NCBI GenBank assembly: GCA_029247365.1
Contig: JAQWLJ010000065.1
Coordinates: 1 to 42,532 of the forward strand
Direction: 5' to 3'
DNA: 42,532 nucleotides
DNA from: Acidimicrobiales bacterium
Lineage (GTDB): Bacteria; Actinomycetota; Acidimicrobiia; Acidimicrobiales; Aldehydirespiratoraceae
Below the pieces are notes generated by a model. The model searched no databases. It saw only the letters and a list, made by a program, of their open reading frames with translations, and was not told where the DNA came from. Position 1 is the first letter of the stretch, and every line of letters begins with the position of its first letter. Below are positions 1-42,532 of the stretch, one piece after another. The position numbers and the translations under genes are program-made.

Positions 1-121
1 CATATCGACCTGTTGTCGCTGTCCACGACGTCGGCGTGCGCGTCAGTGCAAATGACAGGTGGACGTCCCGGCGTTGCCGCCGGTGTCGGTCTTGCCCAGG
101 CTCCTGTGACAGGCTCGGAGG

Positions 122-310
122 GTGAGCGACCTGACGATCGATTGCCCTCGGTGTGGCGCAAGTGCAACCGAGGCCTACTACGGCCCCTGCGGATCTTGTC
201 GCAGCGAACTTCGCGCCACCCTCGGCGGTGATGCCTCCGCCGTAACCGCAAGCGAGTATGAGCCGAAAATGAACGTGACGCCGAACGCCATCGCGCTCAA
301 GGACGACTAA
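122..310 (+). CDS. Small zinc-ribbon protein
   Basis: A 62-residue protein with a CPRCG pair near residue 8 and a CGSC pair near residue 23. The two pairs form one zinc-ribbon knuckle, followed by a short polar tail ending in KDD. Proteins of this shape (CxxC, a Y-GPC stretch, CxxC) occur as small conserved hypotheticals in actinobacteria; no function is known to me. The GTG start overlaps a TGA of another frame that is open from the left edge (GTGA at 122-125), so it may be coupled to an upstream gene outside the window. A GGAG at 117-120 lies unusually close to the start. Its stop shares four bases with the convergent glycosyltransferase gene. It may bind zinc and act as a regulator or RNA-associated protein, but that is a guess. 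Confidence 0.7.
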   Translation: MSDLTIDCPRCGASATEAYYGPCGSCRSELRATLGGDASAVTASEYEPKMNVTPNAIALKDD

Positions 311-1170
311 ACCAACACATCATCAGGAGGTGGCCCAAACCGGCCCCGGAGATAGTCGCGGACAGCCTTCAAGCGGCCGGCGGGCGACCAGTGAAGGCCG
401 CGGGCTGGAGGGTGCACCGTCCCTAACGGAATCTGGACCAGTGCCACACCGATGCGGAACCAGGCCTGGCGTCGACCGAAATGCTCCCGCAACATCAGAA
501 GCGTGTTACGGAGTTGCAGGTAGGCAACGCGCTCAATTGAGGAACTCATACCCGGATTGCGCACAATGGCACCCCGGATCAGTCCACAGCTCCAGCCCTG
601 GGCCTTTGCTCGCAGGGCGAGTTCGGACTCCTCGCAGTACGCGAAGTACCGCTCGTCGAACAAACCGACCTCTTCGATGCACTGACGGCGGACGAGCATG
701 AGTGTGCCGTGCGGATACCCGGACGGCTCGAAGCCTTCATCGACCGTCGGCTCGGTGTCGATTGTGCCAAGGAACGGGTCAATCACCGGCACTCTGCCGT
801 CGCCCACGTCGGCCGATGCCATGCCGACGGACGGACGCTCCGCAAGCTCGTCGAGCATGCGCTCGAGCGTGTCGGTCTCGGGCAGCGCGTCATGAGGGGC
901 GATTGCAAGCCATGTGGTGTCGTGATAGCGCAGCCATCGACGGATCCCCACGTTGCCGCCAGGGCCGAACCCCAGATTCGAGCCAGTGCGCACGAGCTCG
1001 GCATCGCCAATCAGTGCGGGGAGTGCGCCGACGGCGGGAACCTCACTGCCGTTGTCGACCACAATGATCTGTGTCGGAACTGTCTGGTTGGCGAATGACG
1101 CCACCGTCCGCTCGATGGCGTCGGCCCGGTTCCGATGGATGACCACGACGGAGACTGGTGCGTGAGGCAT
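307..1170 (-). CDS. Family 2 glycosyltransferase
   Basis: The protein has 287 residues and a GT-A fold. It opens with SVVVIHRNR and IIVVDNGS (residues 7-42), the usual nucleotide-binding start of family 2 transferases. GSNLGFGPGGNVG (about 63-75) and YCEESELALRAK in the second half resemble rhamnosyltransferase-like members that build surface polysaccharide. The metal-binding stretch, usually NPD, reads PHD at 92-94, so one aspartate is kept. No membrane segment is obvious, so it probably works at the inner face of the membrane on a nucleotide sugar. The acceptor and sugar cannot be read from the sequence. It is a single gene facing the zinc-ribbon gene, with a TATGCT hexamer nine bases before its ATG. 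Confidence 0.85.
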   Translation of the reverse strand: MPHAPVSVVVIHRNRADAIERTVASFANQTVPTQIIVVDNGSEVPAVGALPALIGDAELVRTGSNLGFGPGGNVGIRRWLRYHDTTWLAIAPHDALPETDTLERMLDELAERPSVGMASADVGDGRVPVIDPFLGTIDTEPTVDEGFEPSGYPHGTLMLVRRQCIEEVGLFDERYFAYCEESELALRAKAQGWSCGLIRGAIVRNPGMSSSIERVAYLQLRNTLLMLREHFGRRQAWFRIGVALVQIPLGTVHPPARGLHWSPAGRLKAVRDYLRGRFGPPPDDVLV

Positions 1171-1237
1171 GCCGGCGGCAGCATAGACCGCGATGCCTGG
1201 AGAACGGCCGTGTTACTGCGCCTGAGTGCTCACCCGA

Positions 1238-1262
1238 CTCAAGGCGTGCTGCACGAGTTGAG
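1238..1262. repeat. Imperfect 25-bp palindrome between gltD and the glycosyltransferase gene
   Basis: The arms CTCAA-gg-CGTGC and GCACG-ag-TTGAG flank a single central T, with 10 of 12 positions paired. It lies about 70 bp upstream of the glycosyltransferase start and 50 bp past the gltD stop. No T-tract follows on the minus strand, so a protein-binding site or a factor-dependent 3' hairpin for gltBD is more likely than an intrinsic terminator. The rest of 1171-1311 shows nothing recognisable. Confidence 0.4.
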
Positions 1263-1311
1263 GGCTGGCGCGGAATGAACCCAATCACCCGAGGACGAGG
1301 GAGCGGTTCGT

Positions 1312-2775
1312 CTACCGTTGCGGCGCCGCAGTCGGGCTGATCGGCACGGGGAGCTCGGAGTCACCCATCAGCCAAAGGTCTACCGACGCGGCCACGGACC
1401 GTCCTTCGGCAATCGCCCAGACGATCAGGCTCTGACCACGCCCCATATCGCCGGCCACGAAGACGCCATCGACGTTGGTCGCCCACGAGTTGTCCCGGGC
1501 CACGTTGCCCCTATCAGTCAAATCGACACCGAACTGCTTGGTGAGTGACCCCTGCTCCGGGCCGGTGAACCCCATTGCGAGAAAGATCCGTTGGGCGGGG
1601 AAATGCTGCTCACTGCCCTCCACGGGCTGGAAGCTCACTCGGCCGTCTTCCATGACCTGTTCAACTCGGACAGTGTCGAGCCCGGCGACATTGCCGTCGT
1701 CGTCGCCAACAAAGCGCACGGTGTTGATGCTGTATTCGCGCTCGCCGCCTTCTTCGTGAGCGGAGCTGACCCGGTAGATCATCGGCCACGTAGGCCACGG
1801 GTTGGCTTCCGGCCGGGCATCGGGTGGGCGCGGCATGATCTCGAACTGGTGAATAGAGGCGGCTCCGTGACGGTGCGAGGTGCCGAGGCAATCGGCGCCG
1901 GTGTCGCCACCGCCGATGATGATGACATCCATGTCTTTCGCAGAGATTGGAGGTTCAGAGAAGTCGCCTTCTTGGACCTTGTTGGAGCCTGGCAGAAACT
2001 CCATTGCCTGGTAGATACCGCCAAGTTCACGACCTTCGATCGGAAGATCGCGGGCATGGGTAGCACCGCACGCCAAGATCACAGCATCGTATTCGGCCTG
2101 AAGTTCGGCGGCGGTAACGTCGACTCCCACTGCAGTGCTGACTCGGAATTCGGTGCCCTCGGCTTCCATCTGCTCGAGCCGGCGGTTGAGATGCCGCTTC
2201 TCCATCTTGAACTCGGGGATGCCATAACGAAGCAACCCACCGATCCGGTCGGCCCGCTCGAAGACCACGACGTCGTGGCCTGCGCGGGTCAACTGCTGCG
2301 CAGCGGCAAGGCCCGCTGGACCAGATCCGACGACTGCCACCTTCATTCCCGTTTTTGACGCAGGTAGGACCGCTTCGACCCAGCCCTCATCCCAGGCTCG
2401 GTCGATGATCTCGACCTCAATGCGCTTGATGGTGACGGGAGGCTCATGAATACCGAGCACGCATGCTGCTTCGCACGGCGCCGGACACAGGCGTCCGGTG
2501 AACTCTGGGAAGTTGTTTGTTGCATGCAGGCGGTCGATCGCCTCGCGCCACAGGCCGCGGTAGCTGAGATCGTTCCAGTCCGGGATGATGTTGCCGAGGG
2601 GGCAGCCGTTGTTGCAGAACGGAATGCCGCAGTCCATGCAGCGGCTTGCCTGGGCGCGGAGCTTGTCTTCGGGGAAGTCCTCATAGACCTCCTTCCAGTC
2701 ACGCAGACGCACCGGCACCGGTCGATGCACGGGAAGTTCACGGTCGTGCTTCAGGAAACCTCGTGGATCAGCCAT
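1312..2775 (-). CDS. gltD: Glutamate synthase (NADPH), small subunit
   Basis: The small (beta) subunit takes electrons from NADPH through FAD and iron-sulfur clusters to GltB, for glutamine plus 2-oxoglutarate to two glutamates. It has 487 residues, the usual length. The N-terminal cysteines CMDCGIPFCNNGC (about 46-58) and CPAPCEAAC (about 97-105) hold the 4Fe-4S clusters. GSGPAGLAAA (about 151-160) binds FAD, IIGGGDTGADC in the middle binds NADPH, and GDMGRGQSLIVWAIAEGR near the end is the conserved closing FAD motif. The ATG follows a clear GAGGAG ribosome-binding site that overlaps the last codons of gltB. Only 10 bp separate the two genes, so they form one gltBD operon. Confidence 0.97.
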   Translation of the reverse strand: MADPRGFLKHDRELPVHRPVPVRLRDWKEVYEDFPEDKLRAQASRCMDCGIPFCNNGCPLGNIIPDWNDLSYRGLWREAIDRLHATNNFPEFTGRLCPAPCEAACVLGIHEPPVTIKRIEVEIIDRAWDEGWVEAVLPASKTGMKVAVVGSGPAGLAAAQQLTRAGHDVVVFERADRIGGLLRYGIPEFKMEKRHLNRRLEQMEAEGTEFRVSTAVGVDVTAAELQAEYDAVILACGATHARDLPIEGRELGGIYQAMEFLPGSNKVQEGDFSEPPISAKDMDVIIIGGGDTGADCLGTSHRHGAASIHQFEIMPRPPDARPEANPWPTWPMIYRVSSAHEEGGEREYSINTVRFVGDDDGNVAGLDTVRVEQVMEDGRVSFQPVEGSEQHFPAQRIFLAMGFTGPEQGSLTKQFGVDLTDRGNVARDNSWATNVDGVFVAGDMGRGQSLIVWAIAEGRSVAASVDLWLMGDSELPVPISPTAAPQR

Positions 2776-2785
2776 CGCTTGCTCC

Positions 2786-5700
2786 TCAGATCCGAGCGGC
2801 AGCCATGACTGCCTCGGTCTCGTCTCGGCCTTCGGCTCGGGCGGCTGCGGCCGCTTCGAGTACCCGTTTGAAGTCGGTAGGCATGACCTTCACGAAATCC
2901 GTGACTGCGGTTGGCCAGTCGGCCAACAAGCGAGCAGCGACGTCACTGCCGGTTTCTCGGCCGTGCGTCTCAACGCACTCGCGTAACCACGTCATGTCGT
3001 CGGCATCGGGTGACTCCAAGGCAACCATCTCGTGGTTGGTGCGTGTGGCCAGGACACCATCTGGGTCGTGCACGAATGCAACGCCGCCCGACATGCCGGC
3101 GGCAAAGTTTCGCCCGGTCGGGCCGAGGATCACGGCCCGACCTCCAGTCATGTACTCACAGGCATGGTCGCCAACCCCCTCAACGACCGCGATGGCACCA
3201 GAGTTCCGCACGCAGAAGCGCTCTCCAACGACACCGCGCAGGTAGACCTGTCCCCCGGTGGCCCCGTACAAGATGACATTGCCGGCGATCACGTTCTGCT
3301 CTGCCACAAACGGTGCGTCGTGCGGCGGTCGCACCACGATGCGCCCACCGGAGAGTCCCTTGCCGACATAGTCGTTGGCATCGCCCTCAAGCCGGAGGGT
3401 GATACCGCGGGGCACGAAGGCGCCGAGGCTATTTCCAGCAGACCCGGTGAGGTTGACCACGATCGTGTCGTCGGGGAGGCCGGTGCCGCCATGGGCCCGG
3501 GTAACCTCATAGCCGAGCAGCGTTCCGACCGTGCGATTGACGTTTCGGATGGGCGTGTCGATCGTGACGGCACGAGCTTCGTGGATGGCCCCCTCGGCGA
3601 GTTGGATCAGAGTCTGGTCGAGGGCGAGCTCGAGGCCGTGGTCTTGTTCCTTCCACTGGTGGCGCCGCGCTTCTTTCGCGATCTCGGGAAGGTGCAGGAT
3701 CGGTGAGAGATCAAGGCCTTCCGCCTTCCAGTGTTCGACCGCTGCGGTGGTGTCAAGCATCTCGACCTGGCCGATCGCCTCATCGAGCGTGCGGAAGCCA
3801 AGCGCAGCGAGCAGCTCGCGAACCTCTTGGGCGATGTACTCGAAGAAGTTCTCGACAAACTCCGGTTCGCCGCTGAACTTCTCGCGGAGCTCAGGGTTTT
3901 GGGTCGCAACGCCAACCGGGCAGGTATCGAGGTGGCAAACACGCATCATCACGCAGCCCATGACGACAAGCGGTGCCGTAGCGAAGCCGAACTCTTCTGC
4001 GCCAAGCAGAGCGGCAATCATGACGTCACGACCTGTCTTGAGCTGGCCATCAGTCTGTACGACGATGCGATCACGCAAGTCATTGAGGAGCAGCGTCTGC
4101 TGGGTCTCGGCCAACCCGAGTTCCCATGGTGCACCGGCGTGCTTGATCGAGGTTTGCGGCGATGCACCGGTGCCTCCATCGTGCCCGGAGATAAGTACGA
4201 CATCGGCATGGGCCTTGGAGACACCAGCCGCAACGGTGCCCACACCGACCTCTGCAACCAACTTGACATGAATACGGGCCAGGGGGTTCGCGTTCTTGAG
4301 GTCGTGGATCAGTTGGGCGAGGTCCTCGATTGAATAGATGTCGTGGTGGGGCGGCGGGCTGATGAGCGCAACACCGGGAGTCGAGTGGCGGGTCTTCGCT
4401 ATCCAGGGGTAGACCTTGTGGCCCGGTAATTGGCCACCCTCACCAGGCTTCGCCCCTTGGGCCATCTTGATCTGGATGTCGTCGGCGTTCACCAGATACT
4501 CGCTGGTCACACCGAACCGGCCTGAGGCGGCCTGTTTGATTGCTGAACGGCGGAGGTCACCGTTCTGATCGGGAACGAAGCGCTCTGCGTCTTCGCCGCC
4601 CTCGCCGGTATTGGACTTCGCCCCGAGGCGGTTCATCGCAACCGCCAGCGTCTCATGGGCCTCGGCCGAGATCGAGCCATAGCTCATCGCCCCGGTCGAG
4701 AAGCGCTTCAGAATGCTCGTGACGGGTTCGACCTCGTCGACCGGAATTGCCTGCCGCTCACCGAAGCGAAACTCGAAAAGGCCGCGGAGCGTCCCGAGCC
4801 TCGTTGACTGGTCGTCGACAAGGTCGGTGTACTCCTTGAAGACGTCGTAGCGACCCTCTCGTGTCGCGTGCTGCAGCTTGAAGACCGTGTCGGGATTGAA
4901 CAGGTGGTACTCCCCTTCCCGCCGCCACTGGTATTCGCCACCGGCGTCCAGCGTGCGGTGGGCCCGCTCGCTGGGGTTCTCCGGGTCGGCCTTCGCAGCC
5001 CGCCCGGCAACCGCCTTAGCAAGCACGTCGAGACCAACACCGCCGAGCCTGCTCACAGTGCCGGTGAAGTACTCGTCGACAACCGAATCATCGAGACCGA
5101 TCGATTCGAAGATCTGCGCGCCGGTATAGGAGGCCACCGTCGAGATGCCCATTTTGGACATGATCTTGAGGATTCCCAGCCCAGCGGCCTTGATGTAGTT
5201 GCGATGCGCGCTGGCCACCCCGAGATCGCCAAGGCCAAACTCACCGGACTCGATCATCGCCGTGAGACTGGCGAAGGCCAGGTACGGGTTAATCGCATTG
5301 GCACCGAAGCCCAACAGGGTTGCGATGTGATGCACTTCCCGGGTGTCACCGGACTCGATCACCAGGCCGACGCGCGTCCGGGTCTGCCTCCGAACGAGGT
5401 GATGGTGGACCGCGCTGCAGGCCAACAGCGACGGGATCGGGTTGTCCGTTTCGCCGTTGCCTCGATCCGAGATGACCAGCACGGTCGCCCCAGCAGCAAT
5501 AGCGGCGTCGGCATCGACGCGAAGGCGTTGGATGGCACTCGCCAAGGCGGCGCCACCGCCCAGGGCGTCAAACCTGGCTCCGAGCACAACCGAGCGGAAA
5601 CCCGGGGGCCCATGATCCGAGTCGAGGGAGGCGATACTGGCCAGTTCGGCGTCGGTTATAACCGGATTGTCGAGATGGATCGTTCGGCACGACTCAGGCA

Positions 5701-7402
5701 CTGGGTCGAACAAGTTGCCCTCGGGACCGACCCGGGCAAACAGCGAGGTGATGATCTCCTCGCGGATCGCATCGAGGGGCGGGTTGGTTACCTGAGCAAA
5801 GAGCTGCTGGAAGTAGTCGGCGATGTGCCGGCTGCGCTCAGACAAGACGGCGATGGGCGTGTCGGTCCCCATCGAACCGATCGCTTCCTTCCCGTCGAGT
5901 GCCATGGGTGCGAGCAGCAGCTTCTTTTCCTCGATCGTGTACCCGAACTCCTGCTGGAGCTTGGCCACCGAGCGCTCGCCGCTGCGGCGTTCGACGCCTG
6001 CCGGTAGGTCAGCGATCGCGACCAGTTGCGCATCGAGCCAGTCGCCATACGGACGCTGCTCAGCGATACCGGCCTTTACCTCGTGGTCGCGAATGATGCG
6101 GCCCTCATCGGTGTCGATGAGGAACATGCGCCCGGGCTGCAGCCGACCCTTCTCAACGATGCTGTCTTGAGGCAGGTCGACGACACCGACCTCGCTGGCC
6201 ATCACGACCATGCCGTCATTGGTGACCCAGTAGCGGCTCGGCCGGAGTCCGTTGCGGTCGAGCACGGCACCCATCACCGTTCCATCGGTGAACGCAATCG
6301 ACGCGGGGCCGTCCCATGGCTCCATCCTGGTGGCGTTGTAGCGGTAGAAAGCCTTCCGCTGAGCGTCCATCTCGGCATGGTGCTCCCAGGGCTCTGGGAT
6401 CATCATCAGCACGGCCTCTTCGAGCGAATAACCACCAAGAACAAGAAGCTCCAACGCTTCGTCGAAGCCGGCCGTGTCGGACGCGCCCGGTGTGCAGATC
6501 GGGAAGGCTCGCTCGAGCCCGGGGAGATGAGGCGAGTCGAGCAACGCCTCACGGGCTCGCATCCAGTTGCGGTTGCCCTGAATGGTGTTGATCTCGCCGT
6601 TGTGCGCGACGTACCGGTACGGGTGGGCCAGTGGCCACGACGGGAACGTATTGGTTGAGAAGCGGGAGTGAACCAGCGCAAGCGCACTTTCGACCCGCTC
6701 GTCGAGCAGGTCGGGATAAAACGCCGACAGTTGCGGAGTCGTGAGCATCCCCTTGTAGACGATGGTGCGAGCGCTCAACGACGGAAAGTACACGCCGTCG
6801 TGGGCCTCCGAGACCCCACCCATCGCCTCGTTCACCTCGTCGACGCTGGCCTTGACACTGATCTCGTGCTCGATCCGCTTGCGGGCGATGAACGCCTTGC
6901 GGTCGAGGTCGATACCGCCGCTGCCGTCGGTGGCGACGACGAAAACCTGGCGGAATGTCGGCATCGTCATCAGAGATGCAGCGCCGAGGATTGACTGGTC
7001 GATCGGCATCTCACGCCAGCCGAGCACCCGCATGCCTTCCTCAACGAGGATCGTGTCGACCTTCGCCGCCGCTTCGTTGGCCACCGCAGGATCCTGCGGC
7101 AGGAACGCGACGCCGGTGGCGTACATGCCGGCCTCGGGCAGGTCGAACGAGACGACGTCACGGTAGAAACGGTCAGGGACCTGGATCAGGAGGCCAGCAC
7201 CATCGCCGGTATTGATATCGGCCCCCTTGGCGCCTCGATGCTCCATGTTGCACAGCGCACCGATGCCCTTCGCCACGATGTCGTGGCTAGCTCGCCCGTG
7301 GATATCGCAAACGAAGTTGACACCACAGCTGTCGTGCTCATGGCGCGGGTTATAGAGCCCTTGGGCGGCAGGCAAATCGGAATTCGAGTTGGCGATGGCC
7401 AC
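2786..7402 (-). CDS. gltB: Glutamate synthase (NADPH), large subunit
   Basis: The large (alpha) subunit carries the glutaminase and synthase sites, at 1538 residues with the chosen start. The frame is open up to 7567, but the GTG at 7400-7402 has GGAGG six bases upstream and begins MAIANSNSD. This places the nucleophile Cys26 (in DSCGVNF) after a 25-residue propeptide, as the family requires. Further in are the class II amidotransferase domain ([17 protein letters not shown]), the central domain, the FMN/synthase domain ([23 protein letters not shown]) and the 3Fe-4S cysteines at 1150, 1156 and 1161 (CX5CX4C). A C-terminal beta-helix ends the protein. It is first gene of the gltBD operon and carries out ammonia assimilation with glutamine synthetase, which is not in the window. 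Confidence 0.97.
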
Positions 7403-7481
7403 GACAGTCCTCCGGAACAGCGAGCACGAAGCTCGGGGATTCGGAACTGGGACGTCATTGGCCCGGCTTCCTGTTGTGGAA

Positions 7482-7511
7482 AACCTATCCAGTTGCAGTG
7501 GTGTAGGCCAA
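7482..7511 (-). promoter_or_regulatory. Candidate promoter of gltBD
   Basis: On the minus strand TTGGCC (7506-7511) and TAGGTT (7482-7487) are 18 bp apart. TAGGTT fits the actinobacterial TANNNT -10. Transcription would start near 7475, giving a leader of about 70 bases before the gltB GTG. The match is modest and unproven. Confidence 0.35.
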
Positions 7512-7529
7512 CTTGGAAGCTGTTGGGCC
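7506..7529. repeat. Inverted repeat between gltB and the aminopeptidase gene
   Basis: GGCCAAC (7506-7512) and GTTGGgCC (7522-7529) form an imperfect inverted repeat around a 9-base spacer. It overlaps the proposed gltB -35 and lies 11 bp before the aminopeptidase ATG, so a bound regulator could affect both divergent genes. It may be chance. Confidence 0.3.
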
Positions 7530-7539
7530 AAGATGGGGC

Positions 7540-8817
7540 ATGCCCACTGCCGATCCCAGCATCGCATCTGCCCTCCTTGCCGATTTCGATGCGAGCCCTA
7601 CGCCGTATCACGCTGTCGCGACCATCCGCGCTGCACTCGATGCCGTTGGCTTCGCCCTAGCCGAGCCTGGCACCGGTCCGGTTGGTCGGTGGTATCACGC
7701 CGATGGCGGGGCACTCGTGGCCTGGGTCGTCAGTCCCGACCACCATGCTGCGAGCCCATTACGTCTCATTGGTGCACACACCGACAGCCCGAACCTGCGG
7801 ATCAAGCCACAGCCCGACCGTATGGGGGCGGGCGCGGCTCGCCAGCTCGGCGTCGAAGTCTACGGCGGGGCTCTGCTGAACTCGTGGCTCGATCGTGACC
7901 TCGGCCTCGCCGGTCGGGTCGTGGTCGAGAGGGCCGATGGCCCCGACGTACTCCTCATGCGCGACGACCGGCCGCTGTTACGCATTCCCCAGTTAGCGAT
8001 CCATCTCGACGGCGACATCCGCCAGCAGGGACTGAAGCTCAACGCACAGCAGCACCTGTCGCCGGTGTGGGGGTTGGGCGATGGCCCCACCTTCGCGGAG
8101 TACCTCGCCGAGCAGGTGGGCATCCCCGCCGATGCGATCCTGGCGTACGACATCATGGCGCATGATCTGACGCCGGCGGCGCTCAACGGCCTGGGCGACG
8201 AGTTCCTATGCACTGCGCGTATCGACAACCTGCTCTCGAGCTTCCTGGCGGTCCGAGCGCTCGTCGCGGTCGCGGACGGCCCCGGCGAAGCGATCCCGAT
8301 GATCAGCTTGTTCGACCACGAGGAGGTCGGCAGCGTGTCGACCACGGGCGCCGCCTCTCCCCTGCTCCGCCACCAAATCGAACTGGTCCAAGCCGGCCTG
8401 GGGTCGACGGTCGCGGACGCGGCCCGCGCCCGTGAGACCTCTCTCGTCGTCAGCGCCGACGGCGCCCACGCCACCCACCCCAACTACGCCGATCGTCATG
8501 AACCCGATCATCAGATCACGCTCAACGGCGGCCCGGTACTGAAGATCAACGCCAACCAGCGCTACGCGACCGATGCTCGCTCGGGCGCAGCCTTCGTGGC
8601 GGCGTGCCGCTCCGCCGAGGTGCCCTTCCAGCGGTTCGTCAACCGCACCGACCTCGGTTGTGGATCGACAATCGGACCCGCAACTGCCGGTGAACTGGGG
8701 ATAGCGGTAATCGATGCGGGGTGTCCTCAGTTCGCCATGCACTCCGCCCGAGAGACAGCCGGAAGCCTCGACCCGGCATGGTTCCAGGCCGTGCTAGAGG
8801 TGGTGCTGCACGGCTAA
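7540..8817 (+). CDS. apeB: M18 family aspartyl-type aminopeptidase
   Basis: A cytosolic, two-zinc aminopeptidase that removes N-terminal (typically acidic or neutral) residues from peptides. The 425 residues match the family length. Metal-binding and catalytic motifs are visible in order: GAHTDSP (H80, D82), ARIDN (D229), [10 protein letters not shown] (E261, E262), [12 protein letters not shown] and FAMHSARET near the end. [26 protein letters not shown] is the usual family N-terminus, so the ATG at 7540 was chosen over a TTG nine codons upstream. The gene is divergent from gltB with 137 bp between starts, and its TAA directly abuts the stop of the convergent trkH gene. The symbol is by family similarity. 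Confidence 0.92.
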
Positions 8818-10383
8818 TCAGGCGACGCGATCGCGCATGGCTCGAAGCGGCGCAGAGAACATCAACAGGATCGGGAAGATTTCGAGTCGACCGATCAGCA
8901 TGTAGACGACCAGCAGGATCCGCCCTGGCTCGGTGAACGCTTCAGTGAAATTGCCGGTGGGCCCTGCGGCACCGAGGGCCAACCCCACGTTGCCGAGGGT
9001 CGAAATGATCGCGCCGACCGAGGCGGTCAGGTCACCTGAGAGTTCACTCAGAAGCACGATTCCCAACATCACGAGTACGGCGTAGACGACGAAGAATCCT
9101 GCCACGCGGCGCACGATGTCTTCGGCCACCGAGTGATCCCCATGTTTCACCGGGATCACAGCCCGCGGACGCTGCGAGCGGCGGATCGAGCGGATGCTCA
9201 GAGCGACGAGGACCTGAAGCCGCATAACCTTGATTCCTCCCGAAGTCGAGCCGCTCGAAGCCCCAACGATCATGAGGAACAGGAGCACCATCTGGGCGGC
9301 CGGCAGCCAGGTGACATAATCGCCCGGGGAGCCCGACCCCGTGGCCACCCCATAACCCGTACTGGTTCCCAGCGCGACGACGTTGAAGATTGCGCCGCGC
9401 GCGGCTGTACCGAGCGGGACCCCACCATCGATCCAGAGCAGCCCAATTACCACCGCCGCACACCCGGCCAGCATGAGCACGTAGATCCGAAATTCTGGAT
9501 CACGCACGTACGACCCACCGTCGCCTCTGAGCAGACGCCAGTGCAGCGCGAAGTTCGCACCCCCCATGACCATGCAAACGACTACGCCAATCTCGAGTAC
9601 CACACTGTCGAAGTGGCCGATGCTGCCGGGGTACGGAGAGAACCCGCCGGTCGATGCGGTGGTGAAGCCGTGCGCGATGGCGTCGTAGAGCGAGGGTCCG
9701 GGAATGACGAGAAACATCACCATGACCGCGACCGTGAAGAGCACATAGGTGGCCCAGAGGCGCTTCGCCGTCTCCGAGACCCTCGGGGACAGACGATCCG
9801 AAGATGGGCCCGGCGCCTCGGCACTCATGAGGTCAAGGCCTCCGACGCCGAGGAACGGCAGCACGGCGACGGCCAAGACGACGATGCCCATTCCTCCGTA
9901 CCACTGGGTGATCTGACGGTACATGAGCATGCCCCGCCCTGGGACCGAGAAGTCTGTCATCCCAGTGGAGCCGGTGCAGGTGTAGCCGGAAGCGGACTCG
10001 AAGATCGAGTTCACGATCTGGCCGGACCGATCAATGCCGACGGCCGCAAACGTGTCCCCTAAAATGTACGGGAGGGAGCCGAAGATCGTGACGGTGACCC
10101 AGGTCCAGCCTACCGCCGCGAACACGTCGCGGCTTCGGACCCCCTCCGGTTCCGTAGCCCACCACAACGCGAGGCCGAACAGGAGCGTGACGACTCCGGA
10201 CTGGAACAGTGCACCGGTGTCGCGGTTAGTGGAACCGAGCTCGACGAGCGCCCCAACGAACATCCCGACCGAGATGGACGCAACCGCCATTCCGATCACA
10301 TGGAGGCTCGTTGACCGCACACGCGGTCGGCGTGCATGGAGTTCGGTGGTTGCCCGACGCCGCCCGACCCGCAAGATGCTCAT
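8818..10383 (-). CDS. trkH: Trk-type K+ uptake channel subunit (canonical copy)
   Basis: The membrane pore of a K+ uptake system, 521 residues with about ten hydrophobic segments. All four P-loops have the filter glycine: TCTG (G138), STGG (G246), STGYG (G343) and GNVG (G467). GASSGSTSGGIKVMRL (about 374-389) is the flexible gating loop of the family, and GRLEIFPIL (about 498-506) is the conserved end. It is the last gene of the cyclo-ligase-trkA-trkH-trkH operon, and its ATG overlaps the stop of the preceding trkH by four bases (10380-10383). It should be gated by the TrkA protein encoded two genes upstream. The second, unequal trkH beside it is discussed in the findings. Confidence 0.95.
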   Translation of the reverse strand: MSILRVGRRRATTELHARRPRVRSTSLHVIGMAVASISVGMFVGALVELGSTNRDTGALFQSGVVTLLFGLALWWATEPEGVRSRDVFAAVGWTWVTVTIFGSLPYILGDTFAAVGIDRSGQIVNSIFESASGYTCTGSTGMTDFSVPGRGMLMYRQITQWYGGMGIVVLAVAVLPFLGVGGLDLMSAEAPGPSSDRLSPRVSETAKRLWATYVLFTVAVMVMFLVIPGPSLYDAIAHGFTTASTGGFSPYPGSIGHFDSVVLEIGVVVCMVMGGANFALHWRLLRGDGGSYVRDPEFRIYVLMLAGCAAVVIGLLWIDGGVPLGTAARGAIFNVVALGTSTGYGVATGSGSPGDYVTWLPAAQMVLLFLMIVGASSGSTSGGIKVMRLQVLVALSIRSIRRSQRPRAVIPVKHGDHSVAEDIVRRVAGFFVVYAVLVMLGIVLLSELSGDLTASVGAIISTLGNVGLALGAAGPTGNFTEAFTEPGRILLVVYMLIGRLEIFPILLMFSAPLRAMRDRVA

Positions 10384-11876
10384 TGATCCGGCCAGACGAA
10401 CCGTCGGACCTGACGGGTCGCTAGGTCTTTGACTTGCAGCAAAGACGCGACGGCAAGTAGGAGCGGCAGGATCGAGAGCCGACCAGCGAGCATGCCCGGG
10501 ATCAGCACCAGGCGACCTACACGGTCGATGCCGCCAGCGTCACCGAACGCGGTGGTAGCCAGCGACGGCCCGGATGTTGACAGTACAGAGATTGCGCCCC
10601 AGATGGCGTCGAGAATCTCGGCCCCCGTCACCGCCAGCAGGAAGGAACCCACCGCGCAGAGGCCGAAATGGGCGATCTGGTAGCCGGTCAGATGGTCGAG
10701 CTCGGCGTCGCTGAGGGGTCGATTGGCGTGCTTCACCACGATGACGGCATTCGGATCGAGCTGCCTTCGCAGCTCGCGCCCGGCGAAAAGCACGAGCATC
10801 CACGCGCGAACGACGCGAAGCCCGCTCCCGGCCGAGGCACCCATCGCCCCGGTGGCGACCGCTACCAGCAGCAGGGCCAGGCTGGCTGCCGGGAAGAGGG
10901 TCCAGTCGACCACGGCATGGCCGGTTGTGCTGGAGGCACTGGCCGCAGTGAAGAGCGCATCGCCCACCGATAGTCCCTCGACGTCGAGGACGAGCATCGT
11001 CGTGACGGAGGCGATGATGGCGACATAGAGCCGGAGTTCGGGCGATGCGAGGAACCGACGGTGGTTCCCCCGGAGCAGCCAGAACAGGGCGAAGAAGCTC
11101 ATGCCTGCGACGATCATGAAGAACGTGGCCACGACGCGAGCCGGTCCGCCCTCGGTGGCGAACGAGTCAGCGTTATCGGAGAAGCCCCCGGTGGACACGG
11201 TCGTCATCGCGTGGATCGCGGCCCCACGAAGCGGCATGCCGGTCGCGGCGTAGCCGACGAAGCAGGCGGTGGTGAGTCCCGCATAAAGTCGAAACACCCG
11301 CTGGCTGCCGACGCGTGTCGTAGGCACGAGCCGATCGGCGCTACCGCCCTCCCCCTTCGGGGTCTGTACGAGGCCCCTCATCGCTCGCGGCAGCGCGACG
11401 ACCACCGCGGTTAGACCAAGCAGGCCACCAAGCCACTGGGTCGCACCGCGAAACAACGCCACCGAGAGCGAGAGTTCACTGGGGTCGAGCGTGGTGAGGG
11501 CAACGGTGCTGAACCCGGCTGCCGACTCAAAGAGCGCGCCGTCGACGGTGGATATGGCGCCCGAGAAAACGTAGGTGGCTGTGCCGAACAGCACCATGAT
11601 CGCCCAGGTCGAGGCCATGCCGGAGAGGACGCGTGCGGTCGCCGGCTGGCGACGACGGACAAAGGTGCGCCGCCCGGCTAGCCCCAGTGCAAGTGCGCTT
11701 ACCCCGGTCAACCCAAGGACTGCTGCATCAGCCCAGTCATCGGAGGCGCCGATGGCTGACGCGAGGACGGAAGCGGTGCCGAGACGCACTAGGCCGTCGG
11801 CGATCGCTAGCCGGCTGAAGGAATCGCGAGATGCCGCGCCGAGCAGCGCTCCCTCGGACGCTGCGTGCCGGGTCAC
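10380..11876 (-). CDS. Divergent TrkH paralogue with Ala in the first selectivity filter
   Basis: A second TrkH-family membrane protein of 498 residues. The P-loop motifs align with those of the neighbour, but the first reads AGFSTVAL with Ala126 (codon 11499-11501, GCC) where the filter glycine stands. The other three loops keep glycine: STGG (G230), STTG (G319) and TSGP (G436). The gating loop is also shortened (MGASAGSGLRVVR, about 345-357, without the GSTSGGIK of its neighbour). GRLSILPLL near the end is conserved. The GTG start overlaps the trkA stop (11873-11876) and the stop overlaps the next trkH start, so all three are probably translated as a coupled set. It could be a Na+- or mixed-selectivity pore, a partner subunit in a mixed dimer, or a regulatory pseudo-channel. 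Confidence 0.9.
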   Translation of the reverse strand: MTRHAASEGALLGAASRDSFSRLAIADGLVRLGTASVLASAIGASDDWADAAVLGLTGVSALALGLAGRRTFVRRRQPATARVLSGMASTWAIMVLFGTATYVFSGAISTVDGALFESAAGFSTVALTTLDPSELSLSVALFRGATQWLGGLLGLTAVVVALPRAMRGLVQTPKGEGGSADRLVPTTRVGSQRVFRLYAGLTTACFVGYAATGMPLRGAAIHAMTTVSTGGFSDNADSFATEGGPARVVATFFMIVAGMSFFALFWLLRGNHRRFLASPELRLYVAIIASVTTMLVLDVEGLSVGDALFTAASASSTTGHAVVDWTLFPAASLALLLVAVATGAMGASAGSGLRVVRAWMLVLFAGRELRRQLDPNAVIVVKHANRPLSDAELDHLTGYQIAHFGLCAVGSFLLAVTGAEILDAIWGAISVLSTSGPSLATTAFGDAGGIDRVGRLVLIPGMLAGRLSILPLLLAVASLLQVKDLATRQVRRFVWPDQ

Positions 11877-13216
11877 CCGAGTACGCCGTGGACCTCGTCG
11901 ACCGCGCTAGGCATCGCCACCACCACGACGCGATCACGAGCCCGGAGCCGACTCCGCCCGCGTCCGATCTGCGGGTTGCCGTCCCGGACGAATGCTGCGA
12001 TCAGGGCGTTCTTAGGGAGATTGAGCTCACTGACCATCGCCCCATCGGCACGGCTGTGCTCGGCAACCTCGAGCTCGATGATCTCAGCATCGCCGTGAAG
12101 AAAGGTGGCCACGGCCGCTACGCCACCGCGCACGAAGCGAAGGACGCCGTTCGCCGTGGCGGTGCGGGGCGAGAGCGCAACGTCGACTCCAGCACCGCTG
12201 AGGAGGGACAGAAGCGCGAGACGATGCAGGACAGCCACCGTTTCGTCGGTGCCGCTCGCCTTAGCGAAGAGGCACGCGAGAATGTTGGCGTCGTCCTCGC
12301 CCGTGAGCGCAACCACCATCTCAAACCGACCGACATCGGCCTCGTCGAGCAGGTCGTCATCGGTAATGTCACCCTCAAGAACAAGACAGTTCTCGAGGCG
12401 CTCGGCGAGTTCGCGGGCGCGGTTCGTGTCTCGCTCGACCACCACCACGTGAACCCCACGGGTGGTGAGGCTGGTCGCGAGGATCTCGGCAGTGCGTCCG
12501 CCGCCGAGCAACATGACCCGCTTGGGGACGGCGCGGACCAGCCCGAGCAGCTCAGCGACGAGCTTTCCCGCATCGCTCTTGGCCACGACGCGGACGTGAT
12601 CGCCGGCCTCGAGGCGGTGGTCTCGGCGCGGGATAATGGTCTCGTCGCCGCGGCCGATGGCTGCGACCATGAAGTCCCAGTCGGGCTCAAACTCCTTGGC
12701 GATTTCCCCGAGTGTTCGGCCGACGAGCGGAGCCTCGGCCGGCAGCTTCGCGCCGATCACGATCACCTCGTCATTGGCCATGTAGGCGACTTCGTCGGCG
12801 CCGGGGAAGTCGAGGAGTTCGAGGACTTCTTGAGCCGTTTCGGCGTCGGGATCGATGAACAAGTCAGCACCTGACGCGGCACGAACTTCGGTGGCCTTCT
12901 TACTGCGAAGGTCACCCGCTTCGATGCGCACGATCGTCTGGCGGACCCCGAGCGACTTCGCCAGCATCGACGAGATGAGGTTGGCTTCGTCGTTGGCGGT
13001 GACAGCGACAAGCAGCTGCGCGTGTTCGATGCCAGCTCTTGCGAGAATCGACGGATGGGTTCCGCTGCCGCTCACGGTCAGCACGTCGAGTGCGTCGTCG
13101 AGACGCTGCAGCTTCCCCTCATCGATATCGATGATCGCGACGTCGTGGCCTTCTCGGCTCAGGCGATCGGCCACGTACGAACCGACCTCGCCGGCTCCGA
13201 CAACAACCACGTGCAC
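11873..13216 (-). CDS. trkA: Trk system K+ uptake regulatory protein
   Basis: The cytosolic nucleotide-binding ring protein that gates TrkH. It has 447 residues in the full two-repeat form: a Rossmann domain at 1-130 (VVGAGEVGS, with D30 for the ribose), a TrkA-C domain near 140-215, a second Rossmann domain from about 225 and a second TrkA-C domain near 365-447. The second nucleotide loop is degenerate (LGGGRTAE instead of GxGxxG), which is common for the second half. The GTG start gives the standard MHVVVVGAGEVG opening; no strong ribosome-binding site precedes it, and a TAGAAC hexamer lies six bases upstream. It is separated by 17 bp from the cyclo-ligase gene and is followed by two overlapping trkH genes. 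Confidence 0.95.
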   Translation of the reverse strand: MHVVVVGAGEVGSYVADRLSREGHDVAIIDIDEGKLQRLDDALDVLTVSGSGTHPSILARAGIEHAQLLVAVTANDEANLISSMLAKSLGVRQTIVRIEAGDLRSKKATEVRAASGADLFIDPDAETAQEVLELLDFPGADEVAYMANDEVIVIGAKLPAEAPLVGRTLGEIAKEFEPDWDFMVAAIGRGDETIIPRRDHRLEAGDHVRVVAKSDAGKLVAELLGLVRAVPKRVMLLGGGRTAEILATSLTTRGVHVVVVERDTNRARELAERLENCLVLEGDITDDDLLDEADVGRFEMVVALTGEDDANILACLFAKASGTDETVAVLHRLALLSLLSGAGVDVALSPRTATANGVLRFVRGGVAAVATFLHGDAEIIELEVAEHSRADGAMVSELNLPKNALIAAFVRDGNPQIGRGRSRLRARDRVVVVAMPSAVDEVHGVLG

Positions 13217-13233
13217 ATGACAGTTCTATCCGC

Positions 13234-13854
13234 TCAGGGCGAAGAATGGGGGTCTTCTCCCAAGGGATCGAGGCTGCCAGGCCGAAACTCGATGACCTCG
13301 TCGTCGGTAACGACGGCATCGAGGGGCTGGTCCCACGGCTCGGTGGGCACACGCTCGACCTCCTGAAAACTGTGCGCGACACCGATCATCACCGGACGGG
13401 CGGCGCCTGCGAGCCTCATCACCCGGTCGTAAAAGCCGCCGCCCTGACCAAGCCGCTGCCCATGGCGGTCAAACGCTACGAGAGGCGTGAGCACAGCCGT
13501 ATGGCCATCAAACGGCACTGGTGCGCCATCGGTTGGCTCCTCAATCCCAAAGCTCCCAGCGACCGTCGCAGCTTCGGGATTCCATGACAGAAACTCCAGG
13601 TGATCTCCGACCACACGCGGCACCGTAACGACGGTTCCCTGCTCGCGCAGCAGCCTCAACGACGCCTCAATGCCGATCTCGCCTCGCACCGCGCGGTACC
13701 CGGCGACGACGAGGGCGTCACGCAGGATCGGCAGCCGGGCGAGCCGTGTCGCGATGGTGAGCGACGCCTTCTTCTGGTCGACCTCGGCAAGCAAGGCACG
13801 GCGTTCACGCAGCACGAGCCGCATCGAGTGGCGCTTAGCAGTGAGGTCGGTCAT
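13234..13854 (-). CDS. 5-formyltetrahydrofolate cyclo-ligase
   Basis: Converts 5-formyl-THF to 5,10-methenyl-THF with ATP in the cytosol. It has 206 residues, the usual size. The signature LGQGGGFYDR (135-144) corresponds to the family's GxGGGYYDR, and LTPLVAFDRHGQRLG precedes it as expected. RHSMRLVLRERR at the N-terminus matches the K/R-rich start helix. It sits 17 bp upstream of trkA on the same strand and probably shares its transcript. That pairing has no obvious metabolic link. The ATG at 13852-13854 is the only good start. The hppA terminator lies just upstream, so this gene should have its own promoter in 13855-13892, but I could not recognise one. Confidence 0.93.
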   Translation of the reverse strand: MTDLTAKRHSMRLVLRERRALLAEVDQKKASLTIATRLARLPILRDALVVAGYRAVRGEIGIEASLRLLREQGTVVTVPRVVGDHLEFLSWNPEAATVAGSFGIEEPTDGAPVPFDGHTAVLTPLVAFDRHGQRLGQGGGFYDRVMRLAGAARPVMIGVAHSFQEVERVPTEPWDQPLDAVVTDDEVIEFRPGSLDPLGEDPHSSP

Positions 13855-13892
13855 AAGAGCACAGGAGATCGCATGGACGGTCCGAAAAGCGA

Positions 13893-13922
13893 ATGAGGGG
13901 GACCCCGTAGGATCCCCCTCAT
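13893..13922 (-). terminator. Intrinsic terminator after hppA
   Basis: A perfect 10-bp inverted repeat (ATGAGGGGGA and TCCCCCTCAT, 10-base loop) begins 19 bp beyond the hppA stop. On the minus strand it is followed by a short T-rich run (CGCTTTTCGG, about 13881-13890). The GC-rich stem and position suit a rho-independent terminator that separates hppA from the cyclo-ligase-trk operon. Confidence 0.75.
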
Positions 13923-13941
13923 CACGCCAGATCTACTCGGC

Positions 13942-16032
13942 TCAGACGAAGGCGCTGGCAAACACCAGCGACACGATGGTCATCACCTTCAGCAGGATGT
14001 TCATGGCCGGACCCGAGGTGTCCTTGAATGGGTCACCGACGGTGTCACCGACGACGGCGGCCTTGTGGTTATCCGAGCCTTTGCCGCCGTGGGCGCCAGT
14101 CTCGATGTACTTCTTGGCGTTGTCCCACGCGCCGCCTGCGTTCGCCATGAAGATGGCGAGGGCGAAGCCGGTCACCAGCGCACCGGCGAGCAGCCCACCA
14201 AGTGCATCGACGTCGATGAAACCGACGACTAGGGGGACCACGACAGCGAGAGCACCCGGAACGATCATCTCCTTGAGGCTGGCGTCGGTCGAGATCGCCA
14301 CACAGCGCGCGGAGTCAGGCACGACCCCCTCCTTGCCTTCGCGTAGGCCGGGGATCTCGCGGAACTGACGGCGGACCTCCTCGATCATCGCCGCAGCAGC
14401 GCGTCCGACAGCATCGATCGTGAGCGCAGCGAACAGGAAGGGCAAGCCGGCCCCGAGGAACAAGCCGATGAACACGTCGACTTCACCGATATTGAGGCTC
14501 AATGAGCCGCCTTCCTGAATCACGGCGAACTCGAAGCTCTTGAACAATGCGAGAGCCGTGAGCGCTGCCGGGCCGACGGCGAAACCCTTCGCGATCGCGG
14601 CGGTGGTGTTGCCGAGCGAGTCGAGCGCGTCGGTGACCTCACGAACCGATGGGTCGAGCTCGGCCATCTCGGCGATGCCTCCGGCGTTGTCGGCAATCGG
14701 TCCGTATGCGTCGACGGATACGACGACACCGGTCGTGGCGAGCATGCCAATCGCCGCGACAGCGATGCCGTAAATACCGGCGAAGGGGTCATCGGCGCCG
14801 AGGGTGAGTTCGCCGCCCCAGTAGGCGACGGCCACACCGACGAGAATGAGGACGACCGACGCTGCGACCGAGATCATGCCGGCGCTGATGCCCGACAGGA
14901 TCGTGGTCGCTGGCCCTGTTTCGGTTTGTGCTGCGATCTTCTTCACGGGCCCGAAGTGGTCGGACGTGTAGAACTCAGCCGTCTTGCCCAGCGCCCAGCC
15001 CACGATGAGACCACCGATGACCGACACGGCGAGCCCGATGGGGCTGCCGTCGGCGATATCGCCAAACATCCAGAAGGCAACGCCGATGGTGGCGAGGACC
15101 GTGAGGCCCATCGCCACATTGGTGCCCATGTGAAGGGCCTTGCTGAGGGCCTTGCTGTCGGTACTGTCGCCGCCCTTCACCAGGAAGGAGCCGATGATCG
15201 AGGCGATCATGCCGACGAACGCAATCGCCATCGGGAACATGAGGAACTCGACGGTGCCGACGTTGCCAGCGTCGGCCGCAGCCAGACCGCCACCCGCAAA
15301 GGCAGTGAGTGCGACCGGAGCAATGATCGAACCGGCGTACGACTCGAAGAGGTCGGCGCCCATGCCGGCGACATCGCCGACGTTGTCGCCCACGTTGTCG
15401 GCGATGGTGGCGGGGTTTCGGGGGTCATCTTCAGGGATGCCGGCCTCGACCTTTCCGACGAGGTCTGCGCCGACATCGGCGGCCTTGGTGTAGATGCCAC
15501 CGCCCACGCGAGAGAAGAGTGCAATCGACGATGCACCGAGCCCATACGCGGTCAGGATCTCGAAGGCCTGATCGACCTCGAACCACTCGACGAACGCGAG
15601 GTAGGTCAGCATGAGACCGCCGAGGGCGAGACCCGCCACGGTGAAGCCCATCACGGCACCACCGCGGAATGCGACGGGGAGCGCCTTGCCGGGGCCGTGC
15701 TTGGCTGCCTCGGTCGTGCGGGCATTGGCCATGGTGGCCACCGTCATGCCCACGTAGCCGGCGGTCGCCGACAAAACTGCGCCGAGGAGGTAGCTGATCG
15801 CGGCGAGCGGCGTGATGACGATCGCGAGCAGGACCATCATGACCACGACGAAGGCCGAGACCCACGTGTACTCCTGCTTCAGGAAGGCCCTTGCCCCCTT
15901 CTGAATCTCAACCATGAGAAACTGCATGCGGTCATCGCCCGCCGGCGCAGCCTCCACAGCCTTGTAGTAGAACGCGGCCAAGGCGAGCCCGGCCACCGCC
16001 GAGATCAAGGCCAGATACGGTACGGCGCTCAC
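13942..16032 (-). CDS. hppA: Membrane-bound ion-translocating pyrophosphatase
   Basis: Hydrolyses pyrophosphate and pumps ions across the membrane. It has 696 residues with about 16 hydrophobic helices. Catalytic motifs are intact: DNVGDNVGD (212-220), the ESY glutamate E230, and DNAGGIAE (448-455). GNTTAAIAKG (474-483) has alanine at position 478, where K+-independent H+-pumps carry lysine (GNTTK), so this enzyme belongs to the K+-dependent class; whether it pumps H+ or Na+ cannot be decided here. VGDTVGDPFKDTSGP (661-675) is the conserved C-terminal metal/PPi motif. The GTG start has a good AGGAG site four to eight bases upstream. It is a single-gene unit with its own terminator, next to but not within the trk operon. 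Confidence 0.96.
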   Translation of the reverse strand: MSAVPYLALISAVAGLALAAFYYKAVEAAPAGDDRMQFLMVEIQKGARAFLKQEYTWVSAFVVVMMVLLAIVITPLAAISYLLGAVLSATAGYVGMTVATMANARTTEAAKHGPGKALPVAFRGGAVMGFTVAGLALGGLMLTYLAFVEWFEVDQAFEILTAYGLGASSIALFSRVGGGIYTKAADVGADLVGKVEAGIPEDDPRNPATIADNVGDNVGDVAGMGADLFESYAGSIIAPVALTAFAGGGLAAADAGNVGTVEFLMFPMAIAFVGMIASIIGSFLVKGGDSTDSKALSKALHMGTNVAMGLTVLATIGVAFWMFGDIADGSPIGLAVSVIGGLIVGWALGKTAEFYTSDHFGPVKKIAAQTETGPATTILSGISAGMISVAASVVLILVGVAVAYWGGELTLGADDPFAGIYGIAVAAIGMLATTGVVVSVDAYGPIADNAGGIAEMAELDPSVREVTDALDSLGNTTAAIAKGFAVGPAALTALALFKSFEFAVIQEGGSLSLNIGEVDVFIGLFLGAGLPFLFAALTIDAVGRAAAAMIEEVRRQFREIPGLREGKEGVVPDSARCVAISTDASLKEMIVPGALAVVVPLVVGFIDVDALGGLLAGALVTGFALAIFMANAGGAWDNAKKYIETGAHGGKGSDNHKAAVVGDTVGDPFKDTSGPAMNILLKVMTIVSLVFASAFV

Positions 16033-16360
16033 GTTTTCTCCTGTCGTAGCGCGTCAAATTGACCCTGGGAAGCTATCGACAATACGTGCTCGCTACACGC
16101 ATTCTCTGGTGATTCTGCGCAGCGATTTCGTCTCTTGGCCGTCTATTTCCTCCCCACGGCAACACCTCGGGCTAGCGTTGGTTGCGCTCCGCTGGGCTCT
16201 GCGGTCCTTCGGTAGCCATCGGTCGTTCAACGGGCGACGGGGGCAGTCCGACTCCGGGGCAGCAAGCAAGGCGGCAGGCACGCGGCTTCCATGGCGAGTT
16301 GCGGATGAATCCACCGTTCGCCCACGCACCATCCACTCTCGCGTCTGCGAGACTGCGTTT
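16033..16360. other. Intergenic region upstream of hppA and the J-domain gene
   Basis: This 328-bp stretch lies between two divergent genes and must hold both promoters. It contains the hppA ribosome-binding site and a small perfect palindrome GTCAA-A-TTGAC at 16053-16063, twenty bases before the hppA GTG. A frame open through it on the plus strand continues into the J-domain gene, but its translation (rich in R, S and P, no fold) does not look coding. I found no tRNA arm set and no convincing structured RNA. Confidence 0.4.
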
Positions 16361-16900
16361 GTGGATCTCCACGCTGCGATCGCTGCGCTCGGACTCTCTG
16401 GCTCCCCTCCGTGGAGTGAGATCCGGCGAGCCCACCGAGCGGCGATTCGTCGCGCCCATCCCGACGTCGGTGGAGATCCGGTTCACGCCGCCAAGATCAA
16501 TCAGGCCTTCGATGCGCTGCATGCGGCCACCAAGGGCGGCACCATTACGTTGCCCAACCCGGCGCCGCCTCTTCCCGCGGCTCCGGCTGCGAGTTCGCCG
16601 CGCCGCATGGTCGATCGCGACGACCCGACCGAAATCCTGCTTCGCCTCTCCGACGCAGCGCATGACATCGGCGATGTCGTATTCATCGATCCGGTCGCAG
16701 GGCTCATGGAAGTTGTCGTGGGTGACGCGCCTGCAGTCGGTCAGCTCACCATCCACGTCGGCGCCTCGGAACTGAGCCATGACGGTGTCCCGGTCGCGTT
16801 TACCCTGGACGCGCTCGGCGTCACCCCAGCCCCGCTGATCCACGACGTCGTCGATGACCTGATGCGCAGGTATCGCAACCGAAAACTCAACGGCGCCTAG
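16361..16900 (+). CDS. J-domain (DnaJ-like) protein
   Basis: A 179-residue protein with an N-terminal J domain: WSEIRRAHRAAIRRAHPDVGGDP, with the HPD tripeptide at 33-35, followed by KINQAFDAL. Such domains stimulate DnaK-type Hsp70 ATPases. A proline/alanine-rich linker (about 60-85) leads to a C-terminal domain of about 95 residues that I do not recognise; it has no zinc cysteines or G/F region, so this is not DnaJ itself. The frame is open 84 codons further upstream, but that part is low-complexity and unlike protein; the GTG at 16361 places the J domain at a natural distance from the start. No clear ribosome-binding site is seen. The stop shares CTAG with the convergent PfkB kinase gene. 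Confidence 0.75.
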   Translation: MDLHAAIAALGLSGSPPWSEIRRAHRAAIRRAHPDVGGDPVHAAKINQAFDALHAATKGGTITLPNPAPPLPAAPAASSPRRMVDRDDPTEILLRLSDAAHDIGDVVFIDPVAGLMEVVVGDAPAVGQLTIHVGASELSHDGVPVAFTLDALGVTPAPLIHDVVDDLMRRYRNRKLNGA

Positions 16901-17754
16901 CGAGCGACGGTCGGGCCAACGTTTTGCAATACGCGCGCCGCTACCCGATGGCCGGCGTGACACGCCGACACCGCATCCGCACCGGTGCGGCGCGAGGCCA
17001 GGAAGCCGGCAAGAAAGCCGTCGCCGGTGCCGGTCCGGTCGCGAATTTTGTCGATCGGGCTCACCGGCACGGATTCCACTCGTCCCGAGCCATCGAGTAC
17101 CAACGTTGGTCTCGGTCCAGCTGTCACGATCGTGACCGCCGCGCCGGCTATCGCCTGACGCGGCTGGCATCCCACGCTGGCGTGCTCGGCCCGGTTGAGC
17201 ACCACCGCGTCGGGGTGAAGGGCGCGCATCAGTTCTGCGAAGGCATCAACGCCAAGGAGCTCGAGGTCAGCGGCCGAAGGACCGCCCACGACGACAGGAA
17301 CTCTCAAATCGGTGATTGACGCCAGGAGCCCCTCGATGGCGCTGGCGAGCGGATCCTCGGTGAAAGCCGATGCTGCAACATAGAGCTGGCTCACCCCGGT
17401 TAGATCAACGTCCTCGAGTAGGGCTGGACCACGGGAGGCGCCGCGGTCGACCAGCCGGCTTCGGACGCCGAGGGCAACAGTGGTGACGATGACGCCCGTT
17501 GCGCCCGCATGGCGAACATCGGCCTGCACCCCGCGAGATCGGATGTCGTCTGCGAGGACGTGCCCGAGGGCATCCTCGCCAACCTGGCATACCAACCGCG
17601 GCGTACCCCCCATTTCGGCGTCGATCGCTGCCACGTTCGCGGCTGACCCGCCCCGAACGCGAGCGCTGCGCACCGAGGTGTCTTGGCCGCGCACCGGCGC
17701 GCCCTTCATCTGCAGGAGTAACTCTTCTAGGAGGTCGCCGATCGCCAACAGCAC
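16897..17754 (-). CDS. PfkB-family carbohydrate kinase
   Basis: A ribokinase-fold sugar or nucleoside kinase of 285 residues. The substrate loop GGSAAN is at 35-40, and the ATP/anion-hole signature DRTGTGDGFLAGFL is at 239-252, with the catalytic base D245. The N-terminus (LLAIGDLLEELLLQ) is the usual first strand. The substrate is not readable; adenosine, ribose or 2-keto-3-deoxy sugars are all possible for this family. The gene starts with GTG and has no Shine-Dalgarno site; a TACATT -10 hexamer sits seven bases before the GTG, so the mRNA is probably leaderless. The stop overlaps the J-domain gene stop by four bases. Confidence 0.88.
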   Translation of the reverse strand: MLLAIGDLLEELLLQMKGAPVRGQDTSVRSARVRGGSAANVAAIDAEMGGTPRLVCQVGEDALGHVLADDIRSRGVQADVRHAGATGVIVTTVALGVRSRLVDRGASRGPALLEDVDLTGVSQLYVAASAFTEDPLASAIEGLLASITDLRVPVVVGGPSAADLELLGVDAFAELMRALHPDAVVLNRAEHASVGCQPRQAIAGAAVTIVTAGPRPTLVLDGSGRVESVPVSPIDKIRDRTGTGDGFLAGFLASRRTGADAVSACHAGHRVAARVLQNVGPTVAR

Positions 17755-17761
17755 GCGGGCG

Positions 17762-17767
17762 AATGTA
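17762..17767 (-). promoter_or_regulatory. Leaderless -10 (TACATT) of the PfkB kinase gene
   Basis: TACATT on the minus strand is followed by seven bases and then the GTG start. The spacing fits transcription beginning at the start codon. Confidence 0.45.
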
Positions 17768-17844
17768 GCCGCCGCGCGGGCCTCAGTGGATCAGGACTCG
17801 GTGATCTCGCGAGCCATGGGGCCCGGTTCCGTGTAACTGACGGC

Positions 17845-18222
17845 TCAGCTGCTTTCCGTGTCCCCATGACGGGCATCGATCCAGGCCACTTCGCGGTCTC
17901 TGACGAGCTTGTAGGCGTCGGCGAGGAGGCGAACCGCCTCAGCCTCGGCTGCGGAGCGAATCGTGTCGGCGTCGGAATGCGCCTGCATCAGGACGTCAGC
18001 AACACTGCGACGCGTGGCCCGAAGGACGAGGTCGTCGCGGTCGTCAGGCAGCTCCGTTGCATTGATCTCCACCTGCATGAGATTGATCGAGGTGTCTATC
18101 TCAGCCAATCGGTGGTCGACGTCGCGGCGGTGATAGCCCCACAGACGACGCGGGAACTCCCTTTTTGCCTTCGCAGGAACCAAGGGTTCCTCCCGCTTCG
18201 CTTTTCGGCTCCGTCGACCCAT
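17845..18222 (-). CDS. Small DivIVA-like coiled-coil protein
   Basis: A 125-residue protein. After a basic start (MGRRSRKAKRE), FPRRLWGYHRRDVDHRLAEID (about 23-43) resembles the DivIVA N-terminal membrane-curvature motif (F..RGY..+DVD..L). The rest (about 44-120) is heptad-like, with the A-x3-A spacing SVADVLMQAHSDADTIRSAA typical of DivIVA coiled coils. DivIVA proteins recruit wall-growth and division factors to curved membrane. ATG 18222 is chosen because GGGAGG lies four bases upstream; the longer frame to 18321 would overlap the M23 gene. It lies 61 bp after the M23 peptidase gene on the same strand, so a joint role in envelope growth is a reasonable inference. The similarity is partial and the call tentative. 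Confidence 0.65.
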   Translation of the reverse strand: MGRRSRKAKREEPLVPAKAKREFPRRLWGYHRRDVDHRLAEIDTSINLMQVEINATELPDDRDDLVLRATRRSVADVLMQAHSDADTIRSAAEAEAVRLLADAYKLVRDREVAWIDARHGDTESS

Positions 18223-18283
18223 TACGCCTCCCGCGAAGGATCGTAGCGACCGGTTGCGGGACCGGCCAGATGCCCGAGCGGCG

Positions 18284-19438
18284 TTACGGCAAGAACGCCA
18301 CGGGATCCTTCGGTGTGCCATTGACCCGAACCTCGAAGTGCAGGTGCGGTCCGGTGCTGAAACCGGTGCTCCCGATCAAGCCCACAACCTCACCCTGGTC
18401 AACCATGTCACCAACGCTTGCTTGGATCACCGACATATGGGCGTAAAGCGTTGTGGCCGTCCCATCGCCATGGACCATCACCACGGTATTGCCGTAGCCA
18501 CCCTTCCAACCTGCGAAGATGACACGACCGTCCTTGGACGCCCAAATCGGGTTGCCGCTACTCGCTCCGATGTCGACCCCGGTGTGCTGACGGACGGTGC
18601 CGAAGATGGGGTGAACCCGGGGGCCGAAGGCCGACCCGATGCGACCGGTCGTGGGCATGATGAAGCCCTTCAGGGACTCCGAGCCGGCCGCGAGCCCGGT
18701 GGCCGCAGCCGTTTCGGCCCGGATGAGATCAGTGAACTCGTCGCTTGCTTGCGACCGCTCATCAGCTTCGAGAAGCCAAGCGTCGATTCGAGTGGCGAGC
18801 TCGGCCTGCACCTCAAGTTGGAGCGCGCGTCGGTCGCGCAGCACGGCGAGCTCTTCTTCCACTTCACTGCGAAGTCGATCGGCTTCCTCCTTCGCCGCTT
18901 CTCCGAACTCGACGTTGATCTCCAGCTCGGCGCGATGCGAGCGCAGGTCGTCGAGGAGGTCGCGCTCGCTCCCTGCGGTGAAATCAAGCATGGCAATTCG
19001 AATCGCAGTCTGGTTGACGTCACCGTCGGCCAACCACGCCTCGAGTCCACTGTCGCCGGTGCCGACATACGCGTCGACGGCACGGACTCGGATCTGGGCG
19101 ATGGTGTCCTCGATGGCTTGTTCGGCGTCACGTGCGAGCAGTTCGCGTGCGGACACCTCAGCCTCGGCTGCCGCAAGTGCTTGCTGCGCGCCTTCAACTC
19201 GTGCGACCTGCGCATCGACCAGTGCTTGGATCTCCAGCAGCGTGTCACGGATAACGTCGGCATCAGCCCGCAGCAGATCGATCTGCTCAAGTGCACTCTG
19301 CTCAGCCTCGCGTGCTTCCTCGCGCTGTCGCCGTAAATCGCTGAGGTCCTCAGCGCGCCCGGGGTTCGAGCCAACGAGCACGCCTGCGGCGATGAGTGCT
19401 GCGATAACAAGGCGGGAGCGAAAGAGTTGTATGCGCAT
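18284..19438 (-). CDS. Secreted M23-family murein endopeptidase with coiled coil (EnvC-like)
   Basis: The 384-residue protein has a signal peptide (basic MRIQLFRSR, then a hydrophobic run, cut near GRA-ED at about residue 29). A long coiled coil (about 31-230, rich in E, A, R, L) follows, then a LytM/M23 domain (about 260-384). Zinc ligands and catalytic residues are all present: H285 and D289 (HTGVD), H334 (YAHMS), H365 and H367 (HLHFE). Intact ligands mean it can cut peptidoglycan cross-bridges itself, unlike degenerate activators. The architecture matches EnvC/NlpD-type division proteins that need a partner to release the coiled-coil brake. The ATG at 19438 is preferred over the TTG one codon earlier. 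It is divergent from the LCP gene. Confidence 0.9.
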   Translation of the reverse strand: MRIQLFRSRLVIAALIAAGVLVGSNPGRAEDLSDLRRQREEAREAEQSALEQIDLLRADADVIRDTLLEIQALVDAQVARVEGAQQALAAAEAEVSARELLARDAEQAIEDTIAQIRVRAVDAYVGTGDSGLEAWLADGDVNQTAIRIAMLDFTAGSERDLLDDLRSHRAELEINVEFGEAAKEEADRLRSEVEEELAVLRDRRALQLEVQAELATRIDAWLLEADERSQASDEFTDLIRAETAAATGLAAGSESLKGFIMPTTGRIGSAFGPRVHPIFGTVRQHTGVDIGASSGNPIWASKDGRVIFAGWKGGYGNTVVMVHGDGTATTLYAHMSVIQASVGDMVDQGEVVGLIGSTGFSTGPHLHFEVRVNGTPKDPVAFLP

Positions 19439-19537
19439 CAAAACAAAGGACCCCGCAGCGCGAGACTAGCGAGCGCATCGGGGCGAGTGGTGCCATGCTG
19501 CGACCGTGGGAGGCCGGGCACGTGCTTGACTGCGCCG

Positions 19538-20578
19538 ATGTCGGATCTTCCCCCTGATCCCCGCTCTATCGACGTGCCGACCTTGGTGCCGGTCGATGCT
19601 CTCTCCGGCGAGCCGTCGTCAGACCAGACGGCGGAGTCGAGACAACGACGTTGGTGGATGTGGGTGTTGGTTGCGATCATGTCGGTTTTGGCGCTGTCGG
19701 TAGGCGCGTCCGCCGTCGTCGCAGCCAAGGTATGGGGGGATGTGGAGCGGGTTGACCTCGGTGCATCGATGCGGGGGGCTCGAACCGGCACCAACTACCT
19801 GATCGTTGGCACCGATTCGCGCGCCGGAGTCGATCCTGGAGTGCACAACGCCGACGTGCTCTTCGGTACCGATGTCGTTGGCGAACGGACCGACACGATT
19901 GCAGTCCTGCGGGTCAACGGCGGCGCCGTTTCTCTCCTTGCGATCCCACGCGACCTCTACGTGCCCATTGCCGGGGGCGCCCCGAGTCGGATCAATGCCG
20001 CATTCGCGATCGGGGGCCCAGCCGACCTCATCGATACCGTGCAGCGCGAGCTCGGAATCGGGATCGACCATTACCTCGAAGTTGATCTCGCTGGCTTTCT
20101 CGGTCTCGTCGATGCACTCAGCGGCGTGACCATCGACTTCAGCCATTCCGCCTATGACGATCGCTCCGGACTTGTGGTCGAGGTCGCCGGGCCCCACCGG
20201 CTCACGGGTAGTGACGCGCTCGCGTATGTACGTTCTCGCCGCTATACCGAGGTCGTCGACGGTGTCGCCGTGACCGACCCGACATCGGATCCTGGCCGAG
20301 TGCAACGTCAGCAACGGTTCTTCGCCGCCGTGATGACCCAGCTTGGAACCACCAAGAACCCAATCACGCTGTTTGACACACTCCGGGCTGTCGCTGCCAA
20401 CGTCGCCGTCGACGACGGAATGGGAGTGGTCGACGCAGCCTCTCTCGGCCTGACGCTGCGCGGAGCTGACCCGGTTACCGCCACGGTTCCCACGGCCCGC
20501 CACTTCACGGCGACTGGGGGTGACGTGCTCATCCTGACGGCGCAGAGCGACGCGATTCTGGCCGAGTTTCGGGGCTGA
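19538..20578 (+). CDS. LytR-CpsA-Psr (LCP) family protein
   Basis: LCP enzymes transfer lipid-linked glycopolymers onto peptidoglycan outside the membrane. The 346-residue protein has a cytoplasmic N-terminus, one membrane helix (about 39-65) and an extracellular LCP domain. Key residues are present: NYLIVGTDSR (86-95), ERTDTIAVLRV with R117 and D119, AIPRDLYVPI with R138 and D139, and YVRSRR (230-235) followed by DPGRVQRQQRF. These arginines and aspartates bind the pyrophosphate-polyprenyl group and Mg2+. ATG 19538 starts MSDLPPDP; the frame is open 37 codons upstream, but that would overlap the divergent M23 start. It belongs with the two cell-envelope genes to its left. Confidence 0.92.
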   Translation: MSDLPPDPRSIDVPTLVPVDALSGEPSSDQTAESRQRRWWMWVLVAIMSVLALSVGASAVVAAKVWGDVERVDLGASMRGARTGTNYLIVGTDSRAGVDPGVHNADVLFGTDVVGERTDTIAVLRVNGGAVSLLAIPRDLYVPIAGGAPSRINAAFAIGGPADLIDTVQRELGIGIDHYLEVDLAGFLGLVDALSGVTIDFSHSAYDDRSGLVVEVAGPHRLTGSDALAYVRSRRYTEVVDGVAVTDPTSDPGRVQRQQRFFAAVMTQLGTTKNPITLFDTLRAVAANVAVDDGMGVVDAASLGLTLRGADPVTATVPTARHFTATGGDVLILTAQSDAILAEFRG

Positions 20579-20582
20579 CCGC

Positions 20583-20588
20583 TACGGT
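20583..20588 (+). promoter_or_regulatory. Leaderless -10 (TACGGT) of the phosphotransferase gene
   Basis: TACGGT lies seven bases before the ATG at 20596 and only a few bases after the LCP stop. No Shine-Dalgarno site is seen, so this gene may have its own leaderless transcript despite following the LCP gene closely. Confidence 0.4.
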
Positions 20589-20595
20589 CGCTGAG

Positions 20596-21768
20596 ATGGG
20601 CGAACCGACACCGACGACGATGGCTGGCTTTACCCCAGCCTGGCTGACCGAGGAACTGCGGCGAGGCGGAGCGATTTCGGGGTCGACCACTGTGACGTCG
20701 GTCGACCGGAAGACGCTTGGCGAGGGAGAGGGCTTCATGGGAGAGCTGGCCCGGCTCACCATTGGCTACAGCGGCGAGCCGGGCCCGGCCACGATGATTG
20801 CCAAGATCCCGACACAGGTAGCCCACAACCGGGCGCGCGGCCGGTCGCTCGGCGTGTACCAGCGCGAAGTCCGGGTCTATGCCGACCTGTTGCCTCATCT
20901 TCCGATTCCGTCGCCGGCGGTCTACGCGGCGATCTACGAGGAAACCGGCGAGGAGCCAGACGTCCTCGCGCAGATGCTCAAGGCCGAGAAGCTGCCGCTG
21001 TGGCTCCTGCGCGTCCTCATCCGGCGAGCCGCGTTGAACGCCGATGTGCCTCCGACGGTGCTTCTCCTTGAAGACCTCGGCGCACACGCCCGGGTGGGCG
21101 ACCAGGTCGTCGGCACCTCGGTCGATGTCGTGGGTCGTGCCCTCGGGAGCCTGGCGCCCTTCCACGCAGCGTCTTGGGGAGCCCACGACATCCCCGACGA
21201 GCCCTACTTGCAGAGCCCGGCCGTGATTAGCCGGATCTTCCACGCCGGCTTCCGCAACAGCTACAAGCGCTTTATCGCCGAGATGGGACATCTGCTGTCA
21301 CCCCACACGGTCGCCCTGCTGCGCTCAGTCAAGAAAACCGGTATCCAACGTCGCCGCCAGCTGTACAGCGATCCCCCGCAATGTCTGCTCCACGTCGACT
21401 TCCGACTCGACAACCTCTTCTTTGACACCAACGACGACATAGCCTGCGTGATCGACTGGCAGACGTCCACGCCAGGGCCTGCTGCCTACGACCTCTGCTA
21501 TTTCATCACCGGGTCGCTCCCCGCCAACACCCCAGAGACCGCGATCGACGGACTAATAGCGCAGTATCACGAGCATCTCATGGCCGCTGGGGTGACCGAC
21601 TATCCCCTCGAACAACTCCAGGCCGACTACAACGCCTGCCTGATGCTGAGCTTGGAGGGACTGCCGCTCGGCTTTGACGAACTCGAGTTCGGCGATGAGC
21701 GAGGTCGCGACCTGATCGAGGGCTGGATCCAGCGTCTCGACGCCAGGGCACAGCGGGTTCCGGCGTAG
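20596..21768 (+). CDS. Kinase-fold phosphotransferase (APH/EcKinase-like)
   Basis: A 390-residue protein kinase-like fold of the aminoglycoside/choline phosphotransferase clan. MIAKIP (K70) is the ATP lysine, VLLLEDLG (155-162) the hinge, HVDFRLDNLFF (266-276) the catalytic loop with D268 and N273, and CVIDWQ (284-289) the Mg2+-binding D287. The combination HVDFRLDN and IDWQ is closest to the ecdysteroid-kinase-like bacterial members often found with CoA-ester and lipid catabolism genes. The substrate is unknown; there is no reason to call it antibiotic resistance. It follows the LCP gene by 17 bp and precedes menB by 10 bp. Confidence 0.85.
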   Translation: MGEPTPTTMAGFTPAWLTEELRRGGAISGSTTVTSVDRKTLGEGEGFMGELARLTIGYSGEPGPATMIAKIPTQVAHNRARGRSLGVYQREVRVYADLLPHLPIPSPAVYAAIYEETGEEPDVLAQMLKAEKLPLWLLRVLIRRAALNADVPPTVLLLEDLGAHARVGDQVVGTSVDVVGRALGSLAPFHAASWGAHDIPDEPYLQSPAVISRIFHAGFRNSYKRFIAEMGHLLSPHTVALLRSVKKTGIQRRRQLYSDPPQCLLHVDFRLDNLFFDTNDDIACVIDWQTSTPGPAAYDLCYFITGSLPANTPETAIDGLIAQYHEHLMAAGVTDYPLEQLQADYNACLMLSLEGLPLGFDELEFGDERGRDLIEGWIQRLDARAQRVPA

Positions 21769-21771
21769 TCT
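21766..21771 (+). promoter_or_regulatory. Leaderless -10 (TAGTCT) of menB
   Basis: TAGTCT contains the phosphotransferase stop codon and lies seven bases before the menB ATG. No Shine-Dalgarno site precedes menB. Confidence 0.4.
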
Positions 21772-21778
21772 CGGCGAC

Positions 21779-22693
21779 ATGTCCGACGCTTCGATCTCAC
21801 CGATCTTCGACCCCGACCGCTGGACCGCCGTCTCCGCAATTGGCGACCTGCAAGATCTGACGTATCACCGTGCGACCGATCAGGGCACCGTCCGAATTGC
21901 CTTCAGCCGACCAGAAGTCCGCAATGCCTTCCGACCGGGCACGGTCGACGAACTCTACCGGTGCCTCGATCACGCCCGAATGACGTCTGACGTCGGTTGC
22001 GTGCTCCTCACCGGGAATGGTCCGTCGCCCAAGGATGGCGGTTGGGCCTTCTGTTCTGGCGGCGATCAGCGGATCCGCGGTCGTTCGGGTTACCAGTACG
22101 CCGACGGTGACACTGCGGACACCGTCGATCCTGCTCGTTCTGGTCGCCTTCATATCCTTGAGGTGCAACGCCTCATCCGCACCATGCCCAAAATTGTGAT
22201 CGCCGTTGTGCCCGGGTGGGCTGTCGGCGGTGGGCACAGCCTGCACGTGACCTGCGACCTCACGCTTGCCAGCGAAGAGCACGCCATCTTCAAGCAGACG
22301 GACACCGACGTCGCAAGCTTTGACGGTGGCTACGGCTCGGCTTACCTCGCCCGCCAGATCGGCCAAAAACGGGCCCGAGAGATCTTCTTTCTCGGCCGGA
22401 ACTACTCCGCCCAGGAGGCCCACGAGATGGGCATGGTCAATGCCGTGATCCCACACGCCGACCTGGAAACGGTCGCGCTCGAGTGGGGCTCAGAGATCAA
22501 TGCAAAAAGTCCTACCGGGCAGCGGATGGCAAAGTTCGCGATGAACCTCATCGACGACGGCCTGATGGGGCAACAGGTTTTCGCCGGTGAAGCGACCCGC
22601 CTCGCCTACATGACCGATGAGGCAGTCGAAGGCCGTGACGCGTTCCTCGAGAAGCGCGACCCGCAATGGTCGACCTTCCCCTGGTACTTCTGA
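21779..22693 (+). CDS. menB: 1,4-dihydroxy-2-naphthoyl-CoA synthase
   Basis: Ring closure of o-succinylbenzoyl-CoA in menaquinone synthesis, in the cytosol (crotonase fold). The 304 residues include WAFCSGGDQRIRG (89-101), VPGWAVGGGHSLHVTCDL (144-161), SFDGGYGSAYLARQIGQKRAREIFFLG (180-206) and the MenB-specific ending KRDPQWSTFPWYF. Position 175 (QTD) is Asp, as in the mycobacterial enzyme, where the E. coli type has Gly and needs bicarbonate; so this one should be bicarbonate-independent. Other men genes are outside the window, but a reductase and a hotdog thioesterase that could serve the same pathway lie 4-6 kb downstream. Confidence 0.96.
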   Translation: MSDASISPIFDPDRWTAVSAIGDLQDLTYHRATDQGTVRIAFSRPEVRNAFRPGTVDELYRCLDHARMTSDVGCVLLTGNGPSPKDGGWAFCSGGDQRIRGRSGYQYADGDTADTVDPARSGRLHILEVQRLIRTMPKIVIAVVPGWAVGGGHSLHVTCDLTLASEEHAIFKQTDTDVASFDGGYGSAYLARQIGQKRAREIFFLGRNYSAQEAHEMGMVNAVIPHADLETVALEWGSEINAKSPTGQRMAKFAMNLIDDGLMGQQVFAGEATRLAYMTDEAVEGRDAFLEKRDPQWSTFPWYF

Positions 22694-22703
22694 CCGGTGT
22701 GTA

Positions 22704-23360
22704 GTGGCCCGTCTCGACGACCCTGATCTCGTACTACGGTTCTGGAAGCCGTACGACTGTCTGACTGCGTTCACCGATCGCGATGGCCGCGAGACCCTTG
22801 GCAATCACATCAACATCCCGAATGTGTACGCGGGCGGCCGACTCGACCGCGATAGCGAAGGACTTCTTTTGCTCGCCCGCTCGAAGGCACTGCGAGGCAG
22901 TCTGACCAACGCAGGGCTCGGCCATCCACGCACCTACCTCGTGCAGGTCGAAGGGATCCCGTCAGGCGACGCGCTGCACCATCTGGCAACGGGCGTAGAC
23001 CTCAAGGACGGCCGCACCCGTCCAGCGAAGGCCGAGTTCGTGGAGACCGCACCTGTCCTCCCGAAGCGTCCTGTCCCTATACGCGTGCGCAAGACAGTGC
23101 CCGATTCGTGGATCCGGCTCACCCTGACCGAAGGCAAGAACCGCCAGGTCCGCCGAATGACCGCTGCGGTCGGCCACCCCACACTGCGCCTGGTGCGCTG
23201 GTCGATCGGGCCAATCAGCCTGGAGGGGCTGACGCCTGGGCAGTGGGAGCCTCTCGCCCCTCAGGAGCGCGATCAGCTTCGAACGGGGCTCAAGTCGGCA
23301 CAAGACGCCAGTCGATCGGCGCGCGCCCGACGGCCTCGAGAGCGGCGTTCGCGGCGCTGA
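22704..23360 (+). CDS. RluE-like 23S rRNA pseudouridine synthase
   Basis: RsuA/RluE-type pseudouridine synthase without an S4 domain, 218 residues from GTG 22704. FWKPYDCLTAFTDRDGRETL (13-32) and YAGGRLDRDSEGLLLL (42-57, catalytic D48) closely follow RluE, which modifies a uridine near the peptidyl transferase centre. LTEGKNRQVRRMTAAVGHPTLRLVRW is the conserved C-terminal motif. The start is the first in-frame GTG after the menB stop, 10 bp away; no clear ribosome-binding site is seen. The last 30 or so residues (SAQDASRSARARRPRERRSRR) are a basic tail beyond the family core, and this tail overlaps the convergent ung gene by 71 bp. Confidence 0.88.
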   Translation: MARLDDPDLVLRFWKPYDCLTAFTDRDGRETLGNHINIPNVYAGGRLDRDSEGLLLLARSKALRGSLTNAGLGHPRTYLVQVEGIPSGDALHHLATGVDLKDGRTRPAKAEFVETAPVLPKRPVPIRVRKTVPDSWIRLTLTEGKNRQVRRMTAAVGHPTLRLVRWSIGPISLEGLTPGQWEPLAPQERDQLRTGLKSAQDASRSARARRPRERRSRR

Positions 23361-23961
23361 AGGGCCGGCTGCCGAAGAATCCTCGGTGCGCCGAGAGCGG
23401 CGACGGGTGGGGTGACTCGACGATCACGTGGCGGCTCGGATCAACCAGGGCCTTCTTCTTGCGCGCGTGTGCACCCCATAGGACGAACACGACTCGTTCG
23501 TTGCGCTCGCTCACCGCACGAATGACCTCGTCGGTGAACATCTCCCAGCCCTTGCCCTGATGGCTCGCCGCCTGGTGCGCCCGCACGGTCAGCGTCGTGT
23601 TGAGCAGCAGCACACCCTGCCGGGCCCAGGAGCGGAGATCGCCGGTGGCTGCCGGTGGGATCCCGAGATCGGACTGGAGCTCCGTGAAGATGTTGACCAG
23701 CGACGGCGGTATACGCACGCCCGGGTTGACGCTGAAACACAACCCGTGGGCTTGTCCGGGGCCGTGGTACGGGTCCTGGCCCAGGATGACTACCTTCACG
23801 TCGGCGAAAGCGGTCAGGTGAAGCGCCGCAAAGACCTCGCTCCTCGGTGGGTAGACTTGACCGGCTGTGCGCTCCTCGGCCACGAAGTTCATGAGCTCCG
23901 GCCAATAGGCCTTGTCGAACTCGCGATGGAGGATCGGATTCCAGTCGGTAGTCGGCGCCAT
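23290..23961 (-). CDS. ung: Uracil-DNA glycosylase, family 1
   Basis: Removes uracil from DNA in base-excision repair. The 223 residues carry the full family 1 set: GQDPYHGPGQAHG (61-73) with the water-activating D63, LLLLNTTLTV near 118-126, and the leucine-loop HPSPLSAHRGFFG (185-197) with the catalytic H185. The length matches the family. Its end overlaps the RluE-like gene on the other strand. A TAGCGT hexamer eight bases before the ATG and the lack of a Shine-Dalgarno site suggest an almost leaderless mRNA. Confidence 0.97.
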   Translation of the reverse strand: MAPTTDWNPILHREFDKAYWPELMNFVAEERTAGQVYPPRSEVFAALHLTAFADVKVVILGQDPYHGPGQAHGLCFSVNPGVRIPPSLVNIFTELQSDLGIPPAATGDLRSWARQGVLLLNTTLTVRAHQAASHQGKGWEMFTDEVIRAVSERNERVVFVLWGAHARKKKALVDPSRHVIVESPHPSPLSAHRGFFGSRPFSAANAALEAVGRAPIDWRLVPT

Positions 23962-23969
23962 TGCCGCCG

Positions 23970-23975
23970 ACGCTA
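23970..23975 (-). promoter_or_regulatory. Candidate -10 (TAGCGT) of ung
   Basis: TAGCGT on the minus strand ends eight bases before the ung ATG; transcription would start at or one base before the start codon. Confidence 0.35.
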
Positions 23976-23985
23976 GTCGCGTGCG

Positions 23986-24936
23986 TCAGATGGGGCGATC
24001 GCCGATGATGCTGGCGCGTTCCATGATCCGGACATCTGGGTAGTAGTCGCTCATTGCGAAGTGCTGAACGATGCGGTTGTCCCACAACGTCAGCTGATCG
24101 GGCTCCCAGCTCAGCCGGTACTGGTATTCCATGATCGAGGCTCGAGAGATCAGATACGTCAGCAACTCGTTGCTCTTCTGGCTCTCCATGTCGACGATGT
24201 GTGACGTGAAGTAGGCGTTGACAAAGAGGAGTTTGCGGCCGGTCTCCGGGTGCGTGCGCACAACGGGGTGGTGCACGACTGGGTACTCCTCGCGCATGGC
24301 CGCCTTCCTATCGCTGTCAACAAAGCTCCCGAACGCAAGGGTGTAGTCATGGGCAGCTTGCAGACCGTCGAGCCGTTCCTTCATTTCGTCTTCGAGCCCG
24401 TCGTAGGCCGCCGCCATGTCGGAGAACGCAGTGTCCCCACCCGTGTGGGGCACCTGGATCGCCCGAAGGATGGCGCCCATCGAGGGTTTCGCTCGCCACG
24501 TGACGTCATGGTGCCAGCCGTTCTCAAAGCCGGCAGTGTCAGCACCCTTCTCGAAGCGGACCAGCTCCGGGTGGTCGTCACTGCCCATCAGAAAGGGGTG
24601 GACCTCAAGTTGGCCGAAGCGTCGCGCAAACTCGACATGATCAACGCTACTGATCGGCTGGTTACGGAAGAAGACAACCTTGTAGTCAAGCCAGGCCCGA
24701 CGGATTTCGTCGATGACCTCGTCAGGGAGATCGCCAGCGAGGCGGATGCCACTAATTTCGGCTCCGAGCGTCGTTCCCCTCGGCGTGACAGTGATGTGAT
24801 CGAACTGGGGGTTGGCCAGTCGGGTCCGCTCTTGAGCGAGGTGGACGACTGGTCCGAGTTCGACGCCAAACTGCTTGATCCGGACTCTCCGAGGCACGAT
24901 CCGGGAAGTGGGGTCTTTGGCGGGAGCATTGGTCAT
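23986..24936 (-). CDS. TauD/TfdA-family 2-oxoglutarate-dependent dioxygenase
   Basis: A non-haem Fe(II) dioxygenase of 316 residues. Iron ligands: H142 and D144 in WHHDVTW, and the distal H292 in WDNRIVQHFAMSDY. The 2-oxoglutarate-binding arginines are in RIMERASIIGDRP (about 303-315). PRGTTLGAEISGI and YKVVFFRNQP are standard TauD strands. There is an extra N-terminal stretch of about 45 residues. Members of the family open sulfonates, aryloxy acids or alkyl compounds by hydroxylation next to a heteroatom; the substrate here is not evident. It is the second gene of an operon with the TetR regulator (ATGA overlap at 24933-24936), which suggests substrate-induced control. Confidence 0.92.
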   Translation of the reverse strand: MTNAPAKDPTSRIVPRRVRIKQFGVELGPVVHLAQERTRLANPQFDHITVTPRGTTLGAEISGIRLAGDLPDEVIDEIRRAWLDYKVVFFRNQPISSVDHVEFARRFGQLEVHPFLMGSDDHPELVRFEKGADTAGFENGWHHDVTWRAKPSMGAILRAIQVPHTGGDTAFSDMAAAYDGLEDEMKERLDGLQAAHDYTLAFGSFVDSDRKAAMREEYPVVHHPVVRTHPETGRKLLFVNAYFTSHIVDMESQKSNELLTYLISRASIMEYQYRLSWEPDQLTLWDNRIVQHFAMSDYYPDVRIMERASIIGDRPI

Positions 24937-25571
24937 GACGGAATCTCCATTGGGGCCGCGGCGGCAAGGCCGACAGCGAGGGAGCGGGCAGTGGACCGGA
25001 ACAGCCGATTGGCGTCAACTGGACCGAAGTGGGTGGCGTGGTCGTGTATGTGCGGGTGGTCGTCGACAGCAGCGAGGGCGTCCGTGAGGTCGCTCCGGCT
25101 ACCAGGCAGGCTGTCGAACGTGCCGTCGACCAGAGCGGCGCCGACTGCGGACCAGAACAGTTGTCGGAAGGACTCGACAGCGTGAGCGCCTTCGTAGCCA
25201 ACCTCAGCCATGAGGCCGAGGCCGCGATCAACGGCACCTAGGACCCCAGCACTCAGGCGGGCTGGGTCACTGTGCACACGCAACATCGCCCGGTCGGCCA
25301 CCAGGTGGTCCTTGATGGCGGCTGCGAGGTCGACGACCTGGTCGATCCACGAACCCGACGGGGGTGGAAGCCGGAGGCCGGTCAGCGACGCCTGCGCCAC
25401 AGCTTGGAGGAGGACATCCTTGCTCTCGAAGCGCAGATAGATCGTCATCGGGTTCACGTCAAGCACGGCGGCAAGCTTTCGCATGCTGAACGCGTCAAGC
25501 CCCCCCGCAGTGATCAGCCTGCGAGCGGCCGAAACAACCTGCTCTGGGCTGAGGGAGCCATTCACCGCCAT
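24933..25571 (-). CDS. TetR-family transcriptional regulator
   Basis: A 212-residue repressor. The N-terminal helix-turn-helix spans about 8-55 (AARRLITAGGLDAFSMRKLAAVLDVNPMTIYLRFESKDVLLQAV, with the recognition helix at VNPMTIYLRF); the rest is an all-helical ligand-binding and dimer domain without specific relatives I can name. Two starts are possible: the ATG at 25571, directly abutting GGAGG, or the GTG at 25565, for which GGAGG is at the right distance (six bases). A TATAGT hexamer eight bases before the ATG would also allow a near-leaderless ATG start. The 41-bp palindrome at 25568-25608 covers this region and is very likely its own operator. TauD follows in the same operon. Confidence 0.9.
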   Translation of the reverse strand: MAVNGSLSPEQVVSAARRLITAGGLDAFSMRKLAAVLDVNPMTIYLRFESKDVLLQAVAQASLTGLRLPPPSGSWIDQVVDLAAAIKDHLVADRAMLRVHSDPARLSAGVLGAVDRGLGLMAEVGYEGAHAVESFRQLFWSAVGAALVDGTFDSLPGSRSDLTDALAAVDDHPHIHDHATHFGPVDANRLFRSTARSLAVGLAAAAPMEIPS

Positions 25572-25608
25572 CCTCCGTAACTATACAGCGTATAGCTACG
25601 GAGGATGG
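25568..25608. promoter_or_regulatory. 41-bp near-perfect palindrome over the TetR start (probable operator)
   Basis: The left arm 25568-25586 and right arm 25590-25608 match at 18 of 19 positions around a central AGC. The inner core CTATAC-AGC-GTATAG (25581-25595) looks like a TetR-family operator; the outer arms contain the GGAGG and reach the TetR ATG. On the minus strand TATAGT inside it can serve as the -10. A bound dimer, or two, would block transcription of tetR-tauD and possibly the divergent gene at 25711. If transcribed, the same bases would fold into a hairpin that hides the ribosome-binding site. Confidence 0.75.
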
Positions 25609-25710
25609 TTCTAAGCCGCTGCTCGCTCGGCAGTCCACTTTGTGACCGCCTTCCTGAGCAAGCGTGGGCGGTCCCCCGGCCTGGGCTCGCCAGGTGCGAC
25701 AATCGCCGGC

Positions 25711-26253
25711 GTGAGCGACTACGTCGAGGTCGATACTGAGGCCAACTGGCTCAGCAAGAACGATCTCGAGACCGTCCGTGGTCGTGTGCCGATGGTGTAC
25801 GTCGACGCGGTGCCTGTCCGGGTCGATTCGATCGGCGAGGTTACTCATATCGGTCTTCTTTTACGGCCGATGGCCGACGGGACGATTAGCCGAGCCCTCG
25901 TCACCGGACGTGTCCTGTTCGGCGAGCGGATCCGCCACGCCCTCCTTCGGCACCTCGAGAAGGATCTCGGTCCGATGGCGCTGCCACGGTTGCCGGCTAA
26001 CCCCACGCCGTTCACGGTGGCGGAGTACTTCCCCGACCAGTCCGTGTCGGGCTATCACGACCCTCGCCAGCACGCAGTGAGCCTTGCCTACGTGGTGCCG
26101 ATAGACGGCGAACCGTCTCCATCTCCCGACGCACTTGATCTCGCGTGGGTGACCCCCGACGAGGCGATGAGCCCCGAGGTCGTGGCGGAGATGACCGGCG
26201 GTCACGACCGCCTTCTGCGCTTGGCGCTCGGCCACACCGGCCAGCTGCCCTAA
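25711..26253 (+). CDS. NUDIX-like protein (DUF4916 type)
   Basis: A 180-residue protein starting VSDYVEVDTEANWLSKNDLETVRGRVPMVYVDAVPVRVD, which resembles the actinobacterial DUF4916 group that has a NUDIX-like fold. The NUDIX box itself is not intact: the region RALVTGRVLFGERIRHALLRHLEKDLG (about 73-99) keeps the helix pattern but lacks the REx2EE glutamates, so nucleotide hydrolysis is uncertain. The GTG at 25711 was chosen because the family begins here and the upstream 23 codons look non-coding. GACAAT seven bases before it could act as a weak leaderless -10. It is divergent from tetR across the palindrome. Confidence 0.75.
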   Translation: MSDYVEVDTEANWLSKNDLETVRGRVPMVYVDAVPVRVDSIGEVTHIGLLLRPMADGTISRALVTGRVLFGERIRHALLRHLEKDLGPMALPRLPANPTPFTVAEYFPDQSVSGYHDPRQHAVSLAYVVPIDGEPSPSPDALDLAWVTPDEAMSPEVVAEMTGGHDRLLRLALGHTGQLP

Positions 26254-26303
26254 GCGCTCACCCGACTGCGGATATGGGTCGCAGATGCGGCAGGCTAGAA
26301 GCC

Positions 26304-27521
26304 ATGGAGACTCGCGATCTGCTCATCATCGGTGGCGGACCTGCCGGAGCTGCGACGGCCATCCGAGCCGCCCAAGGGGGCGCTTCCGTTCGTGTGTTCG
26401 AGAAGGCCGAGAAGGGGCGCGACAAGGTATGCGGCGACGGCCTCACGCCTCGCGCGGTGACAGCCCTCGCCGATCTCGACGTCGATCTCGCCGACGCGCA
26501 CCAGATCGCAGGTCTCCGCATGATCGCCGGCAAGACCCAACGTGAGCTGCCCTGGCCCGACAACGGTCGGTTTGCTCCCCACGGCGCGGTCTGGCCTCGA
26601 CGCCGCCTCGACGAACGCCTCATCAGTCTCGCAGGCGAGGCAGGCGCCGAACTCGAGTTCAACGCGGACGCTCTTCCGATCATCGAAGATGGCCGGGTCG
26701 TCGGCGTTGAGGCCAATGGCCGCAAATGGCGTTCCGACCTCGTCGTCATCGCCACGGGCGCACCGGGTGCCGTCGCCCGCATGCTCGGCGCCGAGCGCGA
26801 CCCCGACGAGCCTTTCGGACTCGCAATCCGTACCTACGCAGAGTCGCCGCGCCATGCCGACCCTCACCTCGAAGCCTGCCTGACGCTCAAAGACGAGCAC
26901 GGCACCGCCGTCCCGGGCTACGGCTGGATGTTCCCCGCCGGTGACGGGACGGTCAATATCGGTGTCGGCGCGCTCTCCACGATGAAGGGTTTCAAGAAGC
27001 TCAATCTCAACAAGCTTCAGGCCAGCTACCGCTCGCTGGTCGATGAGGCGTGGGGGTTGGGGCCTAACCTCGAGCGTCCGCGGGCCTGGCGGTTGCCGAT
27101 GAGTACCCAGAGGCGGCACGGGCCTGGGTGGGTTGCCATCGGGGACGCTGCTGGCCTTGTCAACCCAATGAACGGCGAGGGCATCGACTACGGGCTGGAG
27201 TCCGGGATGCTGGCCGCCGAGCTGTTCCTGGCCGACCCGGCGACGGCACCCACCGAGTACGACCGACTCGTCGGTCAACGCTTCGACTCCTTCCTCAGCA
27301 CTGGACGGCGGTTCAGTTTCCTGATCGGACATCCCTGGCTCTTGCGCAGCGGACTTCGACTCGCGGTTGGCACCCACGCAATCGCGGATATCACGTTGCA
27401 AGTCATGGGTAACCTGGTCGACGATCAGACCCCGGGTGCTGCAGGCCGCGTCTTGCGTATCGCCGACAAGACGCTCGCTGTGGCAGATCCACTTTTGCGC
27501 CGAACCCGCGCCGCAGCCTAG
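26304..27521 (+). CDS. Geranylgeranyl reductase-family FAD enzyme (menaquinone reductase-like)
   Basis: A 405-residue flavoprotein. IIGGGPAGAATAIRAA (8-23) binds the FAD; GRDKVCGDGLTPRAV (38-52) is the geranylgeranyl reductase family signature; GDAAGLVNPMNGEGIDYGLESG in the second half closes the flavin site. Actinobacterial members such as MenJ reduce one double bond of the menaquinone isoprenoid tail at the membrane; others act on archaeal-type lipids or chlorophyll. The nearby menB and thioesterase fit the menaquinone role but do not prove it. ATG 26304 starts METRDLLIIGGG; the frame is open further upstream inside the preceding gene, which is not meaningful. Confidence 0.88.
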   Translation: METRDLLIIGGGPAGAATAIRAAQGGASVRVFEKAEKGRDKVCGDGLTPRAVTALADLDVDLADAHQIAGLRMIAGKTQRELPWPDNGRFAPHGAVWPRRRLDERLISLAGEAGAELEFNADALPIIEDGRVVGVEANGRKWRSDLVVIATGAPGAVARMLGAERDPDEPFGLAIRTYAESPRHADPHLEACLTLKDEHGTAVPGYGWMFPAGDGTVNIGVGALSTMKGFKKLNLNKLQASYRSLVDEAWGLGPNLERPRAWRLPMSTQRRHGPGWVAIGDAAGLVNPMNGEGIDYGLESGMLAAELFLADPATAPTEYDRLVGQRFDSFLSTGRRFSFLIGHPWLLRSGLRLAVGTHAIADITLQVMGNLVDDQTPGAAGRVLRIADKTLAVADPLLRRTRAAA

Positions 27522-27575
27522 ACCGCCACGCATGGCCAACACGACTCGGCGATCGCCCGGTGGGCGGTCGATCTC

Positions 27576-27953
27576 ATGCCGTTCTGCGGCCACCTTGCCG
27601 TGCGCGACGTCAGCGGCTCGACTGCGGGGGTGACGGCCTATGCCGACTGGCGCCAGGAGTTCTGCACCGGGGGCACCGCCCTGCATGGCGGGTACTTCAT
27701 GGCGCTGGCAGACGGTATCGGTGCCGCAGCTGCCGCCTATCACCTACCCATGGGTGTGGGAACTTCGACTATCAAATCCAAAACCAATTTCTTGCGAAGC
27801 GCGTCGGAGGGCGAATTGACGATCGTCGCGACGCCGATCCATACCGGACGCCGCACCATCGTCGTGCAGACCGACATCTACCGAGCCGGCGGCAAGTTTG
27901 CGAGCCGCACCACCCAAACCCAGGCTGTGCTTTCACCCACCGCCGAGGCGTGA
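27576..27953 (+). CDS. PaaI-type hotdog thioesterase
   Basis: A hotdog-fold acyl-CoA thioesterase of 125 residues as called. LHGGYFMALADGIGAAAA (about 36-53) is the active-site helix with the HGG and the acidic D of the PaaI family. In the window it follows the menaquinone-reductase-like gene, so 1,4-dihydroxy-2-naphthoyl-CoA hydrolysis is an attractive inference. The start is doubtful: the in-frame stretch 27534-27575 (GQHDSAIARWAVDL) looks like real protein but has no start codon, while an ATG at 27532 is out of frame by one base. The 3' end overlaps the convergent deoxyribosyltransferase-like gene by 21 bp. Confidence 0.75.
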   Translation: MPFCGHLAVRDVSGSTAGVTAYADWRQEFCTGGTALHGGYFMALADGIGAAAAAYHLPMGVGTSTIKSKTNFLRSASEGELTIVATPIHTGRRTIVVQTDIYRAGGKFASRTTQTQAVLSPTAEA

Positions 27954-28349
27954 CGCCAGGTCAGCGTCGAGCTCGTCAAGCGACCGCACGATCGCCTCGG
28001 ATGACTCGCCGATCATCAGGTTCACGATCTCGTCGTCGAAACGCCTGCGCCAGTCAGTGAAAAGGCCGACCACCGGGATGCCCTTTGCGACCGCATAACC
28101 AACCTCCCAGGCAGTGCCGTCGTCGGTCGCAATCCCATTGAGGTTCGCGACAACGAGATCGGCACTATCGATCGCCCCGACATTGTTGCGGTAGATCTCT
28201 GCCATGTTGTCGACGGTCTTGTCCGGATTGTCCCGGTGGGGCAGAAACGTTGAGGCCCCGGCGGCAGCAATACGGGCCTCGAGCACCTCCATGAACCAAC
28301 GCTCACCCTCGTTGAAGAGCGGACCGGCGACATAGACATGAACAGGCAT
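27933..28349 (-). CDS. Nucleoside 2-deoxyribosyltransferase-like protein
   Basis: A 138-residue flavodoxin-like protein of the family that moves deoxyribose between bases or cleaves deoxynucleoside monophosphates. HVYVAGPLFNEGERWF (4-19) is the phosphate/sugar site, and DDGTAWEVGYAVAKG (77-91) has the nucleophile E82 and acid D78. Cytosolic. Salvage or clearance of modified nucleotides is the usual role; the exact substrate is unclear. It is divergent from the amidohydrolase gene; a GGCCGA-GA-TCGGCC palindrome (28360-28373) lies 11 bases upstream of its ATG. Confidence 0.88.
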   Translation of the reverse strand: MPVHVYVAGPLFNEGERWFMEVLEARIAAAGASTFLPHRDNPDKTVDNMAEIYRNNVGAIDSADLVVANLNGIATDDGTAWEVGYAVAKGIPVVGLFTDWRRRFDDEIVNLMIGESSEAIVRSLDELDADLASRLGGG

Positions 28350-28359
28350 GGCCCATCTT

Positions 28360-28373
28360 GGCCGAGATCGGCC
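28360..28373. repeat. Palindrome GGCCGA-GA-TCGGCC
   Basis: A perfect 6-bp inverted repeat with a 2-base centre in the short divergent region between the deoxyribosyltransferase-like and amidohydrolase genes. GC-rich, so chance is possible. Confidence 0.3.
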
Positions 28374-28399
28374 GCGGCCAGCATGTCCGACCAGCGATG

Positions 28400-28416
28400 C
28401 CTGACGGTGCGTCAGG
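28400..28416. promoter_or_regulatory. Palindrome CCTGACG-GTG-CGTCAGG, probable operator
   Basis: A perfect 7-bp inverted repeat with a 3-base centre. It ends four bases before the TACTCT hexamer (28420-28425) proposed as the -10 of the amidohydrolase gene, the ideal place for a repressor to block RNA polymerase. No regulator gene is adjacent. Confidence 0.5.
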
Positions 28417-28419
28417 AAC

Positions 28420-28425
28420 TACTCT
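28420..28425 (+). promoter_or_regulatory. Leaderless -10 (TACTCT) of the amidohydrolase gene
   Basis: TACTCT lies seven bases before the ATG at 28433, matching the spacing at the other leaderless candidates in this window, and favours that ATG over the one at 28427. Confidence 0.4.
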
Positions 28426-28432
28426 GATGGAC

Positions 28433-29659
28433 ATGAGCGACGTCACACCCGCCGAGGAAGACCTTCCCCTGATCATCTCTGTCGATGATCATGTGATGGA
28501 GCCCAAAGATCTCTGGCAGCAACAGCTTCCTGCGTCCCAACGCGACCGTGGGCCGCGGGTTGTGCAGGAGAAGGTCCGCCTGAAGTTTGAGGGGGGTCAT
28601 TACGGGTTCGATCGCAACCACCCCGATGGCCACATGTGCGATCTCTGGCTCTACGACGACCTGGTGATGCCCACCGGCTTCCTGCACGGCCCTGCTGGCG
28701 CCCCCCGCGAAGAGCAGCGCAACGTCGCTGCGACCTATGAGGACCTCCGTCCAGGCACATGGAACCAGACCGATCGTCTTGCCGACATGGATCTCAACCA
28801 CGTCTCGGCTGCGATCAACTACCCAAATATCTTCCCGCGTTTCTGCGGGCAGGGGTTCCTTGAGCGCGAAGACAAAGCGTTCGCGCTGGAGTGCCTCCGT
28901 ATCTATAACGATTGGATCATTGACGACTGGTGTGCTGGCGCCGGTGAGGGCCGACTTATCCCGCTGACACTCGTGCCGCTCTGGGATCCCGCACTTGCGG
29001 CCGCCGAGGTCCGTCGCTGTGCCGCGAAGGGTTCGTTTGCGATTGCGTTCTCGGAGAACCCGTCGAAACTAGGTTGCGCCACGATGTACTCCGGCGAGTG
29101 GGACGTGCTCTGGCAGGCGTGTGAGGAGACCGATAGCACGGTGTCGATGCACATTGGGTCGTCGTCGTCGATGCCCACCACTTCCAACGACGCGCCCCTT
29201 GCGACCTCCATGTCGCTCTACGCCCAAAATGCCGAAGGGTCGATGGTCGATTGGGTGTTCTCTGGAACGCTGCAGCGGTTCCCGGCGATTAAGATCGCCT
29301 ATGCCGAGAGTCAGGTCGGCTGGATGCCGTTCCAGATAGAGCGGATGGACTCGGTATTCCGGGAAGGCCGAGGCGGCGTCGGCGGATCCGGTCCTCTACC
29401 CAGCGAAATCGTGCGGGGCCGCGTGTTCGGGTGCATCTTTGACGATCTGGTCGGCCTGAAGCAGCGTGACGATGTAGGTCTCGATCAGATCCTGTTCGAA
29501 ACCGACTACCCACACTCCGACGGTACGTTTCCGCACAGCCGGAAGGTGGCGCACTCGATGTTCGCAGCGGTCGGCATGAACGAGGATGAGTGCTACAAGG
29601 TGATGCGGGGCAATGCCATCCGCGCGTACGGCTTGGATCGGTTCGGCATCACGTCGTGA
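28433..29659 (+). CDS. Amidohydrolase-2 family metal-dependent hydrolase/decarboxylase
   Basis: A TIM-barrel protein of 408 residues. ISVDDHVMEP near residue 15 supplies the DxH metal pair, MHIGSSSS in the middle the barrel histidine, and LFETDYPHSDGTFPHS towards the end the catalytic aspartate. This is the pattern of the amidohydrolase 2 (ACMSD-like) group that decarboxylates or hydrolyses cyclic and aromatic acids; the substrate cannot be told. The ATG at 28433 follows a TACTCT hexamer by seven bases; the ATG two codons upstream has AGGA eleven bases before it and remains possible. A palindromic probable operator overlaps this promoter. Confidence 0.87.
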   Translation: MSDVTPAEEDLPLIISVDDHVMEPKDLWQQQLPASQRDRGPRVVQEKVRLKFEGGHYGFDRNHPDGHMCDLWLYDDLVMPTGFLHGPAGAPREEQRNVAATYEDLRPGTWNQTDRLADMDLNHVSAAINYPNIFPRFCGQGFLEREDKAFALECLRIYNDWIIDDWCAGAGEGRLIPLTLVPLWDPALAAAEVRRCAAKGSFAIAFSENPSKLGCATMYSGEWDVLWQACEETDSTVSMHIGSSSSMPTTSNDAPLATSMSLYAQNAEGSMVDWVFSGTLQRFPAIKIAYAESQVGWMPFQIERMDSVFREGRGGVGGSGPLPSEIVRGRVFGCIFDDLVGLKQRDDVGLDQILFETDYPHSDGTFPHSRKVAHSMFAAVGMNEDECYKVMRGNAIRAYGLDRFGITS

Positions 29660-29688
29660 TGCGTGACGCTTAGGACTCGCTAGACATC

Positions 29689-29713
29689 GACGCTGGTGGC
29701 CGTCACCAGTGTC
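29689..29713. terminator. Hairpin at the end of the amidohydrolase and aldolase genes
   Basis: GAC-g-CTGGTG (29689-29698) and CACCAG-t-GTC (29704-29713) pair at nine of ten positions around a 5-base loop. It lies where two convergent genes meet and overlaps the last codons of the aldolase gene. No T-tract follows on either strand, so termination by this hairpin is uncertain. Confidence 0.35.
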
Positions 29714-30695
29714 GTAGGTCGACCGCTAGTTCGTCGATGACGTCGTCACCGTCAACGAGCCACATACGCTCATGCTTCGCGACTGTCGGGTCGAGGTGGG
29801 CTGGATAGAGCCGGGTTCGATCGCCTATCGACCACCGCGACGGGTCGTCGCAGCGCATTGTGGTGTGCTCGTCGCTGCAGAACTTGACGTCGCCCTCGGG
29901 CCACGTCGGGTTGCCATGGTCCATCCCGAAGGACTTCAGCCCGGCGTTCACCACGATCCACCCGTCAGGATTGATCGACAGAACAGTGCACTCGACGGCG
30001 AGAGCGAGACGGAAGGGTAGATCCAGGGTGTCGTACTGGGTATCTCCGAGGACGAATGTCCCGGCCTGAATCTCGTTGGCCCAGGTGTTCGTGTCGTAGG
30101 TCCCCGTGCCGCCAGCCGAGACGATGTCACCCCCGACGGCCTCGCTCGCTTGGAGCAGCAACTCCATCGCCCGTTCAACCTTGCGAGTGCGGCTTTCGCG
30201 GTCGTGGACCATCATCAAGTGACCCTCGTAGCCCATCACGCCGCGAACGTCGAGGCCCGCAGCACGAGCGCGATCAGCGAGGCGTCCCGCGTCACCAGGA
30301 GCACAGCCGCAGCGGGGCAGGCCGACGTTGACATCGATGAGGACGCGACGCAGGCCCGCCGACGCAGCTCGGTCGATGGTCTGGTCACTGTCGACTGCGA
30401 GCGTCACGCCAGCCTCGATGGCCGCGGCTCGCGCCAGCTGGTCGAGATCGACGACCTCGTTTGCGATCAGTAGATCATCACCGAGGTCGGCGGCTGCCAT
30501 CCCTTCGGCCTCGCGCACCGTTGCGCAAGTGAACGTTCGATGACCGGCGTCGGCGAGCCGTCGGGCAAGCGCGGTCGACTTGAAGGCCTTGACGTGAGGC
30601 CGAAGGCGAGGGCCCACCAGGGTCTTGCCAATCGCAGCGATGTTGTGCTCGAGGGCGGGCCGATCGACGACAAGCGAGGGTGAGGGCAGCTGCAC
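29703..30695 (-). CDS. Fold-III PLP enzyme, D-threonine aldolase/D-serine dehydratase family
   Basis: An alanine-racemase-fold PLP enzyme of 330 residues. RPHVKAFKS (32-40) carries the PLP lysine K36; SAGGTGTYDT in the middle is the phosphate loop; DEHTTM and YPAHLDPTV (297-305) form the metal site. The metal pair reads H300-x-D302, the D-threonine aldolase form (His-Asp, divalent metal), not the His-Cys zinc pair of D-serine dehydratases. So retro-aldol cleavage of a D-3-hydroxy amino acid is more likely than dehydration. The gene starts with GTG, 33 bp after ald, but a TACGTT hexamer six bases before the GTG suggests a leaderless transcript of its own. Confidence 0.85.
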   Translation of the reverse strand: MQLPSPSLVVDRPALEHNIAAIGKTLVGPRLRPHVKAFKSTALARRLADAGHRTFTCATVREAEGMAAADLGDDLLIANEVVDLDQLARAAAIEAGVTLAVDSDQTIDRAASAGLRRVLIDVNVGLPRCGCAPGDAGRLADRARAAGLDVRGVMGYEGHLMMVHDRESRTRKVERAMELLLQASEAVGGDIVSAGGTGTYDTNTWANEIQAGTFVLGDTQYDTLDLPFRLALAVECTVLSINPDGWIVVNAGLKSFGMDHGNPTWPEGDVKFCSDEHTTMRCDDPSRWSIGDRTRLYPAHLDPTVAKHERMWLVDGDDVIDELAVDLRHW

Positions 30696-30701
30696 CCCGT
30701 C

Positions 30702-30707
30702 AACGTA
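30702..30707 (-). promoter_or_regulatory. Leaderless -10 (TACGTT) of the aldolase gene
   Basis: TACGTT on the minus strand is followed by six bases and the GTG start; no Shine-Dalgarno site is present. Confidence 0.4.
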
Positions 30708-30728
30708 GACGGCGGTGTCGGACCGGCG

Positions 30729-31856
30729 TCAACCGTAGACCTTCGTGAGTGCTTCGGCCGGGTCGACGTCGTCGAGGCCCTGGGCCTCCGCGACATGACG
30801 CTCGGTAAGCAGTCCCCCGCAGATATTGAGGCCGCCCAGGAAGCACGGATCAGCCAAAAGCGCATCGCGTGCACCGTGCCGGGCGAGCGCCAGCGTGAAC
30901 GGCAGGGTGGCGTTGTTGAGGGCGTACGTCGACGTTCGAGGCACTGCGCCGGGCATGTTCGCGACGCAGTAGTGAACCACGTCGTCGACGACGTAGGTGG
31001 GTTCGTCGTGGGTGGTGGGTCGGCTCGTCTCGAAGCAACCACCCTGGTCGATCGCAACATCAACCAGGACACTGCCAGCCTTCATCTGCGTAACCATCTC
31101 GGCGGTCACAAGTTTCGGGGCGGTCGCTCCCTTGACCAGAACCGCTCCGATCACGAGATCTGCATTCAGCACGAGTTCCTCGAGGGCCTGCGTGGTGCTG
31201 TAGACGGTCTCGAGCTCGGCCCCGAAGCGACGCGACAGGCCACCCAGAGTATCGAGGTTACGGTCGAGCACGGCAACTTGGCTCCCGAGGCCGATCGCCA
31301 TCTCGATCGCGTTCTCACCAACAACGCCGCCGCCGATGACAACGGTCTTGGCCGACGGAACGCCCGGCACACCGCCAAGGAGGAGACCACCGCCACTGTT
31401 CGGTGCCTCGAGGCAATGCGCCCCGGCCTGGATCGACATCCGACCGGCGACCTGGGACATGGGTGCGAGGAGCGGTAGCCCGCCGTTCTGGTCGGTGACC
31501 GTCTCGTACGCGATGCACGTGGCGCCGCTCTCGAGCAGGTCGGCGGTCTGGGCAACGTCGGGAGCGAGGTGCAGGTAGGTGAAGAGGATCTGGCCTTGGT
31601 GCAGCAAGGCGCGTTCATGGGCTTGAGGCTCCTTCACCTTGACGACCATCTCGGCCTCCGCCCACACGGCGTCGGCCGCGTCGGCGATCTGGGCGCCAGC
31701 GGCGACGTAGTCCGCATCGGGTGCGCCAATGCCAACGCCCGCGCTGGTCTGCACCGTGACCTGGTGGCCTTGCGAGACGAGTTCGCGTACGCCGGTGGGT
31801 GTCAACCCAACCCGTCGCTCGGCGACCTTGACTTCTTTCGGAATGCCCACATGCAT
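30729..31856 (-). CDS. ald: Alanine dehydrogenase
   Basis: NAD-dependent interconversion of L-alanine with pyruvate and ammonia, in the cytosol. The 375 residues have the family's exact key positions: R15 and K75 for pyruvate and the catalytic H96 (TYLHLA). VIGGGVVGENAIEMA (about 172-186) is the NAD loop, and the protein ends in the usual way (GGLNICGGLLTERHVAEAQGL). The N-terminus MHVGIPKEVKVAERRVGLTP is canonical. TAGATT lies six bases before the ATG without a ribosome-binding site, so it is probably leaderless. The Lrp-type regulator is divergent across 110 bp, as in mycobacteria, where AldR controls ald in response to alanine. Confidence 0.96.
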   Translation of the reverse strand: MHVGIPKEVKVAERRVGLTPTGVRELVSQGHQVTVQTSAGVGIGAPDADYVAAGAQIADAADAVWAEAEMVVKVKEPQAHERALLHQGQILFTYLHLAPDVAQTADLLESGATCIAYETVTDQNGGLPLLAPMSQVAGRMSIQAGAHCLEAPNSGGGLLLGGVPGVPSAKTVVIGGGVVGENAIEMAIGLGSQVAVLDRNLDTLGGLSRRFGAELETVYSTTQALEELVLNADLVIGAVLVKGATAPKLVTAEMVTQMKAGSVLVDVAIDQGGCFETSRPTTHDEPTYVVDDVVHYCVANMPGAVPRTSTYALNNATLPFTLALARHGARDALLADPCFLGGLNICGGLLTERHVAEAQGLDDVDPAEALTKVYG

Positions 31857-31862
31857 ACAGTC

Positions 31863-31868
31863 AATCTA
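31863..31868 (-). promoter_or_regulatory. Leaderless -10 (TAGATT) of ald
   Basis: TAGATT on the minus strand ends six bases before the ald ATG. Confidence 0.45.
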
Positions 31869-31899
31869 TGAGATCAGGAGCGACCGTTCTTTGCCTTCG

Positions 31900-31938
31900 C
31901 ATGCGCATGTAGAGTCTTGGACGCACCCTTCGTGCGTC
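31900..31938. promoter_or_regulatory. Two palindromes in the ald-lrp intergenic region
   Basis: CATGCGCATG (31900-31909) is a perfect 10-bp palindrome. GACGCAC-CCTTC-GTGCGTC (31920-31938) is a perfect 7-bp inverted repeat. Between them TAGAGT (31910-31915) is a plausible -10 for the regulator gene. Lrp-family proteins bind several such sites in a row and often control both themselves and the neighbour, so these are candidate binding sites. The second repeat could instead form a hairpin at the 5' end of the lrp mRNA. Confidence 0.45.
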
Positions 31939-31966
31939 TAGAGCGCTATTGAAGAAGAGGTCACGC

Positions 31967-32446
31967 GTGCACAATCTTGATCAAACCGACCGGCTGATCC
32001 TTGACCTCCTCCAAGCAGACGGTCGCATGACCCATGCCGCCATGGCGGAGCGGGTCCACCTCTCCCCTTCTGCGTGCCTGCGGCGGGTGAAGCGACTCGA
32101 AGAGGCTGGGGTAATCGATGGCTACCGCGCTGCGCTTAACCTCGATCGGCTCGGTCTCGGCACGTCCGTTTTCGTCGAAATCTCACTCACCAGCCAGAAA
32201 GAAGATCATCTCGACGAGTTCGAAGATGCGGTCATGCAGGTCCCCGAGGTGCTGAGTTGTCACCTGATGGCCGGTGACGCCGACTATCTGATCCAACTCG
32301 TAGTCGCCGACGTCGCCGACTACGAACGAGTGCACCGCACGCACATGGCCCGCCTACCTCATGTCGCCAAATTGAAATCAAGCTTTGCGCTGCGGGGAGT
32401 CGTCGCCCGACAGGGCCTTCGGCTTGGGTCAGAGTCGGCGCGGTAA
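31967..32446 (+). CDS. Lrp/AsnC-family regulator, probable regulator of ald
   Basis: A 159-residue regulator: an N-terminal winged helix-turn-helix (about 1-60, with MTHAAMAERVHLSPSACLRRVKRLEEAGVI) and a C-terminal amino-acid-binding RAM domain (about 65-150, VFVEISL, VLSCHLMAGDADYLIQLVVAD). GTG 31967 has AGAGG six bases upstream and is preferred over the TTG six codons earlier. The divergent position next to ald matches mycobacterial aldR, so alanine is the likely effector. Its 3' end overlaps the convergent MFS gene by 18 bp. Confidence 0.9.
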   Translation: MHNLDQTDRLILDLLQADGRMTHAAMAERVHLSPSACLRRVKRLEEAGVIDGYRAALNLDRLGLGTSVFVEISLTSQKEDHLDEFEDAVMQVPEVLSCHLMAGDADYLIQLVVADVADYERVHRTHMARLPHVAKLKSSFALRGVVARQGLRLGSESAR

Positions 32447-33619
32447 ATATGTCGCGTAGACGGCCGTGACAAGCGCGAGCACCGCTACTGCACCGAAGTA
32501 GAGCCGAAAGTCACCGATCCAGAGCGCGAGCACGCCGAGGCCCGGTGCGGCGATGAGCGATGTCTCGCGCCACGACGAAAAAACTGTTGTCATCGCCGTG
32601 CGCTCACGAGGCTTGACGGAGCGCATGAACGGGATATTTCCGACGACGTCGAGCCACGACGCCCCCCACGCACCTAAGAGCCAGAAGACCAGCCCGATGG
32701 GCCGAGCATCCCCAAGCGCAGCGATCGTCACCATGGACGCAGCGATGACCCCGAAACCGGCGATAATCACCCATCGCGTCGACGTTCGGTCGACGACCTT
32801 CAACACCAAGGGGCTGAGCAGAAGCAGCGCGGCGACGATCGAAATGATCCCACCTGTCATTTTCTCGGACAGACCGGCTTCGAGGATGTAGAGCGGGCAG
32901 TAGACGAACAACGATGCCCAGAAGATCCCTCGAGTCAGCGTGATCAAGTAGGCGATACGCAACGAGCGCTGCCGGAAATAGCGGGGAATGTTTGCGAGCG
33001 GTGCCGGCGCGATCGACTTCGGCGTTGCGAGCGCGGGGTTTGGCCCAAGGCGCAGCACCCAGAAGTAGGCCAGCGCGCAAGCGGTCGCGGCAGCCGAAAC
33101 CGTGAACGACAGCCATGGAGCGACCTCGGTATACAGCGCAATGGAGAGCAGCGGACCGACCATCCATGCGACACCGTTGTAGACCATGCGACGGCTCTCG
33201 TTCCGGCCGAGTTCGAGCCTGCCGATGTAGTCCATTATGAACAGCGAGATGAGGACGGCGAAGACCGCCGACTCGGTGTTCACCAGCGCGATCGCAACGG
33301 CAACAAGCGGACCGTCGGCGATGACAACCACCGCGTTCGCAGCCACAGCACCGGCAAGCGCCACGGTGACCACCCACCGCCGTGGCATCCACGACTCGAA
33401 ACGGCCAACGTTCAGTGTCGCCACGAGGGCAGCGCACGAGCCTGCGAAATAAGCACCCGATACCGCCGCTTTGGATCCCAGCGCATCGACGACTGCGAGG
33501 GGCAGCACAGTGACGAGCATCGATCGCCCCAGCCCCTCAAGTCCGCCCAAGCGGGCGAGGTCTCGGCCGACATCGTCGCGAACCAGCTGGTGGATCGCGT
33601 GCGGCCGGTTCGGAAGCAT
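32429..33619 (-). CDS. Major facilitator superfamily transporter
   Basis: A membrane protein of 396 residues with about 12 hydrophobic segments in two halves. The polar loop between halves (about 195-220, PNPALATPKSIAPAPLANIPRYFRQRS) is typical. RRMVYNG and SVKPRERTAMTTVFSSWRE are loop motifs reminiscent of MFS drug or metabolite exporters. The substrate is unknown. It lies three bases downstream of ybaK and its start has no own ribosome-binding site, so the two are probably cotranscribed. Confidence 0.85.
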   Translation of the reverse strand: MLPNRPHAIHQLVRDDVGRDLARLGGLEGLGRSMLVTVLPLAVVDALGSKAAVSGAYFAGSCAALVATLNVGRFESWMPRRWVVTVALAGAVAANAVVVIADGPLVAVAIALVNTESAVFAVLISLFIMDYIGRLELGRNESRRMVYNGVAWMVGPLLSIALYTEVAPWLSFTVSAAATACALAYFWVLRLGPNPALATPKSIAPAPLANIPRYFRQRSLRIAYLITLTRGIFWASLFVYCPLYILEAGLSEKMTGGIISIVAALLLLSPLVLKVVDRTSTRWVIIAGFGVIAASMVTIAALGDARPIGLVFWLLGAWGASWLDVVGNIPFMRSVKPRERTAMTTVFSSWRETSLIAAPGLGVLALWIGDFRLYFGAVAVLALVTAVYATYLPRRL

Positions 33620-33622
33620 GGG

Positions 33623-34108
33623 TTAACCGGTCATCGATTTTGCAAGCCCGTCGACAACCGCCGCCATAGGCAGTGCCGTCAATGCGCTTGGTGGGCACAA
33701 GATTTTCAGATCCCGGCCACCCCCACCAACAATCACCTGCGCGCGTTCCATTACCCGCTGGTCGATCCACACCGGTAGGTCGTCAGGCAGACCGAACGGC
33801 GTGACGCCACCTATCTGCATCCCACCCGACCGTTCGATCGTCTCCTCCGCTCCAGCAAAGGAAGCCTTTCGGGTACCCAAGCGCCTGCGGACAACACCGT
33901 TCACATCAAGGCGGGTCGAGGCGAGGACCAGGCAGCAGGCCATCGGCCGGGCCTCTGACTTGCCGACGACGAGGATCGCATTCGCGCTGTCATCTGGCGC
34001 GTAGCCATATGCCCTGCAGAATGCCGCCGTGTCTGCGTGCCCGGGATCGCACTCGACTAACTCGTACTCGACACCCGTCCGGTCGATACTCTCGATTACC
34101 ACGTCCAT
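33623..34108 (-). CDS. YbaK/EbsC-type aminoacyl-tRNA deacylase
   Basis: A 161-residue single-domain protein of the YbaK/ProX-like group, which hydrolyses mischarged tRNAs such as Cys- or Ala-tRNA(Pro). Visible family stretches are DSANAILVVGKSEARPMACCLVLASTRLD (about 40-68), GGVTPFGLP (about 98-106) and the glycine-rich VIVGGGGRDLKI (about 124-135). The substrate specificity is not readable. It stands between an EamA permease and an MFS permease, all minus strand. Confidence 0.88.
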   Translation of the reverse strand: MDVVIESIDRTGVEYELVECDPGHADTAAFCRAYGYAPDDSANAILVVGKSEARPMACCLVLASTRLDVNGVVRRRLGTRKASFAGAEETIERSGGMQIGGVTPFGLPDDLPVWIDQRVMERAQVIVGGGGRDLKILCPPSALTALPMAAVVDGLAKSMTG

Positions 34109-34160
34109 CGCGGCAGTCTGGCACCGGACCCGCAGTGGACGAAATCGTTTGCCCGCGGGC

Positions 34161-34997
34161 TCAGCCCACGGCGATAAGTGCTGCGCCGGCGAGGGCAGCG
34201 ATGAACCCCAGTTGCTGGCCTCGGGTCAGGCGCTCCTTCAACACGATCCGTGCAAGCACAACCGTAGAGACGGGATACAGCGATGACAGCACTGCCGCGA
34301 TCGTGAGCGAACCGGCGTCGGCGGCATACAGGAACAGCGCATTGGAGCCAGCGTCGAATCCCCCGAGCGCGATGAGGAGTCGCCGCGAGATTGGGTCGGT
34401 CGGCACGATCCGCTCGCGCCGAGCCAGAAAAAACAGGAGCAGCGCGCCACCCGTGAGAAGGCGACCACCGACGATCGACCATGGGGCCGATGCCGGGTCG
34501 GTCTGGTCGAGGATCACGAACATGAATCCAAACCCGGCGCCCGCCAGCAATGCCTCGAGGACGACCATCGCCGTGACGGGTTGCTTCTCCGTTGGTGCCC
34601 AACTGACCAGGGCGATTGCCGACAGTGCGAGTACGACCCCCAACCAGGCTCGACCAGACAACACATCGCCACTGAGAAGGACACCCCAGGCGGCCGGAAC
34701 CGCCGCCGAGGTAATGGCGGTGAGTGGCGCGACCACGCCCATCGGTCCGAGTGCAAGGCCCCGGTAGAGCAGCCCAAGCCCGACGAGTCCAGAGGACCCG
34801 GCGAGTGCGCCCCACGCCAGATCAACCGCTATGAACTCGTTGGCAAGCAACAACGCGGCCACCGTGATCCCGGCAAGGCCAACAAGGTGCGACGCTGCCA
34901 GCACCTGCAGAATACGCACCCGGCGCCCGGCTAAACCGCCGAGGAAGTCACCGGTGCCAAACAGCGCTGCGGTCAGCAAGCTTAGGAAGACAGCCAC
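34161..34997 (-). CDS. EamA/DMT-family permease
   Basis: A drug/metabolite transporter with ten hydrophobic segments in two EamA repeats, 278 residues. The first repeat has LYRGLALGPMGVVAPLTAITSAAVPAAWG (about 77-105); the second has ALFLYAADAGSLTIAAVLSSLYPVSTVVLARIVLKERLTRGQQLG (about 219-263), the classic end with the KERLT loop. The substrate is unknown. The GTG start lacks a Shine-Dalgarno site; TAGCCT lies six bases before it, suggesting a leaderless mRNA. Confidence 0.9.
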   Translation of the reverse strand: MAVFLSLLTAALFGTGDFLGGLAGRRVRILQVLAASHLVGLAGITVAALLLANEFIAVDLAWGALAGSSGLVGLGLLYRGLALGPMGVVAPLTAITSAAVPAAWGVLLSGDVLSGRAWLGVVLALSAIALVSWAPTEKQPVTAMVVLEALLAGAGFGFMFVILDQTDPASAPWSIVGGRLLTGGALLLFFLARRERIVPTDPISRRLLIALGGFDAGSNALFLYAADAGSLTIAAVLSSLYPVSTVVLARIVLKERLTRGQQLGFIAALAGAALIAVG

Positions 34998-35003
34998 GCG
35001 ATG

Positions 35004-35009
35004 AGGCTA
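35004..35009 (-). promoter_or_regulatory. Leaderless -10 (TAGCCT) of the EamA gene
   Basis: TAGCCT on the minus strand ends six bases before the GTG start. Confidence 0.4.
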
Positions 35010-35098
35010 GAGGGAGCCAACCCGCATGGCGTCGACTGGCCCCCACCACGCTCGGCAGACCACAATGCCCCCTACAACGTCCTAGATCGGAGCGAGAC

Positions 35099-36187
35099 GT
35101 GCAGGGACTCATCTGCGAAGGCACCACAGAAGACAGTGTCCGACTGTCCGACAACATCGAACTCGTCGGCGACCTCTCGCCGCGTCAGGTCCGCGTCGAG
35201 ATCCACGCCGCAGGCGTATGCGGCAGTGACATGAGCTGCATTCACGGCAAGTACTACATGCCGACCCCACTGATACCGGGCCACGAGGCGGCCGGCAAGG
35301 TGGTGGAGATCGGCTCGGCCGTCACCTACACGCAGGTCGGCGATCACGTCATCCTCTCGACCTTCGGCAATTGTGGGCATTGTGCCGACTGCGAGGCGGG
35401 CGAACCCGGCAACTGCGCGATCGGTATGGGAGGGCTGGCTCAGCCCTACGCGGAAGGTGATCAACCGCTCTACAACTTCGCCAACCTCGGTGCGTTCGTG
35501 CAGGAGACGATCGTCGCGGAAAACCAGTGCATTCCAATCCCGAAGGAAATGCCCCTGACCTCGGCAGCGCTTATCGGCTGTGGCGTCATGACCGGCGCCG
35601 GCGCGGTATTCAACCGAGCTCGCGTCCAGCTCGGTGACAGCGTCGTCGTGATCGGCGCCGGCGGAGTTGGCCTCAACGTCATTCAAGCCGCAAAGCTCGT
35701 CGGTGCGAGCCAGATCATCGCAATTGACCGCGTTCCGGCGAAAGAAACGCTTGCCACCGCGTTTGGGGCGACCGACTTCTTGGTCGCCGATGATGACGAA
35801 TTCGACGCAATCGGTTCGGTGAAGGCGCTGAGTGGCGGGGGTGTCCACCATGCCTTTGAGGTCGTGGGCCACACCGGTCTTCTTGTGGATGCAATCCAGA
35901 TGACGCGAGCTGGGGGCAACATTTGTGCCGTCGGCGTGCCCGACCTGACGGCGAGCGTCACGTACAACTTCCAGTCGCTGCATCAGAACAAGAATCTGAT
36001 GGGGATCCGAGCCGGTGGCGCTCGCCCCCGCAAAGATTTCCGCACGCTGGCCGATCTCTACATGAAGGGGGTGCTGAAGCTCGACGAGATGATCAGCAAT
36101 ACGGCCGGGCTCGACGGCCTCATCCCCGCGTTCGACGCCATGCGTGAAGGCACCGAGGCGCGCACGGTCCTTCTCCCCCACGGCTAA
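35099..36187 (+). CDS. Zinc-dependent alcohol dehydrogenase (MDR family)
   Basis: A medium-chain dehydrogenase of 362 residues. Catalytic zinc ligands C41, H62 with E63, and C161; structural zinc cysteines C92, C95, C98 and C106 (CGHCADCEAGEPGNC); NAD loop GAGGVG at 186-191. The layout resembles class III-like and NDMA-dependent actinobacterial alcohol dehydrogenases. The substrate (alcohol or polyol) is unknown. The GTG start has GGAG six bases upstream. Divergent from the EamA gene across 101 bp; the stop shares CTAA with the convergent MFS gene. Confidence 0.92.
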   Translation: MQGLICEGTTEDSVRLSDNIELVGDLSPRQVRVEIHAAGVCGSDMSCIHGKYYMPTPLIPGHEAAGKVVEIGSAVTYTQVGDHVILSTFGNCGHCADCEAGEPGNCAIGMGGLAQPYAEGDQPLYNFANLGAFVQETIVAENQCIPIPKEMPLTSAALIGCGVMTGAGAVFNRARVQLGDSVVVIGAGGVGLNVIQAAKLVGASQIIAIDRVPAKETLATAFGATDFLVADDDEFDAIGSVKALSGGGVHHAFEVVGHTGLLVDAIQMTRAGGNICAVGVPDLTASVTYNFQSLHQNKNLMGIRAGGARPRKDFRTLADLYMKGVLKLDEMISNTAGLDGLIPAFDAMREGTEARTVLLPHG

Positions 36188-37419
36188 GGCGCACGCACCT
36201 CCGAGAACTGGTCAACGTCGCGAAGCGCCGGGAAGAACCGCCACCAAACGGCGACGACCGCTAGCGTTCCCACGGAGCCGAACAGCATCGCACCGACCAG
36301 GCCGAACGCAGCTGCCGTGAGACCCGACTCGACCGCCCCGAGTTCGTTCGATGCGCCGATGAAGACGTTCTCGACTGCGAGCACCCGACCGCGCATCTCC
36401 TCGGGCGTCGCGAGCGGGACCAGTGTTGATCGTATGTACACCGAGATCTGATCCGAACCAGCGGCAATCGCCAACGCGACGATGGCCACGACATAGCTGG
36501 TGGTCAGGGCCACGACGACGTGCATGATGCCAAAGATGGCGATCACACCGAGAAGCACACGGCCGACATGGCGGCGCACGGGCCGAATCGCGAGGCTAAG
36601 GGCGACCATCGCCGAGCCGGCCCCAACCGCAGCCCGCAGGCCACCGAGCCCTACTGCTCCGACGCCAAGTCTTTTCTCGGCGATTGCCGGTAGCAGTGCG
36701 ATGACCCCACCGAACAGGACGGCGAACAGATCGAGGCTGATCGCCCCAAAGACCACAGGCTGACGGCGAATGAACCGTAACCCCTCTCGAGCGTCACGAA
36801 TGGCCTGCATACCGCCTCGAGTGGCGAGTTTGCGGGTCGGCAACTTCGGCATCGAAGCCACGATGAGTATGGCAAGCCCATAGGCGCCGGCTGCGACCAG
36901 ATATGGCGTTGCGATGTCGGCCACAAATACCCAAGCGAGAACGAGCGGTCCACTGATGATTCCAGCCTGGAACGCCACCGACCGAAGTGGGATGACGCGC
37001 TCGAGAACATCGGGAGGTGCCATGTCGATCGTGATGGCGCGAGCGGCCGGCGTACCGATCGAGCGGGTTACGGCGAAGAGGACCATCAGGCCGAAAATCG
37101 GCCCCACCGATGTCGGGTTGGTGTTCACGTACGCAAACATCGCAATCGACACGGCGATGTCACCGGCCAGCCCGATCGCAAACATCAGTCGCCGGTCAAA
37201 GCGGTCCGCCAGCGAACCGGTGAAGGGTGCGAGCAAGGCCATCGGCAGGAACTCGGCCAGGCCGATGAGTCCAAGGTCAAGCTCGCGCCCGGTCATGTCG
37301 AAGACCTGCTTCCCCACGATCGTCACGGTGCCGACCGTGGCAAACGCGTTCATGAAGTAGGCACCCAGCAGGATCCGAAGTGGGAGTGGGATCGCTGGGC
37401 GGTCCGGGGTGTTCGTCAC
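36184..37419 (-). CDS. MFS transporter (EntS-like exporter family)
   Basis: A 411-residue membrane protein with about 12 hydrophobic segments. LADRFDRRLMFAIGL (about 70-84) is the MFS signature between segments 2 and 3. APFTGSLADRFDRR and RGRVLAVENVFIGASNELGAVESG match the MFS_3/enterobactin-exporter-like subgroup. The substrate is unknown. Its GTG start overlaps the stop of the LLM oxidoreductase gene (37416-37419), so the two are translationally coupled and may act on the same compound. Confidence 0.88.
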   Translation of the reverse strand: MTNTPDRPAIPLPLRILLGAYFMNAFATVGTVTIVGKQVFDMTGRELDLGLIGLAEFLPMALLAPFTGSLADRFDRRLMFAIGLAGDIAVSIAMFAYVNTNPTSVGPIFGLMVLFAVTRSIGTPAARAITIDMAPPDVLERVIPLRSVAFQAGIISGPLVLAWVFVADIATPYLVAAGAYGLAILIVASMPKLPTRKLATRGGMQAIRDAREGLRFIRRQPVVFGAISLDLFAVLFGGVIALLPAIAEKRLGVGAVGLGGLRAAVGAGSAMVALSLAIRPVRRHVGRVLLGVIAIFGIMHVVVALTTSYVVAIVALAIAAGSDQISVYIRSTLVPLATPEEMRGRVLAVENVFIGASNELGAVESGLTAAAFGLVGAMLFGSVGTLAVVAVWWRFFPALRDVDQFSEVRAP

Positions 37420-38294
37420 CCGGGACGCATGACGTCCATCACCTGCTCTTTGAAGCGGTGGACGTGTTCAGGCGTCAGCGGGTGACCGAAGTCCATCGTG
37501 AAATGCGTGATCTCCAAGTCGTGGAGCCGGCTCAGATGGTCCAGAAGCGCTTCACTCTCGGCATCGCTGGTAGGCAGCGCCCGCTCGATGGTGGTACCGA
37601 CCTCGATCGTCAGTGGGTCTCGCCCTGCCTCTGTGGCCGAGTCCCGCACGATCCCGAGCCGCATGTTCCAGTCGGCCTCGTCGAGATAGAAACAGTTCCA
37701 CTGATCGGCCTGGCGACCCACGAGCGGCAAACCGACCTTGGCACCGAAGGCACCAATACAGACACGCGGCGCAGGATCTGGCAGAGGGGGTGCACTTGCG
37801 TCGTCAATGCTGAAGTACTGGCCCTGGAATGTTGGGTGGTCCTCGGTCCACATCAGACGACAGACCTGAATCAGCTCCTCGAGTTGAGCAAAGCGGACCG
37901 ATGGCTTGGGAAAGTCGTAGCCGTACGCGGCGTACTCCTCAGCCCGCCAGCCAGCACCAATACCGAGCACGAAGCGGCCGCCCGAAAGCGTCTGCAGTGT
38001 GGCCGCCATCTTTGCCGTGAGCGCCGGCGGTCGGTAGCCGTGGCCGAGCACGTGGTGGCACAGCGTGACGTCGGGAAATCTGGCCCCTAACCAGGTGAGG
38101 GTCGTCCACGCTTCAAGGAATGGATCGGTACGGGCATCGAACCCGTAGAAATGGTCGGCGATCCAAAGGCTGTCGAACAAGGGCAGGGCCACCGGCAGGA
38201 TGTGCTCTTGCTGGTAGAGAACGATCGACTGGTGGTCGCTGCCTGCGTTGCCGATCACCGGCGACAGCCAACCGAACTTTAGGTCATGAGGCAT
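37416..38294 (-). CDS. LLM-class (F420-dependent-type) oxidoreductase
   Basis: A luciferase-like monooxygenase fold of 292 residues. FDSLWIADHF (40-49), TLCHHVLGHGYRPPALTAKMAATLQTLSGGRFVLGIGAGW (about 77-116) and RFAQLEELIQVCRLMW are the standard strands and helices of the actinobacterial F420-dependent group. FMN or F420 use cannot be separated by eye, but F420 is common in this lineage. The substrate is unknown. A TAGCGT hexamer six bases before the ATG and no ribosome-binding site suggest a leaderless mRNA. First gene of a two-gene operon with the MFS exporter. Confidence 0.9.
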   Translation of the reverse strand: MPHDLKFGWLSPVIGNAGSDHQSIVLYQQEHILPVALPLFDSLWIADHFYGFDARTDPFLEAWTTLTWLGARFPDVTLCHHVLGHGYRPPALTAKMAATLQTLSGGRFVLGIGAGWRAEEYAAYGYDFPKPSVRFAQLEELIQVCRLMWTEDHPTFQGQYFSIDDASAPPLPDPAPRVCIGAFGAKVGLPLVGRQADQWNCFYLDEADWNMRLGIVRDSATEAGRDPLTIEVGTTIERALPTSDAESEALLDHLSRLHDLEITHFTMDFGHPLTPEHVHRFKEQVMDVMRPG

Positions 38295-38300
38295 GCCCCG

Positions 38301-38306
38301 ACGCTA
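38301..38306 (-). promoter_or_regulatory. Leaderless -10 (TAGCGT) of the LLM oxidoreductase gene
   Basis: TAGCGT on the minus strand ends six bases before the ATG. Confidence 0.4.
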
Positions 38307-38349
38307 GGTGGTACTGGCCTCGCAGCGTGACTCCTGCGACGATCAGGCC

Positions 38350-39377
<1,028 letters not shown>

Positions 39378-39381
<4 letters not shown>

Positions 39382-41084
39382 GACCGCATCGATTCGAGGC
39401 CGATCGCCGCCGCGACCGTCGCAAGCGCGGACCGGTCACCGGTTACCGATGCCCGCCCTACCGACTCGGCATCGGTGAGACTGATCCGCTCAGCGACGAG
39501 CTCAGCGAATGTCGTGCGGTCGAGTGCCACCACCGCACCCGCATCGGCGCCATCGGTTGGGACGGCGACTGAACGCCGCAGATGAAGACCCGTGATGCCG
39601 TGGTCGGCGACATAGAATGCGAGGTGTGCGTCTTGGCCTGCGGCGACGTCAGGATCGACGCGAACCCGCAGAGCCGCAATGAGGTCAGCCGGGCTGAGTG
39701 CCAGCGCAGCACGGACCCCAAAAGTGTGCTGCCGGTGCCGGCTGAGGTCGATGGACCCCTCGAGCTCGCGAGCACGCGTGAGCGTCCAGTTGCGCACATT
39801 GGCCGACGTCGTCCGCTGCCCGATTGTCCGCAGCGCAGTGGCAAGGCGGGACCGGTCGGCTGCGGGCGGGTCGTCGAGCCGCACCAGCCACGTGGCGAGC
39901 TCGATCGCCCACCGGAGGTCGTCTTCTCCGATCGCTCGATCACAGGCAGAGCGCACGTTCTCAGCTCCGCCGAACCCGGCGACAAGTCGCTGTGCGCGCT
40001 CAGCGGGGGGTAACGGGAACAGGTTCGCCGGATCACCGTCGAACCAACCGCGTAGACCAGCCTGAATCTGACGCACGTGATGTTCGGCGAGTCCGTAGTG
40101 CATCTGGGTGAAATACGACGCCTCGTACTGGTCGGGCAGGCGGATGCGGGCGGCGATCTCGGCGCTGCTCAGTCCCTGATTAATGCCGCGGACAGCCTGG
40201 TCCCAGAGAAACTGAATGCTGTCGCGGTAGCGAACTGTTTCGTGATGAATGCGGTCCCGGCCCGAGATCGGCGGGCCGTGCGCACACACGAGATGTTCGG
40301 GTTCAAGTCTGACAATGTGGTCGACCCCGTCGAGAAGGACTCTGGGGTCTCGGTACTCTTCCCCTCGTATCGGGAACACATTGAACAGCGCAGGCCACAC
40401 GATGTTATTGACGCAGACCTGCTTCGACGGAAACCAAACCGTGACATTGTCATCGGCGTCGGACGGCGCCGGCTGGAACTCGACCGCGAGGCCGGCGATG
40501 GTGGCCCTCATTGGTTCGCTGATCAGGTGATCGGGCGGGAGAAAGCCCGGCGTGAACGGCGCGTGATCCGAGAACCGGTAGGCGAGGCCGAGGCCGACAT
40601 TGAGCAAGCCGTCCGATCCGTCGGCCGGAAGCTCGATACCGAACTGCTCAATCAGACCTCGGCGGGCCGTTGGACCAACCTCCGTGCCCATCCGGGCCAA
40701 GTTGCCCTCGATGCCCTGGTGCCCCCACACCGGGAGTGGCCCCGGGGAGTCCTCAAGGATGGCAGCCGTGCCATTTGCGTAGTGGAAGTGGGTGTAGATC
40801 ACGGCCACGATCGGACGGTCGGTGACGTTGCGGAGTTCGACGATCGCGGCTGCCATCTCCTCGCGGCACTCACCCGTATCAATGGCAATAATGCCGTCGG
40901 GGCCCTCGACGAACGCCTGGTTCGACAGCCCGTTCCCCACAAGGCACCAAACACCATCGGCCACCGTCCAGAATCGGCGTTCCAAGCGCGCCGTGTGGTC
41001 GATCAAGGACTGATGCGCCACCTCACCCTTGGGCCCGATGCCGGACGAGTTGGTATCGAGTTCGAAGCTCTGAGGATTGGTCAC
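39378..41084 (-). CDS. Metallo-beta-lactamase-fold protein with alkyl-sulfatase-like dimerisation domain and altered zinc motif
   Basis: A 568-residue protein laid out like class III alkyl sulfatases: MBL domain (about 35-300), helical dimerisation domain (about 300-430) and an SCP2-like C-terminal domain (about 440-565). The zinc motif HxHxDH reads THFHYAN: H99 and H101 are kept, but Asp and His are replaced by A103 and N104. A later AHGP histidine is kept. A normal two-zinc site is therefore unlikely; it may hold one metal or use another chemistry. No secretion signal is visible. Its GTG overlaps the HisC/Pat stop (41081-41084), so it is translated together with that gene. Confidence 0.82.
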
Positions 41085-42166
41085 GCCTCACCGCCCACGT
41101 CGGCGAGGGCGGCGAGGAACTTGTCGTTCTCAGCCGGCGTGCCGATCGTGACCCGGATCCCCTCCCCTGCGAATGGTCTGGTGACCACGCCCCGACGCTC
41201 CAGGCCGAGGCACACCTCGAGGGTGCGTTCACCGAGGTCGAGGTACACGAAGTTCGCCTGCGCGTCTGGGAGGACCCAGCCCGCTTCCGTGAGCACGGAG
41301 ACGACACGATGCCGCTCGACGAGCAGAAGGTCGATCGCTGGCTGATAGTCAGCGACATTTCGTACTGCGGCGGTGGCGCCGGCTTGGGCGATGGCATTGA
41401 CTGCGAACGGCACCAGGGTCTTGTCGACCTCGGTCACCACGTCAGGATGGGCGACGAGGTACCCCGTCCGAACACCGGCAAGCCCGTAGGCCTTTGACAG
41501 CGTCCGGGTGACGACGACGTTGGGGAACTCGGGGACGAGGTCGCGGACGGGATCACCGAAGACCGGGTCGAGAAACTCCCGGTAGGCCTCGTCGACAATG
41601 ACCATCACGTCGGACGGCAAACGGGAGACGAGTTCGCGGATCTCCGCCGTTGTGACTGCAGTTCCGGTCGGATTGTTCGGCGTGGCGAGCAGCACCAGCT
41701 TTGTGCCGTCAGTAACGGCGCCGGCCACCGCATCGAGATCGGAGCGGAGGCCGACAAGAGGGGTTTCGACGAAGGTCGAGCCCATGAGCTGGGCAAAGAT
41801 CGGATAAGCCTCGAACGAGCGCCACGGACTAATAACTTCATCGCCGGCATCGATGTAGGTCAGGAACAACTGCTGGAGGAGCCCGACGGAACCGCACCCC
41901 ACACCGACCTGGCGTTCGTCAATCCCGATCCACTCACCGATCGCCTGGCGCAGTTCGGTCGCACGATGGTCGGCGTACCGGTTCACCCCCCGGGCCGCGT
42001 CCTGCATTGCTTCGACAACCTGCGGAATCGGTTGATAGGGGTTCTCGTTGGAGGCGAGCTTGATCGCATCGACGATGCCGTGCTCCTCCTCGGCTTGCTC
42101 GGCAGCCTTGCCCGGCCGGTAGGCGGGCAGGCCGGTGACAGCGGGGCGGACTCGACCGATCGACAT
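41081..42166 (-). CDS. Histidinol-phosphate/aromatic aminotransferase (HisC/Pat)
   Basis: A fold-I PLP aminotransferase of 361 residues. LASNENPYQP, ATPNNPTGT, VDEAYREF and TLSKAYGLAGVR (PLP lysine K225) are the class signatures. The stretch SPWRSFEAYPIF is typical of the actinobacterial Pat/HisC2 group, which transaminates phenylpyruvate, so this may be an aromatic aminotransferase rather than the main HisC. No other his gene is in the window, which also favours Pat. ATG 42166 (MSIGRVRP) is chosen; a GTG five codons upstream is possible. Only 31 bp separate it from the divergent permease. Confidence 0.9.
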   Translation of the reverse strand: MSIGRVRPAVTGLPAYRPGKAAEQAEEEHGIVDAIKLASNENPYQPIPQVVEAMQDAARGVNRYADHRATELRQAIGEWIGIDERQVGVGCGSVGLLQQLFLTYIDAGDEVISPWRSFEAYPIFAQLMGSTFVETPLVGLRSDLDAVAGAVTDGTKLVLLATPNNPTGTAVTTAEIRELVSRLPSDVMVIVDEAYREFLDPVFGDPVRDLVPEFPNVVVTRTLSKAYGLAGVRTGYLVAHPDVVTEVDKTLVPFAVNAIAQAGATAAVRNVADYQPAIDLLLVERHRVVSVLTEAGWVLPDAQANFVYLDLGERTLEVCLGLERRGVVTRPFAGEGIRVTIGTPAENDKFLAALADVGGEA

Positions 42167-42197
42167 ACCGCGAGTATGCACCGGCTAGAACACGCAC

Positions 42198-42532
42198 GTG
42201 GATGTCGGAACCGTCGCAGCACTTCTGGTCTTCGCGCTGATCATCGGTGCGTACGGGACGATCATCGGCGCGGGCGGTGGCTTTCTGCTGATTCCCGGCC
42301 TTGTCTTGCTGTTCGACCTCGAAGGCGCCGCCGCAGTTGGAACCGGCGCAGTCACCTTGTCAGCCATTGGGGCCTCGGGGGCGTGGGCCTACAATCGCGA
42401 GGGACTGGTCGATCGCCGGGCCGCCGTTTGGTTCGCGCTGGGATCGGTTCCGGTCGCTCTGTTCTGTGCGCTCGTGGTCGCGTCACGAATCGACCGAGCC
42501 GCCTTTACCGACGTCCTCGCCCTGATCTTGCT
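42198..42532 (+). CDS. TauE/SafE-family permease, 5' part
   Basis: The first 111 codons of a membrane protein; the gene runs off the window end. The N-terminus has hydrophobic segments with the family motif IIGAGGGFLLIPGLVLL (about 22-38), then a second stretch GTGAVTLSAIGASGAWAY. TauE/SafE permeases export or import sulfite, sulfoacetate and similar organic anions. The GTG at 42198 has no ribosome-binding site; TAGAAC lies six bases before it. Divergent from HisC/Pat. Confidence 0.8.
   Translation, partial: MDVGTVAALLVFALIIGAYGTIIGAGGGFLLIPGLVLLFDLEGAAAVGTGAVTLSAIGASGAWAYNREGLVDRRAAVWFALGSVPVALFCALVVASRIDRAAFTDVLALIL

What the first reader, a model, noticed from the sequence alone, without database searches (positions are those of the whole stretch)
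10380..11876. Tandem TrkH pair in which one copy has Ala for the first selectivity-filter glycine
Seen: two unequal TrkH genes and one TrkA gene overlap in a single operon. The 521-residue copy keeps glycine in all four P-loops. The 498-residue copy has A126 in the first (codon 11499-11501 read as GCC), glycine in the other three, and a shortened gating loop. Known: in plant HKT channels a serine at this first-loop position shifts the pore to Na+, and changing filter glycines in bacterial KtrB lowers K+ selectivity. Inference: the second copy may be a Na+ or mixed-ion pore, or form a mixed dimer that tunes TrkH. An A-G-G-G filter next to a G-G-G-G one is an unusual arrangement that I do not know to be described.
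Basis: partly seen in the sequence, partly recalled or inferred. Interest (0 to 1): 0.62.

Follow-up and report, generated by a model that had tools for sequence, protein, structure and literature searches.

The report
Paired potassium channels, one filter altered
In many bacteria of the order Acidimicrobiales the potassium-uptake channel is encoded by two unequal genes side by side, and one partner has lost one of the four glycines of its ion filter in most lineages examined, much as plant sodium channels did; what that partner carries has not been measured.

Summary
TrkH2 (10380-11876, -) has Ala126 (GCC, 11499-11501) where V. parahaemolyticus TrkH has filter Gly113; TrkH1 (8818-10383) has four glycines; trkA, trkH2 and trkH1 overlap by 4 bases each. 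The 'shortened gating loop' is not confirmed: 11 residues in both. In 198 genomes sampled from the order (Acidimicrobiales by named relatives), 66 match: 53 have both types, 13 a lone TrkH. First filter position: upstream copy A26/S10/N9/G8, downstream G 56/56, lone G 13/13; the other three glycines of the upstream copy are kept (53, 53, 52 of 53). Upstream copies form one side of a tree branch, evolve faster but under purifying selection, and have altered the intramembrane gate and the cytosolic loop facing TrkA. No other K+ uptake family was found in the genome. A second Actinomycetota family shows a parallel: the trkA-proximal copy has Ala at the third filter position in 16 of 23 readable genomes. 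Best reading: a specialised, still conducting pore subunit with lowered K+ affinity or selectivity, sharing TrkA with TrkH1, perhaps as a heterodimer. Selectivity and dimer make-up were not tested. New variant of a known kind.

The parts
11873..13216 (-). trkA: two-RCK regulatory ring subunit, first gene of the operon
   Evidence: PF02254 161.2 bits and PF02080 86.4 bits; NF007039 TrkA equivalog 406.1 bits, cut-off 293
10380..11876 (-). trkH2: second pore subunit (498 aa, GTG start) with A-G-G-G filter
   Evidence: PF02386 81.5 bits; AlphaFold2 model pLDDT 89.5, VIA Z 47.5 to TrkH 6v4k_A
8818..10383 (-). trkH1: canonical pore subunit (521 aa) with G-G-G-G filter
   Evidence: PF02386 211.5 bits; phmmer 2.1e-73 to 3pjz_A
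11499..11501 (-). codon GCC, Ala126 of TrkH2, first filter position (VpTrkH Gly113)
11184..11186 (-). Gly231 of TrkH2, second filter position
10920..10922 (-). Gly319 of TrkH2, third filter position
10569..10571 (-). Gly436 of TrkH2, fourth filter position
10815..10850 (-). intramembrane gating loop of TrkH2 (residues 343-354, GAMGASAGSGLR); T and K of the loop in TrkH1 are A349 and R354 here
   Evidence: non-helical gap 343-354 between two helices in the model
9229..9264 (-). intramembrane gating loop of TrkH1 (residues 374-385, GASSGSTSGGIK)
9970..9972 (-). Gly138 of TrkH1, first filter position
11873..11876 (-). GTGA overlap of the trkA stop and the trkH2 start
10380..10383 (-). ATGA overlap of the trkH2 stop and the trkH1 start

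Best explanation
Shown: trkH2 is an old, maintained paralogue found together with trkH1 and nearly always encoded between trkA and trkH1; its first filter glycine is A, S or N in most copies while the other three are kept, and its gate loop and its TrkA-facing D1-D2 loop have changed too. Inferred: TrkH2 still forms a conducting pore, but with one distorted filter strand, so K+ affinity and K+/Na+ selectivity are lower than in TrkH1. It is translated in step with TrkH1 and works with the same TrkA. The contact that clamps the channel shut with ADP (HN1, D1-D2 loop) is probably weakened in TrkH2, while the D3-D4 side (HN2) is at least partly kept. The likeliest assembly is a TrkH1-TrkH2 dimer on one TrkA ring: one tightly gated K+ pore and one looser, low-affinity or Na+-permissive pore, in a cell with no other recognised K+ uptake system. 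Alternatively each forms its own dimer.
For: Order survey: 66 of 198 genomes match; 53 have the upstream type. Each of the 53 also has a downstream type: 51 adjacent, 2 (G058, G131) on another contig. P1: up A26 S10 N9 G8; down G56/56; lone G13/13; P2, P3, P4 in up G53, 53, 52 of 53. Tree without the P1 and gate columns: up, down and lone each one side of a branch (SH-aLRT 97, 96, 100). dN/dS of up 0.046-0.26 in the 22 of 26 listed pairs that gave a value; up less conserved than down in 1172 of 1176 pairs of 49 genomes. Gate: T352 56/56 down, 13/13 lone, 6/53 up; K357 54/56 down, 13/13 lone, 6/53 up; D4M2 Arg 50/53 up. D1-D2 loop (160-189): conservation 0.16-0.29 up against 0.62-0.65 down; block 370-379: 0.51 up against 0.41 down. 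HN1/HN2 roles: PMC6987127, passages. KdpA, Kup and further PF02386 proteins not found in the 98.2% complete genome. Parallel in family f102: Ala at P3 of the trkA-proximal copy type in 16 of 23 readable genomes. Effect of Gly to Ala in KtrB: titles only, in reference lists.
Against: No transport, binding or complex data exist here for any of these proteins. 8 of 53 upstream copies have Gly at P1, 6 of them all the sampled members of family f28. HN2 residues are not clearly kept: H377 is H in 30/53 up and 31/56 down, but R379 is R in 17/53 up against 33/56 down. The D1-D2 loop is not the only relaxed region: blocks 70-79, 140-159 and 440-459 have up/down ratios of 0.43-0.50. In f102, 4 of 10 genomes without a detected second copy also have the Ala form, three of them 95-100% complete, and 1 of 13 with a second copy has Gly, so an altered filter can stand alone there; those copies keep the gate Lys and Thr. 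The heterodimer rests on co-occurrence and gene overlap alone.
Confidence: 0.45

Rival explanations
1. Two separate homodimeric channels share one TrkA: TrkH1 for scarce K+, TrkH2 as a low-affinity K+ or Na+-permissive channel. No mixed dimer forms.
For: The solved TrkH is a dimer of one protein (PMC6987127 passages); TrkH2 copies keep three filter glycines and the gate arginine in 50 of 53; in two genomes (G058, G131) the two types lie on different contigs, which fits separable proteins; GGAG channels without a detected second copy exist in family f102.
Against: Adjacent in 51 of 53 genomes, 4-base overlaps in the window, and no sampled genome of the order has the upstream type without the downstream type (0 of 53).
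Confidence: 0.3
2. TrkH2 is a poorly conducting or silent partner that modulates TrkH1 assembly or TrkA gating, with a relaxed first filter strand.
For: Four different residues at P1, changed gate Lys and Thr, much looser D1-D2 loop; faster evolution.
Against: P2, P3 and P4 glycines at 53, 53 and 52 of 53 and the D4M2 arginine at 50 of 53 are hard to explain if the pore does not conduct.
Confidence: 0.15
3. Neutral decay: TrkH2 is a redundant copy losing function.
For: Less conserved than TrkH1 in 1172 of 1176 genome pairs.
Against: dN/dS 0.046-0.26; present in 53 sampled genomes of 16 families; three glycines unchanged.
Confidence: 0.04

Closest known systems
TrkH-TrkA of Vibrio parahaemolyticus (PDB 3pjz, 4j9u, 6v4j-l)
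   Same: Fold (VIA Z 47.5, 442 aligned residues, rmsd 2.4), four P-loops, intramembrane loop, D4M2 arginine, a TrkA partner gene
   Different: GGGG filter and one TrkH in the complex; TrkH2 has Ala at P1, other gate residues and a divergent D1-D2 loop
Plant HKT class I (AtHKT1;1, OsHKT1;1, OsHKT1;5)
   Same: Loss of the first filter glycine with the other three kept (PMC7918770 passages); related fold (AtHKT1;1 8w9n Z 33.1, aligned 329, rmsd 4.3)
   Different: HKT class I has Ser and is generally considered to lack the intramembrane loop (PMC7918770 passages); no TrkA (recalled). TrkH2 has Ala (S or N in relatives), a TrkA gene and the loop
TrkG and TrkH of E. coli K-12
   Same: Two TrkH-type pores in one cell; TrkG but not TrkH takes up Na+ (PMC9898762 abstract and passages)
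   Different: Each pore loop of both is said to contain the conserved glycine; Na+ dependence is linked to D327 near P3, not to a filter substitution; not one operon (recalled)
KtrB filter-glycine mutants of Vibrio alginolyticus (Tholema 1999, 2005)
   Same: Gly to Ala at one filter position; the 1999 title reports a two orders of magnitude fall in K+ and Na+ affinity (reference lists)
   Different: Laboratory mutants; the 2005 paper was looked for and is not held, the 1999 paper was not looked for
Streptococcus sanguinis TrkA1-H1 and TrkA2-H2
   Same: Two TrkH proteins per cell with proposed different ion coupling (PMC12691585 passages)
   Different: Each TrkH has its own TrkA; no filter change is mentioned in the passages seen

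Membership tests
Trk/Ktr/HKT superfamily (PF02386 TrkH) | score above the curated Pfam cut-off | tested here: met
   TrkH2 81.5 bits, cut-off 27
Trk/Ktr/HKT superfamily (PF02386 TrkH) | TrkH fold of four M1-P-M2 repeats | tested here: met
   model pLDDT 89.5, pTM 0.90; Z 47.5 to 6v4k_A, aligned 442, rmsd 2.4
canonical TrkH (four-glycine K+ filter) | glycine at all four filter positions | tested here: not met
   A126-G231-G319-G436; TrkH1 meets it
canonical TrkH (four-glycine K+ filter) | intramembrane loop GSTxGGxK beneath the filter | tested here: not met
   same length, but A349 and R354 in place of T and K
canonical TrkH (four-glycine K+ filter) | conserved arginine in D4M2 (VpTrkH R468) | tested here: met
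   R466 in RLSIL of TrkH2
NCBIfam TIGR00933 TrkH family potassium uptake protein | score above the curated cut-off 331.15 | tested here: not met
   TrkH2 138.2 bits; TrkH1 with 257.2 bits also falls below
plant HKT class I | serine at the first filter position with glycine at the other three | tested here: not met
   Ala in the window; Ser in 10 of 53 upstream relatives
plant HKT class I | no intramembrane loop in D3M2 | tested here: not met
   loop of 11 residues present; the feature itself is from PMC7918770 passages
plant HKT class I | Na+-selective transport | not testable with these tools
   no transport assay

The most novel reading that the evidence does not exclude
Acidimicrobiales use an asymmetric, double-barrelled cation channel: a TrkH1-TrkH2 heterodimer on one TrkA ring with one K+-selective, nucleotide-clamped pore and one Na+-permissive or low-affinity, loosely clamped pore. 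The second pore arose when the native trkA-linked TrkH lost its first filter glycine after a four-glycine partner became available, the route plants took with class I HKT; a second actinobacterial family did the same at the third filter position.
Probability: 0.3. Interest if true: 0.8.

Novelty: new variant of a known kind. Interest (0 to 1): 0.6.

Why it matters
It is a natural series of single-glycine filter substitutions in bacteria, at the position that separates the SGGG from the GGGG plant HKT channels. The genes lie in a compact operon, and in the window's genome no other recognised K+ uptake system was found. That makes two open questions testable in E. coli: why TrkH, KtrB and HKT channels are dimers of two full pores, and whether a difference between the two pores is used. 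If glycine loss depends on having a GGGG partner, it would also show how cells tolerate a less selective pore.

Tried and rejected
Isolated variant or sequencing error: rejected, Ala in the 5 other sampled members of the family. Shortened gating loop: rejected, equal length. Pseudogene: rejected on dN/dS and on conserved P2-P4. Chance alignment at P1: the residue was read in its local context as well as from columns. A general property of TrkH pairs: rejected; neighbouring pairs with both copies GGGG exist (L133, L137, L144-L147; L165, L168, L223). Literature: ten searches of open-licence PMC full text. In the listings, and in the passages of the six papers opened (PMC9898762, PMC6987127, PMC7918770, PMC3645709, PMC5449183, PMC12691585), I saw no report of this operon or of a bacterial TrkH with a natural non-Gly filter; most subscription papers are not held, so this is not proof of absence. 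Family f102 could not be given a name. Fisher values ignore kinship; on the tree, G/non-G at P1 needs 5 changes. The trees are of the 'quick' kind with long branches flagged; no AU test was run. Searches used a profile that matches TrkH in general, so their tallies count TrkH carriers, not TrkH2 carriers.
Full report
What is there. The minus strand carries trkA (13216-11873), trkH2 (11876-10380) and trkH1 (10383-8818), overlapping by GTGA and ATGA. Pfam gives the TrkA_N domain 161.2 bits, TrkH1 211.5 and TrkH2 81.5 bits against a TrkH cut-off of 27. TrkH1 and TrkH2 are 29% identical. Against V. parahaemolyticus TrkH, A126 of TrkH2 falls on filter Gly113; the codon is GCC at 11499-11501. TrkH1 has G138, G247, G343, G467; TrkH2 has A126, G231, G319, G436. 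The gating loop is not shortened: 11 residues in both.

Fold. AlphaFold2 with a 44-row alignment gives TrkH2 a mean pLDDT of 89.5 and pTM 0.90, with the D3M2 helix broken (330-342 and 355-373) around residues 343-354. The nearest solved structures are TrkH (6v4k_A, Z 47.5, 442 residues, rmsd 2.4), then KtrB and plant HKT (AtHKT1;1 8w9n, Z 33.1, 329 residues, rmsd 4.3).

Genome. The window is a whole contig of a 3.1 Mb, 98.2% complete assembly. TrkH1 and TrkH2 are the only PF02386 matches. KdpA and Kup have none, while the same searches ring in 5 and 6 of 14 control genomes. Another RCK protein is a small channel with TTVGYG (L034). So this operon is the only K+ uptake system recognised by these families; one outside them, or in the missing part, is not excluded.

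Survey of the order. TrkH2 as query matched 66 of 198 genomes drawn from the order. I read loci of all 66: 53 have the upstream type and 13 a lone TrkH. Two short fragments (L106, L107) were left out of the counts. By locus the order is trkA-trkH-trkH in 48 (window included), trkA-trkH-trkH-trkH in one, three trkH at a contig end in one and two trkH without a trkA hit in one; in G058 and G131 the downstream type lies on another contig. The 53 belong to 16 families. First filter position: upstream A26, S10, N9, G8; downstream G 56 of 56; lone G 13 of 13. Upstream P2, P3, P4: G 53, 53, 52 of 53. The five other sampled members of the window's family all have Ala; the eight Gly are all six of family f28 plus one each in f51 and f56.

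Names. They hold 96 TrkH frames: 84 GGGG, 4 AGGG, 4 NGGG, 4 SGGG. The 12 non-Gly ones are upstream copies in 13 tandem loci (L148-L160). Eleven of the 13 are titled Acidimicrobiaceae, Acidimicrobiales, Acidimicrobiia, Candidatus Microthrix or marine actinobacterium MedAcidi-G1; L149 is titled Acidobacteria and L160 Gammaproteobacteria. L201, titled Acidimicrobiia, has a single GGGG TrkH on a 4.5 kb contig. Four of the 13 (L151, L152, L153, L155) have the contig lengths of loci already surveyed; the other nine are new by that test and all nine are non-Gly. This makes 54 of 62 upstream copies. The order is therefore taken to be Acidimicrobiales.

Evolution. With the P1 and gating-loop columns left out, upstream, downstream and lone copies are each one side of a branch (SH-aLRT 97, 96, 100), and G/non-G at P1 needs 5 changes. 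In a wider, thinned tree of 164 proteins the 28 upstream copies included (100) group with the 13 lone TrkH of the order and five lone copies from class and phylum (98), and not with the 29 downstream copies, which need 2 changes there. So TrkH2 looks like the native trkA-linked TrkH, altered once a four-glycine copy was beside it; the root is not inferred, so this order of events is an inference. Upstream copies are less conserved than downstream ones in 1172 of 1176 pairs among 49 genomes with exactly one downstream copy at the locus. Their dN/dS is 0.046-0.26 in 22 of the 26 closest pairs listed (4 gave no value; pairs share genomes, and some dS exceed 1).

What else changed. Upstream copies lose T352 and K357 of the intramembrane loop (6 of 53 keep each; downstream 56 and 54 of 56; lone 13 and 13 of 13) and E470 beside the gate arginine (10 of 53 against 54 of 56); the arginine stays in 50 of 53. 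In VpTrkH the HN1 contact (T175, R177) with TrkA holds the channel shut with ADP, and the D3-D4 loop forms HN2 (H377, R379), kept in all states (PMC6987127, passages). In upstream copies the blocks of 160-189 have conservation 0.16-0.29 against 0.62-0.65 downstream, the lowest ratios of all, while 370-379 has 0.51 against 0.41. R177 is R in 17 of 53 upstream, 48 of 56 downstream and 13 of 13 lone; H377 is H in 30 of 53, 31 of 56 and 13 of 13; but R379 is R in only 17 of 53 upstream against 33 of 56. Blocks 70-79, 140-159 and 440-459 are also relaxed (ratios 0.43-0.50). I infer weaker clamping of TrkH2, with the tether at least partly kept; the second half of that is the weaker inference.

A parallel. 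Outside the order, the class and phylum samples had TrkH matches in 96 of 247 and 151 of 296 genomes, members of the order included. From these lists I chose 40 places and read 53 TrkH frames: P1 was non-Gly in one of 51 readable (L129, Ser). But in family f102 the copy next to trkA has Ala at the third filter position (for example TGTAF against TTTGY) with a four-glycine copy behind it. A survey of f102 matched 32 of 39 genomes; 30 loci were read. Of 23 upstream-type copies with a readable site, 16 have Ala and 7 Gly. With a second copy in the genome: 12 Ala, 1 Gly (in G676 the second copy is in broken frames). Without a detected one: 4 Ala, 6 Gly (Fisher p 0.019, kinship ignored). L255 (broken frames) and L256 (no P3) were dropped. 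So loss of one filter glycine in the trkA-proximal copy arose in at least two lineages, but a lone GGAG channel is possible in f102.

How it probably works. Filter glycines line the pore; a side chain at P1 should distort one of four strands (inference). In plant HKT, Ser at P1 generally goes with Na+ selectivity while P2-P4 stay Gly, with exceptions noted by the authors (PMC7918770 passages). In KtrB one Gly to Ala change is reported, by title only, to lower K+ and Na+ affinity by two orders of magnitude (reference lists). The spread of A, S and N argues against one tuned Na+ filter and for a lowered or loosened K+ filter that still conducts. Whether TrkH2 pairs with TrkH1 in one dimer is not shown; I rate it a little likelier than separate dimers because in the sampled order the upstream type was never found without the downstream type.

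Verdict. New variant of a known kind.

Noticed in passing
L132:3491-4945, L134:2523-3974, L135:4398-5873, L136:3547-5007, L138:1401-2861: Second actinobacterial family (f102) with trkA-trkH-trkH in which the trkA-proximal copy has Ala at the third, not the first, filter position.
   Followed up: partly
L129:2655-4316: Lone TrkH beside trkA with Ser at the first filter position, outside the class; its relative L128 has Gly.
   Followed up: no
L099:3207-4694: Upstream copy with Gly at P1 but Ala at P4 (VSNNATY), the only P4 change among 53.
   Followed up: no
L043:3097-8172 and L050:3231-7599: Triple trkH arrays; the middle copy of L050 (4841-7597) has Ala at P3 (SNTAF).
   Followed up: no
13942-16032: Membrane pyrophosphatase two genes from the trk operon; its GNTTAA motif is, by recall, that of K+-dependent enzymes.
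   Followed up: no
20596-21768: Bacterial protein matching the ecdysteroid kinase-like family PF02958 (84.6 bits).
   Followed up: no
16172-17170, 20308-21291, 26295-27743: Long ORFs without any Pfam match at 0.001; whether all three are genes was not checked.
   Followed up: no
L149, L160: Record titles (Acidobacteria, Gammaproteobacteria) disagree with the Acidimicrobiales-type trk operon they carry; perhaps mislabelled bins or transfer.
   Followed up: no
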